64,000 nt of DNA, taken from positions 248,001 to 312,000 of the forward strand of contig JANRJQ010000004.1 in the NCBI GenBank assembly GCA_033763895.1. Direction: 5' to 3'. Below, piece after piece: positions 1 to 64,000 of the stretch (position 1 is its first letter; each line of letters opens with the position of its first letter). The DNA is from Chloroherpetonaceae bacterium (GTDB lineage Bacteria > Bacteroidota > Chlorobiia > Chlorobiales > Thermochlorobacteraceae). The notes under the pieces are model-generated. The model worked only from the letters and a program-made list of their open reading frames with translations. It did not search any database and had not been told where the DNA came from. The position numbers and the translations under genes are program-made.

Positions 1-2
1 AT

Positions 3-1178
3 GATTTTGGGAAGCTCTTACTTGTCGCACAAGGCTGTGTAATGGCAAGAATTTGCGAAACCAATACCTGCCCAACGGGAATCGCAACACACGACCCGAA
101 ATTCAAAGCCAAGTATAAAGGAAGTGCGGAGCATGTTGTTTCTCTCTTGGAAATTATTGCAGAGGATGTTCGTCGTCACCTGTCACTTTTGGGACTGAAA
201 ACTTTGAAGTCGGCGATTGGCAGAACAGATTTGCTCATCTTAAACCCTAAAGCCAAGTCGCTAATTGAATCACGAAATCTTGATCTAAGTTTTTTTCTAA
301 AAAAGGGTCTTGAGGTTTTTCACCGAGAACAGAGTTTGTATTTAGAAGGGGTCAATCCATTAAATCAATCTGTGTTGAACGATTGCGCTTCATCGATTCC
401 CAATGAATCAAACATTTCAGCATCTTATTCAATTTTGCCTACCGATAGAGCAATTCCCGCCACCCTAAGCGGTGAGATCGGAAAGTATGTCAGTTCAAAG
501 CGTTTAGCAAAAGGTTTTGCCGACGAATCAGTATCATTTGGCGGTAACATTTCACTCTCATTTACTGGAAGCGCGGGTCAAGGATTTGGGGTTTTTATGC
601 CTCAGGGGCTTACCATTCGATTAGCCGGAGAAGCCAATGATTCCGTATGTAAAGGAATGTCGGGCGGGAAATGTGTCATTGTTCCTCATCCGAAAGCCTC
701 GTTTACAGCAGAGGAAAATGTCATTATCGGAAATTGTGCGCTTTATGGGGCAACCGGCGGAACGCTCTATGTGCACGGACATGCAGGAGACCGATTTGCC
801 GTTAGAAACAGCGGTGCGACTGCCGTTGTAGAGGGGGTAGGCCTTCATGCCTGCGAATACATGACCAACGGTAGAATTGTAATTTTAGGTGAAGCTTCGG
901 GGAATATCGGCGCGGGTATGACCGGTGGAGAATTGTTCCTCTTTCGAAACTTCCAGCAATTCATCAATTATGACTATTTGCAAAACACCCCATTTGACGA
1001 TGCCGATGAATCTCGTTTGATTTCATTACTTACCGATTATCTCACCGAGACCGGTAGTACAACCGCTAAACAAATCTTAGCAGACTGGCAGAAATCGAAA
1101 TCGCTTTTTACCAAATATTTGCCAATCGCTTTTGCAAAAAAGAAATTGGAAGAAACTGAAATAATAAAGTTGAATTAA
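3..1178 (+). CDS. gltB: glutamate synthase large subunit, C-terminal part (5' end outside window)
   Basis: The reading frame is open from the first bases of the window, so this is the 3' portion (about 391 codons) of a longer gene; the ATG at 42 is an internal methionine. The first residues carry the [3Fe-4S] ligand pattern Cys-x5-Cys-x4-Cys (CVMARICETNTC), followed by PTGIAT, as in ferredoxin/NADPH glutamate synthases. The remaining residues form the GXGXG beta-helix domain, with runs such as GNCALYGATGGTLYVHG and GNIGAGMTGGELF. The enzyme makes glutamate from glutamine and 2-oxoglutarate in the cytoplasm. The amidotransferase and most of the FMN domain lie upstream and cannot be judged. No small subunit (gltD) follows; the next gene is on the other strand. 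Family call is secure. Confidence 0.95.
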   Translation, partial: DFGKLLLVAQGCVMARICETNTCPTGIATHDPKFKAKYKGSAEHVVSLLEIIAEDVRRHLSLLGLKTLKSAIGRTDLLILNPKAKSLIESRNLDLSFFLKKGLEVFHREQSLYLEGVNPLNQSVLNDCASSIPNESNISASYSILPTDRAIPATLSGEIGKYVSSKRLAKGFADESVSFGGNISLSFTGSAGQGFGVFMPQGLTIRLAGEANDSVCKGMSGGKCVIVPHPKASFTAEENVIIGNCALYGATGGTLYVHGHAGDRFAVRNSGATAVVEGVGLHACEYMTNGRIVILGEASGNIGAGMTGGELFLFRNFQQFINYDYLQNTPFDDADESRLISLLTDYLTETGSTTAKQILADWQKSKSLFTKYLPIAFAKKKLEETEIIKLN

Positions 1179-1257
1179 ATCTATTGGTTAAAAAGGGTTC
1201 ATCGCACTTCCACTCAACCAAAGTGTTTGAAATATTTTTTTCCAGATGCAATCTCTT

Positions 1258-1737
1258 TCAGCTTGCTAAGGCTAAGACTCTTCGACCGGATGCTAAGGAG
1301 CGATAGGATAACTGTTGCGCTGGTTCATTTTTGCTTAATGAGTGAAACGCTTCTCCTCGAACCTTAAAACCCCAAGCATCGGCAGCGGTTCGAATGAGCG
1401 CTTCTTCATTGCGGTGAATTTCCCCGTCAATTTTTGCGACCCCAAGCAAGTCATTGATAATAATTTTGAGTTTACCTCGAGATAAAATGGTGGACAGTCT
1501 TGTAATGATTCGAACGATTTCTTGTCCAAGTGTGCCTTCTTCATCGCACTTATCCGTAGCGCGTTTAGCAAAATGAAGCAAATCATCCATTTCATGATCA
1601 ATGTATCCATCGCTCCATACATTCAGAACCAAGCGGATTGCTTCTTTTTCAGCATTGTTTAGTTTACCATCGGCGTGGGCTGCCAATGTCATGTATAGAA
1701 AGGCTAAATCTTCGATAAATTCGCGTGAATATTGCAT
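1258..1737 (-). CDS. TerB-like helical protein
   Basis: This 159-residue all-helical protein has two copies of the acidic TerB/DjlA-type motif: AAHADGKLNNAEKEAI near residue 20 and AKIDGEIHRNEEALI near residue 105. Each places Asp-Gly before a Glu-rich helix. There is no signal peptide or membrane segment, so it is probably cytoplasmic. TerB-like domains are linked to tellurite and stress phenotypes and may bind metal, but their biochemical role is poorly defined, so no specific function is assigned. It is transcribed alone, convergent with gltB and divergent from the sensor kinase at 1899. The ATG at 1737 gives a start directly before the first helix. Confidence 0.7.
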   Translation of the reverse strand: MQYSREFIEDLAFLYMTLAAHADGKLNNAEKEAIRLVLNVWSDGYIDHEMDDLLHFAKRATDKCDEEGTLGQEIVRIITRLSTILSRGKLKIIINDLLGVAKIDGEIHRNEEALIRTAADAWGFKVRGEAFHSLSKNEPAQQLSYRSLASGRRVLALAS

Positions 1738-1898
1738 ATAAGATTAAAGTGTTTTGTTAGAGATTTGCCGGAATGGCATACTAAGAAATCATTAAAGAAC
1801 GACGGTGATGCTGAAAATGCTTCCAGAAGAGCCATTGATTGCTTATACTTTGTAAGTAAAAACTTCGCCTTTGCTCAGTCCATTACATCAATGCCTTT

Positions 1899-4800
1899 AT
1901 GACGCCTTTTCAGAGAACTCATTATCCTAACGGTAAATTGGCGGTTTGGGTTTCTGCACTTTTCGAAGTTGTGGTCTGTATCATCATTTTTGCTCTATTA
2001 AGTGTGACCGAGAGCAATGCGATTGAAGTAAAACGCAAGATTACTCAGTATTCGCACCGTTTTTGGACTTTGGACGATGGGTTGCCTCACAATACCATTC
2101 GTTCAATTCTTCAAACCCGCGAAGGCTTTTTGTGGCTGGCAACCTTTGAAGGGCTGGTACGGTTTGATGGGACAAATTTCACCTATTATGACCGAAAAAA
2201 CACCCCTGCTATAAAAAATAACGGAATCATTTCACTTGCAGAATCCGGCGATGGAAGCTTATGGATTGGCACCAATGGCGGTGGATTAGTTCGATATAAG
2301 AATGGTGAATTTATTTCTTACACTGCGCTTCAAGGGCTGACTTCGAATTACATTTATGCATTATGTTCAACGAAAGAGGGTGACTTATGGGTAGGAACCA
2401 ACGGCTCTGGCGTTATGGTTTTATCTCCCCAACAAGATTCCTTGGTGGTTAAACATCGATTCAACGAACTTAACGGATTGCTTAGCCCCTACATTTCCTC
2501 AATCATACAATCAAAAAATGGAAATATTTGGGTTAGCACTTCGGGAGGGGGCATTCATTCCTTTAATTCCTCCTCAGGGAATTTCACTCCAATTCCTTCT
2601 ACCAATAATGCCTACAATCCATTCGTAAACACAATTACCGAAGCGACAACAGGCGAACTCTGGCTTGGGACTGAAAATGGCGTTTACCTTTATCATCCTC
2701 AAAAGGGTTTTCAAAAAAGGCTTGGGATTGAAGATGGGCTGCTCGATTTATCCATTCGTTTGGTTTATGAAGATCAGGATTCAACGCTTTGGATTGGCTC
2801 TTATGGCGGCGCCTTAAGCCGGTTTAGAAATGGGAAGATTGATTCTTTTTTAACCGATGATGGATTGACAAGTAAATCAGTTCTCTCCGCTTTAGAAGAC
2901 CGCGAAGGGAATCTTTGGATTGGAACCAATGGCGGGCTTAATCAATTTTCAACCGGCAAATTTCAAGCAATCACAAGAAAAGAAGGACTTGCCGATAATT
3001 ATGCACGCTGCGTTCTTCAAACCAAAGATGGAGCAATGTGGATTGGCAGCGAAAGCGGTCTGACACGAATTCAAGGCGATGACTACAGGGTTTTCACCAA
3101 AAAAGATGGATTAAAAAGTGACTATGTTTTTTCCTTATTTGAACAAGAGGACGGCACTCTCTGGGCAGGAACAAATGGCGGAATTGCTATACTCAGAAAC
3201 GATAAGATATCAACCCTGACAACAGAAGACGGGCTTTCACACTCACGAGTCAATGCAATTCTCGAAGATCGGGAGGGTCGCTTTTGGATTGGAACCAATT
3301 CAGGATTGAACCTTTATAATAACAGCCAATTTTTATTGCTTGGCAAATCATTTGGTTTGGATAATGCGTTTGTTTGTGCGCTTTTTGAAGATTCTTACGG
3401 TAGAATTTGGATTGGCTCATCGCTTGGGCTTCACCAGTTTGAAAAAGGTGAACTCAAATCAATCGTCCCTAACAATGGGCTTTCTACCAACACGGTATTT
3501 TGTTTTTTTGAAGATGAAGAAAAAAATGTTTGGGTTGGAACTTCGAATGGCTTATGGAAATTCACCGATGGAGCGAGAGTAGCCGCATTGACAATGCAGG
3601 ATGGGCTTCCGGAAGGGAACATCTTTAGAATCTTGAATGATGATCTCGGATACTATTGGCTTTCAAACGGAAAAGGGATTTATAGAGTCGCTGTAAAAGA
3701 TCTCAATGAATACATCGCAAAAAGATTGAGTTCGATACCGATGTCATTTTTCAATCGGTCAGATGGGATGAAAAGCTCACAATGCAATGGGGTTTCACAA
3801 CCGGCCGGTTGGCGTACACAAAATGGACAGCTGTGGTTTCCAACGACAATGGGCGTTTCTTATGTCAACCCTTTGAATCTTAAAATCAATCACCTTCCTC
3901 CTCCTCTGATGATCAACAACTTGGTCATTAATTACGATGCCATTCAACTTCCAGCGGAACGCCTATCAAAACTTAGCCTAACGCCGGGTAAAGAGCGATT
4001 TGAGTTTCATTATAGTGCCCTAAGTTTTCTAGCCCCCGAAAAAGTTCGGTTTAAGTATCGACTCGAAAATTTTGATTCTGATTGGATTGATGCGGGCACA
4101 AGGCGAGTGGCCTATTACACGAATCTTCCTCCCGGCGACTATCGATTCATTGTCATTGCTTGTAATAACGATGGAATTTGGAATGATTCAGGCGCCTATT
4201 TTGAATTTTCTCTTGAACCCTATTTCTATCAAACAAAATGGTTCTTACTCTTTTCAGTTGTTGGGTTAATTCTATCTGGTATCGCTGTGAATGGTTTTAG
4301 GGTTTCAAGGTTAAAGAAACGTGAAGCCTTTCTTGAAAAAACGGTTCAAGAAAGAACTTTAGAATTGAAATTAGAACAAGAGAAAACACTGTTAACCCTC
4401 AAAGAACTTGAAATCTCGCAACGAGAAACAGAGCAGCAACGAAAGATTGCCGAAGAAGCGAATCAAATGAAATCGGAACTTCTTGAAATCGCTGCCGGAG
4501 ATTTACGCGACCCTTTGAATTCCATTCAGCAGTTTTCGGATTTGCTTTTGGAGGATAAAGTCCAACCTCAAATGAAGTCACAATTTCTTAAACTCATACG
4601 TGACTCTGCATACCGAATGTCCACAATTATTACGGACATCTTGAATGCCAACGCAGTGGAGACCGGTTCATTGAAAATCAATTTTAGACCGATTGGGTTA
4701 AAGAAGCTTGTTGAACTCACCGCATTGAAGTATCAAATGGAATTGTCGTCTAATAGTCAAATACTTGATATTGATGCCCGAACTGAAGGTGTTGTTAAAG

Positions 4801-5156
4801 GCGATGAAGACCGTTTGAAAGAGATCATTCAAAATCTTCTGAGCAATGCAATGAAATTTTCGCCTCCCAATACGCTGATCCGAATAATTTTATATGAAGA
4901 AAACAACAAGATTCGAATGGAATTTCACGATGAAGGGCAAGGACTAACACAGGAGGATCTTGAACGGCTATTTTTGAAATTTCAAAAACTGAGCCCAAAA
5001 CCTGCAGATGGCGGGCGTTCGGTGGGAATCGGCCTATCAATTGTCAAACGATTGGTTGAGATGCAAAACGGCAAGATTACCGCTCAAAGCAAAGGGAAAA
5101 ATCGTGGCAGTTCATTTATCGTTGAATTCCCAAAATATCTTAATTCCCCAGCCTGA
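1899..5156 (+). CDS. propeller-type sensor histidine kinase homologue lacking the phosphoacceptor His
   Basis: This is a 1085-residue membrane sensor. After an N-terminal hydrophobic segment (about residues 14-41) come about 14 Reg_prop repeats of the form LWIGTNGG, probably making two periplasmic beta-propellers. A Y_Y_Y domain (about 700-770), a transmembrane helix (about 781-802) and a coiled coil follow. The C-terminus has a HisKA-like helix and a HATPase domain with N box (NLLSNAMKFSP), G1 (DEGQG) and G2 (GIGLSIVK) intact. The H box reads AAGDLRDPLN, so glycine 867 occupies the place of the phosphorylated histidine; the GGA codon is at 4497-4499. Unlike Bacteroides hybrid two-component proteins it has no receiver or AraC domain, and no response regulator gene is adjacent. 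It could be a pseudokinase acting in a heterodimer or as an allosteric sensor. Confidence 0.88.
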   Translation: MTPFQRTHYPNGKLAVWVSALFEVVVCIIIFALLSVTESNAIEVKRKITQYSHRFWTLDDGLPHNTIRSILQTREGFLWLATFEGLVRFDGTNFTYYDRKNTPAIKNNGIISLAESGDGSLWIGTNGGGLVRYKNGEFISYTALQGLTSNYIYALCSTKEGDLWVGTNGSGVMVLSPQQDSLVVKHRFNELNGLLSPYISSIIQSKNGNIWVSTSGGGIHSFNSSSGNFTPIPSTNNAYNPFVNTITEATTGELWLGTENGVYLYHPQKGFQKRLGIEDGLLDLSIRLVYEDQDSTLWIGSYGGALSRFRNGKIDSFLTDDGLTSKSVLSALEDREGNLWIGTNGGLNQFSTGKFQAITRKEGLADNYARCVLQTKDGAMWIGSESGLTRIQGDDYRVFTKKDGLKSDYVFSLFEQEDGTLWAGTNGGIAILRNDKISTLTTEDGLSHSRVNAILEDREGRFWIGTNSGLNLYNNSQFLLLGKSFGLDNAFVCALFEDSYGRIWIGSSLGLHQFEKGELKSIVPNNGLSTNTVFCFFEDEEKNVWVGTSNGLWKFTDGARVAALTMQDGLPEGNIFRILNDDLGYYWLSNGKGIYRVAVKDLNEYIAKRLSSIPMSFFNRSDGMKSSQCNGVSQPAGWRTQNGQLWFPTTMGVSYVNPLNLKINHLPPPLMINNLVINYDAIQLPAERLSKLSLTPGKERFEFHYSALSFLAPEKVRFKYRLENFDSDWIDAGTRRVAYYTNLPPGDYRFIVIACNNDGIWNDSGAYFEFSLEPYFYQTKWFLLFSVVGLILSGIAVNGFRVSRLKKREAFLEKTVQERTLELKLEQEKTLLTLKELEISQRETEQQRKIAEEANQMKSELLEIAAGDLRDPLNSIQQFSDLLLEDKVQPQMKSQFLKLIRDSAYRMSTIITDILNANAVETGSLKINFRPIGLKKLVELTALKYQMELSSNSQILDIDARTEGVVKGDEDRLKEIIQNLLSNAMKFSPPNTLIRIILYEENNKIRMEFHDEGQGLTQEDLERLFLKFQKLSPKPADGGRSVGIGLSIVKRLVEMQNGKITAQSKGKNRGSSFIVEFPKYLNSPA

Positions 5157-5440
5157 TTCTTCATTTTAGTAATCTTGTCACTTCTTTGTTTTTCTCCTCA
5201 CTGAGACCGTCTTCCATTTCCAATATTTTTTATTCATTTTGTTTTGGGACATTCAATGCGAATTCTTGATTAAAGAATTGAATTTAAATTCGCCCTTTTC
5301 TTTTTCTCTTTTAGGTAAATGCTTGCTTTGTTCAAACGAAATGAATTAATTAATCTGGAATTCTTTAGGTTTAACCTGAAAGTATAATTTAATTTGACTT
5401 TAACGGCTCTTCATTCTTTCTTTCATTTAACACAAAAGTT

Positions 5441-5836
5441 ATGGGATTTATACAGGAGTTTAAGACCTTCGCGATGCGCGGAAATGTAGTTGATCTTGCC
5501 GTTGGTGTGGTGATCGGTGGCGCATTTGGAAAAATTACCAATTCGCTTGTCAATGATGTTTTGATGCCGCCACTTGGCGTTATCATTAGCGGTATGGATT
5601 TTTCTAGACTAAAGCTGCGAATTGGCGGAACGCCGGATTCGCCGGTAACCATAAATTATGGCCTATTTATTGAATCCGTTGTTGATTTCACCATTATTGC
5701 CTTCGCCATTTTTCTTGTCGTGAAGGCGATGAATTCATTACGAAAATCTGAAGATGCCGCGCCGGCGGTCCCCCCTCCATTAACGAAAGACCAAGAACTT
5801 CTTTCAGAAATCAGAGACTTGCTTCATAAAAAGTAA
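5441..5836 (+). CDS. mscL: large-conductance mechanosensitive channel MscL
   Basis: The product is 131 residues, a normal MscL length. The N-terminus [20 protein letters not shown] and the following [19 protein letters not shown] form the amphipathic helix and the pore-lining TM1, with the characteristic small-residue packing. TM2 is near residues 70-95 ([17 protein letters not shown]) and ends in a short charged cytoplasmic helix. MscL is a homopentameric inner-membrane valve that opens under membrane tension and releases solutes during hypo-osmotic shock. The 284-bp space upstream is AT-rich and holds a weak hairpin (arms 5261-5267 and 5273-5279). The next gene starts 20 bp downstream, so the two are probably co-transcribed. 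Confidence 0.97.
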
Positions 5837-5856
5837 CCGACAAAACTTAAATCAAT

Positions 5857-6753
5857 ATGAAAAATAAGCGATTCACAATCTGCATATTCACCTTTATCGT
5901 ACTTTCAATTTCGCTTCAATCAATTCGTATCTGTGCACAAGAAATGCCTGCCGATACCAGTTGGAAAACCTCAGGTGATTTTGGCGTAAATCTATCTCAA
6001 ATCAGCCTCACCAATTGGGCCGGTGGAGGACAAAATTCAACGACTGTTATCGGACTTTTTAATTACAATTTTGTTTACGAAAAAGACAATGTAAAGTGGA
6101 ATAATGTGATACAATTAGGGTATGGAGAAACCAAAGTTGAAGGCCAATCTTGGCGGAAAACGGATGACCGTCTCATCTTTCTCTCTCAACTTCATCATAA
6201 GTCTGCGATTCAACAGGTTAGTTATAGTGGAAGCGTCGATTTCAGAACGCAATTCACAGTCGGAAAAGATTATTCAAATTCAAGTGAACCCGTCATCTCA
6301 AATTTTATGGCTCCCGCATATTTATTAACCAATCTTGGTTTTGAATATGCTCCATCAGATTTTTTCACGGTTACTTTTGCGCCTCTGGGTGCGAGGACAA
6401 TTTTTGTACTTGATAAAAATTTAAGTGATGTGGGTGCCTTTGGCGTGACTCCCGGCAGTTCAATATTATTTGAAGGAGGCATGAACTTAAATGCACTTTT
6501 CAAAAAGGATGTTTTTGAAAATGTTTTATTTCAATCGCGTCTCAATGTATTTGGGGCGTACACCCATCTTCAAACACTCGTTGTAATGTGGGAATCGCTA
6601 TTGGTGATGAAAGTCAATAAATTCATCAATGTTACAGCAGCACTCGATGTATTTTATGATGAGAAGGTTGTTGTTCAACGAAGCGATGGAACCGTAGGTC
6701 CTTCAACCCAATTACGTAATCTTTTTGCTCTTGGGATTCTCTATAAATTCTAA
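5857..6753 (+). CDS. DUF3078 family exported protein
   Basis: The 298-residue protein begins with a signal peptide: a KNKR basic start, a hydrophobic core to about residue 25, and cleavage likely near ICAQ-E. The mature start matches the DUF3078 pattern of Bacteroidota/Chlorobiota (SGDFGVNLSQISLTNWAGGG). The rest is rich in alternating aromatic and polar strands and ends in an aromatic residue (LGILYKF), as expected of an outer-membrane beta-barrel. Function is not established for the family. It follows mscL by 20 bp and is closed by a terminator-like hairpin at 6769-6798. Family assignment is fairly sure; the barrel topology is inferred. Confidence 0.82.
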   Translation: MKNKRFTICIFTFIVLSISLQSIRICAQEMPADTSWKTSGDFGVNLSQISLTNWAGGGQNSTTVIGLFNYNFVYEKDNVKWNNVIQLGYGETKVEGQSWRKTDDRLIFLSQLHHKSAIQQVSYSGSVDFRTQFTVGKDYSNSSEPVISNFMAPAYLLTNLGFEYAPSDFFTVTFAPLGARTIFVLDKNLSDVGAFGVTPGSSILFEGGMNLNALFKKDVFENVLFQSRLNVFGAYTHLQTLVVMWESLLVMKVNKFINVTAALDVFYDEKVVVQRSDGTVGPSTQLRNLFALGILYKF

Positions 6754-6768
6754 GTTGCTGCTAAGCCC

Positions 6769-6798
6769 AATAAAAGACGCAAATAAGCGGCTTTTATT
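6769..6798 (+). terminator. intrinsic terminator after DUF3078 gene
   Basis: A 12-bp stem with one mismatch (AATAAAAGACGC against GCGGCTTTTATT) encloses a six-base loop and runs into a T-rich stretch, 16 bp past the stop codon. It separates the mscL/DUF3078 unit from the kinase gene that starts at 6859. Confidence 0.7.
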
Positions 6799-6858
6799 AT
6801 TTGGCAGTAAACTGATTCTCTTTAAATTGATTGAGTTTTCTATCAATTTTATAGTGCT

Positions 6859-9800
6859 ATGAACGATTCAATCTTAGAGTTTTTGGCTCAGTTTCACCGA
6901 AATAATCATCTAAAAAATACTGACTTTTCCTTATTGCTTGAAGATGAAAATTTCAAGGCTTCCTTAGAATCTCTTTTACTTTTAAGCGAAGAAAGCTTAG
7001 TGTATTCAGCCCGAAATGAAAACGGGAATTGGGTTCATGAATTTCAAATTGGTACAATTCAAAAAACACTTGGATTACCCCCTAATAGTCACTCAACAAC
7101 GGAAGATTGGCATGAGATAATTCATCCCGATGATTTTCAAATCTTAGATAAAAGTGCTCAAGATTCATTCAAAGGTCAATCTGGCGAGTATGTATTAAGG
7201 TTAAAAGCACAGAACAATTTTTTTGTTGACTTTTTAGATCGACGAAAAGTTTTGTGTGATGAAACTGGAAAGCCAATTCGTCTCTTAGGAAGACTGATAC
7301 CTCTTTCCACAAAAAAACAATTTCCAGATGAAGCAAGTCGCGAAGATTACTTTCAAGTCATATTTGAAGAATCTACAGAAGCTAAGTTCATTGTTAATCT
7401 CGCTTCAAACCTGATTGAAAACTGTAATAATAGAGCAGTCGAGTTATTTGAAGTTGATAGCAAGAATGACTTGATTGGATCGCTTGGGATGCGTTTTCAA
7501 AAATATCCTTTCACGGAAAAGGAAGTTGAAGAAATTTGGTTTAATCTGAATGGCAATAAGCCTTGGGCAGGAGAGCTGGAATATATCTCTGCAAAAGGAA
7601 CTCCCTTTTACGGAGGAATCACAATTAAGAAAATATCCATTAATTCAAGAGCGTTTCTTCTGGTTCGTGTCTTTGATATTACAGCGCTCAAAAAAGCGGA
7701 AGAAAAAATCAAACAGAGTGAAGAAAAACTTTCGTGGCTATTAAATGCCCTTCCCTTTTCAATAAGTCTTTATCAAGAAAAGCAACTTCTTTTTGCTAAT
7801 CGTGCATTTGCTGAAAGCAGAGGTATCCCTTTCGATATTGAAGAAATCAGACGGATAAAATCTCTCCAACATTTACCTGAATATACTTTGATTCATGAAG
7901 ACGATCGTAATGCCTTTATGGAAAAACTCCCCTACTATCGAAAAATGATTGATGAAGGCGATTTGGTCAAGGTTGAGCGGCGAATCAGAAAGTATGAACA
8001 AAATGACTTTTTGTGGTATGAGTGTACCATTTTTAAGGGAATTTATGTTGATGGAAAGGCAATGGTTGTAGAAGTTGATATACCAATTGACGACCGGAAA
8101 AAAGCAGAAGAGCGGATTTCGAAAAGTGAATGGCAATTTCGCTCCGTATTCGATAATGCCGCAGTTGGTATTGTCTTTGCTCAAGATAATCGAATCCTTA
8201 ATGTCAACGCAGGATTTGAGGAAATAATTGGTTATTCAAAAGATGAGTTGATTCATCTTGATTGGAGGACAATCACTTTTTCTGAAGATCTTGAAAAGGA
8301 ACTTCTGCTTCTCTCCGAAATGAGAGAGGGAAAGCGAAAAAATTATACCCTCGAAAAAAGGTTCATTCATAAAAATGGCTCAATTGTTTGGACCGAAATC
8401 ACGGCATCAATGTTTTACGATGAATACGCTTCTCCACTGGGTGTTGTCGTCGCTAAAAATATTACGGCACAAAAGGAAGCTGAATCACTATTGAGAGAAA
8501 AGCAAAATCAGCTTCAATTGATATTTGATACTGTTTTTATCGGGATATGTTTAACCGATGAAACAGGAATGTTTATCGATGTTAATTCCTCATTCTGCAA
8601 AACTTATGGCTATTCCCGAGAAGAGCTTATCGGGAATCATTTTACGATACTTGTTCCTACCAAGGAACGACTTAAACTTTCGGGCATATACGAATCATTT
8701 ATAAAGGGTGATATTCATTTTGGTGGAGAATGGATGCTCCTAAGGAAAGATGGGGAATTAAGACGGATTCATGTAACCTCCGGTCTTATTGATGGTGCCA
8801 AAGGAAGAAAATATAAAGTGACGACAGTTCAAGATATCACAGACCAAAAGCAAAATGAAGAGCAACTTTTTAGTAGAAATGCCCTTATTTCATCTTTAAG
8901 TGACGGACTTCCTGATGTGATGCTTTATCAATTTAAGGTTGATCAATACGGTAAAGAAGAATTTACTTTTGTTAGTAAGGGTGTTGAAAAAATCTCGCAA
9001 ATTTCAGTTGAAGAAGCTTTAGGCTCACCCAATACTCTACATCAGCTGTTACTTCCTGAATCTCTTGATCGTGTCAATCGATTAACAAAAAAATCTCTTG
9101 AAACATTAGATGTTTTTGAAACCGTTATTGAAAAAAAACTAAGAGATGGAACTCAAAAATGGTCACTGATTCGCTCGGTGCCACGCAAACAAGAAAACGG
9201 CGACGTAATTTGGGATGGTGTTGAAATTGATATTACCAAACAACGACAGAATGAAGAGCTACTGATTCAAAGCAAGCAACTTTTGGAACAAACCGAAGAA
9301 ATCGCGCAAATAGGTAGCTGGCGTTACAACCCTAAAACCAATGACTTGGAGTGGTCATCACAGGTTTATCGCCTTTATGAAGTTCCCTTTACTGATGGAA
9401 AGCTTTCACCAAATGAGATGTTCAACTTAGTTATTGAACCAAACGATGTTGAAACAATTGTTCGTTCTTCAATTGAAATGAAAAAGTCTTTTCAACTAAG
9501 AAAGAAAATTGTCACTTCAAGAGGCAATCAAAAATGGCTGGAGGTTTTTGGCAGCCCCATATTGAACGAAAAGGGAGAATTGATTTCTTACAACGGTTAT
9601 ATCCAAGATATTACAAGAGAAAAGGCAATTGAAGAAGAAAAGGAATTGATTTATCAGCAACTTCTTCAGTCACAAAAGATGGAGTCTTTGGGGGTACTGG
9701 CCAGCGGTGTTGCACATGAATTCAATAATATTCTAATGGGAATAATGGGGAATGCAGAACTGCTCCAACGCGATAATAGTCTAGAATCAAAACAAGGTAT

Positions 9801-10809
9801 TCGTATTAAAACCATACAAGAAAACTCACTTCGTGCAGCGAATATTATTCGTCAAATGTTAGGATTTGCGCGTCAAGGCAAGAAGGAAAATATTGCAGTA
9901 AAAATCAGTGAATGCATTCGTGATGTTTCTCAAATGATTCTCCCGATGTTGGATAAGAGAATCACCCTTGAAACAGAGCTACCTTCTGAGGAACTCATTT
10001 TAGAAGGCGATAAAGGGCAAATCGAGCAAGTATTATTGAACTTGATGGTAAATGCTCGTGACGCCATTCTTGATTCGCTAAAACACACCAAACAAGCTGG
10101 AAAACTCTCTGTTTCTCTCTCCCGTGGCTCTATAAAAGAAGAGTATTGTGCGCAATTCGGTGTCTCCACGAATTCGGAATTCATTCAAATCTCGATTACC
10201 GATAATGGAATTGGCATTCCAATGGAAATTCGCGAAAAAATATTTGAACCTTTCTTTTCAACAAAAGAAGTTGGCAAAGGAACCGGCTTAGGTCTTTCAA
10301 TGGTGTATGGGATTGTTAAAAATCATAACGGTTTCATTACTCTTGAAAGCACCCCCGGTGAAGGCACAACATTTTATCTGTATTTCCCTATTGGTTCCGA
10401 AAAACGACCATCTTCTTCAACACCCTTAACCACAGAGTCCTTAGGGTTTAAGAGAAGTAACATCTTAGTTATTGATGACGAGTTGCTCATTCGAAATTAC
10501 CTTAAGGAAATACTTGAAGCGAATGGTCATCGTGTAACATTGTCTGCGAATGGGCGAAAAGCCATTGATTTGGTTGAAAATACCGGACGAGAATTTGACA
10601 TCATCCTTCTTGATAAAAATATGCCTGTTCTCAATGGCGAAAAAACTTATGAATTGCTTCATTCCATACTTCCAAATGCAAAGTTCATATTAATGACGGG
10701 TTATCTTGATAAGAACGCACCCCTTTCTTCGCTGGAGACGGAACGATTTCAAATTCTTACGAAACCCTTCAGTCTTACAGAACTTTATTCTGTAATTAAT
10801 TCCAATTGA
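6859..10809 (+). CDS. multi-PAS hybrid sensor histidine kinase with C-terminal receiver
   Basis: This 1316-residue protein has no evident membrane segment and so is probably a cytoplasmic sensor. It carries about seven PAS/PAC modules over residues 1-930, several ending in the typical DITxxKxxE linker (for example [17 protein letters not shown]). The HisKA domain has an intact H box, [13 protein letters not shown], with phosphoacceptor His953. The HATPase shows N, G1 (DNGIGI) and G2 (GTGLGLS) boxes. The C-terminal receiver (about 1200-1310) has the acidic pair in VIDDE, phospho-acceptor Asp1252 in LLDKNMP, and the conserved Lys in LTKPF. It probably performs an internal phosphorelay. The input signal is unknown and no output regulator is adjacent. 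The downstream gene at 10886 is a paralogue. Confidence 0.93.
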
Positions 10810-10885
10810 ATGCCGGCTTATTGCCCCGTTATTGATTTTTGTTTATTTGAATTGGCTTGATACCAATGAAATTTTTATCCCACTT

Positions 10886-13800
10886 ATGACAGAAAAACTC
10901 AAGCAAGTACTTCGTGAGTCTTGCAAAAGCGAAGATGCCTTTGATAGAGTTCTCAAAACCTATGAAGAAGAAACTCAACTTGTTAAATCCAAGTTGAGTT
11001 TAGAGCAGGAGATGTACCATTCAATTTTCGATTCGGCAATTGTCGGAATTGGTTTGATGGATTCGAACTTTCAGATTCGAAGTATTAATCCTGCTTTTGA
11101 AATAATGCTTGAGTATTCAGAATCAGAAATTCTAAGAAAATCCCCCGCATTCTTTACCCATCCGGATGATTGGAAAGAGCAAGCGAATTATCTTGAAAAA
11201 CTCTTCAACGGGGAAATCTCTAAATTCAGTCTCCCAAAACGCTATATCACCAAATCAGGGATAGAAAAGTGGGTTCGGATTCATGTTTCAACCTTTTTGA
11301 CTGACCAAAATGAAAAGTGCTTCATTTCTGTTTCAAGGAAGATTACTGAAGAAAAACTGATTGAAGATCAGCTGAAAGAAAGTGAATTAAAATATCGGCA
11401 ACTTGTTGAATCTATAACTGAATTTATTCTTATCTCAAAGCCGGATACAACCATAACATTCTCAAACAAAGCTTTGCAAAGTGCGCTAGGTGTCTCAGCC
11501 AGCGACCTTTTGGGAAAAAGATGGAAAGACTTTGCACAGCCCGATGACATTATTGACATAGAGAATAAAATTAAAGAATTGACTCCCTCTAATCCTTTCT
11601 TCAAAACCGAAAATCGAGATCTTCGGGGCAACGGAAAATTCGGGTGGACTCAGTGGGTCAATCTTGGGGTATTTGATCAGAATGACATGCTTTTAGAAAT
11701 CCGTTCCGTTGGCCGAGACATCAACGATTTCAAAGAAGCCCAGTTAAAACTCATTGAATCCGAAACAAAGTTAAACGCGATTCAGAACTCAACCACCGAT
11801 AGCCTTATCCTCATTTCAAAAGATCATAAAGTTTTAAGCATTAATAAAAAAGCCAGTACCGACACCGAAGCTATATTTGGAGAAAAAATTAAAGAAGGAT
11901 ATGATTTCAGAAAACTACTACCATTTTTTAAGCCTGAGGTAACAGATATTTATTACGCCTCATTCAATAATGCACTTCAAGGGGAAGTCGTTGATTTTGA
12001 ATATGCGATTGACTTAGGGCCATTTAAGAATTGGTATCATTGGACTTACTTTCCTGTGTATGATACTCATGAGGAATTGATTGGCGTATGCTTCCGAACC
12101 ATTGATATTTCAGAAAGAAAACAAATTGGACTTACCCTTGAAAAGCAGCAAACGCTTTTGCGGGAAACCGCCTCACTTGCCAAAGTTGGCAGTTGGGAAT
12201 TCGATTTGAAAACAGAGGAAATCAACTGGTCTGAAGAGACCTTCAATATCTACGAAAGGCCGCTCTTTTTGGGTAATCCTTCATATCAAGACTTTCGCAC
12301 GTTACATACTCCTGAACACATTTCTAAATTGGAAGAGCTTATTTCCTCATCAATAAAACACTTGCGACCCTACACCTTTGAGTCCACCATTTATTGCAAA
12401 AGCGGAGCAATCAAAACCATTCGTGCTTTAGGAAAGCCAATTATAGAAAATGGCAAAGCGGTAAAATTAGTGGGATACATCCAAGACATCACTGAGCTAA
12501 AGCGTCAAGAGTCTGAATCCTTATCGCTTCAATTTGAATTGGCAAATATCCTTGAGAATACATCAGAGGCTTATCTAAAGCTTAATAAAAATCGGGAGTT
12601 TGTGTATGTCAATCAGAATTTTGAAAAAATGATTCGGGTTGATGCGGCAACCATTATTGGTCATTGTATTTGGGATGTTTTTCCGGAGGCCGTTAAAACC
12701 AATTTTTATCATTTTTACGAAAGAACCATCGAAGAAAAAACGCATTTCAAATTTCAAGAATTTTATACGCCCCTGAATATGTGGTTTGAAGTCAGTTCAT
12801 ATCCTTCAAAAGACGGTGGTTTAACCGCCTTTTTCAGAGAAATCACCAACGAAAAGGAACGTGAAAAAGCACTTATAGAAAATCAAGATTTTCTTCAAAG
12901 CATTTATTACGGCATCAATACCCCCATATTTGTTTATGATGTTGAAGGGTACAAACAGTTTCGATTCGCGGGATTAAATCCCGCCTTTGAATTCGGTTAT
13001 GGCGTGAAGGCCTATGAAATGAATGGAAAGTTATTATCCGATTTATCCTCAATTCAATTCGGTGACTTGAATAGAATGATTAATCTGCTTCAGCAGTGTG
13101 TCGAAACCGGCTCTGAAGTTTCGTTTGAAGAAACCATCTATCGGGATGGGGAACCCCGTTATTTTATTACCCGAATTAATCCACTTCGTGATAATGGTGG
13201 AGATATCTATCGATTAATTGGAAGTTCAATCGATATTACTGAGCGAAAGCTCGCCGAGGAAAAACTGCTTCAAAATGAAGCGATGCTTTCTGAAACTGAA
13301 CATATCGCTAAAATTGGCAGTTGGAGTTTTGATGTGGCTTCAGAACGGATTAAATGGTCAAAAGAAGTTTTTTCAATATTTGATCGTGATGAAGCCGCAG
13401 GTGAACCTTCTTTTGATGAAACTAATTTGTACTTCAATAAAGAAGATCAAAAGGTTCATCGAAAAACAGTACAAGATTCAATTAAACACGCCGAGCCCTA
13501 TGAAGTCACTTTGAAAATTTCAACCTCAAAATGCGAGAAATGGATTCTGATCGTCGGGAAAGTGGAGGTTGATGAAACGCATCACGTCAAGCGATTGTAT
13601 GGCACCGTTCAAGATGTAACCCAATCCGTAGAATCAAAGCATGAGCGAGATTTGATTTATCAGCAATTGCTCCAATCTCAAAAAATGGAATCGGTTGGTG
13701 TTTTGGCAAGTGGGGTTGCGCATGAATTCAATAATATTTTAATGGGAATATTAGGAAATGCAGAGCTACTTATTAAAGACTTTGAACAAGACCCTCGTAA

Positions 13801-14821
13801 AAAGAAGCGAATTACCACCATCATTGATAATTCACATCGCGCCTCCACCATTATTCGTCAAATGCTTGGTTTTGCAAGGCAAGGGAAAGCGGAATCAACC
13901 GTATTTAACCTTGTGGGAAGTTTACAAAGTATCATCGATATCTTGGAGCCTTCACTTGATAAACGAATTAAGGTTCTTTTTTCCCCTCCGGCTTCACTCC
14001 ACCAAGCCTTTGGGGATAAGGGTCAAATTGAACAGGCAATTCTTAACATAGCTGTTAACGCGGTTGACGCCCTTACCGAAAAATTATCTGATAAAATTGA
14101 TAATGGAGAAATCCGGTTTGAACTTTCTACTTCTGTCATCCCGCCAAAATTTGCAATCCCCAATAAAATTCCAACGCTCCAAGAGTTTATTCATCTGCGC
14201 ATTTCAGATAACGGTGTTGGGATTCCGGAAGAGATAAGAGAAAAAATATTTGAACCGTTTTTTACGACAAAAGATGTAGGTAAAGGCACTGGGCTTGGGT
14301 TAGCTATGGTGTATGGCATTATCAAGAATCATAACGGGTTTATCTTTGTCGAAAGCGAACTCGGCGCCGGAACATCATTCCATATTTTTCTTCCCTCTGA
14401 CTTAAATCAAAAAACCGAAACTATTCCTGTAAGCAATTTTAAGGACCGTATTACAGTAAAACGTTGCATCTTAGTTGTTGACGACGAGCCAATGATTCGA
14501 CATTACCTTAGCGAATCCCTTACAAACGTTGGATTTAAGGTTGAAACGGCTGAAAATGGAAAAGTCGCTTGCCAAGCCGTTGAACAATCACCAACAAAAT
14601 ATGACCTTATCCTAATCGACCGCAATATGCCTGAACTCAATGGGGAGGAATCAATTTTAAGAATTAGAGAAGTAACAACTCATCCAAAGATTATTATGAT
14701 GACCGGCTATCTGGAAAACAATCGATTTGAAGATTTAGAGAAACTTGGGGTGACCTCTATTGTTCAGAAGCCTTTTACAATTGAAAAAATAATGGATTTT
14801 ATTGCCTCTTCACTAAAATAA
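10886..14821 (+). CDS. multi-PAS hybrid sensor histidine kinase with C-terminal receiver (tandem paralogue)
   Basis: The start is placed at ATG 10886, which gives 1311 residues beginning [11 protein letters not shown]; an upstream TTG at 10832 in the same frame would add 18 residues that look non-coding. There are about seven PAS modules, then HisKA with His946 ([13 protein letters not shown]), a HATPase with DNGVGI and GTGLGLA, and a receiver with VVDDE, Asp1245 (LIDRNMP) and the Lys in VQKPF. The catalytic third is nearly identical in motif order and wording to the kinase encoded just upstream, so the two genes look like a tandem duplication whose PAS arrays have diverged. The gap between them is 76 bp, so they are probably one transcript. 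It ends at a hairpin shared with the convergent nuoF. Confidence 0.93.
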
Positions 14822-14846
14822 AAGAGCCTCGTCGGTTGAGGCTCTT
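14822..14846. terminator. bidirectional terminator between hybrid kinase and nuoF
   Basis: A perfect 9-bp stem (AAGAGCCTC / GAGGCTCTT) has a seven-base loop and starts right after the kinase stop codon. T-rich sequence follows on both strands, which suits convergent genes. Confidence 0.88.
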
Positions 14847-14867
14847 AATCAATAATTTTTTCTCAGA

Positions 14868-16193
14868 TCAAACCCCACTCGCTGCCTTATTGACATAACG
14901 CCATTCGTGTGGCAAGGAGTCTGGCGCTTTACAATGCTTTTCATATTCTTCGCGGAAGCGCGTTACACTATGCCGAACCGGCCACATTGCCCCGTCTGCC
15001 AAGGCGCAAATGGTTCTTCCTTCAACTTGTGAGCATATTGATAGGAGAAGATCGATGTCGCGCTTTTCGGCTTCATTTCGAATAAACTTGCCGTAGATAT
15101 TTTCAACCCAACCAGTTCCTTCACGGCAAGGCGTGCATTGACCACACGACTCGTGATGATAAAAGTGCGCAAGTCGTCCAATCGCTTCCACGATATCGGT
15201 ATCTTCATCCATCACAATAATTCCTGCAGTTCCAATGAGCGTCCCGGCCTTTTTCAAACTATCGGCATTCATACCGATTCCTTCGGCGGCATCGCCACGG
15301 ATAATCGGCATTGAGGCTCCGCCGGGAATAATGGCTTTTATTTTTTTTCCACCACGAACCCCGCCGGCAACTTTGTATATCAAATCGTTGATGAGTGTGC
15401 CGGAAGGAAGTTCATATACTCCGGGCTTATTGACATGCCCCGAAATCCCAAAGAGCATTGGCCCCGGATGATCGGGTGCACCAATTTTTGAATACGCTTC
15501 TGCGCCGATTTCTATAATAACCGGAACATTGGCGATGGTTTCAACATTATTGATAATTGTAGGGCTGCCCCAAGCGCCAATCACAGCGGGGAACGGCGGC
15601 TTTAGCCTTGGGTAAGCGCGCTTTCCTTCGATGGATGAAATGAGTCCCGTTTCTTCACCACAGATATAAGCGCCGGCACCTTTATGAACAACAAGTTTAA
15701 GATTAAACCCTGAGCCTTGAATGTTATCTCCCAAGTAGCCTTTTTGATAAGCCTCTTCAACGGCTTGTTCAACCATCTCGATCCACTTTGCATACTCGCC
15801 GCGAATGTAAATGAAGCAGTGATTGATTCCACAAGCATAACTTGCAATGATACAGCCTTCGATGAGTTGGTGCGGGTTATGGCGAAAAATTTCACGGTCT
15901 TTGAAGGTTCCGGGTTCGGATTCATCGCCATTGACAAGCAAGTAGCGAGGTTTTCCTTCAGGCTTTGCGAGAAAGCTCCATTTAAGTCCAGTTGGGAATC
16001 CTGCCCCTCCGCGTCCGCGCAACCCCGATTTCTTGACTTCATTTACAATCTCATCAGGCTTCATTGCAAAGGCTTTGGCAAGCATTTGATACCCACCCTG
16101 CGCTTCATAATCGGAAATGTTTCGGAGATTTGGCTTGAGAATAAGCGGCTTGTAATCAGAAAACTCTTGTGGTAAAGGATAAACGGTTGTCAT
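14868..16193 (-). CDS. nuoF: NADH-quinone oxidoreductase subunit F
   Basis: The 441-residue product is a full-length NuoF (51 kDa subunit). The glycine-rich NADH-binding loop is LRGRGGAGFPTGLKW (about residues 53-67). The FMN-binding part includes YLLVNGDESEPGTFKDRE. The N3 [4Fe-4S] ligands are in ESCGQCTPCREGT, with a later Cys in SICSQVEGRTICALAD. In complex I it takes electrons from NADH and passes them to the iron-sulfur chain. No nuoE, nuoG or other complex I gene is in the window and both neighbours are on the opposite strand, so it is monocistronic here. It could serve complex I from a remote site or another NADH-dependent diaphorase complex. Confidence 0.95.
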   Translation of the reverse strand: MTTVYPLPQEFSDYKPLILKPNLRNISDYEAQGGYQMLAKAFAMKPDEIVNEVKKSGLRGRGGAGFPTGLKWSFLAKPEGKPRYLLVNGDESEPGTFKDREIFRHNPHQLIEGCIIASYACGINHCFIYIRGEYAKWIEMVEQAVEEAYQKGYLGDNIQGSGFNLKLVVHKGAGAYICGEETGLISSIEGKRAYPRLKPPFPAVIGAWGSPTIINNVETIANVPVIIEIGAEAYSKIGAPDHPGPMLFGISGHVNKPGVYELPSGTLINDLIYKVAGGVRGGKKIKAIIPGGASMPIIRGDAAEGIGMNADSLKKAGTLIGTAGIIVMDEDTDIVEAIGRLAHFYHHESCGQCTPCREGTGWVENIYGKFIRNEAEKRDIDLLLSICSQVEGRTICALADGAMWPVRHSVTRFREEYEKHCKAPDSLPHEWRYVNKAASGV

Positions 16194-16325
16194 GAACTTC
16201 TACTTTAATTGTAAAAAAAATTTGCTTGGGAAGCCGATATTATAAATGTACAACTCTTCATTTGGATTAAGAAACTCCGTTAAGGTTGGAATAATTTATC
16301 TTTATGAAAACTCATACACCAAAAA

Positions 16326-17687
16326 ATGGAAAAGTCTCTACTTATCATTGAAGATGAAACTTCGCTCAGACATTTGCTTACTCAACTCTTAACATTGGAG
16401 GGCTTTGAAGTGATTTCTTCTCCAAATTTAAGCGATGCAATCCTTCATCTTAGAGATGCAACATTTCATGTCATTCTCACCGACTTAAAACTCCCCGACG
16501 GCAACGGCATAGATTTCATCAAACACATTCAAACAGAACAACCCTTCGCTGAAATTGTAGTCATGACCGCCTTCGGCACGGTTCAAGATGGCGTTTCAGC
16601 GATGAAACTCGGCGCGTTTGACTTCATCACCAAAGGCGATGATGACGAGCGAATCTTGCTCACCGTTCATAAGGCATTTGAAAAAGCTTCGCTCAAAAAA
16701 CAGGTTCGCGATTTAGAACATAAAATTGATTCAAAAATTGGGTTTGAAAAGCTCATCGGAAAATCAAAAGAATTTTCAGATGCCGTTGAGCTTGCAAAAA
16801 AAGTTGCACCTACCGACACCACCGTGCTTTTGCTTGGAGAAACAGGTACCGGGAAAGAACTCTTCGCCGAAGCGATTCACCGTAGGAGTAAAAGACGTGA
16901 GAAGCCTTTCGTTGCAATAAACTGCGCCGCAATTCCCAAAGACTTGCAAGAAGCCGAACTTTTTGGCTACAAGCGCGGGGCATTCACAGGTGCGATTTCC
17001 GATAAAAAGGGAATTTTTGAAGAGGCGAACAGCGGCACCATTTTTCTTGATGAAATCGGTGAAATGAATTCCGATACTCAAGCAAAATTATTGCGCGTTT
17101 TGGAAACACGATTGCTGACTAAAGTTGGTGAAACAAAACCAAAAGAGATTGATGTAAGAATCATTGCCGCCACCAACCGCGATATTGAACATGAAAGCGA
17201 AACCGGAGATTTCCGAAAAGACTTGCTTTATCGCTTAAATGGATTCACCATTTACCTTCCTCCACTCAGAGATAGGGAAAGCGATATTGAACTGCTTGCA
17301 GAACATTTTATTGCCCTTTACTCCAAAAAACTTGGGAAGAAGATTTCAGGTTGCGATTTGTATTTCAAAACAAAGCTCAAACACTATGACTGGAAAGGGA
17401 ATCTGAGAGAATTAAAAAATGTGATTGAACGCGCCGTTATTCTTTCTTCTAACGACATCTTATCTGCCGGGCTGCTTCCAAAAGAAATTCTTCATTATGA
17501 AGAAAAGCCTGCTCTTATGCCAATAAACAGCACCGATTTCCCCGATATTTCCCTTAGCGATTTAGAAAAAATTCATATTGAGCGGGTCTTAAAACATTGT
17601 AACGGAAACCGAACGCATGCCGCTAAAAAACTTGGAATTGGCACCGCAACCCTTTACCGAAAAATGAAAGATTATGGGCTAATGTAA
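16326..17687 (+). CDS. NtrC-type sigma-54 response regulator, probable kdp activator
   Basis: The 453-residue protein has three parts. The receiver (1-120) has IIEDE, phospho-acceptor Asp53 (LTDLKLPDG) and a Lys in DFITKG. The AAA+ sigma-54 activation domain (about 140-370) has Walker A GETGTGKE, the GAFTGA loop that contacts sigma-54, and Walker B TIFLDEIGEM. The C-terminal Fis-type helix-turn-helix reads NRTHAAKKLGIGTATLYRKM. It lies directly upstream of a sigma-54-type promoter and the kdp genes, which suggests that it replaces the OmpR-type KdpE of enterobacteria. Its partner is probably the kinase at 23541-25295. Domain call is secure; the target is inferred from position and promoter. 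Confidence 0.93.
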   Translation: MEKSLLIIEDETSLRHLLTQLLTLEGFEVISSPNLSDAILHLRDATFHVILTDLKLPDGNGIDFIKHIQTEQPFAEIVVMTAFGTVQDGVSAMKLGAFDFITKGDDDERILLTVHKAFEKASLKKQVRDLEHKIDSKIGFEKLIGKSKEFSDAVELAKKVAPTDTTVLLLGETGTGKELFAEAIHRRSKRREKPFVAINCAAIPKDLQEAELFGYKRGAFTGAISDKKGIFEEANSGTIFLDEIGEMNSDTQAKLLRVLETRLLTKVGETKPKEIDVRIIAATNRDIEHESETGDFRKDLLYRLNGFTIYLPPLRDRESDIELLAEHFIALYSKKLGKKISGCDLYFKTKLKHYDWKGNLRELKNVIERAVILSSNDILSAGLLPKEILHYEEKPALMPINSTDFPDISLSDLEKIHIERVLKHCNGNRTHAAKKLGIGTATLYRKMKDYGLM

Positions 17688-17721
17688 GCCCCCAGTTCCA
17701 CCAAACTCCGTGATATCAACT

Positions 17722-17748
17722 CTCTCATTTTGAAATACCCTCTCATTT
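17722..17748 (+). promoter_or_regulatory. candidate activator-binding direct repeats upstream of kdp
   Basis: The nonamer CTCTCATTT occurs twice, at 17722-17730 and 17740-17748, an 18-bp period. This is about 85-110 bp upstream of the transcription start predicted from the sigma-54 promoter, where enhancer sites for NtrC-type activators usually lie. No binding consensus is known for this regulator, so the call is tentative. Confidence 0.35.
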
Positions 17749-17805
17749 CAATTCACTTCTCTTGACCGATATCCCACAAAACAGGTTGAAAAACCAACTT
17801 TTCAC

Positions 17806-17822
17806 TTGGCATTGCTTTTGCA
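17806..17822 (+). promoter_or_regulatory. sigma-54 (-24/-12) promoter of the kdp operon
   Basis: The 17-base stretch TTGGCATTGCTTTTGCA fits the sigma-54 consensus YTGGCACGRNNNTTGCW at nearly every fixed position, with the -24 GG at 17808-17809 and the -12 GC at 17820-17821 in the required spacing. Transcription should start near 17832, about 29 bp before the first small gene of the kdp operon. The gene immediately upstream encodes a GAFTGA-containing activator, which supports the assignment. Confidence 0.85.
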
Positions 17823-17860
17823 CCTCATACTTATGTTTTCTTAATCATTTTCAAATAACA

Positions 17861-17953
17861 ATGGAAATCGGAAATCTCATACTCATGCTCTTAACGGGCT
17901 TGCTCTTCTTTTATCTCTTCTTCAAACTCACCAGCTTGGCTGAAAAACTCTAA
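17861..17953 (+). CDS. 30-residue membrane microprotein at head of kdp operon
   Basis: This is a short gene of 30 codons that begins ATGGAAATCGG. The product is almost entirely one hydrophobic helix (residues about 5-22, LILMLLTGLLFFYLFF) followed by a charged tail, KLTSLAEKL. It lies about 29 bp after the predicted sigma-54 transcription start and 11 bp before kdpF, in the same direction. It is not KdpF, because the next small gene matches KdpF much better. It could be a second KdpF-like stabiliser of the KdpABC complex or a small regulator of the pump or its kinase. No family is recognised. Coding status rests on position, codon structure and hydrophobicity. Confidence 0.6.
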   Translation: MEIGNLILMLLTGLLFFYLFFKLTSLAEKL

Positions 17954-17964
17954 TTCAATTCGCA

Positions 17965-18045
17965 ATGACACTTGTTCTATTAATCGTAGCCGTCATTCTA
18001 TTCGGCTACCTCACTTTCGCTCTACTGAATCCTGAAAAATTCTAA
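17965..18045 (+). CDS. kdpF: potassium-transporting ATPase small subunit KdpF
   Basis: The 26-residue product MTLVLLIVAVILFGYLTFAL-LNPEKF is a single transmembrane helix with the KdpF signature: a GYL..AL core followed by a short L-N-x-E-x-F tail, as in the E. coli protein. KdpF stabilises the KdpABC complex in the inner membrane. It lies 2 bp before kdpA, so translation is probably coupled. It is too short for ordinary gene finders. Confidence 0.88.
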   Translation: MTLVLLIVAVILFGYLTFALLNPEKF

Positions 18046-18047
18046 CA

Positions 18048-19754
18048 ATGACACTTGAAATAATTTCGATTGTATTCATCTTTCTCCTTACGGTTTCACT
18101 TGCAATTCCGCTTGGCGCATACATCTCTTGCGTATTCAAAGGAGAAAAAACGTGGTTTGATTTTCTTTCCCCGATTGAAAATCTCTTTTTCAAGATGTCA
18201 GGCATTAACCCCAATGCACCGATGAATTGGAAAGAAAATCTTTTTGCGTTACTCACCATCAATGCGATTTGGTTTGTATGGGCAATTGTGGTTTTAATGA
18301 CACAAACTTTCCAACCTTTTTGGAACCCTGATGGCATTGGGTCTATGGAAGCCACACAAGCATTTAATACAGCGATTAGCTTCATGACAAATACCAATCT
18401 CCAACATTATTCCGGAGAAACTGGCGCGTCATACTTTTCGCAACTTTTTGTTTTTACTTTTCTCCAGTTTGTTTCTGCCGGAACCGGAATTGCGGCATTG
18501 GCTATGCTTTATCGCGCTTTGGCATCGCAAAGCGGCGATAGCTTAGGTAATTTTTATAGCGACCTTGTCAAATCCTGCACCCGAATCCTTCTTCCGATTG
18601 CCATCATCGGTGCCATTTTCTTGCTCATCAATGGCACACCAATGACATTCCAAGGAGCGGAGCAAGTGGTTTCGCTTCAAGGAGATTCTGTGAAGGTTGC
18701 AAGAGGTCCTGTCGCGGCAATGGTCTCTATCAAACAACTCGGTACAAATGGCGGCGGTTACTTCGGGCCAAACTCTACTCACCCATTTGAAAACCCGAAT
18801 TTCCTTACCAATATTTTAGAAACCGTTTTCATTCTTCTGATTCCAATGGCAGCCGTTTTCGCTTTGGGAAATTATCTCAACCGAAAAAAATTGGCGTATG
18901 TCATTTTCGGTGTGATGACACTTGGATTCTTGTGCCTTCTTATTCCTACAGTGATTGGAGAAATGAGCGGAAACCCCTCAATTGCTGCGTATGGCATTGA
19001 CCAAAGCAACGGGTCAATGGAAGGAAAGGAAGTCCGTTTCGGTGCGGCGGCATCGGCACTTTGGGGCGTTTCAACAACGTGTACATCCAATGGCTCGGTC
19101 AATGCAATGCACGATAGTTTCACCGCACTTTCAGGCACTTGGCTTATGCTGGGCATGCAACTCAATGCATTTTATGGAGGCGTTGGCGTTGGTTTCGTGA
19201 ATATGTTTGTGTTCATCATTATTGCTGTATTCATATCGGGCTTAATGGTGGGCAGAACGCCTGAGTTTCTTGGCAAAAAGATTGAAGCCAAAGAAATGAA
19301 AATTGCTGTCTTAGTTGCTCTTCTTCATCCCCTTTTGATTTTAGGCGGCACAGCACTTGCTTCGCATCTTTTTGTTTCACAAGGCGGAAATGATGTGATG
19401 AAATGGCTCAATAATCCGGGCTTTCACGGCTTCTCTGAAATGCTTTATGAATACACTTCATCAAGTGCAAACAACGGAAGCGGTTTTGAAGGCCTTGGCG
19501 ATAACACGCCTTTCTGGAATATCTCAACGGGTATTGTGATGATTCTTGCGCGCTTCATTCCCATCATCGGTCCAATTGCCATTGGCGGCGCATTGGTGGC
19601 AAAGAAAATTGTTCCTCAATCAAGCGGCACTTTGAAATCTGATTCATTGATGTTTGGCGTGATGCTTTTTTCTGTCATCGTGATTTTAGGTGCGTTGCTT
19701 TTTTTCCCTGCACTCACCCTTGGCCCAATCTCAGAATTCTTAACGATTAAATGA
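18048..19754 (+). CDS. kdpA: potassium-transporting ATPase channel subunit KdpA
   Basis: The 568-residue polytopic membrane protein has the KdpA filter sequence LGTNGGGYFGPNSTHPFENP near residues 234-253, together with other pore-loop segments such as FMTNTNLQHYSGETG and STTCTSNGSVNAMHD. KdpA is a member of the K+ transporter superfamily. It forms the selectivity filter of KdpFABC, which scavenges K+ at micromolar concentrations. Its stop overlaps the kdpB start by 4 bp. Length and motifs are normal. Confidence 0.98.
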   Translation: MTLEIISIVFIFLLTVSLAIPLGAYISCVFKGEKTWFDFLSPIENLFFKMSGINPNAPMNWKENLFALLTINAIWFVWAIVVLMTQTFQPFWNPDGIGSMEATQAFNTAISFMTNTNLQHYSGETGASYFSQLFVFTFLQFVSAGTGIAALAMLYRALASQSGDSLGNFYSDLVKSCTRILLPIAIIGAIFLLINGTPMTFQGAEQVVSLQGDSVKVARGPVAAMVSIKQLGTNGGGYFGPNSTHPFENPNFLTNILETVFILLIPMAAVFALGNYLNRKKLAYVIFGVMTLGFLCLLIPTVIGEMSGNPSIAAYGIDQSNGSMEGKEVRFGAAASALWGVSTTCTSNGSVNAMHDSFTALSGTWLMLGMQLNAFYGGVGVGFVNMFVFIIIAVFISGLMVGRTPEFLGKKIEAKEMKIAVLVALLHPLLILGGTALASHLFVSQGGNDVMKWLNNPGFHGFSEMLYEYTSSSANNGSGFEGLGDNTPFWNISTGIVMILARFIPIIGPIAIGGALVAKKIVPQSSGTLKSDSLMFGVMLFSVIVILGALLFFPALTLGPISEFLTIK

Positions 19755-21808
19755 CTTTGAACATGACCAATCAACGAAGACTTATTAAACAAAAATCTCT
19801 CTTTGACCCCGATTTAATTAAGGTTGCATTCACAGAATCTTTACTCAAATTGAATCCGGCGATGATGATGAAAAATCCCGTGATGTTCACGGTGGAAGTC
19901 GGAACACTTGTCATGTTTTTTCTTACAATATGGATTGGATTCAGCGGAGATTCCTCACAAGGAAGTATTGGGTATAACTTATTCATTACGCTCATTCTCT
20001 TCATCACCTTGCTTTTCGCCAATTTTGCAGAGGCTCTCGCCGAAGCACGCGGGAAGGCGCAAGCGGAGTCGCTTAGAAAGACGCGCGAAGAAACGCCCGC
20101 AACTTTGGCATTCGCAAATGGCACTTTCAAAAAGGTGAGTTCTTCGGAATTGAAAGTGGGTGATGTGGTTTTGGTCGGCATCGGTGAATTGGTTCCCGCC
20201 GATGGAGAAATCATTGAAGGAATTGCATCAATTGATGAATCCGCAATCACCGGCGAATCTGCTCCCGTGATTCGCGAAGCAGGAACAGATAAATCAAGTG
20301 TAACCGGCGGAACAAAGGTTTTATCCGATAAAATCAAAGTTCAAGTTACGGCATCAAAAGGAGAATCGTTTTTAGATAAAATGATTGCTCTTGTGGAAGG
20401 GGCTTCACGGCAAAAAACGCCGAATGAACTTGCGCTTTCCATTTTACTTTCAGGTTTTACTCTGATGTTCATTATTGTTTGTGTTTCACTTGAACCCTTT
20501 GGGAGATACGCCAATACGCCCATCACAATTGCATCGCTTGTCGCGCTTTTTGTATGTCTTATTCCAACAACCATTGGCGGATTGCTTTCCGCAATCGGTA
20601 TTGCCGGAATGGACAGGGTTTTGAAAGTGAATGTGATTTCAAAGTCCGGAAAAGCCGTTGAAACCGCCGGCGATATAGACACGCTTCTCTTAGACAAGAC
20701 CGGAACAATTACAATTGGAAACCGAAAAGCAACAAACTTCTATCCCATTTTTTCTGATAAGCAAGAGTTTATTACGGCCTGCGCAATGAGTTCAGTTTCC
20801 GATTCAACGCCTGAAGGAAAATCTATTCTTGAACTTGCAGAACGAAATGGTGTTAAAACTTCTCTTCCACAAAATGCGACATTCATCAAATTCACCGCTC
20901 AAACCAGAACTAGCGGACTTGACTTGCCCGATGGAACCGCATTTCGTAAAGGCTCATTTGATGCCATACAAAAATGGGTTGTAGAATCAGGCAATAAAAT
21001 TCCTTCGGAACTTATCTCTCAGGTTGAAACCATCGCAAGAAATGGCGGAACGCCTCTCGCCGTCGGTAGAAACGGCGTTGCGCTTGGCGTCATTGAACTT
21101 CAAGACATTATTAAGCCGGGAATCACGGAGCGTTTTGAACGCCTTCGCAAAATGGGTGTTAAAACCGTGATGGTTACCGGTGATAATCCGCTCACGGCAA
21201 AGTACATCGCTGAAAAAGCCGGTGTTGATGATTTCATTGCCGAAGCGAAGCCTGAAGATAAACTCGCCTACATTCGTGGCGAACAAGAACGCAATAAACT
21301 CGTGGCGATGATGGGCGATGGCACAAATGATGCGCCCGCACTTGCACAAGCCGATGTTGGCGTTGCGATGAATAGCGGAACGCAAGCCGCCAAAGAAGCC
21401 AGCAATATGGTTGATTTGGATAACGACCCAACCAAACTCATTGAAGTGGTTGAAATTGGAAAGCAACTTTTAATTACACGCGGCGCTCTAACAACTTTTT
21501 CAATCGCCAATGATGTCGCAAAATACTTCGCGATTGTGCCGGCACTGTTCATTGCAACCATTCCAAGTTTGCAAGCACTCAACATTATGCAGCTCGCAAG
21601 CCCTGAATCCGCAATACTTTCAGCTGTGATTTTTAATGCCATTATCATTCCACTTTTGATTCCGATTGCGCTCAAGGGAGTTGAATACAAACCGATCGGT
21701 GCCGAAGCTTTGCTCGCGCGAAACCTTTTGATTTACGGGCTTGGCGGAGTTGTTGTGCCCTTTGTTGGCATCAAACTCATTGATCTCATGATCTCACTTT
21801 TTATCTAA
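19751..21808 (+). CDS. kdpB: potassium-transporting ATPase ATP-binding subunit KdpB
   Basis: This 685-residue P-type ATPase has the phosphorylation motif DKTGT with Asp315, the actuator-domain TGES loop (AITGESAPVIRE, whose serine is the inhibitory phosphorylation site in E. coli), and the hinge MMGDGTNDAPALAQADVG. KdpB hydrolyses ATP to drive K+ uptake through KdpA. The start at 19751 overlaps kdpA by 4 bp; an in-frame ATG at 19763 is an alternative. All key residues are present. Confidence 0.98.
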   Translation: MTLNMTNQRRLIKQKSLFDPDLIKVAFTESLLKLNPAMMMKNPVMFTVEVGTLVMFFLTIWIGFSGDSSQGSIGYNLFITLILFITLLFANFAEALAEARGKAQAESLRKTREETPATLAFANGTFKKVSSSELKVGDVVLVGIGELVPADGEIIEGIASIDESAITGESAPVIREAGTDKSSVTGGTKVLSDKIKVQVTASKGESFLDKMIALVEGASRQKTPNELALSILLSGFTLMFIIVCVSLEPFGRYANTPITIASLVALFVCLIPTTIGGLLSAIGIAGMDRVLKVNVISKSGKAVETAGDIDTLLLDKTGTITIGNRKATNFYPIFSDKQEFITACAMSSVSDSTPEGKSILELAERNGVKTSLPQNATFIKFTAQTRTSGLDLPDGTAFRKGSFDAIQKWVVESGNKIPSELISQVETIARNGGTPLAVGRNGVALGVIELQDIIKPGITERFERLRKMGVKTVMVTGDNPLTAKYIAEKAGVDDFIAEAKPEDKLAYIRGEQERNKLVAMMGDGTNDAPALAQADVGVAMNSGTQAAKEASNMVDLDNDPTKLIEVVEIGKQLLITRGALTTFSIANDVAKYFAIVPALFIATIPSLQALNIMQLASPESAILSAVIFNAIIIPLLIPIALKGVEYKPIGAEALLARNLLIYGLGGVVVPFVGIKLIDLMISLFI

Positions 21809-21836
21809 CTCATTCAGTTTATTATTCACACTTATT

Positions 21837-22409
21837 ATGAAAACTTTCAAGCAATCTCTCCTCTTAACCTTTTTGTTACTCTTGTTTTTTGGAGGGGTTT
21901 ATCCGATTATCATTTGGGCAGTAGGAAATCTTTTTCCACACCAAGCCGTCGGCTCTCCGGTAACTAAAAATGGGCAAATTATTGGGTTTGAAAATGTCGG
22001 TCAAAATTTTTCGGCTGAGAATTACTTCTGGGGACGCCCGTCAGCCGTCGGGTATAATGCGGCGTCAACAGGCGGTTCAAACTTAGGTCCCACTAATCCC
22101 GCTCACCTTGAAGCAGTAAAAGCACGAATTGATACATTTCTCGTTTATCATCCTTATTTAACCGCCTCCGAAATTCCTGCCGATTTGGTTACGGCAAGCG
22201 GCGGCGGCTTAGACCCACACATTTCTCCAAAGGCTGCAATGATTCAAGTGAAGCGTGTTGCCATTCAAAGAAAAGTTGATGATTCATCGCTTCGCGTCAT
22301 CGTTCAATCGCACATTGAGCCGCCGATCTTCGGAATTTTTGGAACAGAGAAAGTTAATGTGCTTAAATTAAATCTCTCTTTAGATGAGATGATGAAACGA
22401 AATGAATGA
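21837..22409 (+). CDS. kdpC: potassium-transporting ATPase subunit KdpC
   Basis: The 190-residue protein has one N-terminal transmembrane helix (residues about 7-30, LLLTFLLLLFFGGVYPIIIW) and a periplasmic domain with the conserved KdpC segments FSAENYFWGRPSAVGYNAAS, GSNLGPTNP, and PADLVTASGGGLDPHISPKA. KdpC bridges KdpA and KdpB. It overlaps the start of the KdpD-like gene by 8 bp, which indicates translational coupling of sensor and pump. Confidence 0.97.
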   Translation: MKTFKQSLLLTFLLLLFFGGVYPIIIWAVGNLFPHQAVGSPVTKNGQIIGFENVGQNFSAENYFWGRPSAVGYNAASTGGSNLGPTNPAHLEAVKARIDTFLVYHPYLTASEIPADLVTASGGGLDPHISPKAAMIQVKRVAIQRKVDDSSLRVIVQSHIEPPIFGIFGTEKVNVLKLNLSLDEMMKRNE

Positions 22410-23538
22410 AGATAAGCGCGATAAGACTTCCGCCGCTGAAAACTTCCTCGCTTTGATTCGCAAATCAAGGCGTGGAAGTTTTAAGGTTTATATCGGAATG
22501 GCGGCGGGTGTAGGGAAAACCTACCGTATGCTTTCAGAGGCACATGACTTGCTTGAATTGGGCGTTGATGTCATCATCGGTTATGTTGAAACGCATCGGC
22601 GTATAGAAACTGAAGAAAAACTTTCCGGACTGCCCATCATTCCCAGAAAAAAAATTTTCTACAAAGGTCGCGAATTAGAGGAAATGGATATTGATGCCAT
22701 TCTTGCTCGCCACCCCGAGGTTGTTGTTGTTGATGAACTCGCCCACAGCAATGTTCCCGGCTCCCGAAATCAAAAGCGTTATGAGGATGTAGAGGAAATT
22801 TTGAATGCGGGAATCAATGTCATTAGTGCATTAAATATCCAACATCTTGAAAGCCTTGCAGGGATTGTGGAAGAGGCCACCGGTGTTGAGATTCACGAAC
22901 GCGTACCCGATAGTTTACTAAAACTTGCTGATGAAGTGGTTAATATTGACCTCACCGCCGATGACCTCATCAAGCGTTTGGAGGACGGGAAAATTTATTC
23001 GCGAGAAAAAGTTGAAGTTGCACTCAACAATTTTTTTCAGCGCGATAACCTTCTCAAACTTCGAGAGCTCGCCTTGCGCGAAGTTGCCAATCAAGTTGAG
23101 CGTAAAATTGAAATTGAAGTTGAACAACCTGAAAAAAAGCAGATTGAAAAAATTTTGGTGTGCATCAGTTCCAATCCTGAACGCGCAAAGGAATTGATTC
23201 GGAAAGCCTCTCGCCTTGCCGATAGGCTTGATGCCTATTGGTTTGTTCTTTATGTGGAAACACCTGACGAAAACCCCGATAAAATCAGCCTAACGCTTCA
23301 ACGGCATCTTATCAACAATTTGCAAACTGCCACAGAACTCGGCGCAGTGGTACAGAAAATCAAAGGTTCAAATATTACTGAAACCATTCTTCAGTTTGCA
23401 ATAGAAAAGGAAATTTCTCGGTTGGTTGTCGGTCGCCCAAATCAAACTTTTTGGACAAAACTTTTCAAAACAGATACGCTTTCAAAATTGCTTTCTAAAT
23501 CAGAAGGCTTGGATATTGATATTGACATCATTGCTTAA
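22402..23538 (+). CDS. kdpD: kinase-less KdpD-like sensor (KdpD N-terminal + Usp domains)
   Basis: The product has 378 residues against about 900 in E. coli KdpD. The KdpD N-terminal domain is complete: Walker A GMAAGVGKTYRML (about 32-44), the YVETHRR segment, and Walker B VVVVDELAHSNVPGSRN. A universal-stress-protein domain follows (about 248-375). The four-helix membrane module, GAF and histidine kinase parts are absent, and the gene ends cleanly before a separate kinase gene 2 bp on. In full-length KdpD the Usp domain can bind c-di-AMP; here the corresponding segment ends in WFVLYV rather than the FTAxY motif, so binding cannot be assumed. It probably delivers a cytoplasmic signal to the downstream kinase or the pump. 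Similar split forms are known in Bacteroidota. Confidence 0.92.
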   Translation: MNEDKRDKTSAAENFLALIRKSRRGSFKVYIGMAAGVGKTYRMLSEAHDLLELGVDVIIGYVETHRRIETEEKLSGLPIIPRKKIFYKGRELEEMDIDAILARHPEVVVVDELAHSNVPGSRNQKRYEDVEEILNAGINVISALNIQHLESLAGIVEEATGVEIHERVPDSLLKLADEVVNIDLTADDLIKRLEDGKIYSREKVEVALNNFFQRDNLLKLRELALREVANQVERKIEIEVEQPEKKQIEKILVCISSNPERAKELIRKASRLADRLDAYWFVLYVETPDENPDKISLTLQRHLINNLQTATELGAVVQKIKGSNITETILQFAIEKEISRLVVGRPNQTFWTKLFKTDTLSKLLSKSEGLDIDIDIIA

Positions 23539-23540
23539 TC

Positions 23541-25295
23541 ATGACACTTAAATTTCGTTTATACTTCGGCTACGCGTTGCTTGCATTACTCGTTGCCTTA
23601 ACGGGAGGCGCATCGCTTTATGTGGTTTCTTGGCTTTCAAATGAGCCCTCTGAAATCATTAAAGCCAATTATCAAAGCATCGCATATTCTGAACAAATGG
23701 TTGATGCCTTAGACGAACTCACCTTAAATCAACTCTACCCTCAAAACACTCAATTCACCTTGAGCAAGCAAACGTTTGAGAAGAATTTGCTCTTAGCCGA
23801 AAACAATATTACCGAAGTAGGAGAAAAGGAAACGCTTGATACTTTAAGAAATCAGTATGAACTTCTCTTACAACAGAATCGGAATGATTCCCTTTCGTTT
23901 GTTTCAACCGCAACTGCGATTCGGGCTACTCTTCTCTCTCTTCGGTCGCTCAATGAATCGGCAATGTTTCAAAGAATTGACCGTGTTAAAACCCGCACAC
24001 GGTCGGCAGAGTTTTACATTGGCTTGATTATTCTTATTTCCTTTGTTGTGGTCATTTTTGGTGTATGGAAAATCACGCCCTTGGTCATTGTTCCTCTTAA
24101 CGACCTTTCAGATAAAATCTCTTCGATTTCAGAACGAAAATATTCCGAACGGCTACCCGAAGCCTCTCGAGATGAATTGGGAAAAGTAGCTCGAGCTTTT
24201 AATCAAATGGCGGCACGACTTGAAGAATTTGAACGGTCTAACATTGAAGAACTTACCGCAGCAAAAAAGCGCGCCGAAGCCATTGTGGAATCCATTCCGG
24301 ATGGTGTCTTGGTGTTTTCTCCAAACCATACCATCATCTTGGCCAATCGTATTGCAAGCGAATTAATTGGTCTTTCAAAATCGGAATTGATTGGAAAAAA
24401 TGCAGCGGATTTATCGCAAACCAATAACTTGATTTCAGAACTTCTCTCCAAAATGAACAGGAATGAAAAGAGAGAAGAGTTTTTAAGAATTGCAGTGGAT
24501 GGGAAAGAGGAGTTTTTTGCACAAGATATCATTACAGTCGATTCAGAAGAACAAAACTTGGGAAAAGTATTGCTTCTGAAAAATGTTACGGGGTTTAAAA
24601 TTTTAGATGAGCAGAAGTCGGGTTTTGTGGCTACGGTTTCGCATGAGCTTCGCACACCGCTTTCAGCAATTAATATGAGCTTGCTCTTACTTGAAGACCC
24701 ACGTCTTCAATCGAACAAAGAAGAACAGCAAAAGCTTATGAATACGATGAAAACTGAGGTAAAGCGGCTGCTTAGAATTGTTAATGAATTGCTTTTGCTC
24801 TCAAAAACAACGACTCCGAATAGCTCTTTTAATTTTGAAAAAATTAGAATCGAACAGCTCTTTGATGCCGCTCTCACACCCACGCTCTTGCAATTCGAAG
24901 AAAAGAAAATTCAATTCTCTTATTCATTTCTACCTGATACCCCTGAATTCAATGCCGATTTGGGAAAACTTTCGTGGGTTCTTATCAATCTGCTCAATAA
25001 TGCTGTAAAGTTTACTCCCGAAAATGGAAAGGTAGAATTGCTTTCAAATTTTGATAGCGAACATGTTTATCTAAAGGTAAAAGATTCGGGGATTGGAATT
25101 GCACCGCAGTTTCAAGAAAAAATATTTGAGAAGTTTTTTCAAATCCCTCAGCCTGAAAGTTCACAACCCGGTGGTGCAGGGCTCGGATTATCTATCGCAA
25201 AAGAAATTATCCTTGCTCATAAAGGAACGATACAAGTTGTCTCAGAACCCGGTAAAGGAACTGAGTTTATCATAACTCTTCCAATCGTTATTTAG
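23541..25295 (+). CDS. HAMP-PAS sensor histidine kinase, probable kdp kinase
   Basis: The 584-residue kinase has TM1 (about 8-30), a periplasmic loop of about 120 residues, TM2 (about 155-178), HAMP (to about 232), one PAS domain (about 240-355), HisKA with His368 in VSHELRTPLSAIN, and a HATPase with NLLNNAVKFTPENG, DSGIGIA and GAGLGLS. It starts 2 bp after the KdpD-like gene and ends the kdp operon. It supplies the kinase activity that the short KdpD lacks, and its natural partner is the NtrC-type regulator at the head of the locus. Pairing is inferred from gene order. Confidence 0.92.
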   Translation: MTLKFRLYFGYALLALLVALTGGASLYVVSWLSNEPSEIIKANYQSIAYSEQMVDALDELTLNQLYPQNTQFTLSKQTFEKNLLLAENNITEVGEKETLDTLRNQYELLLQQNRNDSLSFVSTATAIRATLLSLRSLNESAMFQRIDRVKTRTRSAEFYIGLIILISFVVVIFGVWKITPLVIVPLNDLSDKISSISERKYSERLPEASRDELGKVARAFNQMAARLEEFERSNIEELTAAKKRAEAIVESIPDGVLVFSPNHTIILANRIASELIGLSKSELIGKNAADLSQTNNLISELLSKMNRNEKREEFLRIAVDGKEEFFAQDIITVDSEEQNLGKVLLLKNVTGFKILDEQKSGFVATVSHELRTPLSAINMSLLLLEDPRLQSNKEEQQKLMNTMKTEVKRLLRIVNELLLLSKTTTPNSSFNFEKIRIEQLFDAALTPTLLQFEEKKIQFSYSFLPDTPEFNADLGKLSWVLINLLNNAVKFTPENGKVELLSNFDSEHVYLKVKDSGIGIAPQFQEKIFEKFFQIPQPESSQPGGAGLGLSIAKEIILAHKGTIQVVSEPGKGTEFIITLPIVI

Positions 25296-25369
25296 AAGTT
25301 TCCTTTGAGTTACGCCTCTGTTTTCATTCTTTCAATTTGACTATTTTCAATCAACTAACACCTGATGAT

Positions 25370-26431
25370 ATGAAAGAGTGGATGATCAAAAGTTTGAAGA
25401 TTGAAAATTTCAAGTCCATCAAATCGCTTGAAATGAAACCCAAGCGAATCAATTTACTTATCGGCAAGCCCAATGTCGGGAAATCGAATATTCTTGAAGC
25501 CCTGAGTCTTTTTTCAATTGGAAAAAGCGCAATATCGGATGGTATGATTCGCCTCAAAATTCTTCGCCAACTTTTTTACGACCTTGATACCAAAAAACCG
25601 ATTTCTGTTTCATTGGGTGAGAAATCTGACTACGAAAAAATTTCTATCAAAACTGATTTCTCAAAAAAAGAAACCCTTCTTTTGAAATATGATAGTTATC
25701 ATAAAACACCCTATGGCAGTGGCCCAGAGGATTATACTTTAGGAGAAAATCCGGTTCAAGAAGTTAATTTTTTTATAAACCAAACCTCAATCTCCTACGA
25801 CTTTGCATTTAAGCATCAAGTAAAACGCTATCACTACAATGAAGATGTCTCTCAAACTTCAACCTTAAACAGTGTGTTACTTCATCCTCACGGTGAAAAT
25901 TTGATTTCAGTTCTCGAATCCAATCGTGAATTGCGGCAAACTGTTGGTAAATTCTTTAAGCCCTATGGCTTAAAACTCTCCCTAAATGTACATGTTGAAC
26001 CTCCTTCTATCACAATAGTCAAAGAATTGGATGAAGAGCTGTTTGTACCCTTGCCTTATTTACTAATTGCGGATACGTTAAAGCGGATAATTTTCTATCT
26101 CGCTGCCATAAAGAGCAATGATTTTTCAACCCTCTTATTCGAAGAGCCTGAAACTCATTCCTATCCGCCTTACATTCAACAGTTGGCTTTAGAGATTGCG
26201 AATTCCAAAAACAATCAGTTTTTCATTGCTACGCATAGCCCGTATCTTTTTCACTCAATTTTAGAGGAAACACCAATCGAAGATGTTGCTGTTTATTTAA
26301 TTGATTTTCAAGATGCGCAAACCGTAACTAAGGCTCTAAGCAATGAAGAGATTTCTGAGATTCAAAGCCTTGGAACCGATATCTTCTTTAACCTCGATAA
26401 GTTTCTTCCATCCCAAAATGTCGTTGCCTAA
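25370..26431 (+). CDS. OLD-like AAA/ABC-type ATPase
   Basis: The start is set at ATG 25370; ATG 25382 (MIKSLKIENFKSIKSLEM) is equally likely, and an upstream TTG looks poor. The roughly 353-residue protein starts with the RecF/SMC-type strand IENFKSI and Walker A GKPNVGKSN. Near the C-terminus it has Walker B LLFEEPETHSYPP and the H-loop FIATHSPYL. This layout is that of AAA15/AAA21 ATPases related to OLD nucleases, but no TOPRIM domain is fused. The following gene overlaps its end by 14 bp and encodes a small protein with TOPRIM-like acidic motifs, so the two probably act together. Such pairs are common in phage defence; this role is inference. Confidence 0.87.
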   Translation: MKEWMIKSLKIENFKSIKSLEMKPKRINLLIGKPNVGKSNILEALSLFSIGKSAISDGMIRLKILRQLFYDLDTKKPISVSLGEKSDYEKISIKTDFSKKETLLLKYDSYHKTPYGSGPEDYTLGENPVQEVNFFINQTSISYDFAFKHQVKRYHYNEDVSQTSTLNSVLLHPHGENLISVLESNRELRQTVGKFFKPYGLKLSLNVHVEPPSITIVKELDEELFVPLPYLLIADTLKRIIFYLAAIKSNDFSTLLFEEPETHSYPPYIQQLALEIANSKNNQFFIATHSPYLFHSILEETPIEDVAVYLIDFQDAQTVTKALSNEEISEIQSLGTDIFFNLDKFLPSQNVVA

Positions 26432-26927
26432 TCCTCTCTTTTTTCCTGAATGTTACTTTGACTTAGAATTGCTAAAGGCTCTTGGAATCGGTAGAAAAAG
26501 TATCGATAAGGGTTCAAGCAAAGGTGATGTTTCCAAACGATTAAAGAAAAATGCTCAACCGGCTGTAACCCTCATCGGTGTGGTTGATGAAGATCCCCAC
26601 AGTTCAAAACCAGATTATTTCGAAGAATTTCAGTCGTATAAAAAAGAACACGATGTTCTTTTTCTTAAACATAGAAGCGATAATGTTTTTCTCTTGATAC
26701 TCTGCCCTGACATTGAACATTGGTTGTATAAATCCGCACTAGAAGCGGGCATTCGACCTGATGAAAAACCTTTTCAACTGCCTAAGAGAGCAAAGGACTT
26801 ACACGATCTTAGAACAGGAAGAAAAAATGTCAATGATGATAAGCAAGTGATGAACTTTTTAATAGAAATTATTAAATCGCCTTCGAAAAGAATCGAGTAT
26901 CTGAAGAAATGTCTTGCAGAATTATAA
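26418..26927 (+). CDS. TOPRIM-like partner of the AAA ATPase
   Basis: The start is placed at ATG 26418 (MSLPNPLFFPECYFD), because sequence upstream in this frame merely overlaps the ATPase gene. The product has 169 residues. It shows a strand with Glu11 (LFFPECYFDLELLKALG) and, about 45 residues later, a hydrophobic strand ending in D57-x-D59 (LIGVVDEDP). This is the E...DxD arrangement of TOPRIM nuclease folds such as those of OLD proteins and DUF3226/DUF4435. A further conserved-looking segment is LILCPDIEHWLYKSALEAG. It may be a nuclease activated by the ATPase. No exact family is recognised, and the TOPRIM reading needs structural confirmation. Confidence 0.62.
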   Translation: MSLPNPLFFPECYFDLELLKALGIGRKSIDKGSSKGDVSKRLKKNAQPAVTLIGVVDEDPHSSKPDYFEEFQSYKKEHDVLFLKHRSDNVFLLILCPDIEHWLYKSALEAGIRPDEKPFQLPKRAKDLHDLRTGRKNVNDDKQVMNFLIEIIKSPSKRIEYLKKCLAEL

Positions 26928-26929
26928 AC

Positions 26930-27817
26930 TCACCTCTTCTTTCCTCTCTCTAAAAAAAAGGTACGAAGTGATTTCTCAAGTGGGGTTTGCAAAGCCACAG
27001 CATGATACCCCACTCCATTTTCCACACACACCAATTCAACCGATTTCATAAATGCATTAAATCTTTCACGATATGCCGCGCGAATCTTCCGATCACCAAT
27101 TGATATGCGCTTCCCTGTTTCTAAATCTTCAACTAGCTTTTCGTCATAATTCAGCGTTGCTTCTCTCTCCCCAAAAAGATGAAATAAAATCACTTCATTA
27201 CCGAGTGAAGAAATTTTCTTCAAAAAGTATTTAATCTCTTCTTCTTCACGAATCTCATAAAGATCAGAAAAGACAACCGCCATCGTTCGTTGCCGCTTCG
27301 CTGTAAAAACTTGAGAGACTTCTTCCCACTTTGGCCAAACGCCCTTTGCTTGCAACTTTTCAAGAGTCAGTAAAAACCGATTCAAGTGCTGACTCGACCG
27401 GAGAAATGGTAGTTCTATCCGCTCTTCTCCCAACGATTGAAGCCCAAGCTGATCGCCTTGCCTGTACGACAAAAGTCCGATTGCGCCGGCGAGATACCGT
27501 GCATAATCAAATTTGCTCATTCCGTCTTCTTCATGACGCATAGAGTCGCTTGCATCCAAAATAAGCCGAATCCCAATGCTGGTTTCGACATCGCACTCAC
27601 GCACAAAGTATTTATCGGAGCGTGCAAGCATCTTCCAATCAATTCGCCTTAAATCATCTCCGGGTTGATAGCTTCGGTACTGATTGAACTCAAGCCCAAT
27701 ACCCGACATCGGGCTGGAATGCATTCCCAGTAAAAAGCCATCTAAAATCTTTTCAGCAACAAGCTTCAAAGAGCCAAGCGCTGAGATTGTTTTTGCATCT
27801 AAAAATTGTGTTTTCAT
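26930..27817 (-). CDS. DUF58 family protein
   Basis: This 295-residue protein has the DUF58 signature GLEFNQYRSYQPGDDLRRID followed by WKMLARSDKYFVRE. A von Willebrand A-like fold starts at LILDASDSMRH, with the DxSxS metal-site pattern. DUF58 proteins usually act with MoxR AAA ATPases in maturation of enzymes or cell-surface complexes. Here the moxR gene is about 14 kb away (41581-42591) instead of adjacent. The gene converges with the TOPRIM-like gene, leaving 2 bp between the stops and no terminator visible. Confidence 0.93.
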   Translation of the reverse strand: MKTQFLDAKTISALGSLKLVAEKILDGFLLGMHSSPMSGIGLEFNQYRSYQPGDDLRRIDWKMLARSDKYFVRECDVETSIGIRLILDASDSMRHEEDGMSKFDYARYLAGAIGLLSYRQGDQLGLQSLGEERIELPFLRSSQHLNRFLLTLEKLQAKGVWPKWEEVSQVFTAKRQRTMAVVFSDLYEIREEEEIKYFLKKISSLGNEVILFHLFGEREATLNYDEKLVEDLETGKRISIGDRKIRAAYRERFNAFMKSVELVCVENGVGYHAVALQTPLEKSLRTFFLERGKKR

Positions 27818-27904
27818 TGTCGCCTTTTTTGAACCCGCACCTGCAAGGATGATAAATTATTTCACCTTCTTCTCCGTTCTTATCAACTCAATTCAATCGA
27901 TCAA

Positions 27905-29353
27905 ATGGGCTATCAAACATCACTACTTTGGTTTCGGAACGACCTTCGCCTGCACGATAACGAGGCGCTTCATACCGCACTTCAAACTTCGAAATCAATT
28001 GTTCCAATATACATCCTTGATCCGCGCCATTTTATCAAAACTCGCTTCGGCTTTGTAAAAACCGGCCCTTTCCGTGCTCACTTTTTATTTCAATCCCTTC
28101 AAAATCTAAATTCAAATTTGGAAGCGTTGGGAAATACGCTTCATTTTGCAATTGGCAAACCTGAAGAGTGTTTGCCGAACATTGCCAAAGAAGTTGGGGC
28201 CGAAGCGATTTATCATCATTTAGAAAGTACTTCCGAAGAAGTAGCTGTTGAAAAAGCGCTTTTAAAAAATCTGCCTGACTCTGTGAAACTCCACGGCTTT
28301 TGGGGAAGTACGCTTTTTCATCCTTTTGACCTTCCCTTTCACATCAGCAAATTGCCCGATGTTTTCACTGAGTTTCGAAAGCAAGTCGAAAAGCGCTCTA
28401 AAGTTCGTCCTGTTTTTCCATCGCCTCAATCGATTCCTTCCTTCAAATGGGGTCATTCTTTAAATCTGGATTTTCCAAGCGAGTATCTTCCAAAGCTCCC
28501 ACCCGAAAGCCGCGGGGTGATGGGAAATCAAGGCTTTGAAGGGGGCGAATCCGCCGCGCTTCGTCGTTTGCAACACTACCTCTGGGAAACTGAAAACATT
28601 GTAACCTATAAAGAAACTCGAAACGGTCTTTTAGGCGAAAGCTATTCCTCAAAGTTTTCGCCGTGGCTTGCCAATGGAAGCCTTTCTGCCCGAAAAGTGT
28701 ATCGCGAAATCAAACGCTTTGAAGAACAGCGCATCTCAAACCAATCCACTTATTGGCTCATCTTCGAACTCATTTGGCGCGATTATTTTCGCTTCTATGC
28801 CGCAAAACACGGCAATCAAATTTTCTACCGCTCCGGCATCAAGCAAGAGTTGCGCACTGTTCAAAAGAACCCCACAACAACGCCTTCTCTCTTCGAGGCG
28901 TGGCGAGATGGAAACACGGGGTTTCCATTTATCGATGCGAATATGAGAGAACTGAAACAAACGGGATTTATGTCGAACCGAGGTCGGCAAAATGTTGCGA
29001 GTTTTTTGGTTCATGATTTAGGGCTCGATTGGCGAATGGGTGCCGAGTATTTTGAATCGATTCTGATTGACTATGATGTGTGCAGCAACTACGGGAATTG
29101 GAATTATGTCGCCGGTGTGGGAAGCGACCCGCGCGAAAACCGTTACTTCAATGTCATTAAGCAATCTCACGACTACGACCCGCAAGGCGAATACATTCGC
29201 ACTTGGATCCCCGAATTGACCTCCCTTTCATCTCCCGAAATTCACTTTCCTTATGCCTCCGAGCTTTCAGGCGCCCCGAGTCTCTTTGAACCAAAATCAC
29301 CGATTCATTATCCCAAGCCGATTGTTCGACAAAAGTATTCGCCACCGAAATAA
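27905..29353 (+). CDS. cryptochrome/photolyase of the DASH type
   Basis: The 482-residue flavoprotein begins with the photolyase strand LLWFRNDLRLHDNEALHTAL. The FAD/DNA-binding C-terminal half carries ETRNGLLGESYSSKFSPWLA, WRDYFRFYAAKHG, MRELKQTGFMSNRGRQNVAS and YGNWNYVAGVGSDPRENRYF, which is the Cry-DASH wording. These enzymes repair cyclobutane pyrimidine dimers with blue light, preferring single-stranded or looped DNA, and may also signal. The gene is divergent from DUF58 and is followed 61 bp later by cmk. Length is normal. Class II or CPD class I photolyase is unlikely given these motifs. Confidence 0.94.
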   Translation: MGYQTSLLWFRNDLRLHDNEALHTALQTSKSIVPIYILDPRHFIKTRFGFVKTGPFRAHFLFQSLQNLNSNLEALGNTLHFAIGKPEECLPNIAKEVGAEAIYHHLESTSEEVAVEKALLKNLPDSVKLHGFWGSTLFHPFDLPFHISKLPDVFTEFRKQVEKRSKVRPVFPSPQSIPSFKWGHSLNLDFPSEYLPKLPPESRGVMGNQGFEGGESAALRRLQHYLWETENIVTYKETRNGLLGESYSSKFSPWLANGSLSARKVYREIKRFEEQRISNQSTYWLIFELIWRDYFRFYAAKHGNQIFYRSGIKQELRTVQKNPTTTPSLFEAWRDGNTGFPFIDANMRELKQTGFMSNRGRQNVASFLVHDLGLDWRMGAEYFESILIDYDVCSNYGNWNYVAGVGSDPRENRYFNVIKQSHDYDPQGEYIRTWIPELTSLSSPEIHFPYASELSGAPSLFEPKSPIHYPKPIVRQKYSPPK

Positions 29354-29414
29354 CCAAGCGATGTTTCTTTGGAATGAATTATTTTAGACTTCATTTCGCT
29401 ACCTGTTTTCATTC

Positions 29415-30107
29415 ATGACAAAGAAAATTATCATCGCCATAGATGGCCCTGCCGCTTCAGGAAAAAGTACCACCGCCAAGAAAATCGCCGAAGCTCTCGG
29501 TTATACCTACATCGATACCGGCGCAATGTACAGAGCCATTACCTTGAAACTGCTTTTGCAAGATGCTTATGAAAAAGCGGTTCATAATGAAACTTACCTG
29601 CGCGATTTTTTGAACAATACCGAGGTATTGTTGGATCGAGGAAAAACATTTTTGGATGGAAATGATGTCAGTTCAGAAATTCGAGAAAATGCAGTATCCA
29701 CTCACGTGAGTAAAGTGAGTTCACTTAAGCCTGTACGAGATAAAATGTCCACCTATCAACGCAAAATGGGTGAAAAGCGCGGTGTGGTGATGGATGGCCG
29801 CGATATCGGCACCGTCATTTTCCCCGATGCTGAACTAAAAATTTATATGATTGCAAGCCCTCATGAACGCGCCAAACGCCGTTTTGAGGAGTTAAAATTG
29901 AAGAGCAAAACTGGATTTATCTCGCTCTCCTTAGAAGAGTTAGAAAAAGAAATTCGCGAGCGAGATTTTGAAGATATGAATCGAGAAATTTCTCCACTTC
30001 AGAAGCCACATGATGCCATCGAACTCGATACATCCTTTCTTTCAATTGATGAACAAGTTTCTACAATTTTAGCTTTAGCGAACCGCGTACTCTCTTCGTC
30101 CCATTAA
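29415..30107 (+). CDS. cmk: cytidylate kinase
   Basis: The 230-residue P-loop kinase begins IIIAIDGPAASGKSTTAKKI, followed by YIDTGAMYRAITL and later MDGRDIGTVIFPDAELK, the standard Cmk motifs for ATP and CMP binding. It phosphorylates CMP/dCMP to the diphosphates. The C-terminal 33 bp overlap the end of the convergent acyltransferase gene. pyrG and pyrD lie further along the window but are not linked to it by an operon. Confidence 0.97.
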   Translation: MTKKIIIAIDGPAASGKSTTAKKIAEALGYTYIDTGAMYRAITLKLLLQDAYEKAVHNETYLRDFLNNTEVLLDRGKTFLDGNDVSSEIRENAVSTHVSKVSSLKPVRDKMSTYQRKMGEKRGVVMDGRDIGTVIFPDAELKIYMIASPHERAKRRFEELKLKSKTGFISLSLEELEKEIRERDFEDMNREISPLQKPHDAIELDTSFLSIDEQVSTILALANRVLSSSH

Positions 30108-31229
30108 TTTCTTCAACACCTTTTCGTAAAACGCCTTACCCCATTCAATTGAGCGGATTTCGACATAATCATAGTATGCTCTCGAGAGCAAAAACACCGC
30201 CCCAAAAAGAATGACACCATCTATTAGCCTAAGCCAAGGATACTCTTTTGCCAAACCAAAAGCTTGAAATCTCCCTGTCAGTGTGATAAGCGCCAAATAA
30301 TGAAGCAAGTACATGCTATAGCTGCAAATTCCAATTTCACTCAGCTTTCGCTCTACAAACCCAAGTGACTTTTTCTCAGAATTTAAATACAATTCAATCC
30401 CAAAAGCAGAAACCGCCGAGATATAAAGGTCAGTGATGTAGGGTGAAAACCAAATTGCCTTAAGAGGAAAAAAGAGGAGAAATATCGTCCAAAATGTAAT
30501 CGGCGAATTCGGGAAAATTCGTTTTCCATCGAGATAAAATTCAGCGGCTGCGCAGCCCATTAACCATAAAATCCAAACTTTAAGAGCATTTTTATCGTAT
30601 GGCAATGAGTGCCAATCCATCAAAAGCCCAATTGCCCCAAAGCCCAAGTGTATTACGAACCCAATTGCCAAAAGTCCTTTAATTCCCACTCGGCTTCGGA
30701 TATATAATGCCAGAGGGTATAAGAGATAAAACTGCATCTCAACGCCCAAACTCCAATAAGAGGCATTAATCCCGAAAAATGTTTCTGTCGAAAAATTGTG
30801 AACCATAAAGACGTGGCTCCAAAAATCCTTTGTCGTGAGGGTTCCTTTCTCCATCAATAGGGCAAAAAAAATCATTGAAAAAAGGTAGGGAGGATAGATT
30901 CTCCAAAATCTTTTGTTGAAAAATTGAATCCAATTCGGCCTTTCTTTTCCGCTCTGTAAATACCCGTAATGAATTACAAACCCACTAATCACAAAAAATA
31001 GCTCAACACCTGCCCAACCAAATGATGTCGGGAAAAAAGTCCGAAACACTTCGGCAAAGGTGTACCCGTTTGTGTTTAGCCACCACCCATCATATTTATT
31101 GATTCGCTCATAAAACCACTCTCCGTGAAAGTGATATGCCACCACCGAGAGAATCGCAATGCCTCTTAAAACATCAAGTTTTTCTAAGTATCCCGAACCG
31201 GTTCCTAGTCCCTTATTTATCTGATTCAT
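30075..31229 (-). CDS. acyltransferase 3 family membrane protein
   Basis: The start is placed at ATG 31229 (MNQINKGLGTGSGYLEKLD), since the TTG at 31256 only adds nine residues. The roughly 384-residue protein has ten or so hydrophobic helices and the family motifs LDVLRGIAILSVVAYHFHGE (with the catalytic-type His), GWAGVELFFVISGFVIHYGY and NKRFWRIYPPYL. Members transfer acetyl or other acyl groups onto surface polysaccharides, lipids or antibiotics. The substrate here cannot be told. It is a lone gene, and its 3' end overlaps cmk on the other strand. Confidence 0.93.
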   Translation of the reverse strand: MNQINKGLGTGSGYLEKLDVLRGIAILSVVAYHFHGEWFYERINKYDGWWLNTNGYTFAEVFRTFFPTSFGWAGVELFFVISGFVIHYGYLQSGKERPNWIQFFNKRFWRIYPPYLFSMIFFALLMEKGTLTTKDFWSHVFMVHNFSTETFFGINASYWSLGVEMQFYLLYPLALYIRSRVGIKGLLAIGFVIHLGFGAIGLLMDWHSLPYDKNALKVWILWLMGCAAAEFYLDGKRIFPNSPITFWTIFLLFFPLKAIWFSPYITDLYISAVSAFGIELYLNSEKKSLGFVERKLSEIGICSYSMYLLHYLALITLTGRFQAFGLAKEYPWLRLIDGVILFGAVFLLSRAYYDYVEIRSIEWGKAFYEKVLKKLMGRREYAVR

Positions 31230-31685
31230 TTCAACTTTTTCAAACACCCAAAACAACCCCCTTGAATCTTTAATATCACCTATTCTTTCAATTGCAACCT
31301 AAATTTTTAATTTCCCCAGAAACCTAAATGATTAAGGAGGTTATTAGGGTACATCTAAATATTTAAGGTAAAAATTATTTTTACTTCTAAATTTCAAAAA
31401 AAATGATAATTTGCGTGCAAATCTACGAAGATTAACACAGTTCGTTTTATTGATTCTTGTCATTCGTAATTTTCTGTGATTCTAGCTTCAAAGAAATTAT
31501 CATTCTTTTGAAACTCTTTTGAAATTTCTTATGATGTTCTGTCAGGTTTTTTTCTATTTTACTAGCATTAAAAGTATTCTGTTTCGTGTTTTTTTCGATG
31601 AAATCGTTTGACGGTTTTCTCAGACTTTATGTTGTTAAGTTTCTCGCCCTTTTTGGGGAAATTTCTTTAATCTTGATCAGAAACA
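31230..31685. other. AT-rich intergenic region, no gene seen
   Basis: This 456-bp space lies between the divergent acyltransferase and ilvE genes. It is very AT-rich with many T and A runs. No open frame with coding character, tRNA or convincing inverted repeat was found. It must hold both promoters; no leader peptide rich in branched-chain residues was seen before ilvE. Confidence 0.6.
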
Positions 31686-32660
31686 ATGAAAAATCAAAAC
31701 AAGCAAAAATCGGATAAGATATGGATGAGCGGCAGCCTTATTAATTATGAGGATGCTAAAGTTCATGTGCTTTCGCATGTATTACACTACGGTTCATCCG
31801 TCTTTGAAGGGATTCGCTGTTATGAAACCAAAAAAGGTCCCGCCGTTTTGTTTCTAAAAGAGCATGTAAGAAGGCTTTACGATTCCGCAAAAATTTATCG
31901 TATGGAAATCCCCTTTACGCAACTTGAAATACGAGAAGCCATCCTACAAACGGTTCGCGCCAATAAAATCTCTCCTTGCTACATTCGCCCTTTGGTTTAT
32001 CGCGGTGAAGGTGCTTTGGGGGTTAATCCGTTAAAGGCCGATGTCGAAGCTGCGATTGCGGTTTGGGAATGGGGCGGTTATTTGGGTGAAAAAGCGGTTG
32101 ATGAGGGTGTCGATGTCGCGGTTTCAGCGTGGCGTAGAATCGCTCCAAATACAATTCCAGCCGGAGCAAAAGCGGGTGGAAATTATTTAAATTCTTCGCT
32201 TATCAAAATGCAGGCCATTCTCGATGGCTACGCCGAAGGAATTGCTTTGGATATGCAAGGCTATGTTGCAGAAGGAAGCGGTGAAAACATATTTGTTATT
32301 CGCGATGGCGTGATTTACACACCTTTTACAGCCCAATCGATTCTGCCCGGCATCACGCGTCGTTCAGTTATTCAAATTGCCAATTCACTTGGCTTCGAGG
32401 TTAAAGAAATGCCCATCACCCGCGAGTCGCTTTATATCGCCGATGAGGTGTTTATGACCGGTACCGCGGCGGAAATCACCCCGGTTCGTTCAATCGATAA
32501 ATACAAAATCGGAACCGGCGAACGTGGCGAAATGACTAAAGCCATCCAAGACGTGTATTTCGATATCGTCAAAAACGGAAATGACCGTTACAATTGGCTC
32601 ACTTTTGTAAACGAAACCCCGAAAGCGGCTTCTCGCCTAACGCCGGAGCTTGCCAAGTAG
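31686..32660 (+). CDS. ilvE: branched-chain amino acid aminotransferase
   Basis: The 324-residue class IV PLP enzyme has the family segments VHVLSHVLHYGSSVFEGIRC and YIRPLVYRGEGALGVNP, the PLP lysine region PAGAKAGGNYLNSSLIKM, and EGSGENIFVIRDG then MTGTAAEITPV. It interconverts leucine, isoleucine and valine with their 2-oxo acids using glutamate/2-oxoglutarate. It stands alone, away from other ilv genes, and is closed by a strong terminator. The protein is slightly longer than E. coli IlvE because of a lysine-rich start. Confidence 0.95.
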   Translation: MKNQNKQKSDKIWMSGSLINYEDAKVHVLSHVLHYGSSVFEGIRCYETKKGPAVLFLKEHVRRLYDSAKIYRMEIPFTQLEIREAILQTVRANKISPCYIRPLVYRGEGALGVNPLKADVEAAIAVWEWGGYLGEKAVDEGVDVAVSAWRRIAPNTIPAGAKAGGNYLNSSLIKMQAILDGYAEGIALDMQGYVAEGSGENIFVIRDGVIYTPFTAQSILPGITRRSVIQIANSLGFEVKEMPITRESLYIADEVFMTGTAAEITPVRSIDKYKIGTGERGEMTKAIQDVYFDIVKNGNDRYNWLTFVNETPKAASRLTPELAK

Positions 32661-32695
32661 GCTTGTTTCTTTTTTCAAGTTCTCATACAATACAT

Positions 32696-32721
32696 AAGGG
32701 GCTTCAATGCCCCTTTTTTTT
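32696..32721 (+). terminator. strong intrinsic terminator after ilvE
   Basis: The stem AAGGGGC/GCCCCTT with a six-base loop is followed directly by an unbroken run of T. Confidence 0.92.
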
Positions 32722-32785
32722 CCTCTCAACGTGAGCGTTAAATTTATGGTAACTTTCGTTCAAACAAATCTAAAAGGCTTTATCT

Positions 32786-33940
32786 GTGGCTTGGAAAGAC
32801 ATCATCGGGCATGAAAAGCAAATTGAGATGCTTCGTCGCGCAATAAAATTGCAGCGGCTACCCAATGCTTATCTTTTTTTAGGCCCTAAAGGTATTGGAA
32901 AAGAAGCCATTGCTTTGGAAGTTGCAAAAATTTTGAATTGTCTCTCTTCGGAGGCTCTCGAGCGGGCGGAAGCCTGCGGTGAATGCGAAAGTTGTAAGCA
33001 AGCCGAAACTTTAAGTCACTCGAATATTGAACTCATTTTCCCTTCCGAAAAAATTCTTTTCGAAAAAACCTCTGATACTTCAAAAGAAAAGGAAGCCGCG
33101 CTTGAACAGGTGAAAAGGCTGAAAGAATTAAAAATTCAAAACCCGTACTTTTCAATGAGGATGGATCGAGCGACGGGAATTTTGGTTTCTCAAATCGATT
33201 ACATTCAAGAAAAGGCGCTCTACAAACCCAGAAACGGAAAAAAGCGGGTCTTTATCATTTCACAAGCTGAAGAATTATCTCGCCCACAAGCAGCAGCAGC
33301 CAATAAACTCTTAAAGCTTTTAGAGGAGCCACCGGAGTACCTTCACTTCATTTTGGTGAGTGCCTATCCCGAACAATTGCTTCCGACTATTATCTCACGT
33401 TGTCAACCTGTTCGATTCACTAATTTAAGCAATACAGTCATTGAGAATCGGCTAAGAGAAATCGGCTTTGGTGAAACGGAATCAGCTTTTGCCGCACGCT
33501 TTTCTCGTGGGAATTTCAATGACGCGCTTCTCCTAACCGAAGGCAAAGAGGCGCAAGCCTCAAGAGATCGTGCAATTGAATTTTTACGCGCATTGCTTTC
33601 AAAAGAGCGCCAATTGGGAATGATTGCCATTTCGGAAGATCTTTCAAGACGGGATAAATCGCGCGAAACACAAACCAATTTTCTTGTTTCACTTCTTCTT
33701 GTTTTTGAGGATGCCATACGAATCATCAGCGGAAAGGAAAAAGAAGATATACTGAATGCCGATCAGTGGGAGAGTATGCAGCGATTTGCCAAAAATTTTA
33801 GTGGAAGTGATTTCGAGGCCGCGTCAAAATACACCGAAGAGGCGATTAGAGCCATTACTCGGAACGCAAATACACTCCTTGTTCTGCTTGGTCTCGGGCT
33901 TAAACTTCGCAAAGTGATTAAACCTAAAACAGTTCTTTAA
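32786..33940 (+). CDS. holB: DNA polymerase III delta' subunit
   Basis: The start is GTG at 32786, giving MAWKDIIGHEKQIEMLRRAI, the usual opening of HolB/DnaX-type clamp-loader subunits. The 384-residue protein has a P-loop (FLGPKGIGKEAIALEVAKI), a Cys-rich zinc site (CGECESC) and the sensor region KLLKLLEEPPEYLHFILVSA. It is part of the clamp loader that places the sliding clamp on DNA. It is longer than E. coli HolB. The gene converges with the DUF3467 gene, with 9 bp between them. Confidence 0.92.
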   Translation: MAWKDIIGHEKQIEMLRRAIKLQRLPNAYLFLGPKGIGKEAIALEVAKILNCLSSEALERAEACGECESCKQAETLSHSNIELIFPSEKILFEKTSDTSKEKEAALEQVKRLKELKIQNPYFSMRMDRATGILVSQIDYIQEKALYKPRNGKKRVFIISQAEELSRPQAAAANKLLKLLEEPPEYLHFILVSAYPEQLLPTIISRCQPVRFTNLSNTVIENRLREIGFGETESAFAARFSRGNFNDALLLTEGKEAQASRDRAIEFLRALLSKERQLGMIAISEDLSRRDKSRETQTNFLVSLLLVFEDAIRIISGKEKEDILNADQWESMQRFAKNFSGSDFEAASKYTEEAIRAITRNANTLLVLLGLGLKLRKVIKPKTVL

Positions 33941-33949
33941 TCACAGGAT

Positions 33950-34270
33950 TTAAGAGAGATTTTCTTTTCCACCGACACGAAACCCCATCGGCTCGTTGAG
34001 CGGCGATGTTCCAAGTTTAATTTGGCCAAAAGCGGATTCATATTTTGAGATGTTTTCTTGAAGCGCCATAAGCAATGCCTTCGCATGCTGTGGGTGCATT
34101 ATGATGCGCGAAGAAACTTTTGCTTTCATAACTCCCGGCAAGATTTTGGTGAAATCAAGAATAAACTCAGCCGGCGTATGATTCAAGATGACAAGGTTGG
34201 AATAAGAACCTTCCGCGACTTTCTCATCCAATTCAATATTGATTTGAAAAGGTTGTTGGGTTTCGTTCAT
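33950..34270 (-). CDS. DUF3467 family small protein
   Basis: This 106-residue soluble protein matches DUF3467: an N-terminal strand with VAEGSYSNLVILNHTPAEFI, then LDFTKILPG, and VSSRIIMHPQHAKALLMALQ. The family is widespread in Bacteroidota/Chlorobiota and other bacteria; its function is not established. It lies 48 bp downstream of the ion channel gene on the same strand and may share its transcript. Confidence 0.88.
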   Translation of the reverse strand: MNETQQPFQINIELDEKVAEGSYSNLVILNHTPAEFILDFTKILPGVMKAKVSSRIIMHPQHAKALLMALQENISKYESAFGQIKLGTSPLNEPMGFRVGGKENLS

Positions 34271-34318
34271 TTCTGTGATGTTTAATGTCGTTACTAAAAA
34301 CTGCTTCGTAAAAATACA

Positions 34319-35035
34319 CTATTCCTTTGGAATAGGCCTTATCGAGTTTTCGTTTTGTTCATGCGGTTTTTCTTCGCTTTTCATTTCAGCGACTGCCGGA
34401 GCACCACCGATAAACCACGAAGAGACATAAGCCGTGAAAGTGCCGAATAAACCAACTCCAACAATCATCAAAACTGCGGCAATTAATCGTCCTTCTGTGG
34501 TTACCGGATAGCGGTCTCCATAACCGACCGTTGTAATGGTTACAAAGGCCCACCAAAGCGCATCTTCGGCGGTTTTGATATTGCTTTCCGGAACATTTTC
34601 TACTATCAAAATTGAAACAGAAGAGAAGAGAATCATGAGAGTCGCGAATAAAATCGCAGCGTTTAAAGTCCCTTTAACCCGATTTTGAAAAAGGTGTTGG
34701 ATTAACTTGTGTAAAGTACGATATGCTTTGATTACCCGAATGAGCCGAATTAACCTAAAAATACGAGCTCCACGGAGCTCTTCAACCATTGGAATTGACG
34801 AGAGCAAATCAAGCCAGCCCCACTTCAAATACTCAAGTTTACTTTCTGCACTGATGAGACGATAGCAAAACTCCGCAAAAAAAATCGCGCAAATAATAAG
34901 ATCAAACACATGAATGACTTTCGAGACCTCTGGATCAAGGGTGTAAAAAGTATCTAAAACAAGTGCCCCAATGAGGTAAAACGATAAAATTGATAATAAA
35001 ATATCAAACCACCCTAATCCTTTCGATCGATTCAT
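34319..35035 (-). CDS. voltage-gated-type potassium channel (ion transport family)
   Basis: The 238-residue protein has six hydrophobic segments. The fourth is an arginine-rich voltage-sensor helix (ARIFRLIRLIRVIKAYR, about residues 88-104). The pore loop is WAFVTITTVGYGDRYPVTT with the K+ selectivity filter TVGYGD. The C-terminal tail is short and charged, with no RCK domain. It probably conducts K+ across the inner membrane and may help set potassium balance alongside KdpFABC. The DUF3467 gene follows in the same direction. Confidence 0.92.
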   Translation of the reverse strand: MNRSKGLGWFDILLSILSFYLIGALVLDTFYTLDPEVSKVIHVFDLIICAIFFAEFCYRLISAESKLEYLKWGWLDLLSSIPMVEELRGARIFRLIRLIRVIKAYRTLHKLIQHLFQNRVKGTLNAAILFATLMILFSSVSILIVENVPESNIKTAEDALWWAFVTITTVGYGDRYPVTTEGRLIAAVLMIVGVGLFGTFTAYVSSWFIGGAPAVAEMKSEEKPHEQNENSIRPIPKE

Positions 35036-35058
35036 TTTATTGGCATGATTTAAAATTA

Positions 35059-35082
35059 AAAACGCGGGATAACCCGCGTTTT
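35059..35082 (-). terminator. terminator of the T9SS cargo gene
   Basis: A perfect 10-bp stem (AAAACGCGGG / CCCGCGTTTT) with a four-base loop is followed on the minus strand by a T-rich run. It lies between the stop of the surface protein gene and the start of the channel gene. Confidence 0.88.
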
Positions 35083-35098
35083 CATTGTTGTTTCCAGA

Positions 35099-38000
35099 TT
35101 ACTTGGTAAGCATCATTTTCTTAATTGAACTGAAACTTCCTGCCTGCAAACGGTAAAAATAAACACCGCTCGAAAGCCTTAAGGCGCCGGCGTTTACAAA
35201 TATACTGTACCTTCCTGCTTCCCTTGTTTCATTGACCAAGGTGGAAATTTTTCTTCCCAACACATCGTAAAGCTCAATGATTACTGCTTCGCGCTGAGGC
35301 AAGTCAAATGAAATGGTCGTCGTCGGGTTGAACGGATTCGGATAGTTTTGAGAAAGTTCGAATTCTTTCACACGATTATCAAAAGCCGATTCAACTTGAA
35401 TCACTCGCAATTCATCCACCGCACCGCTGAAGCCCACTTCTTGCAATCGATAGTAGTATTTCTCGCCTTTGCCGGTCTCAATTGCATCTAAAAATTGATA
35501 GGTTGCGCCCGTTGAATTGTTTCTTGCTTTTAATTGATCGTTGTTTCTGTAAGTGGCTACAGTTTTCCAAGGTTCGCCCTCTTTGCGGCGAAGCAGAATA
35601 AAGCCGTAAGATTCTGTTTCGGCTTTTGTTTCCCAATTCAAGTCAAATCCCTTTGGAGTCGATGAAGCCACAAAGGTTGAAAGTTCTACCGGAAGCGGGT
35701 CGTCGCCAACACCGCCCGTTGTTGCCCACGCAACGAAGAAGGAGTTACCGGAAGCAACAGTTTGAGCATCAAATTCATCTGCACTTAAAGTAACCGGTAA
35801 AGGATCAGTATCAACCGGAGCGCCTTCCAATGTTCTTTCTTGCCACGTTTCATCGTCACCTTTGGTTGCAATTCGCAGCGTTGAGTTAGATGATGAAGAA
35901 GTTGCATCATCATCGGCATTCAGGCGAAAGGTATTGACGTCGGTAAAACCCACTTCATTACCCGCCACTTGAAATTGGAAGTGACGAATGGCAGAAAGCC
36001 GCGTTAACCCGCCACCTAAAACGCCACCTCCGGCAAAAAATGAATTCAATCGGCCTGCTACGGTCGCAGTCCCGCTTGTTGTGGCACCGGTAACGCGCAG
36101 CCCTCGCAGTGTGGTTCCATCGCCAATCGGGTACTCCTTTTCATCTGAAGTGGTTGTAAAAGTATGGGTGATTGGGCCAACCACATGTGAGGTATTACTA
36201 CCATTTTCTGCAGTGGCCGAAGAGGCAAAAAGTAAGGTATTGCTACCCACAATGACATATCCACCGCCCAAACCAAGGTTAGTACCTACTGTCACATTGC
36301 CGCCCAATGTTTTCTGCCCTCCACCACTCACATTCAAGTTTTGGTAATCGGTTCGAGCAGTTATGGTTTGGTCACCCGCTGCGTTGTAATCTATTGTTGA
36401 AGAAGAGCCTAAAGTGACACTTGGAGTATTGGTATTTGAAATTGCTGTTGTGGTGGAACCGGTAAACCCGTCTGTATTTCCAACACCCAAAATTCCTTGT
36501 AAGTCAACTGTTCCGCCTATACCGGAAAACGAAACTTGAAATCCCGCTGTATTGAGCCTTGTCCCACTTTGAACTTGCAATGTTCTAGAACCAGCCAAGG
36601 AAATTCCGGCTGATAAAGTGCGCGTTGGAGATCCTCCCGAAAGTATCGTGATATTTTCAAAACTACCACCCGTAACTGAACCTGAACCACTGTATTCCAA
36701 GGTTGTATTGCTTCCCAAAGTAATGGTTGGAGAATTGGTATTACGAATTGCTGTATTTGCCCCCCCCGAAAACCCGTTGGCATTGGAAGTACGGAAGGTG
36801 CCGTTCATCGCCACGTTTCCGCCTGATCCAAAAAATTCAACTTCACTTGAAGAAGCATCGAGCGTTACACCACTGGCCACCGTAAGCGTTGCGCCACCAT
36901 TCAGCGTTGTATTGCCATTTAAGGTTTTTGTGCCACTGCCCGTGAGTTGCAAGTTATTGTAACGAAGAGAGCCACTGCGTGGCGTTACAGTTTGGTTTGC
37001 CCCGTAATATTCAATTGTGCCGTTGGTGTTTAGTGAGGTTGTGGTCCAAGTCCCTGCTCCCGGAGAACCCGGCGAAGAACGCTTATAAAAAAGCGGCGTA
37101 GAGGTAGAATCAACACCATCTCCTAGTCCTTGCGGATCTTGAAGACGAAGTAAGCCTGTTGAGCCTATCGTAAAAGTGCTCGTGCTTGGGCTTCCGCCCG
37201 TTAATGTTGCAATCAATTCAGAACCATTTTCACAATTCAGTGTTCCATTTAGCGTAAGCGTGTATCCATTTTGCACCACAATGGCGGAGCCATTCGGTAA
37301 AGTAATATTTGCAGAACTCGGGATAGACCAATCACAAATCGCATTGCTCGCGGCTGCAATCCAAACATCACGTGGAATAGTAACTGTAGCCGAAGTTCCT
37401 CTTAGGTTAATTTGTGGTTGTGGAGCACCGGTTCCCCCACGATTCCCATTAAAGTTACTTGACGAACTAAAATTTACATTTCCATCAAAGTTTATTGTAA
37501 TCGCTCCCGAGAATCCGGTTTTCCCAGTCAGTGTGAGCCTGCAAACTGAAAAATCAAAATTTCCCCCAATTGTTATGGAGGAAACTGTCGTCGCGTTACT
37601 ACTTGCTCCAGTTAAAGTTATATCCACTCCACCTGCACCCGGAGCACCCGCTATAAAATTTCCAGTAACTGTGGTGTTAACTGTTGCACCAGACAAATTA
37701 TTATTAATAATAGAGGTATTAGTAACGATAGTAGGAAACCCAGTAATAGTACTTGTCGAACTTCCGTGAACGATGGTTCCAAAATTATGATCATAAGTTG
37801 CTGCAACCGATGATGGAGAAAGAATAAGAAGTCCGCGTTGCATTTGTAATGAATCAGCAGTTATGTTTCCCGTAACATTACTTGCAGAATTATAGGTCAA
37901 AGGACCAGAAGGCAAAGTAAATGATACATTCCCCGCCGTATTGTTAATTCTCAGCACATTATAATCGGTTCTCGAGCTTATCGCTTGCCCTGCCGATGTA

Positions 38001-40102
38001 GAATTATACTCGATGATTGAAATAGGCCCTAAAGTAATGGATGGCAAATTCGTACTGCTAATGGCTGAACCCGCCGCGTGGGAAAAACCATTGGTATTTG
38101 CTGTTTGGAACAATCGGTAAATTTCTACAACGCCCGTTGGGCTTGCATTAAAGGATAAACTAAAGGTTTGCGCATTGATATCGGTATTGGCAATAAATCG
38201 ATTTAACCCCGTACCGTTTGCAGTTATAGTTTTTGTGCCACCACCCGATGTCACCAGCGTATCGTAACCGCAACCGGCCATTGATTCATTGCCCGCGCCG
38301 TTGTATAGCACTTGGCCATCAAGCCTGCCTGAAGCTGAACCGTCATGATATTCGCCAAAGGTATTGATGGCTGTCCCGCCCGTTTGAACGGTTGCCCCAT
38401 CGGCTCGGACTTCCAATCGCTTTGTCCCGGAACCTGAAAGGGTTAAAGTTTGTCCGTTAAGGTTCAAAACACCACGCCGTACCCAAAGCGTATGAGAGCT
38501 TACTCCATTATCCAAAGTAATACTTCGGTTCAGAGTGACTGTTGCTGTTGGGGTCGATTTATCAACATCAAAAAAAGCAAAAGTCGGGAGTGCAGTGCCT
38601 GAAATCGATTGGTTACTTGAACCAAAGAAAGCTACAGACCTGCCATTGGAAGTAAAGGATCCACCGGTGTTCAAAGTCCAATCGCCGGCCAATCGCAAAT
38701 CTCCGCCAACTGCATTTGATAATGTCAATGCCCCGTTGATAATCGCATTTCCATTAACGACAACGCCTGAACCATAACCGGTACCTACTGAATTGATGAA
38801 TCGAAATGACCCACCGGCATCAATCTGCAGGTTTCCATTTACGGTCAATCCCGCTAGTGCAGTGCTTAATCCAATATTCCCACCCGAATTGGAGATGCGG
38901 AGATTTCGATAAATCGTGGATCCAAAAATATCAAAACTGGTCGTGTGCCCATACTGACCATCAAAGTAAGCACTTGTATTTGGGATTGATCCATCATTGA
39001 GATTTGGAAATCCTATTTGTATTGGCATTAACCCATTTCCGGCAGGGTTGCCGTTCGGATAAGAGTCATAGCAGTTATCAGCACCATTTCCAAACCAAAC
39101 AAAAACCCCAAGGTCAGTGAAGGCGCCAATTGCTGAGCGGCGTATTTTTATTTCTAAGTTTGTGGTATTTGACCCTGAGGCGCTAAAAACATCGGAAGCT
39201 GTTGTATTTCCAATATCGCCCGTAAAGGTCCAGCCGTTACTTCCATTGGCGACGCCTCTATCATTCGTCCAAGCACTTGAACCGGTTCCACGGGCACGGA
39301 AAATAATATCAGGACGATAATTTTCCGGGAAAGAAGCGCCATTAAAAGCAGTGGTTGTTCCATTGGCATTTCCACCGGAGCCGGGATTGCGATCAAACCC
39401 GACATGAACACGGTCAAAGGCGCTCGCAGTGAACCCGCTATTCACCAAAACATAAACACAAGTATCATCCCACATGATATCGAGTGTTCGTCCAGCGGCT
39501 GAAGTCGTTCGATCCGCAATTTGAGAAGTCGATTGCCAATCCACCGTATTTCCATCAACAAAAACAGGATTAAATGCCGCCGCTTTATTGAATCGAATCT
39601 TGTAGGTTTGATTTTGTGAAGAAGGCGCTGTAGTTGACCAACTTGATTGTCCGGGGTATGCATATCCATCTCTTGGACCACCGGTTGTGGTCTCAGCTCG
39701 AACATAAAACATAATATCGGTGCCCGCACTCACACCAGTTATGTTAAAGGTTGCGCGGTCATTATTACCAACATCAATGATTGATGATGCATTTATCGCA
39801 GTCCAACTCGCATCATTTGCTGTACCGAAAGTTGCACTATTGGTCTTATAATAAAGTCTTGCAGTGGTCAAATTAACCGCTCCATTAAACCCTGCTTGCC
39901 AAAAGTCAATATATACTGTTACAGAGGTTGTTCCTGTTCCAAAAGGTCTTACTTCGGTAAGGCGCGTTGTTATTGTTCCATAACTGGTATAGTTAATTCC
40001 ATCCCCAGTGCCCGTAATCCCACTGAATTGTCCAAAAAGGGTTTTAGTAATAGTGAAAGAAAGAAATAGCAGAATGGTAAATAATCGTATTCTTTGTTTC
40101 AT
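35099..40102 (-). CDS. giant secreted surface protein with type IX sorting domain
   Basis: The 1667-residue protein starts with a signal peptide (RIRLFTILLFLSFTITKTLFG, cleavage near residue 25). Residues about 175-345 resemble a family 9 carbohydrate-binding/DOMON-like module (VFVDGNTVDWQ ... WDDTCVYVLVN). A long Gly/Ser/Thr/Asn-rich beta-solenoid region follows, with a repeated block of the form GF-x-G-x-AIxNTNxPxxTLG. The last 85 residues are a type A T9SS sorting domain: ELSQNYPNPFNPTTTISFDL, ELYDVLGRKISTLV, and SSGVYFYRL before a basic end. It should cross the outer membrane by T9SS and be attached or released. It may be an adhesin or polysaccharide-binding protein; the ligand is unknown. 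Confidence 0.9.
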   Translation of the reverse strand: MKQRIRLFTILLFLSFTITKTLFGQFSGITGTGDGINYTSYGTITTRLTEVRPFGTGTTSVTVYIDFWQAGFNGAVNLTTARLYYKTNSATFGTANDASWTAINASSIIDVGNNDRATFNITGVSAGTDIMFYVRAETTTGGPRDGYAYPGQSSWSTTAPSSQNQTYKIRFNKAAAFNPVFVDGNTVDWQSTSQIADRTTSAAGRTLDIMWDDTCVYVLVNSGFTASAFDRVHVGFDRNPGSGGNANGTTTAFNGASFPENYRPDIIFRARGTGSSAWTNDRGVANGSNGWTFTGDIGNTTASDVFSASGSNTTNLEIKIRRSAIGAFTDLGVFVWFGNGADNCYDSYPNGNPAGNGLMPIQIGFPNLNDGSIPNTSAYFDGQYGHTTSFDIFGSTIYRNLRISNSGGNIGLSTALAGLTVNGNLQIDAGGSFRFINSVGTGYGSGVVVNGNAIINGALTLSNAVGGDLRLAGDWTLNTGGSFTSNGRSVAFFGSSNQSISGTALPTFAFFDVDKSTPTATVTLNRSITLDNGVSSHTLWVRRGVLNLNGQTLTLSGSGTKRLEVRADGATVQTGGTAINTFGEYHDGSASGRLDGQVLYNGAGNESMAGCGYDTLVTSGGGTKTITANGTGLNRFIANTDINAQTFSLSFNASPTGVVEIYRLFQTANTNGFSHAAGSAISSTNLPSITLGPISIIEYNSTSAGQAISSRTDYNVLRINNTAGNVSFTLPSGPLTYNSASNVTGNITADSLQMQRGLLILSPSSVAATYDHNFGTIVHGSSTSTITGFPTIVTNTSIINNNLSGATVNTTVTGNFIAGAPGAGGVDITLTGASSNATTVSSITIGGNFDFSVCRLTLTGKTGFSGAITINFDGNVNFSSSSNFNGNRGGTGAPQPQINLRGTSATVTIPRDVWIAAASNAICDWSIPSSANITLPNGSAIVVQNGYTLTLNGTLNCENGSELIATLTGGSPSTSTFTIGSTGLLRLQDPQGLGDGVDSTSTPLFYKRSSPGSPGAGTWTTTSLNTNGTIEYYGANQTVTPRSGSLRYNNLQLTGSGTKTLNGNTTLNGGATLTVASGVTLDASSSEVEFFGSGGNVAMNGTFRTSNANGFSGGANTAIRNTNSPTITLGSNTTLEYSGSGSVTGGSFENITILSGGSPTRTLSAGISLAGSRTLQVQSGTRLNTAGFQVSFSGIGGTVDLQGILGVGNTDGFTGSTTTAISNTNTPSVTLGSSSTIDYNAAGDQTITARTDYQNLNVSGGGQKTLGGNVTVGTNLGLGGGYVIVGSNTLLFASSATAENGSNTSHVVGPITHTFTTTSDEKEYPIGDGTTLRGLRVTGATTSGTATVAGRLNSFFAGGGVLGGGLTRLSAIRHFQFQVAGNEVGFTDVNTFRLNADDDATSSSSNSTLRIATKGDDETWQERTLEGAPVDTDPLPVTLSADEFDAQTVASGNSFFVAWATTGGVGDDPLPVELSTFVASSTPKGFDLNWETKAETESYGFILLRRKEGEPWKTVATYRNNDQLKARNNSTGATYQFLDAIETGKGEKYYYRLQEVGFSGAVDELRVIQVESAFDNRVKEFELSQNYPNPFNPTTTISFDLPQREAVIIELYDVLGRKISTLVNETREAGRYSIFVNAGALRLSSGVYFYRLQAGSFSSIKKMMLTK

Positions 40103-40196
40103 CGAATGTTAAGTTTGGTCATGATATAATAAATCTCTCCGCAATTTTTTACAATTGCATGTTCAAAAACTGTTCATTATTTGAGCGGTAATGTGT

Positions 40197-40219
40197 ATGC
40201 TTCGTGGGGAAGCATTTTT
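40197..40219 (+). promoter_or_regulatory. terminator-like hairpin upstream of the DUF4159 gene
   Basis: A perfect 7-bp stem ATGCTTC/GAAGCAT with loop GTGGG is followed by TTTT, 58 bp before the start codon. A second hairpin (GCAATT/AATTGC) lies at 40141-40158. No upstream gene on this strand needs a terminator here, so it could be an attenuator; this is tentative. Confidence 0.35.
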
Positions 40220-40277
40220 GAAATATACTTCTTTCCAAATTTTTTATTGTGCTCTCTATCAAAGTCTATACTTATTC

Positions 40278-41003
40278 ATGAAACGGCGCGATTTCCTGAA
40301 ATACTTCACTGTTGCAGCTTCACTCGGCAGTGTGGGGCATTCCGTGCTTGAGGCTGAACCACGCGTAAATTCATTTCTTCGCCGCAAAGCTGATTTCACT
40401 TTTTCACGCCTTGAATACACCTCCGGCAATTGGGATACCGATCAGCGTATGCCCACCAATCTGCTTAATTCTTTGATTGAATACACAACCGTAGAGGTTG
40501 ATACCCGCGAGCGCATTGTATCGCTTTCCAGCAAAGCGCTTTTCGATACGCCATTCGCTTATATGAGTGGGCATAAGCTGGTTCAGTTCGGAAAAAAAGA
40601 ACGCGAGAACCTTGAGCAATATTTGTACGGAGGCGGGTTTCTGTTTGTTGATGATTGCAACCACGATATCGATGGTCTCTTCGCCAAAACATTTGAAGCG
40701 GAAATCGCAAAAATTTTCGGGAAAAATGCGCTTAAAAAAATCCCGAACAGTCACCCGATTTACCGCTCATTTTTTGAATTCAAAGAAGGTCCGCCCACCA
40801 CATCCTTTGAGCTCAATGGCTGGGGAGATGACTTGGTTCATGATTATCTCAAGGCCGTTGAAATCAATGGCAAAATCGCGCTGCTTTATAGCAACAAAGA
40901 TTATGGATGCGAATGGGATTATGATTTTCGAAATAAACGTTGGCTTGCGGAGGATAACACGAAGTTTGGGGTCAATATCATTTTGTATGCAATGACTGCT
41001 TAA
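40278..41003 (+). CDS. DUF4159 protein with twin-arginine signal
   Basis: The start is placed at ATG 40278 because this gives a Tat signal, MKRRDFLKYFTVAASLG, with the RRxFLK consensus; an upstream in-frame ATG at 40191 would bury it. The roughly 241-residue protein continues with the DUF4159 pattern: FTFSRLEYTSGNWDTDQRMP, then LYGGGFLFVDDCNHDIDG, a Rossmann-like region. DUF4159 genes commonly sit with moxR and DUF58 genes; function is unsettled. Here a toxin-antitoxin pair separates it from moxR. Confidence 0.87.
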   Translation: MKRRDFLKYFTVAASLGSVGHSVLEAEPRVNSFLRRKADFTFSRLEYTSGNWDTDQRMPTNLLNSLIEYTTVEVDTRERIVSLSSKALFDTPFAYMSGHKLVQFGKKERENLEQYLYGGGFLFVDDCNHDIDGLFAKTFEAEIAKIFGKNALKKIPNSHPIYRSFFEFKEGPPTTSFELNGWGDDLVHDYLKAVEINGKIALLYSNKDYGCEWDYDFRNKRWLAEDNTKFGVNIILYAMTA

Positions 41004-41064
41004 TATGAGTTAATTGACCTAAATGGTAAATTGTTATTCAATAAAATTCAAATTGACAACAGAA

Positions 41065-41328
41065 ATGGAAAGCAAATATCAATTAAAAGCAAGCGAGCTA
41101 AATCGTGAATTTATTGATGCAATAAAACTTCTATACGGAGATAACCAAATCTCGATATCAATTACCGATATCGTTCAACAAACTTCGACGAACGATGAAA
41201 CAAATTATCTCCTTAGCAATACCGCGAATCGAGACCTCTTATTAAATTCTATCAATGACATTCAATCGAACAAGAATTTGATTACAAAAACAATTGAAGA
41301 GTTAAAACAAATGACCGGAGATGCGTAG
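41065..41328 (+). CDS. antitoxin-like partner of the YoeB toxin
   Basis: The start is placed at ATG 41065 (MESKYQLKASELNREFIDAI), giving 87 residues; an ATG at 41023 would add 14. The N-terminal half looks like a short strand followed by a helix. The C-terminal half is polar and helical (SINDIQSNKNLITKTIEELK). Its stop overlaps the toxin start by 8 bp, the usual antitoxin-first arrangement. It does not look like YefM/Phd, the normal YoeB partner, so it may belong to another antitoxin family. Assignment rests on size, order and overlap. Confidence 0.72.
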   Translation: MESKYQLKASELNREFIDAIKLLYGDNQISISITDIVQQTSTNDETNYLLSNTANRDLLLNSINDIQSNKNLITKTIEELKQMTGDA

Positions 41329-41578
41329 CATCATTTTTCACCAGACTGCTTTTGAACAGTTCTCAAATTGGACACGTGAAAATCCAAAAATCGCAAAGAA
41401 AATCGTAGAGCTCATTGAAGCCACTATAAAAGATCCATTCTCCGGAATCGGTAAACCGGAAGCCTTGAAACATCAACTTTCAGGATGTTGGTCGAGAAGA
41501 ATTTCTGAAGAGCATCGTTTAGTTTATCAAGTAACACCTGAATCAATCTTGATTCTTTCTTGTAAGTTTCATTATTAA
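41321..41578 (+). CDS. YoeB/Txe-type mRNA interferase toxin
   Basis: The 85-residue protein matches YoeB throughout its second half: DPFSGIGKPEALKHQLSGCW, SRRISEEHRLVYQV, and the end CKFHY. The catalytic residues of E. coli YoeB have counterparts at Glu47, Arg66, His84 and Tyr85, so the toxin should be active. YoeB cleaves mRNA in the ribosomal A site. It ends 2 bp before the moxR start codon, so transcripts of the toxin may run into moxR. Confidence 0.93.
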   Translation: MRSIIFHQTAFEQFSNWTRENPKIAKKIVELIEATIKDPFSGIGKPEALKHQLSGCWSRRISEEHRLVYQVTPESILILSCKFHY

Positions 41579-41580
41579 AT

Positions 41581-42591
41581 ATGAATCATTCCATTGATAG
41601 TGAGGAGTCAGTTAAATCACTTCTTATAAAATTTTCAGCCTTGCAAGAAGAAATCGGCAAAGTCATTGTCGGGCAAAAAACAACCATCGAAGAACTCTTA
41701 TGCACACTTGCTGCGGGAGGACATTGCCTTTTGGAAGGGGTTCCGGGATTGGCGAAAACCTTAATGATTCGAACTTTAGCCGATGCCGTAGCCCTGAGTT
41801 TTCGGCGCATTCAATTCACCCCCGACCTAATGCCTTCTGATATTGTAGGCACAGAAGTGTTGGAAGAAGATCACACCACGGGCAAGCGTTTTTTCAAATT
41901 CAATAAAGGCGCCATTTTTGCCAATATTGTTTTGGCCGATGAAATCAACCGTACACCGCCCAAAACGCAAGCGGCGTTGCTTGAAGCAATGCAAGAATCG
42001 TCCGTTACTCAAGCAGGCACAACTTATAAACTCGATCGCCCGTTTTTTGTTTTAGCAACGCAAAACCCGATTGAACAGGCCGGCACTTACCCTTTGCCCG
42101 AAGCGCAGTTAGACCGGTTCCTCCTTTTCATTCGAATTGGGTATCCTTCTGAATCGGAAGAAATTGATATTCTTGCGGGTACAACAGGCTCCAAAAAGTC
42201 GAAAGTCGCGCAGGTGATTTCTGGCGAAGAATTGCTTCAGATTCAAGCGCTGGTTCGCGATGTCCATATCAGCCGTGAAATGATTGAATACATCGCCAAA
42301 ATTGTTCGCTCAACACGGCCCGCATCAACAAGAATCGACGATGTTTCGAATTGGGTCAGTTGGGGCGCCGGGCCAAGAGCCGGCCAATCTTTAGTCCTCG
42401 CAAGCAAAGCTTTGGCATTGCTTCGAGGGCGATTTAGTGTAACTATGAACGATATTCATCAAATGGCATTTCCAGTATTGCGTCATCGAGTCATTGTGAA
42501 TTTCAAAGCAGAGGCGGAGGGAATTACAAGCGATAAAGTTACAGCAGCCCTTTTAGAGAAAATTGATAAACCCAAAAGCCCCTTGGCTTAA
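41581..42591 (+). CDS. MoxR family AAA+ ATPase
   Basis: The 336-residue ATPase has the MoxR opening VGQKTTIEELLCTLAAGGHC, Walker A LLEGVPGLAKT, the segment RIQFTPDLMPSDIVG, Walker B VLADEINRTPPKTQAALLEA, and sensor 1 FVLATQNPIEQAGTYPLPEA. MoxR proteins are chaperone-like and work with DUF58 and VWA proteins to mature complexes in the envelope or cytoplasm. The gene starts 3 bp after the toxin stop and is convergent with pyrG. Family is certain; client unknown. Confidence 0.96.
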   Translation: MNHSIDSEESVKSLLIKFSALQEEIGKVIVGQKTTIEELLCTLAAGGHCLLEGVPGLAKTLMIRTLADAVALSFRRIQFTPDLMPSDIVGTEVLEEDHTTGKRFFKFNKGAIFANIVLADEINRTPPKTQAALLEAMQESSVTQAGTTYKLDRPFFVLATQNPIEQAGTYPLPEAQLDRFLLFIRIGYPSESEEIDILAGTTGSKKSKVAQVISGEELLQIQALVRDVHISREMIEYIAKIVRSTRPASTRIDDVSNWVSWGAGPRAGQSLVLASKALALLRGRFSVTMNDIHQMAFPVLRHRVIVNFKAEAEGITSDKVTAALLEKIDKPKSPLA

Positions 42592-42608
42592 TGGCTAATG
42601 ATTAATGC

Positions 42609-42634
42609 AAAAAGACGCCAAATGGCGTCTTTTT
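42609..42634. terminator. bidirectional terminator between moxR and pyrG
   Basis: An 11-bp perfect stem (AAAAAGACGCC / GGCGTCTTTTT) with loop AAAT serves both convergent genes, because A and T runs flank it on either side. Confidence 0.93.
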
Positions 42635-42648
42635 TACTAGATTACCCT

Positions 42649-44385
42649 TTATACCTTCATTGCTTCAGCTTCACGCTCAGGCGATTTCAATTCTGAGTGA
42701 GACAATGCCTCCGGCGATTTACTACTTGAGCGCATCGACCCAAATAGATTATTCTGTTCTTCTCTAAAATTCTTTGCTTCCCGAACAAATGCTTCAAATA
42801 AAGGATGAACATTATGAACACGTGATTTCAACTCAGGATGAAATTGCACACCCAAAAACCAACGATGCTTCGGCAATTCGATAATCTCAACCAACTCCCC
42901 ATCGGGCGAAGTTCCTGAAAACACAATCCCGTGTGATTTTAACTCGTCTCTGTATGGATTATTCACTTCAAAACGATGACGATGCCGTTCATTGATAAGA
43001 GGCCTTCGGTAAGCCGCCGCCGCCTTTGTTCCATCTTCAAGTACACAAGGGTAAGAGCCAAGCCGCATCGTGCCACCTTTCTCTTTCACCTTCTTTTGAT
43101 GCTCCATCATATCAATCACAGGGAATTTCGTCTTCTTTTGGAATTCTGTTGAATTCGCATTGTCCATCCCACAAACATTTCTCGCAAATTCAATGACAGC
43201 GCATTGCATTCCAAGGCAAATCCCAAAGAAGGGAATATTGTTTTCTCGCGCAAATCGGATGATTTCTATTTTTCCTTCAATCCCGCGCTGCCCAAATCCC
43301 GGAGCAACCAAAACGCCCCAAACATCACGCAGTGCCTCTGCCGGAGTCATTACTTTATCTTCAATATCTTCCGAGCGAATCCATTTAATTAAGACTTTGA
43401 CATCATTTGCCGCACCGGCATGAACAAAGGCTTCAATGATGGATTTGTACGCATCAGGGTAAGCTGTGTATTTGCCGCAGATTGCAATCCGCAAAGTTCC
43501 ATCTCTTGGGAATTTTACTTTATGAGCAAAGGCTTCCCACTCAGCAAGTGCTGCGTCTTTAGAAATTTTTATACCTAATTTTTTGAGGACAAGTGTATCA
43601 AGATGCTCTTGGCTAAGCACGAGTGGAACTTCATAAATGGTTTCTGCGTCGCGAAGTCCCACAACGTCTTCGTCGCTAAGGTTACAGAAAAGCCCGATTT
43701 TATGTTTGATTTCTTTTGAAAGTTCACGTTCGCTTCTGCAAACCAAAATATCCGGTTGAACTCCAATTTCTTGTAGAAGTTTCACACTATGCTGAGTGGG
43801 TTTTGTTTTCAACTCCGAAGCCGATTTGATATAGGGAACAAGTGTTAAATGAATTGCGACAAAATTTTTAGGACCTAAATGTAGCTTTAATTGACGCATT
43901 GCTTCAAGTAACGGCAGAGATTCGATATCGCCTACTGTACCCCCGATTTCAGTAATTACCACATCATATTTTCCTGTAGCGCTATGATGCAATATCTCAT
44001 GTTTGATTTGATCAATCACATGAGGAACAACCTGAACTGTGGCACCCAAGTAATCTCCCCGCCTCTCGCGCTCGAGAACCGTTTGATAAATACGCCCCAT
44101 CGTCATACTGTTCTGCCGGTCTGTCGCGATGTCTAAAAAGCGTTCATAATGCCCCAAATCCAAATCAGCTTCAGCACCATCATCGGTAACATATACTTCG
44201 CCGTGCTGGAATGGGGACATTGTACCGGGGTCAACATTGATATAAGGGTCGTATTTTTGAATGGTCACCCGAAGCCCACGCGCTTTCAGCAATGCACCAA
44301 GCGACGACGACAAAATTCCCTTACCTAGTGAGGAGACAACCCCTCCCGTTACAAAAATATATTTCACACCTTTCGACTTAGGCAT
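42649..44385 (-). CDS. pyrG: CTP synthase
   Basis: The start is placed at ATG 44385 ([20 protein letters not shown]), which matches the normal CTP synthase N-terminus and gives 578 residues; an ATG 126 bp upstream would add unrelated sequence. The synthase domain shows [36 protein letters not shown] and [17 protein letters not shown]. The glutaminase domain has the nucleophile Cys in [13 protein letters not shown] and the His/Glu end in [10 protein letters not shown]. It converts UTP to CTP with glutamine nitrogen. The last 30 residues are a Ser/Glu-rich tail of unknown role. Confidence 0.97.
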
Positions 44386-44579
44386 AAGAATTGGATTAGT
44401 TAATTCGATGGACAAATCTCGAATTTTCACAAACGCCGTGCGGCATTGAACGCGAAAATTGATTTGAAAGGATTTCTGATTAGGTTTTATAGAACGGGCA
44501 TAAAGATACAAAACTGATGGGCAGGAATTGAGGAAAAAATTTTTTAATTATTTAACACTGAAAAAATTTATATAAGGTT

Positions 44580-45566
44580 TTACACAACTTTTAGTGAACC
44601 GACATAGTGTTTCATCGATTCCTTTTCAAAAAAGACACCTAACTGCTCAGCAATGTTAAATCCTATAGATGGGGTTACAAAATTCATTGTTCCAACTTGG
44701 ACAGCTTTTGCGCCCACAAGCATAAATTCAAGTGCATCTTCTGTTGAAGCAATTCCTCCCATACCAACAATTGGGATTTGAACCGTCTGAAAAACTTCCC
44801 AAACCTTTGCAAGTGCAATAGGTTTAATCGCCGGCCCTGAGAGTCCGCCGGTCACATTTTTGAGTTTTGGCTTTCTAGTGCGAATGTCAACGGCCATTCC
44901 AATAACAGTATTTATCAGTGAAACCGAATCCGCACCCGCTTTTTCTGCTGCTATTGCAATACTTGAAATAGAAGTAACGTTTGGCGTTAATTTAATCATC
45001 AAATGACGGTTGGTGATTCTGCGTAAAGCAGAAACGATTTCAACGGTTGCCCCAACATCAACACCAAATATGATACATTCCCCTTTAACATTTGGGCATG
45101 AAAGATTGATTTCATAACCCGATACGCCTTCCTCTTTTTCCAATCGTGAAACAACTTCGATATAGTCTTCAATAGATTTACCAACAACATTAACAACCGT
45201 CACGGCGCCACTTGCTTTCAGAAAAGGCAATTTTTCAACCACAAATCGATCGACGCCCACATTGGCAAGCCCAATCGCATTTAACATCCCAGAGGGCGTT
45301 TCCACGATTCTTTGAGGCGCATTTCCTTCTCTCACTTCAGGAGAAACGGCTTTCGTCACAATTCCTCCAACTTTTGAAAGGGGTACAAACTTAGAAATCT
45401 CTTCTCCAAAAGAAACTGTTCCAGAGGCAAGCAATACTGGATTTCTCAAAGTGAGCCCACGACCTAACTCGACCATTAAATTAGAAGTTGAGGATTTGTG
45501 CACTATATCAATGCCCAAGCTTTCTGATCTCTCATTTTTGATGTGATTTTCTACGATTTCAATCAT
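44580..45566 (-). CDS. pyrD: dihydroorotate dehydrogenase (class 1B type)
   Basis: The 328-residue flavoprotein has the PyrD pattern LRNPVLLASGTVSFGEE, GIVTKAVSPEVREGNAPQRI, and NLSCPNVKGE, where cysteine is the catalytic base as in class 1 enzymes. It continues with LMIKLTPNVT and GLSGPAIKPIAL, then VGMGGIASTEDALEFMLVGA. The first 25-30 residues form an extension. Class 1B enzymes normally need an iron-sulfur partner, PyrK, which is not adjacent here. It catalyses the fourth step of pyrimidine synthesis. It lies 194 bp upstream of pyrG on the same strand, so joint expression is possible. Confidence 0.93.
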   Translation of the reverse strand: MIEIVENHIKNERSESLGIDIVHKSSTSNLMVELGRGLTLRNPVLLASGTVSFGEEISKFVPLSKVGGIVTKAVSPEVREGNAPQRIVETPSGMLNAIGLANVGVDRFVVEKLPFLKASGAVTVVNVVGKSIEDYIEVVSRLEKEEGVSGYEINLSCPNVKGECIIFGVDVGATVEIVSALRRITNRHLMIKLTPNVTSISSIAIAAEKAGADSVSLINTVIGMAVDIRTRKPKLKNVTGGLSGPAIKPIALAKVWEVFQTVQIPIVGMGGIASTEDALEFMLVGAKAVQVGTMNFVTPSIGFNIAEQLGVFFEKESMKHYVGSLKVV

Positions 45567-45832
45567 CCGTTCACAGTTTCAATTGGTTAGAGTCAATTTC
45601 GATAGATTTACCCACCATTCAAATTAATCCTTTTTTGCCCTTTTTGATTTCAAACAATGTTAAAAATGCCAAAAAAATCTGTTTGCTTTTACGGAAAATT
45701 TACGGTTACTTGTAACTGTCCGATGCAAACCGGTCGACAATCCGTTTCGGACTTCACAAAGAGTATTTGCTCACTTTTACCGTAGTACCTTTTCGCCGAC
45801 AGTATAGAAAAACCAATTTCGGCAAAATCTAT

Positions 45833-47950
45833 ATGGCTCTAATTCTTTCCGAGAATCTACGCAATGTGGTTCTCGCCGGTCATGCTTCAACCGGTAAAAC
45901 GATGCTCACCGAAGCTTTCGCACTTTCTTCAGGTTTGATACAAACATTAGGCAGTATCGAACAAGGAACCACCCTCTCCGACCACGCTCCCGACGAAATT
46001 ATTCGTAAACATAGTATAAACTCAGACCTCATCAATTTCACTTGGAAAAATTATAAGATTAACCTTATCGATACACCCGGATTTGCCGACTTTCGCGGCG
46101 ACGTGAAATCCGCAATGCGAGTAGCCGATACAGTAATCATTACAGTTAGTGCCTCAACAGGGCCTGAAGTTGGAACCGATACTGCCTTTGATGATGCCTC
46201 AGAGTTCTACAAGCCAACCTCTTTTGTAATTACAAAACTTGATGCGGACCGAGCAGGTTTCAATGAAGCCATTGATTCGCTCATTGAGCGTTATGGCCGT
46301 GCCGTTGTTCCCATTCAATTTCCAATCGAAGCCGGCCTTCAACACCACATTTTGGTGGATGTACTGCAAATGAAGCAATATGAATTTACACCCGATAAGC
46401 CGGGCACAATGAAGGTTGTAGATATCGACGATGAATATCGAGAAGCCGCAAAAGCTGCACATGCCAAATTGGTTGAAGCCGTTGCAGAAACAGACGAAAC
46501 TTTAATGAATAAATTTTTTGAAAATGGCGGCGAACTCTCTGAAGAAGATCTTCGTGAAGGGGTTAAACATGCCCTTCTTACACGAACACTTTTTCCGGTT
46601 TTCTGCGCTTCTCCGCTTCATCTTCTTGGCGTTGAACGGCTTCTGGATTTGATGGTCAGCATATTCCCTTCACCTATTGAACGGGGCGCAGAACACGCTA
46701 TTGAAATTTCTTCATCAAATGAGGTTTTGCTTGAACCAAAATCAGAATGCGATACAGTGGCATTCGTCTTTAAAACTGTCTCGGAGCCTCATGTCGGAGA
46801 ACTTTCATTTGTTCGTGTTTATGCAGGCCATATTGAAAGTGGGCATGAACTCATCAATGCTCAAACAAAACAGCCTGAAAAGTTAGGAACGGTTTACACC
46901 GTAGTGGGTAAAGATAAAATTCCTGCTCAAAAGCTATTTGCCGGCGATTTTGGCGTTGTCTTGAAAATGAAAGACTCACACACCAATAATACCTTAGCCG
47001 ATAAAGGCGTCAATTTGGTCATTAAGCCGGTTCAGTTTCCTGAGCCAGTTACTGACATTGCTGTAAAACCCGTAGCGCGTGGAGATGAAGAAAAAATTTC
47101 TACTGCACTTTTCCATCTTCATGAAGAAGACCCAAGTTTCAAGATTCATCGCGATGAAGAGACGGCTCAACTTATCCTTTCAGGTTTGGGGGATATTCAT
47201 CTTGAAACGATAATCAGACGCTTAAAAGAAAAATTTGGCATTTCAGTAATTACCGAAGCACCTCGGGTTGCCTACCGAGAAACAGTTCGCCTTTCCGCAA
47301 GCGCACAAGGAAAATTTAAACGGCAAAACGGTGGGCACGGCCAATATGGCGATACTTGGATTCGTGTGGAACCTCTTCCGAGAGGAACCGGAAATCAGTT
47401 TACATCTGAAGTTGTGGGCGGCGTTGTTCCAACTCGCTTTATCCCTGCTGTTGAAAAGGGCGCAGAAGAAACATTCAAACAAGGAATCTTAGCCGGTTTC
47501 CCGATTATGGATATGAAGGTGGTAGTCTATGACGGCTCACATCATCCGGTTGATAGTTCGGAAATGGCATTCAAAGTTGCTGCCCAAATGGGAATAAAGG
47601 CGGCTTTTGAAAAAGCGCATCCGGTACTTTTAGAGCCTATTTATAAGGTTGAAACTTTCGTGCCTGATGAATATACCGGAGAGGTGATTGCTGAATTATC
47701 TTCGCGAAGAGGAAAAATCGTTGGTTTCGATTCCGATGACTCGGGCGAAACTTCAATTACCGTCGCAAGGCATATTCAAACGCTCCAAGCATTGGTTCCA
47801 CTGTCAGAACTTTATGGTTATCAAAGTGCACTGAATCGTATCGCTCAACGGCGCGCTACATTTAAACGCGTTTTCAGTAATTATGAAGAAGTTCCTTTTG
47901 AACTCGCTGTAAAAGTTGTCGAACTCAATAAAAAGAATCACCAAGAGTAA
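45833..47950 (+). CDS. elongation factor G-like translational GTPase (EF-G paralogue)
   Basis: The start is placed at ATG 45833 (MALILSENLRNVVLAGHAST), giving 705 residues. All EF-G domains are present: G1 GHASTGKTML, G3 DTPGFADFRGD, G4 TKLD, a domain II with EPHVGELSFVRVYAGHI, and domains III-V including GHGQYGDTWIRVEPL and EPIYKVETFVPDEYTG. The switch I region lacks the RGITI motif of translocating EF-G and instead reads DEIIRKHSINS. This fits the FusA2/EF-G-2 group of paralogues, some of which act in ribosome recycling or have no known role. The main fusA is presumably elsewhere. Confidence 0.92.
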   Translation: MALILSENLRNVVLAGHASTGKTMLTEAFALSSGLIQTLGSIEQGTTLSDHAPDEIIRKHSINSDLINFTWKNYKINLIDTPGFADFRGDVKSAMRVADTVIITVSASTGPEVGTDTAFDDASEFYKPTSFVITKLDADRAGFNEAIDSLIERYGRAVVPIQFPIEAGLQHHILVDVLQMKQYEFTPDKPGTMKVVDIDDEYREAAKAAHAKLVEAVAETDETLMNKFFENGGELSEEDLREGVKHALLTRTLFPVFCASPLHLLGVERLLDLMVSIFPSPIERGAEHAIEISSSNEVLLEPKSECDTVAFVFKTVSEPHVGELSFVRVYAGHIESGHELINAQTKQPEKLGTVYTVVGKDKIPAQKLFAGDFGVVLKMKDSHTNNTLADKGVNLVIKPVQFPEPVTDIAVKPVARGDEEKISTALFHLHEEDPSFKIHRDEETAQLILSGLGDIHLETIIRRLKEKFGISVITEAPRVAYRETVRLSASAQGKFKRQNGGHGQYGDTWIRVEPLPRGTGNQFTSEVVGGVVPTRFIPAVEKGAEETFKQGILAGFPIMDMKVVVYDGSHHPVDSSEMAFKVAAQMGIKAAFEKAHPVLLEPIYKVETFVPDEYTGEVIAELSSRRGKIVGFDSDDSGETSITVARHIQTLQALVPLSELYGYQSALNRIAQRRATFKRVFSNYEEVPFELAVKVVELNKKNHQE

Positions 47951-47961
47951 TCCTTTTTTTT

Positions 47962-47996
47962 GCGAAGTACTTTGCTTAATTAGCAAAGTGCTTCGC
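47962..47996 (+). terminator. hairpin terminator after EF-G paralogue
   Basis: A 15-bp stem (GCGAAGTACTTTGCT / AGCAAAGTGCTTCGC, one G-T pair) has a five-base loop and begins 11 bp after the stop codon. AT-rich rather than pure T sequence follows, so efficiency is uncertain. Confidence 0.7.
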
Positions 47997-48059
47997 TTAT
48001 ATATTTAGGCTTAGCTACCTGTAGTTTCTTTGTTTTTAACATTTACAGAAGTATGTCGT

Positions 48060-48440
48060 ATGGTAGTTATTGTCGATAAAGAACCCCATTTTGTTCAATC
48101 ACTCACAGAATATCTTTCCAAAGAGTTTCCGGTTATCGGGTTTACATGCGCTGAAGCAGCGCTTCAATACATCGAGAAAAATTTTCATCGCATTGCCCTT
48201 TGCATAACCGATAACCAAATGCCTCAGCTTAATGGAATTGAATTCGCCAAAAAAGTAAAGTCTCAAGATCGTGAAATTGAAGTTTTACTCACTTGCAGAT
48301 TCTATGATTACAACGATTTCGAAAGGCTCTTGAAGGAGCAGGTTATCAACGAATTTTTGCAAAAACCATTTTCGTTTGAAACCATCTATTCAAAACTCCA
48401 AACCCGAAGAAAACTCGTTTACAAATCAAAGAGGTTTTAA
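48060..48440 (+). CDS. single-domain response regulator
   Basis: The start is placed at ATG 48060 (MVVIVDKEPHFVQSL), since the TTG at 48030 adds nothing typical. The 126-residue receiver has phospho-acceptor Asp in LCITDNQMPQLNG, Thr in LLTCRF and Lys in LQKPFS. The N-terminal acidic pair is reduced to VDKE, with only one Asp in place, which may weaken Mg2+ binding. There is no output domain. No kinase is adjacent; the hybrid kinases earlier in the window are far away. Role unknown. Confidence 0.85.
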   Translation: MVVIVDKEPHFVQSLTEYLSKEFPVIGFTCAEAALQYIEKNFHRIALCITDNQMPQLNGIEFAKKVKSQDREIEVLLTCRFYDYNDFERLLKEQVINEFLQKPFSFETIYSKLQTRRKLVYKSKRF

Positions 48441-48511
48441 TTTTTTCCACCACCATTTTTTATCTACGACGAGATTTCTTTATATTCGCCAAAAATCGAT
48501 ACTCCCGATAT

Positions 48512-48574
48512 CTTCGGACACGGTATTGAGCTGAGCAAAACTCAGTTTTAGTCGAAAACGGCGAGTGTCTGAAG
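48512..48574 (+). promoter_or_regulatory. structured 5' leader of metH, candidate riboswitch aptamer
   Basis: The 63-nt element folds by eye into a compact three-way junction. P1 is 10 bp (48512-48521 with 48565-48574, one G-U). P2 is 5 bp (48531-48535 with 48541-48545, loop CAAAA). P3 is 4 bp (48546-48549 with 48555-48558) and abuts P2. The 3' strand of P1 can instead pair with TCTTC at 48586-48590. An intrinsic terminator follows at once, and metH starts 84 nt after the element. A possible -10 box TATATT lies at 48481-48486. It does not fit the SAM-I, SAH or cobalamin consensus as I recall them; SAM-Chlorobi RNA should be tested. Confidence 0.6.
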
Positions 48575-48591
48575 AAAAAGTTTCATCTTCT

Positions 48592-48619
48592 AAGCCTTTC
48601 CTTTCGGGAGGGCTTTTTT
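48592..48619 (+). terminator. intrinsic terminator in the metH leader
   Basis: The stem AAGCC-T-TTCC pairs with GGGAGGGCTT (one bulge, loop TTTCG) and is followed by six T. It lies 39 bp before metH and just after the structured leader, so it could be the expression platform of a riboswitch. It may also simply end transcripts from the response regulator gene. Confidence 0.8.
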
Positions 48620-48657
48620 GTTTTCTGCCACGCCACAATGATTCATTCATTTAAGTT

Positions 48658-51600
48658 ATGTCTATACCAAAAATTAACGAGGTTTTAGAAAATCGTATTC
48701 TTGTGCTTGATGGTGCAATGGGTACAATGATTCAACGCTACAAGCTTGATGAAGAAGCCTATCGTGGGGAAAGGTTTAAATCATTTGAACCGAATTCAAA
48801 AGAACGAATTGATGATAAAAAGTCGCTTGAAGATGCAGTTTGTGAAGACCCCAAACACGGGCATAGTTTTAAGCCCATTAAAGGTTCGCTCCGTGGCAAT
48901 AACGAATTGCTTTCGCTCACGCAGCCGCACATTATTTCTGAGATTCACAAAGAATATCTTGAAGCGGGTTGTGATATTTTAGAAACCAATACATTCAGTG
49001 CCAATCGCATTTCCCAAGCTGATTATGGGATGGAACATTTGGTTTATGAAATGAACTTCCAATCAGCCAAACTTGCAAAAGGCGCTACTGAAATCTTCAC
49101 TTCAAAACATCCCGAAAAGCCACGTTATGTAGCCGGAGCGCTTGGACCAACAACGAAACTCGCTTCGATGTCTCCCGATGTGAACGATCCCGGATTTCGC
49201 GCAGTTACATTCAAAGAACTTCAAGATGCATACTTCGAGCAAATTTGCGGGCTTGTTGATGGCGGCTCCGACCTTCTATTAATTGAAACCATCACCGATA
49301 CGCTCAACACAAAAGCTGCTATTGTTGCGCTCGAAACTTATTTTACTAAAATCGGGAAAAGACTTCCTGTCATGATCTCCGGAACCATCGTTGATCAAAG
49401 TGGGCGTACGCTGTCCGGTCAAACCACAGAGGCTTTTTGGATTTCCATCGCACACACACCCAACTTGCTTTCCGTTGGATTAAACTGTGCATTAGGGTCT
49501 AAGCAAATGCGTCCATTTATTGCTGAGCTTGCACGCGTTTCAGATTGCTTTACCAGCCTTTATCCCAATGCTGGCCTGCCCAATGAAATGGGAGAATATG
49601 ATGAATCGCCGGAGTATATGGCGAAAGAACTTCAAGATTATGTCAATGAGAATTTCGTCAACATTATCGGCGGATGTTGCGGTACAACACCAGAACATAT
49701 TGCTGCATTCGTCGAAGTTGCAAAGCGAAGTAAACCCCGAAAGAAAAATCCGCACAAAACACTCTTCTCGCTCTCCGGTCTTGAGCCTCTCAACGTTTTA
49801 CCCGAAACGAATTTCCTTAATGTTGGCGAACGCACCAATGTTACCGGCTCACCAAAATTTGCGAAATTAATTTTAGCCGGTAACTATGACGAAGCCCTTT
49901 CGATTGCTCGCCAGCAAGTTGAAAACGGCGCACAAATCATCGATGTCAATATGGATGAAGGTATGCTCGATAGTGAAGCCGCGATGGTTAAGTTCCTTCA
50001 TCTTCTATCGGCAGAGCCGGATATTGCACGCGTTCCGATTATGATCGACTCTTCCAAGTGGAGTGTTATTGAGGCAGGGCTTCAATGCTTGCAAGGCAAG
50101 TGCATCGTTAATTCAATTTCACTTAAAGAGGGAGAAGAAAAATTCAAAGATTACGCCAAACGCATTCTTTCGTATGGCGCAGCTACAGTAGTGATGGCGT
50201 TTGATGAACAAGGTCAGGCCGATAACTTTGAAAGAAGAGTTGAAATTTGTTCCCGTGCCTATCGCATCTTAACCGAGGAAGTTGGGTTTAACCCACAAGA
50301 CATCATCTTCGACCCCAATGTGCTTACTGTAGCTACTGGCATTGAAGAACACAATAATTATGCAGCTGATTTTATCCGTGCCACACATTGGATAAAAACG
50401 CATCTCCCGCATGCAAAAGTCTCAGGTGGGATTTCAAACATCTCATTTTCCTTCCGTGGAAATAATCCCGTTCGTGAAGCAATGCATAGCGTCTTCCTCT
50501 ATCATGCCATTAAAGCCGGGCTTGATATGGGAATCGTTAATGCAGGCCAACTCGCAATCTATGATGACATTGAGCCGGAACTTCGCGAACGGGTTGAAGA
50601 TGTTATCCTTAACCGTCGTACCGATGCCACTGAAAGACTGATTGAACATGCTGAATCAATTAAAAATCAAGGCAAAGAAAAGGCTGAAACGAAAAAGGAT
50701 GAATGGCGCTCTTTACCGGTCGAAGAGCGGTTGAAGTATGCGCTTATCAATGGCAATACAGATTTTATTGATCAGGATACAGAAGAAGCGCGGCAAAAGT
50801 ACCCTCGCCCGCTTTCCGTCATTGAAGGCCCTTTGATGGATGGCATGAATGTCGTCGGCGATTTATTCGGCGCCGGAAAAATGTTTTTGCCGCAAGTAGT
50901 GAAATCGGCACGCGTGATGAAAAAATCAGTCGCTTACCTTATTCCATTTATCGAAGCCGAAAAAGCCGGAAAGTCTGAGAAGGCCGCTAAAATTCTTTTA
51001 GCGACCGTTAAAGGCGATGTTCACGACATCGGAAAAAACATTGTCGGGGTTGTACTTGCCTGCAATAATTTTGAAGTCATTGACCTTGGCGTAATGGTTC
51101 CGGCTGAGCGGATTTTGGATACTGCTGAAAAGGAGCAAGTCGATATCATCGGGCTATCAGGGCTCATTACACCATCGCTTGATGAGATGGTTTATGTCGC
51201 GAAGGAAATGGAACGTCGAGGATTAAAAATCCCACTCTTAATCGGGGGTGCGACCACCTCAAGAATTCATACCGCAGTTAAAATTGTGCCCAATTATTCC
51301 AACGCTGTTATTCATGTGCTTGATGCTTCGCGCTCGGTTCCTGTTGTTCAAAATTTGATCGGTAAAGATTCTAGAGAAACCTTTGTCGCAAAAATGAAAT
51401 CAGAGTATGCTATTGCTCGGCAAGAACATAGCCGACGAAAGCAAGAAAAAAAATATCTGACTTATGAAAAGTCACTTGCCAATAAAGCCCAAATTCAATG
51501 GACAGAAAAATGTGTCTTTAAACCAACGAAAACTGGCATTTTCCAAATCTCTGTTGATCTTCAAACCCTTCGCAAATACATCGATTGGACACCCTTCTTC

Positions 51601-52470
51601 CAATCTTGGGAACTTGCCGGCCGTTACCCGGCAATTCTCTCCGACGACATTGTAGGAAAAGAAGCGACCAAACTCTTTAACGATGCAACAGTTTTGCTCG
51701 AAAAGATTATTGAAGAGAAATCGTTGAAAGCCTCGGGTGTGTATTTTATTTACCCTGCAAATTCAGTAGGCGATGATGTTGAAGTTTATACCGATGAATC
51801 GAGAAGTTCTGTACTTAAAACCTTCCATTTCCTTCGTCAACAAGGAGAAATGTCGAAGGGATTGCCCAACTTTTCACTTTCAGATTTTATTGCGCCTAAA
51901 GAAAGTGGTCTTGAAGACTACTTCGGAGGATTCGCCGTTACAGCCGGAATCGGAACGGAAGAACTGGCCTCTCAATTTGAAAAAAATAATGACGACTACA
52001 ATGCCATTATGGTTAAAGCCTTAGCAGACCGCTTGGCAGAAGCTTTTGCTGAATACTTGCATGAATTGGTTCGCCGCGAATTTTGGGGCTATGAAACAGG
52101 GAATCCTTTACCCAACGAGGCGTTGATTAATGAATCCTACCAAGGCATTAGGCCTGCACCGGGCTATCCGGCATGCCCAGACCACACCGAGAAATTCTTA
52201 CTCTTTGAACTTTTAGAACCTGAAACTCGAGTTGGAATTTCTTTGACTGAATCCGCCGCTATGTATCCGGCTGCATCTGTGAGTGGTTTTTATATCGCAC
52301 ACCCCGAGTCGAAATACTTTGCACTTGGGAAAATCGAGCGCGATCAAGTTGAGAATTATGCTTTGAGGAAAAATATGCCAGTTGAGCTTGTCGAGCGTTG
52401 GCTTTCACCAGTTCTGAATTATGAACAAACCGAAACCTCCGAAACTTCAACCATTGGAACTGAAGCTTGA
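48658..52470 (+). CDS. metH: cobalamin-dependent methionine synthase
   Basis: The 1270-residue enzyme has all four modules. The homocysteine domain has [19 protein letters not shown] and zinc ligands in GLNCALG and [10 protein letters not shown]. The methyltetrahydrofolate domain has [18 protein letters not shown]. The B12 domain has [19 protein letters not shown], with His789 as the cobalt ligand. The AdoMet reactivation domain ends with [19 protein letters not shown]. It methylates homocysteine using 5-methyltetrahydrofolate. The start ATG 48658 matches the family N-terminus. The gene is monocistronic and preceded by the leader described separately. Confidence 0.98.
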
Positions 52471-52507
52471 TTGAGAAATTTTTCATTCAAGCCTAACATG
52501 ACTTAAA

Positions 52508-52536
52508 TAGAAAAAGCCCATAATGGGCTTTTTCTA
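52508..52536. terminator. bidirectional terminator between metH and phoH-like gene
   Basis: A perfect 13-bp stem (TAGAAAAAGCCCA / TGGGCTTTTTCTA) with loop TAA is flanked by T-rich sequence on both strands. Confidence 0.93.
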
Positions 52537-52568
52537 TTTTTGCGAAATCGATAAATAAGCACAAATAA

Positions 52569-53624
52569 CTATGTGCCATTGGTAACCGGTTCTTTTGGTT
52601 TCGATTGCGATTCATAGGCAGAGATAATATCGCGAACCAACCGATGCCTAACCACATCCGATTTATCAAGCTGAACAAAAGCAATCCCTTGTATATCGGA
52701 TAAAATCGATTGAACGTTTACAAGACCGGAATCTCGCTTGTTGGGCAAATCTATCTGTGAAATATCTCCGGTGATTATTGCTTTTGAATTTATTCCTAAA
52801 CGAGTGAGGCACATCTTCAATTGAAGGTTTGTAGCATTTTGAGCTTCGTCTAAGATAATGAACGCATTATTGAGCGTTCGGCCACGCATGTAGGCTAAAG
52901 GCACAATCTCGACTACTTTCTTTTCCATATACTCTTTCATCTTTTCAGCCGTAATCATATCGTCAAGCGCATCATAGAGCGGACGCAAATAAGGATCAAT
53001 TTTTTGCTGAAGATCACCGGGAAGAAACCCAAGACTTTCGCCTGCTTCGACAGCTGGCCGTGCGAGGACAATTTTATTTACCCGCTTTGATTTTAGAGCA
53101 GCAACCGCTATCGCAACAGCCGTATAGGTTTTACCAGTTCCGGCGGGACCAATCGCAAAAAGTACGTCGTTTCGTTTTGATTCAACAACCATCTTTTTTT
53201 GCCCTAATGTTTTTGCGCGAACAGCATCAGTACGGGTAAGAACTATGACATCATCATCGAGCTCAAACCCGGTTGCGGGCGCAATTCGCGATCTCCCACC
53301 TTCTTGAATTTCTGATTGTACGATTGAACTTGTTTGAAGGGATGAAGAAGATGCTCGTTCATTTACTGAAACGACCTTAATTACGGTTTCAACATCGTGG
53401 GGCTCCAACTCTCCATTACGATTGACAAGAAATAAGAGTTCTGCCAAAATCTTTTCAACAACTTTTACGCTAATTTCTTCGCCGCGAAGCGTTACATCGC
53501 TACCACGAGCGAGAATGGCAACATCCGAAAATTCATTTTCGATTCTTTTTATGTAGGCATCTTGCGCGCCATAAAGAAGCACAGGCTCTACGCCTTTCAA
53601 TGAAAATTTTCTTTCTGTATTCAA
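52569..53624 (-). CDS. PhoH-like ATPase
   Basis: The 351-residue protein has an N-terminal domain of about 120 residues and then the PhoH ATPase core: VLFAIGPAGTGKTYTAVAIA (Walker A), VLARPAVEAGESLGFLPGDL, Walker B FIILDEAQNATNLQLKMCLT, and the SKAIITGDISQIDLP segment. PhoH-like proteins of this YbeZ type are ATPases linked to RNA processing and ribosome maturation, often next to ybeY. No ybeY follows; upstream on the same strand are the amino-acid-kinase-like gene and hldD. Confidence 0.93.
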   Translation of the reverse strand: MNTERKFSLKGVEPVLLYGAQDAYIKRIENEFSDVAILARGSDVTLRGEEISVKVVEKILAELLFLVNRNGELEPHDVETVIKVVSVNERASSSSLQTSSIVQSEIQEGGRSRIAPATGFELDDDVIVLTRTDAVRAKTLGQKKMVVESKRNDVLFAIGPAGTGKTYTAVAIAVAALKSKRVNKIVLARPAVEAGESLGFLPGDLQQKIDPYLRPLYDALDDMITAEKMKEYMEKKVVEIVPLAYMRGRTLNNAFIILDEAQNATNLQLKMCLTRLGINSKAIITGDISQIDLPNKRDSGLVNVQSILSDIQGIAFVQLDKSDVVRHRLVRDIISAYESQSKPKEPVTNGT

Positions 53625-53693
53625 TGAAAATTCGGTTATTAATGAGTGATAAACAAATCTAACATAATTTGCATCTCTTTCCGAAACTGCTTA

Positions 53694-54437
53694 TTAATTA
53701 TGTATTAATTCCATCAATACCAATTCTTGCGATTGCAATAACTTTTCAAAATTAGAAAGGTCAGTTAAAAAAGCCCGATTAACCCCATTTTTCAAAGCAT
53801 GAAAGCCGCTCTCAATATCTTCAAACCATTCATTCGATAAATTATCCTTCATTACAATTGATTCCGATTCTGTGAGCGTTTTTTGATTTGGATCTAAAAA
53901 TTTACCGTTTAATTCTCTTACTTGATTTAACCAATCTTTTCGATCAGAAATAAAAATCAAATAGTCTGCCTTAAGCCCAATTGAAAATATCTTTGCCAAA
54001 TTTTTCGGATTTAGTAAAACATCCTGATCTCCAATTGCTGCAAAAATAGGCAAGGTGTTTCCAAAAAATCTTTTCCGAATAAGCTCTGCTTGAATAGCCG
54101 CTACCTCGCCATTAGACGAAGTTTTTACTATCCCTAAATGATAAGCGGTGAGTGACAAGGCAGGAATCAACTCTTCTGAAAGCTTTTGAGCAAAAGTTTT
54201 CCCTAAGTCACGAGTAATTGCAGCCTTTAAGCGGTGAGAATCTGAAGCACTCAACTGAGCTTCTTGAATTCCCTTTTCCTTTAAATTTTTCTGATACTGA
54301 TACTCCGCATCAAAGACGATGAGCAGGTTATTTCGATGCACATATTTTTTTAAGATTGCTCTCAAGCGTGTAAAGGAGAGCACATCATCGAGGTCAATGC
54401 CTCTTAAATAGATAACAGCGGTTTTTCTAAGATTCAT
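53694..54437 (-). CDS. degenerate amino-acid-kinase-fold protein
   Basis: This 247-residue protein is not a recognised enzyme, but its layout follows the acetylglutamate-kinase fold: an N-terminal strand and helix, the region YQYQKNLKEKGI in place of the glycine-rich GGGPQI loop, then SASDSHRLKAAITRDLGKTF, TLPIFAAIGDQDVLLNP, and LKADYLIFISDRKDWLNQV (compare LILLTDVPGV in ArgB). Near the end HALKNGVNRAFLTDLSN corresponds to the sugar- or amino-acid-site helix and strand. Loss of the Gly-rich loop suggests no normal kinase activity. It lies between phoH and hldD on the same strand. A regulatory or acetyltransferase-associated role is possible but unsupported. Confidence 0.55.
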   Translation of the reverse strand: MNLRKTAVIYLRGIDLDDVLSFTRLRAILKKYVHRNNLLIVFDAEYQYQKNLKEKGIQEAQLSASDSHRLKAAITRDLGKTFAQKLSEELIPALSLTAYHLGIVKTSSNGEVAAIQAELIRKRFFGNTLPIFAAIGDQDVLLNPKNLAKIFSIGLKADYLIFISDRKDWLNQVRELNGKFLDPNQKTLTESESIVMKDNLSNEWFEDIESGFHALKNGVNRAFLTDLSNFEKLLQSQELVLMELIHN

Positions 54438-54498
54438 ACAATACTTCTCAATGAATCTGACGGATTCTATGGTTTTGATTTAATTTAAATGAAAAATA

Positions 54499-55491
54499 TT
54501 AGGTATTGATTGGTTCAGACAATCGAAAATGTTGATCTGCGGCAGACAAATAATGTTGAACATAATCTGCAACACTCTCTTCTAAAGTAAGAAATTTGAC
54601 CGGGCACCCTTGACCTTTCAAGCGCTCCATATTTGCCTCGGTAAAATATTGATACTTTCCACGAAGATGTTCAGGCATTGGAATGTATTCAATGTTGGAT
54701 TCCTTTTGTAACGCCTTAAATGTCGCATTAACTAAGTCTTTAAACGAACGCGCTTTTCCTGTCCCTAAATTATAAATTCCATTGACTTCAGGGTTCTGAA
54801 GCAGCCAAACCATTACATCGCAACAGTCCTTGACATAAACAAAGTCTCGCAGTTGCTCGCCATCATTGAAACCTTCACGGTGAGACTGAAAAAGCTTGAC
54901 AAAGCCTTTTTCTGAAATTTGATTAAACGCTTTATACACCACACTAGCCATATCCCCTTTATGATACTCATTCGGCCCAAAAACATTGAAAAACTTAAGC
55001 CCTACAGTTTTGAAGTGAAACTCCCTTTTTATAGACCATAAATCAAAAATATGCTTAGAGTAACCGTAAGCATTGAGTGGTCTGAGATTTTCGATTTTGT
55101 TTAAGCTATCATCATATCCTTGCTCGCCATTTCCATAAGTTGCCGCACTTGAAGCATAAATAAAACGGATTCCACGGGTGACTGAAAATAGAGCAAGGTC
55201 TTTGGTATAGGAAAAATTATTCTCCATCAAATGTTCAACATTCGTTTCCGTTGTCGAACTGTTGGCTCCAAGATGAATAATTGCTTCGGGTACCGATAGT
55301 TCTTCCGAAAGAAGTTTTTCTAGAAAATGATCTTTATGAAGATAGTCGTTAAACTTAAGGCCAACTAAATTTTTCCATTTTTCGGTTTGTCCCAATTCAT
55401 CCACAATGAGTATATCTGTCATGCCCATTGTATTGAGTTTCCAAACCATTGCGCTTCCAATAAAACCGGCACCGCCAGTTATGACGATCAT
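54499..55491 (-). CDS. hldD: ADP-L-glycero-D-manno-heptose 6-epimerase
   Basis: The 330-residue short-chain dehydrogenase-type enzyme starts with the NAD(P)-binding motif VITGGAGFIGSAMVWKL. It has the catalytic YGYSK (Tyr-x3-Lys) near residue 140 and HldD-type segments ELGQTEKWKNLVGLKFNDYL, LKFFNVFGPNEYHKGDMASV and GEQLRDFVYVKDCCDVMVWL. It makes ADP-L-glycero-D-manno-heptose for the LPS inner core, which supports a Gram-negative envelope. No other LPS gene is adjacent. Confidence 0.95.
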   Translation of the reverse strand: MIVITGGAGFIGSAMVWKLNTMGMTDILIVDELGQTEKWKNLVGLKFNDYLHKDHFLEKLLSEELSVPEAIIHLGANSSTTETNVEHLMENNFSYTKDLALFSVTRGIRFIYASSAATYGNGEQGYDDSLNKIENLRPLNAYGYSKHIFDLWSIKREFHFKTVGLKFFNVFGPNEYHKGDMASVVYKAFNQISEKGFVKLFQSHREGFNDGEQLRDFVYVKDCCDVMVWLLQNPEVNGIYNLGTGKARSFKDLVNATFKALQKESNIEYIPMPEHLRGKYQYFTEANMERLKGQGCPVKFLTLEESVADYVQHYLSAADQHFRLSEPINT

Positions 55492-55585
55492 AAAAAGATT
55501 GTTTAATTGATTTTAAAATATCACTCTCATCCATTTTTTCACACTATCAAACCTCATCCACCATCATTTCTATCGCAAATAAAAA

Positions 55586-55604
55586 AGCCGCCAAATGGGC
55601 GGCT
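55586..55604 (-). terminator. terminator of the small sigma-like gene
   Basis: A 7-bp GC-rich stem (AGCCGCC / GGCGGCT) with a five-base loop is followed on the minus strand by a run of T, 21 bp past the stop codon. Confidence 0.88.
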
Positions 55605-55624
55605 AAAGAGAAAAACATTGCTTA

Positions 55625-56059
55625 TTAATTTTTCACTGTTGCAAGTTCGGATGCAAGAAGTTTTCTTCCCCAATTAAGCCAGCCTCGAACTACATCGACA
55701 GGCTTCTCTACAACTTCGGAAATTTCTTGATGTGAAAGCCCAGCAATATCAGCAAAAAGCACAATCATCTTGAAATCGGTTGGTAGAGAAAGAAGTGCTT
55801 TTTCAATTTCAGATTCATCTTGCGTTATCACTTCTGGTTTGGCAAGCGTTTGACCAAACATACCGAGATAAGTTTCTCGAAAAGCCTGATACAACTCGAC
55901 TTTTGTGGCATTTTCGTGAAGAACTTGGTAAACATTGCCAACAATCATTCCGGCCGTTGCTTCTTCTCCTGTCATCCAATAGGCAAGATTGAAAATTTCC
56001 TCTATTGACGATGCCGCGTTAAACTCCTCCGTAAAACTCCGAGAATACTGAGGTTGCAT
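55625..56059 (-). CDS. degenerate ECF sigma factor-like protein
   Basis: The 144-residue protein has a C-terminal region resembling sigma-70 region 4: ALLSLPTDFKMIVLFADIAG then LSHQEISEVVEKPVDVVRGW and LNWGRKLLASEL. The N-terminal part has helices in the place of region 2 (IFNLAYWMTGEEATAGMIVG), but the usual acidic and aromatic promoter-melting residues are not obvious, and the protein is shorter than typical ECF factors (about 170-200). No anti-sigma gene is adjacent. It may be a low-specificity sigma factor or a regulator that binds RNA polymerase. Family call is moderate. Confidence 0.68.
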   Translation of the reverse strand: MQPQYSRSFTEEFNAASSIEEIFNLAYWMTGEEATAGMIVGNVYQVLHENATKVELYQAFRETYLGMFGQTLAKPEVITQDESEIEKALLSLPTDFKMIVLFADIAGLSHQEISEVVEKPVDVVRGWLNWGRKLLASELATVKN

Positions 56060-56231
56060 ATCATTCCCCCTGTTTAAGGATTATGTAAATTGTGAACTTC
56101 ATTGTTTGAATATAAGACTAAAACAGTCGGAATTTCAAGACCAAAGTCTTCTTTTTTTGAAATTTAAGTTTAGAATTCGTCCAAATCGCCTTGACCAATG
56201 TCTGCCCCATTTTTATAATTTTAAAGGCAAG

Positions 56232-57659
56232 TTACTTGATTTGAAGGTTTGCTATGCCTTTTTCACGCATAAGCTTTTCGATGGCATTAATCGATTTAGG
56301 GGCTTGATTTGAAAGCACTTTGGGTTCTCCATCTGTCACCAACACAACATCTTCAATTCTTACCCCAATTTTCCACCATTTTGGGTCGCAAGGTGAACCT
56401 TCTGGGATATAAATGCCGGGTTCAATTGTAAAGGTATGATTAAGATTGAAAGTTGGCGACATTGGGTCATGAACATCCAGCCCTACATGATGTGAAATGA
56501 AATGCAGGCTGTATTGTCCCAATTGCTCGGCATTTTGAATGATTCCCAATTTTATCAATCCCTCTGCCATAATATCCATTGCAATGCGGTTGGGCTCTAA
56601 AAATGAAACCCCTTTCCGACAGGCTTTGATCGCAGCCTCTTGAGCCTTCAGTACCAACGCATAAATTTCACGTTGCTCTTTCGAAAACTTACCGCTAACA
56701 GGTATCGTGCGAGTGACATCCGACGAATACCCTCTCAATTCACCTGCCATATCCATAACGATCAATTCCCCGTTTTGAAGGCGTTTCCTTGTTGTTTGAT
56801 AATGTAGAATCGTGGCATTTTCCCCTGAGCCAACGATGGAAGGATAACCCGGGTAACTGCACCCTCTACTTTTGAAAACAAATTCGGCCGCCGCGGCCAA
56901 CGAATATTCATAGAGCCCAACTTCGCAACTGCGCATCGCCTCTTTATGTGCTAAGGCAGAAATTTCAGTGACTTCCGTGATCGCCTTTATCTCTTCCGGC
57001 TGTTTCTCAACTCGCAATTTAGAAAGCACGGGAACGATATTTCTTAACCTCACTTTCGCGCTTAAACTATCGATTTGAAACAGTGTCACAACCTGCTTTT
57101 GCCTCTTCGTTTGAACTTCATCGTCGGTTTTATTATAAACTTTGGGAATTGCAAAAAAAACTGTTTTGACTTCAGACCCGCACTTTGAAATGAGTTCTTT
57201 CATTGCAAGTTCGAGTTTCGTATTGATATACGCGTGTTCAAATTGAAGCTCTCGAACCGCACCTTCTGCCCCGAGTCTTCTTCCATTCCAAGTTTCCGAT
57301 TGGGGGTCACGAGGTAAAACAAAAAGAAATTCCTTTCCTCGTTCACCACCCAAAGAATCAAATCCAATCGAATTTTTAGAAAGGATCAACACTGATTCTG
57401 GCTCAAGATGCCCAGTGAGATATAGGAAGTTACTCTCTTGCCTAAAAAGGTAATCGACATCATTATTACGATTTTTTAACTCAGCTGAAAAAAATATTGC
57501 CACAGCGCTATCGGGCATCTCCGCTCTTAATCGGTCACGATTAGCTTTATAGAATTCACTTGAAAGCCTCTCTAAATTATAGGATTGCATGCTTTGCCCA
57601 TCAACCCCTGAAACAAACAAACAAAGTGAAATTGAGAAAAGAAAAATTGATTTCTTCAT
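56232..57659 (-). CDS. exported Xaa-Pro aminopeptidase (M24B)
   Basis: The 475-residue protein has a signal peptide (KKSIFLFSISLCLFVSGVDG) and two domains. The N-terminal domain carries RQESNFLYLTGHLEPESVLI, and the C-terminal domain is pita-bread catalytic. Metal ligands are visible in IVMDMAGELRGYSSDVTRTI (two Asp), HFISHHVGLDVHD (His), FTIEPGIYIPEG (Glu) and GVRIEDVVLVTDG (Glu). It removes N-terminal residues before proline, probably in the periplasm. The gene stands alone upstream of the sigma-like gene and downstream of nrdB, separated by a hairpin. Confidence 0.94.
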   Translation of the reverse strand: MKKSIFLFSISLCLFVSGVDGQSMQSYNLERLSSEFYKANRDRLRAEMPDSAVAIFFSAELKNRNNDVDYLFRQESNFLYLTGHLEPESVLILSKNSIGFDSLGGERGKEFLFVLPRDPQSETWNGRRLGAEGAVRELQFEHAYINTKLELAMKELISKCGSEVKTVFFAIPKVYNKTDDEVQTKRQKQVVTLFQIDSLSAKVRLRNIVPVLSKLRVEKQPEEIKAITEVTEISALAHKEAMRSCEVGLYEYSLAAAAEFVFKSRGCSYPGYPSIVGSGENATILHYQTTRKRLQNGELIVMDMAGELRGYSSDVTRTIPVSGKFSKEQREIYALVLKAQEAAIKACRKGVSFLEPNRIAMDIMAEGLIKLGIIQNAEQLGQYSLHFISHHVGLDVHDPMSPTFNLNHTFTIEPGIYIPEGSPCDPKWWKIGVRIEDVVLVTDGEPKVLSNQAPKSINAIEKLMREKGIANLQIK

Positions 57660-57685
57660 TTCTTAAAGTGATTTATTCGAAAATG

Positions 57686-57712
57686 AAATCGGGCTGTCAT
57701 GCAGCCCGATTT
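57686..57712 (-). terminator. hairpin after nrdB
   Basis: A perfect 11-bp stem (AAATCGGGCTG / CAGCCCGATTT) with a five-base loop sits 25 bp after the nrdB stop on the minus strand. The downstream T tract is short, so termination strength is uncertain. Confidence 0.75.
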
Positions 57713-57737
57713 AATGCAAAATGAAAGAACAACTTAA

Positions 57738-58745
57738 CTAAAATTCTTCGTCAAATGCAACCGCTTTAGCACTTGAATCCAATCCCTTTTGATATTCTGT
57801 AACCCGCTTTTCAAAAAAGTTCGTTAATGGCTGAACATCTTGGAGCACCATAAAAGGAAACGGATTTTTCGTCTTGTATTTCTTTTCATATCCCAATTGC
57901 TCCAATCGCTGATCGGCACAGTAACCTAAGTAATCGCGCATCATTGATTGAGAAATGCCGGTAATTCCAAAGTGCAAACAATCTTCGCAAAAATTCATTT
58001 CAACGGCAATTGCTTCTTCAATCATGCTATACACTTTTTGCTCAAGCGCCTTATCAAAGAGGTGAGGATATTCATTTCGAATCACTTGAACCACTTCCAT
58101 TGCCCCTTGAATGTGCATTGTTTCATCACGAAAAACCCAGTTTGTTGCTGCTGCAAGCCCGGGAAGGAGTCCACGGTTTCTTAAGAAATAGACATACGCG
58201 AAAGAACCGAAAAAGAAAAGCCCTTCAATACAAGTGGCAAAACAAATCAGATTTTCTAAAAATTGACGCTTCTTTTGATCGTTATCAAGCCGGTCAAGAT
58301 TTTGGATCGAATCCATATACTTAAAGCAAAAATCAGCCTTCAACTTGACGGAAGGTACATTTTGATAGGCCGAAAATGCCTCCTGCCGCTCGCGAATATC
58401 AGGAATATAGCTATCAACCAACAAGAGATAGGTCTCTACATGTTGCATCTCATCAAATAACACTTTGCCCAAAAACATTCTGTATTCAGGCGAATTCACG
58501 TGTTTATAAAGATTTAAGACCAAATTATGTCCGACAATGTTATCGGCTGTTGCGAAAAATGCCACCAATCGCTTGATCAGGTGAGCTTCCTTGGCCGAAA
58601 TTTTATCGCGCAAGTGTTCATAGTCAAGTGAGAAATCGATTTCGTCCGTCGTCCAAATGTTCTTAATCGAATCTTTGTACAACTTGAAAAACTGCGGGTA
58701 TTTCATTGGCCGCAGGGTTAAATCAAGATCAGGAGATAAAATCAT
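57738..58745 (-). CDS. nrdB: class Ia-type ribonucleotide reductase, beta subunit
   Basis: The 335-residue di-iron protein has the ligands in FFATADNIVGHNL (Asp) and DEMQHVETYLLLVD, where Glu, His (+3) and Tyr (+7) match Glu115, His118 and Tyr122 of E. coli. The radical tyrosine is therefore present, and a class Ic phenylalanine variant is excluded. Further ligands are in CFATCIEGLFFFG and FRDETMHIQG. It generates the radical needed by NrdA. It lies 46 bp downstream of nrdA in the same operon. The conserved C-terminal tail is acidic and aromatic (VAFDEEF). Confidence 0.97.
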   Translation of the reverse strand: MILSPDLDLTLRPMKYPQFFKLYKDSIKNIWTTDEIDFSLDYEHLRDKISAKEAHLIKRLVAFFATADNIVGHNLVLNLYKHVNSPEYRMFLGKVLFDEMQHVETYLLLVDSYIPDIRERQEAFSAYQNVPSVKLKADFCFKYMDSIQNLDRLDNDQKKRQFLENLICFATCIEGLFFFGSFAYVYFLRNRGLLPGLAAATNWVFRDETMHIQGAMEVVQVIRNEYPHLFDKALEQKVYSMIEEAIAVEMNFCEDCLHFGITGISQSMMRDYLGYCADQRLEQLGYEKKYKTKNPFPFMVLQDVQPLTNFFEKRVTEYQKGLDSSAKAVAFDEEF

Positions 58746-58791
58746 AGAATCTTCGATTTGTTATAAAATTAGTTAATGAAATATTTCAAGC

Positions 58792-61233
58792 TCATTGGCA
58801 AGCTTCACAGCTTCCCGGATTTTCCAAAGAACACGATATCGCTTGTTCTGTCGTGTAGGTTTTCTTTTCACTTGATTCTGCTGCTTCGTTGCTAAAGAGC
58901 GGCCCCGCGCCGGATGTCGCAACAACGGTTGGCGGTGCACTGATATTATGTGTTTGTGAATCGGGTATTCCAAGTCCCTGTTTCGATTCGGCCGTTGTGG
59001 TTTTTTGGATTCTTGTTTTTGCTCTTGAACGCAAGTAGTATGAGGTTTTAACCCCTTTCTTCCAAAGATGCATGTACATCGAAGAGAGCTTTCCGGTTGA
59101 AGGGCTTTCCATAAAAAGATTGAGCGACTGAGATTGGCAAATAAACGCTGAGCGCTCTGCTGCCATTTCAATCAATGCTTTTTGAGGAATTTCCCAAACG
59201 GTTTTGTATAGTGCTCGAAGTTCCTCAGGTATAGTTTCGATATGCTGAATCGACCCTTCACCTTCAATGATTTGAGCCTTGGTTTGCGGCGTCCATAAAC
59301 CAATATTCTTCAGATCTTGAACCAAATATCGATTGATTTGAATAAACTCACCACTTAGTGTTTCTCGCTTAAATAGATTTGAAATTTGAGGTTCAATACA
59401 TTCATAACAGCCTACTATAGAAGCAATGGTTGCGGTAGGCGCAATCGCAATGAGCAGCGAATTCCGCAGACCTTTGACACGAATTTCTTCAGCGAGTAAA
59501 TCCCAATCTTCGTGAAGCGTTGGTGTAATTCCGTAGTCTTTTGCCAAGTGAACCTGCAATTTTCCATCCACATACTTCGACTCATTATATGCCTGAAATG
59601 AACCTGATTCTTCAGCAAGCTTAACACTCGTTCGAAGTGCTTCAAAATATATGACCTCTGAAATTTGATTCGAGAGCGCCTTTGCATCACTGCTATCAAA
59701 TGAAAGCCTCATTTTGAAAAACACATCTTGCAAGCCCATCAACCCGAGCCCAACCGGACGCCATCTGTGATTGGAAGTTGCCGCTTCTTTTGTGGGATAG
59801 TAATTGATATCAACTACTCGATCGAGAAATTTTGTCGCAATCCGTACGACTTTTCTCAACCCATTGAAATCAAAATAGCCATCTTGCCGAACGAACGCGC
59901 CAACATTCACACTGCCCAAGTTGCAAACAGCCGTTTCTTCTTTTGAAGTCACTTCTAAAATTTCGGTGCAGAGATTTGAACTATGAATAATATTTTCCCC
60001 TCGGCCGGTTTGTGCAGAGCGTTTATTTGAAATATCCTTAAAACACATCCAACCATTTCCAGTTTCTGCAAGGGTTTGCATCATTCTTCCATATAGTGCC
60101 CGTGCTGAAACTTGCTTGAGTGCTTTTCCTTCCGTTTCATAACGCTCATACCACATTTCAAATTCTTCTCCATAAGTTTTTAAGAGCATTGGAGCTGTAT
60201 CAGGAGAAAAGAGCGACCATCCGGCGTCGGCCTCAAGCCTTTTCATAAATAAATCAGGAATCCACAGGGAAAGATTTAGGTTGTGGGTGCGTCGCTCCTC
60301 TGCACCTGTGTTATTTCGAAGCTCAAGAAAAGCCTCAATATCCGCATGCCAAGGCTCTAAGTAAATTGCAGCTGCACCTTTTCTTTTTCCGCCTTGATTT
60401 ACAGCGTGAACACTCGAATCCATTACTTTAAGAAAAGGGATGATTCCATTGCTTTTTCCGTTTGTTCCGTTAATTAAGGCGCCTGAGGCTCGAACAGGCG
60501 TCCAGTCGATTCCAATTCCTCCCGACCATTTTGAAAGTTGTGCACAATCGGCATAAGCTTTATAAATCCCATCTAAGCTGTCTTCACCAACGGTTAATAA
60601 ATAACAAGAACTCATTTGAGCATGCCTTGTTCCGCTATTGAAAAGCGTAGGGGTTGAAGGCATATAGAGGAAATTTGAAATGATGTCGTAAAACTCAATT
60701 GCTTCACTGACATTCTTTGAAAGTCCTAAGGCCACTCGCATAAACATCCATTGTGGACGTTCAATGATTGCCCGCTTTTTTGGATGGCGAAGCAAATATC
60801 GATCATAAATCGTTTTTAATCCGAAATATTCAAAAAGATCATCACGGTTATGATCAATGGCATATTCAATTGTATCCAATTCGTGCTCTGCAAGTTGTCG
60901 AATTCGTGAGTCGATCAGCCCTAATTCATCAGCCAACTTGATGTAGTTTCGAAAAGCAGCATCACGACCGGCTTCTTTACGAATAGATTCGGCAAGCATT
61001 CTTGCGGCCACTTTTGAATAATTGGGTTCATCCACCGTAAGCATCACCGCTGTCTCAATCGAGAGATTATCGAGTTCCTGAGTTGTACTCCCCTCGTGAA
61101 GCCCGTTAATTGTTCTTTTCGCCACCTCAAGAGGCACGACATTTTCTATCCCTCTGCAAGCTCTTGAAACTGCATGAAGAATTTTTTCGATCTTAACTTC
61201 CTCTTTAGAACCATCACGCTTAATTACGAACAT
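58792..61233 (-). CDS. nrdA: class Ia-type ribonucleotide reductase, alpha subunit
   Basis: The 813-residue protein starts with an ATP-cone (MFVIKRDGSKEEVKIEKILH, residues about 1-90) for allosteric activity control. The catalytic barrel has cysteines in MSSCYLLTVG, SSNLCTEIL and TAVCNLGSVN, and the radical-transfer tyrosine pair in TSYYLRSRAKT. The C-terminal redox pair is CEACQ. It reduces ribonucleoside diphosphates aerobically. A Ser/Thr/Ala-rich linker of about 50 residues joins the barrel to the CxxC tail, somewhat long for the family. A structured element precedes the gene. Confidence 0.97.
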   Translation of the reverse strand: MFVIKRDGSKEEVKIEKILHAVSRACRGIENVVPLEVAKRTINGLHEGSTTQELDNLSIETAVMLTVDEPNYSKVAARMLAESIRKEAGRDAAFRNYIKLADELGLIDSRIRQLAEHELDTIEYAIDHNRDDLFEYFGLKTIYDRYLLRHPKKRAIIERPQWMFMRVALGLSKNVSEAIEFYDIISNFLYMPSTPTLFNSGTRHAQMSSCYLLTVGEDSLDGIYKAYADCAQLSKWSGGIGIDWTPVRASGALINGTNGKSNGIIPFLKVMDSSVHAVNQGGKRKGAAAIYLEPWHADIEAFLELRNNTGAEERRTHNLNLSLWIPDLFMKRLEADAGWSLFSPDTAPMLLKTYGEEFEMWYERYETEGKALKQVSARALYGRMMQTLAETGNGWMCFKDISNKRSAQTGRGENIIHSSNLCTEILEVTSKEETAVCNLGSVNVGAFVRQDGYFDFNGLRKVVRIATKFLDRVVDINYYPTKEAATSNHRWRPVGLGLMGLQDVFFKMRLSFDSSDAKALSNQISEVIYFEALRTSVKLAEESGSFQAYNESKYVDGKLQVHLAKDYGITPTLHEDWDLLAEEIRVKGLRNSLLIAIAPTATIASIVGCYECIEPQISNLFKRETLSGEFIQINRYLVQDLKNIGLWTPQTKAQIIEGEGSIQHIETIPEELRALYKTVWEIPQKALIEMAAERSAFICQSQSLNLFMESPSTGKLSSMYMHLWKKGVKTSYYLRSRAKTRIQKTTTAESKQGLGIPDSQTHNISAPPTVVATSGAGPLFSNEAAESSEKKTYTTEQAISCSLENPGSCEACQ

Positions 61234-61392
61234 ACCGTTCTCCCTTTTTTTGCTGTTTCAAAAATTATTAGAAAACAAAGAAGAGAATCCCCGCCCGAGT
61301 GAGTCAGGAATTTTTTCGGAACGCCATTTAACCGAATGAAGAATCTTCATTCAATTCCCGGACATCTCCGACCTCTATGTGGCCTTTAGTTT

Positions 61393-61446
61393 TGCTTGCA
61401 AGGTGGGAAATCCACACTACTTTCATCTCAGGAGAGACCGCAAGCA
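61393..61446 (-). promoter_or_regulatory. structured element upstream of nrdA, possible leader RNA
   Basis: A 54-bp stretch can fold as a small three-way junction: P1 7 bp (61393-61399 with 61440-61446), P2 4 bp (61403-61406 with 61412-61415) and P3 4 bp (61426-61429 with 61434-61437). A further perfect inverted repeat of 9-bp arms lies nearer the gene at 61334-61352. The element ends about 160 bp before the nrdA start. It matches no riboswitch consensus I know, and no NrdR box pair was recognised. Orientation toward nrdA is inferred from position. Confidence 0.4.
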
Positions 61447-62159
61447 TTCACTATGAAAAAACGCTGCTGAAATGGCTTTGAGCAAACAAGCTTTTACGGT
61501 AAGATTTCTTTCAATAAAAGCGATCGTTTTTTCACAATGAGCTATGAATGTAGAAGCGATTCTTCTTAGTTGCAATGATAGATGACTTTTTTCATATAAA
61601 TTTTTTAACATCAAATTTAACGGAAAATGCAGTTTTTGAATTGATAAACGATTCTTCCGTTTTGAGGGCATGACATCATGTTTTTTTTATTTTGGCGTAC
61701 AAATTTGCCGGTCAGTCTTAAAAGACAGATGCTTTTTTTTCTTTATTTATTTCTTGGTAAACCCAGCATTCTTTTATAAAGACTCATCGATAATTTCAAA
61801 TCCCTTTGTTAATAAGGAATCGCGCGTTTATACCTTCAAAAAGCAAATCATTTATCAAAATTATTTTCAACTTATTTTCCCGAAACCTTCGGCCTAATGA
61901 GGGTCTGAGGTGATCAGAAAAAATTGACCCCACACGATCATTTCTTGTTAGGTCAAATTCACACCAATGAAAAATTTCTTTTCCATTTCTATGGTAAACC
62001 CCTAAAGCCCCACAGGAAGCGAATGAACGACTTCAAAGATTAGTCTTGTTAGATGTAAAATTTTAAAATAAATCGGGGGGAGGGGTTGCAGGAGGGAATA
62101 AATGGAAAATGATAGCTCGAGAAAAGGGAGCCATCCAAATTTATCAGTATAAGCGTTGG
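61447..62159. other. gene-poor stretch between nrdA and the response regulators
   Basis: About 700 bp with no convincing gene. Two frames of 75-82 codons (around 61423-61671 minus and 61670-61897 plus) have AT-rich composition and no recognisable features and were not accepted. A G-rich tract (GGGGGGAGGGGTTGCAGGAG, then GG, 62075-62096) stands out against the AT-rich surroundings. The stretch presumably holds the nrdA promoter. Confidence 0.5.
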
Positions 62160-62552
62160 TTACTTTACCTCAGGCGTTAACCGAATCAATTCGAAAATTT
62201 TTGTTCGAAGAAAATCCGGATCAACGGGCTTGTTGAAATAAGCCACAGCGCCAACATTGAGGCAATATTCTTGCAGAACAATGTCGTTAATCGAACTAAT
62301 GACAATAATGGGGGGCAGCGTTGCACTCAAAGAGCGAATTCCTCGCATAAAATCGCCGCCGGAAGCATTTGGCATAAGCAAATCAAGCAATATGATATCG
62401 AACTGCTCGCGTTTTATGGCACTTATGGCTTCTTCGCCGTCAAAAACATTGGTAATTTTAATTGGGTGACCCGAAAAAATGGCATCAACATAAAAATGAA
62501 ATTCGGCTTCGTCGTCAACAACCAAAATATGTTTTTTGAATTCTTTTTGCAT
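62160..62552 (-). CDS. single-domain response regulator
   Basis: The 130-residue receiver has the acidic pair in LVVDDEAEFHFYVDAI, phospho-acceptor Asp in IILLDLLMPNASGGDF, Ser in VISSIND and Lys in YFNKPVDP. No output domain follows. It lies 19 bp downstream of a related response regulator gene on the same strand. Both share the FHFYV/IHFYV wording after the acidic pair, which suggests duplication. Partner kinase unknown; the orphan hybrid kinases of the window are candidates only by default. Confidence 0.92.
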   Translation of the reverse strand: MQKEFKKHILVVDDEAEFHFYVDAIFSGHPIKITNVFDGEEAISAIKREQFDIILLDLLMPNASGGDFMRGIRSLSATLPPIIVISSINDIVLQEYCLNVGAVAYFNKPVDPDFLRTKIFELIRLTPEVK

Positions 62553-62571
62553 ACGGTAGTCCTAAAGAGGA

Positions 62572-63180
62572 TTAGGGCTTAATAAAATTACCGGAGACAA
62601 AGGACACATTTAGAAATTTGGCGCGTTTTGCGGCTTCCAAAGCTTCAAGTCCTGTAAGGCTTCCAAAATAAATTTGTTTCAGTTTTCCATCGTCATAAAG
62701 CATTTCACCTGAGTTTTTTCCGTCATCCAAAATCAATTTACCGGTTGATTTCATCATCGTCATTTCGCCCATATAACTTGAAAGCGGACGCTGTTGAATC
62801 GGATTTCCCTTTTCATCAAGATGAAGAATACCATAAATCGTTTTGCGAATTCGAGTTGGATCAGCGGGTTTTATGATATAATCAGAAACGCCAGCACTGA
62901 GACACTTCATAATCAGATTAGTATCTGACATTGAACTTAGTACAACTACCGGTGGAATTTTGAACTTTGATTGAACAAGGGCTTTGATAAAATCAATTCC
63001 ATTCATCTCAGGCATTGACAAATCCGTAATAATGACATCATAGTCAATGGTTTCGAATTCCTTCATTGCTTCTTTGCCGTTGTAAACCGATTTGATCGTA
63101 ACCCACGAAGTCTGTAAAACCGATTGCACATAGAAATGGATATCTTGGTCGTCGTCTGCTAAAAGAAGCTTTCTAATCAT
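62572..63180 (-). CDS. response regulator with DUF4388-like C-terminal domain
   Basis: The start is placed at ATG 63180 (MIRKLLLADDDQDIHFYVQS); a GTG nine codons upstream is less likely. The roughly 202-residue protein has a receiver with Asp in VIITDLSMPEMNG, Ser in VLSSMSD and Lys in YIIKPADP. It then has a C-terminal domain of about 70 residues, MTMMKSTGKLILDDGKNSGE, then MLYDDGKLKQIYFGSLTGLE, which matches the DUF4388/PatA-type layout (a short sheet followed by an EAL-AA helix). Such domains occur with gliding, polarity and Mgl GTPase systems. It is the first gene of a two-gene operon. Confidence 0.86.
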   Translation of the reverse strand: MIRKLLLADDDQDIHFYVQSVLQTSWVTIKSVYNGKEAMKEFETIDYDVIITDLSMPEMNGIDFIKALVQSKFKIPPVVVLSSMSDTNLIMKCLSAGVSDYIIKPADPTRIRKTIYGILHLDEKGNPIQQRPLSSYMGEMTMMKSTGKLILDDGKNSGEMLYDDGKLKQIYFGSLTGLEALEAAKRAKFLNVSFVSGNFIKP

Positions 63181-63528
63181 GTGATTTGCGAAGAAATTGG
63201 ATTGCACTTAGAGGCAATGCTCATTATTAGTGATTGAATATACAAATCTATTTAAAGTGAAGCATTGAACTATTGACTAAAATAAGGAAAAAACATTGAT
63301 TTAATATTTCAGAGGTTTTGAGTCCGAACGTCTATGTATCAAATTCAGTTAAGAATGAATTAACGAATCAACTTCATTTATTTGTATGTCAGTTGTTCGG
63401 TAAAACCGATTATGCCTGAAATCAAACGCTTGGTTTTTCAGGTTAAATCACTTGGTCGCCTTTGACTTTTCGCCTAAATTAAGAACTTCAAAACCGGATT
63501 ACGGTTAATTACAGAGTACAGAAAAATT
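63181..63528. other. intergenic region before dxr
   Basis: This 348-bp AT-rich space lies between the divergent regulator pair and dxr. It has two small inverted repeats, TCGGT/ACCGA at 63397-63409 and CCTGAA/TTCAGG at 63415-63442 with an inner AAAC/GTTT stem. No gene was found. The repeats could be operators or part of the dxr leader. Confidence 0.5.
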
Positions 63529-64000
63529 ATGAAACGAATCACCATTCTCGGCTCAACCGGGTCAATAGGAAGAAGTTCATTGGATGTTATTTCGCGATTT
63601 CCCGAAAAATTTCAGGTTCAATATTTAAGCGCTTATCGGAATTTGGAATTACTTTTAGAACAGGCCGACCAATTTCGCCCTAAAGGGATTGTCATAAGCG
63701 ATAGTTCGCTTCTGGGCTTACTTCAAGAGAAAATTTCATCTCTTCATCGTAAAAGTTACCGCCCCGAAATTCTTTGTGGTGAAGAAGGTACAGTTGAAAT
63801 CTGTACTCGCTCAGACACTGATTTTGTCATTGGCGGCTTGGTTGGGTTTGCAGGACTTCGACCAACGCTTGAAGCAATTAAGGCAGGAAAAAATATTGGG
63901 CTTGCCAATAAAGAGACACTTGTTGTTGCAGGTGAACTCATTATGTCGCTCGCAAAAGAAAAGAAGGTCTCCCTTCTTCCGATTGATAGTGAGCATTCCG
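63529..64000 (+). CDS. dxr: 1-deoxy-D-xylulose 5-phosphate reductoisomerase, N-terminal part
   Basis: The first 157 codons are in the window; the rest lies beyond its end. The N-terminus MKRITILGSTGSIGRSSLDV is the NADPH-binding motif of Dxr, and FVIGGLVGFAGLRPTLEAIK and GKNIGLANKETLVVAGELIM follow, ending at LLPIDSEHS, the metal-site region. It performs the first committed step of the MEP isoprenoid pathway. The stretch between the binding loop and the GLANKE motif has normal length. Family call is secure. Confidence 0.97.
   Translation, partial: MKRITILGSTGSIGRSSLDVISRFPEKFQVQYLSAYRNLELLLEQADQFRPKGIVISDSSLLGLLQEKISSLHRKSYRPEILCGEEGTVEICTRSDTDFVIGGLVGFAGLRPTLEAIKAGKNIGLANKETLVVAGELIMSLAKEKKVSLLPIDSEHS

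Follow-up and report, generated by a model that had tools for sequence, protein, structure and literature searches.

A metH leader RNA that very probably belongs to the SAM-Chlorobi family, and its predicted three-strand toggle

What RNA precedes metH in this genome, and could it control the gene? The gene (48658-52470; all coordinates are on the plus strand of the window, the whole 64-kb stretch of DNA analysed) encodes a cobalamin-dependent methionine synthase, as seen from its Pfam domains and from matches far above cut-off to the equivalogs TIGR02082 and NF007024. Near the N-terminus of the protein (residues ~55-75) there is an insertion, shared with the relatives L036, L040, and L044, which is His/Cys-rich in relatives (for example HHHHGGSCSHGH) and possibly metal-binding. 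Three features precede metH in turn: a promoter-like box, a structured stretch of sequence, and a strong terminator of the intrinsic type. The box, TATATTCG (48481-48488), is a -7 box of the Bacteroidota/Chlorobi type; noted as a possible -10 box in the first-pass annotation, it gains weight from its spacing, since nearly all homologous metK and metH leaders of families f1-f3 have a TA box starting 13-19 nt from the aligned element. The transcript would start close to the first conserved helix, P1. The terminator is a stem-loop of ten pairs (48592-48615) followed by TTTTGTTTT, with a T run at 48614-48624 and 42 nt between the stem and the metH ATG (48658); terminator-like sites number 4, against 0.7 in shuffles. 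For the likely transcript (48493-48622), the minimum-free-energy (MFE) structure consists exactly of a three-way junction and this terminator; its energy is -43.3 kcal/mol, with a z of -3.65 and 1 of 200 shuffles equally good, so that the parts of the cis-regulatory metH RNA with terminator proposed earlier are indeed present. A 9-bp stem with AUAUUCGCC, which appears in the MFE structure of 48481-48660, is rejected because its AUAUUCGCC strand coincides with the promoter box. Immediately before the metH promoter lies the gene of a stand-alone response-regulator receiver domain (PF00072; 48030-48440), and further upstream an elongation-factor-G-like gene (45767-47950), followed by a perfect 15-bp terminator-like hairpin (47962-47996).

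The structured stretch contains three conserved helices. P1 joins 48496-48503 to 48522-48529, with eight pairs in the window; P2 joins CCGA (48505-48508) to UCGG (48514-48517); and the latter strand lies also within the 5' strand of a long-range helix, UCUUCGGACAC (48511-48521), which is made up of the ACAC bulge, the 3' strand of P2, and the loop, and whose 3' strand, here called the switching strand, is GUGUCUGAAGA (48565-48575). The connector holds a P3 hairpin (48528-48548; MFE structure), which is visible at the same place in relatives with poorly conserved sequence, and a small second hairpin, GUCG/CGGC (48551-48562), which is seen in the MFE structure only. The long-range helix is the closing stem of the first-pass annotation, which correctly placed two inner hairpins within it but counted 10 bp instead of 11 and named it P1; it is in fact the long-range GGACAC:GUGUCC helix of SAM-Chlorobi RNA, which excludes P2. 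The 63-nt element drawn around it is likewise real, but comprises about 80 nt and starts further upstream, its conserved core of P1 and P2 next to the promoter having been missed.

The aligned leaders show P1, P2, and the long-range helix to be conserved and covarying. In a set of 33 leaders, controlled with shuffles and slid strands, P1 and P2 together are 98% paired (at most 37% in the slid controls) and undergo two-sided changes at 7 of 11 pairs, in 54 cells against a shuffle mean of 15.6; these fall on five of the seven pairs of P1 and two of the four of P2, which is paired in 100% of cells. The six core positions of the long-range helix are paired in all 33 leaders, with one two-sided change from A-U to G-C (L044) and three changes from G-C to G-U; Rfam's RF01724 model leaves the distal GUGUCC strand of this helix unpaired. 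The helix reaches 11 bp in the window's genus, in the metK copy of the window's genome, and in genus g4. Over nine leaders of the family, the 11-bp helix shows two-sided changes at 5 of its 11 pairs, with 87.9% of cells paired against at most 47% when slid, which is the covariation that the first-pass annotation had proposed to look for in homologous metH leaders.

To which family, then, does this RNA belong? The Rfam scan yields a full-length match to SAM-Chlorobi RNA (RF01724; 48497-48593, model positions 1-87 of 87) with no broken pair and a score of 24.5 bits, below the gathering threshold of 35, which is a curated cut-off rather than a structural feature and is reached by no family anywhere in the 64-kb window. 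The low score would suit a riboswitch class that is new and has no relation to SAM-Chlorobi, an option that had been listed beside SAM-Chlorobi RNA itself, but this is extremely improbable: it is refuted by the covariation of P1 and P2 and by homology to an independent covariance model (R1), trained exclusively on 14 metK leaders, with the window's genome left out and P1 and P2 given as structure, and it is further opposed by intermediate sequences in eight relatives and by the same placement relative to promoter and gene. In the 64 kb, R1 finds the metH leader as its sole match (E 6.6e-6, 11 of 11 pairs intact), and the entire 3.5-Mb genome yields two and no more, the metH leader and the metK leader, the latter copy being followed by metK and ahcY. 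P1 and P2 with the ACAC bulge are present in the window and all their pairs are standard; the distal strand reads GUGUCU instead of GUGUCC and is complementary to GGACAC with one G-U pair; and the promoter sequence upstream of the element, itself a SAM-Chlorobi trait, is found at the conserved distance. Because covariance-model homology, covariation, and family-wide conservation all point the same way, the element is read here, with a probability of about 0.97, as a divergent member of the SAM-Chlorobi RNAs. Every metH copy in the family also scores below the Rfam threshold for RF01724; these copies are therefore invisible to routine annotation, and the window's had been overlooked. Other Rfam candidates in the leader were set aside: Phe_leader, tsr26, STnc180, and suhB give weak, chance-level matches, and the cobalamin and SAM-I riboswitches give none.

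The metH copy is, on the genomes compared, an extension specific to one family, f1, the relatives of Ca. Thermochlorobacter to which the window's genome belongs, since each of its nine genomes (the window's included) has the RNA twice, before metK(-ahcY) and again before metH, whereas the other families of the order have the metK copy only. Class-wide, the RNA is found in 88 of 98 genomes; outside f1 there is essentially one copy per genome, before metK in every leader read. R1 has no credible match in the metH leaders of 20 genomes from the other three families, and the model search does not find the element in the metH leaders of Chlorobiaceae, Chloroherpeton, and G010. Among about 300 other Bacteroidota genomes sampled there is a single match (G273, outside Chlorobia; 32.5 bits), a false positive inside a short-chain dehydrogenase gene; weak R1 matches in G012, G005, G002, G009, and G010 fall within unrelated coding sequence or close to it and were likewise discarded. 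The targets named by Weinberg et al. 2010 (PMC2864571) are metK/ahcY, and later literature treats the RNA as a predicted motif or gives metK-ahcY as its targets; within the literature searched, metH thus appears to be an addition to the known targets.

The geometry of the element suggests how it could work. The long-range helix uses the 3' strand of P2 and part of the P2 loop, so that the two helices are mutually exclusive on the aligned sequences. Within the shared strand, alignment positions 19 and 20 change together with both competing partners: P2 5' strand, shared strand, and mid-strand read CCGA, UCGG, and CUGA in the window, CCAA, UUGG, and CUGA in the metK copy of the same genome, and CCAU, AUGG, and CCAU in the metH leader of genus g4. 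A strand that truly pairs both ways should leave just this pattern, and the double covariation thus indicates a three-strand toggle. P1 may persist alongside the long helix, in which case the two would form an H-type pseudoknot.

Coupled to a terminator, such a toggle would let this divergent SAM-Chlorobi RNA, with which the metH mRNA begins, act as a transcription attenuator. In one state the switching strand (48565-48575) and the P1-loop strand form the long helix, the terminator would fold, and metH would be off; in the other, P2 holds the shared strand, which would leave the switching strand and the sequence just preceding it free for downstream pairing, hinder the terminator, and keep metH on. 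Folding by partition function is consistent with this in most leaders: cut before the 3' arm of the terminator, they mostly form P2 and have the terminator's 5' arm paired upstream, and with the full terminator most form the long helix. A hairpin occupies the terminator position in all nine metH leaders of f1 (in L042 with a poor T run), and also in the metK leaders of genera g1, g2, and g4 and of G010. Between the RNA and the terminator, L036 and L040 carry near-identical tandem repeats (CAAGTGTTTCAG), whose copy number varies among close relatives.

The other way to read the terminator is as a mere intrinsic terminator with chance structure before it, ending transcription from the receiver-domain gene upstream while metH has a promoter of its own. 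That gene does end at 48440 on the same strand, and intergenic terminators are common, but the promoter box upstream of the element is conserved, the sequence between the terminator and the ATG contains no visible TAnnTTTG box, and all f1 metH leaders have kept the element; this reading is accordingly given very little credence.

The antiterminator half of the proposed attenuator is best seen in relatives. A duplex test against shuffles is uninformative for most leaders, and the partition-function test was used instead; in it, the antiterminator complementarity is matched by only 0-6 of 120 shuffles in the metK leaders L051, L035, L039, L043, L045, L047, and L048 and in the metH leader L044. 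The metH leaders of genera g2 and g3 show no significant complementarity in the same shuffle test, and the window's antiterminator is not above chance (79 of 120 shuffles match it); prediction gives the window a split ensemble even before the terminator is complete. The closing stem can re-pair, as had been suggested from its 3' strand, but the partner then proposed, UCUUC (48586-48590), forms with GAAGA (48571-48575) a weak hairpin of 5 bp and -2.8 kcal/mol, which is not above shuffles and leaves the terminator arm uncovered. Since its own antiterminator is weak, attenuation in the window is drawn from the relatives, from its own terminator, and from its own strong long helix, the antiterminator step being inferred by homology; taken together, these considerations make attenuation by the toggle a likely mode for the metH leader.

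This mode does not hold throughout the class. Among 30 Chlorobiaceae leaders (L001-L030), only four have even a weak terminator hairpin, none convincing; metK leaders there mostly lack an intrinsic terminator, and attenuation is therefore not the mode everywhere. The 70 nt after the RNA in these leaders are C-rich and G-poor (640 C to 325 G over the 30), which would suit Rho-dependent control. In genus g3, the metK leaders L033, L037, and L041 have no intrinsic terminator and the metH leaders of the same genomes have one, so that the two copies within one genome may work differently.

What signal would set the toggle? The products of metK, ahcY, and metH, three core genes, together form the activated-methyl cycle, and a signal of that cycle is thus the natural input. 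Plentiful signal, most simply SAM or a related metabolite, would favor the long helix; because the long helix is the predicted off state, SAM is the simplest ligand candidate, with SAH, methionine, or a protein also considered. SAM is preferred here despite in-line probing of several SAM-Chlorobi constructs that, in the 2010 report (PMC2864571), did not reveal SAM or SAH binding. This outcome lends weight to a different reading, in which the RNA is a SAM-Chlorobi homolog but no metabolite sensor, and a protein (or the ribosome or Rho) sets the read-through into metK and metH by binding the conserved GGACAC switch; the short conserved core and the terminator-free, C-rich and G-poor Chlorobiaceae leaders, suited to Rho, agree with it. 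It is nevertheless unlikely, as no protein candidate is linked to the RNA, the context of metK, ahcY, and metH is typical of metabolite riboswitches, and the terminator-coupled toggle in f1 needs no protein. Direct sensing of a metabolite by a candidate riboswitch is somewhat favored. The broader proposal, that SAM-Chlorobi RNAs are genuine riboswitches for methyl-cycle metabolites, acting through the three-strand toggle (with P1, an H-type pseudoknot) and spread to metH in f1, and that binding may have escaped the earlier probing, either because some other metabolite of the cycle is the ligand or because the constructs failed to capture the toggle, is tentative. SAM-Chlorobi RNA has counted as an orphan among riboswitch candidates since 2010. 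Having metH as a second, conserved target gene narrows its ligand to a signal common to metK, ahcY, and metH, and with the terminator-coupled three-strand architecture of f1 both mechanism and ligand can be probed in simple in vitro transcription, an approach to which the terminator-free leaders of Chlorobiaceae do not readily lend themselves.

Among known systems, the window copy shares with SAM-Chlorobi RNA as described by Weinberg et al. 2010 (RF01724; PMC2864571) P1, P2, the ACAC bulge, and the distal GUGUCC strand. Further common points are a promoter just upstream and a position in the 5' leader of methyl-cycle genes. It differs in preceding metH rather than the known targets metK/ahcY, which is not a structural difference, in falling below the Rfam cut-off, in the extension of its long helix to 11 bp, and, unlike most Chlorobiaceae leaders, in the intrinsic terminator that follows. 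SAM-II and SAM-V riboswitches are H-type pseudoknots, which P1 and the long helix would also form, likewise beside methionine-cycle genes, but the Rfam models for SAM-II, SAM-II long loops, and SAM-V have no match at E<10 in 47500-49500. The SAH riboswitch is known elsewhere before ahcY and metH, and its model too is without a match at E<10 in the same interval. The SAM-I attenuators of Gram-positive bacteria are an unrelated RNA, without an Rfam match in this leader, but resemble the proposed switch in placing a mutually exclusive antiterminator and terminator before methionine genes.
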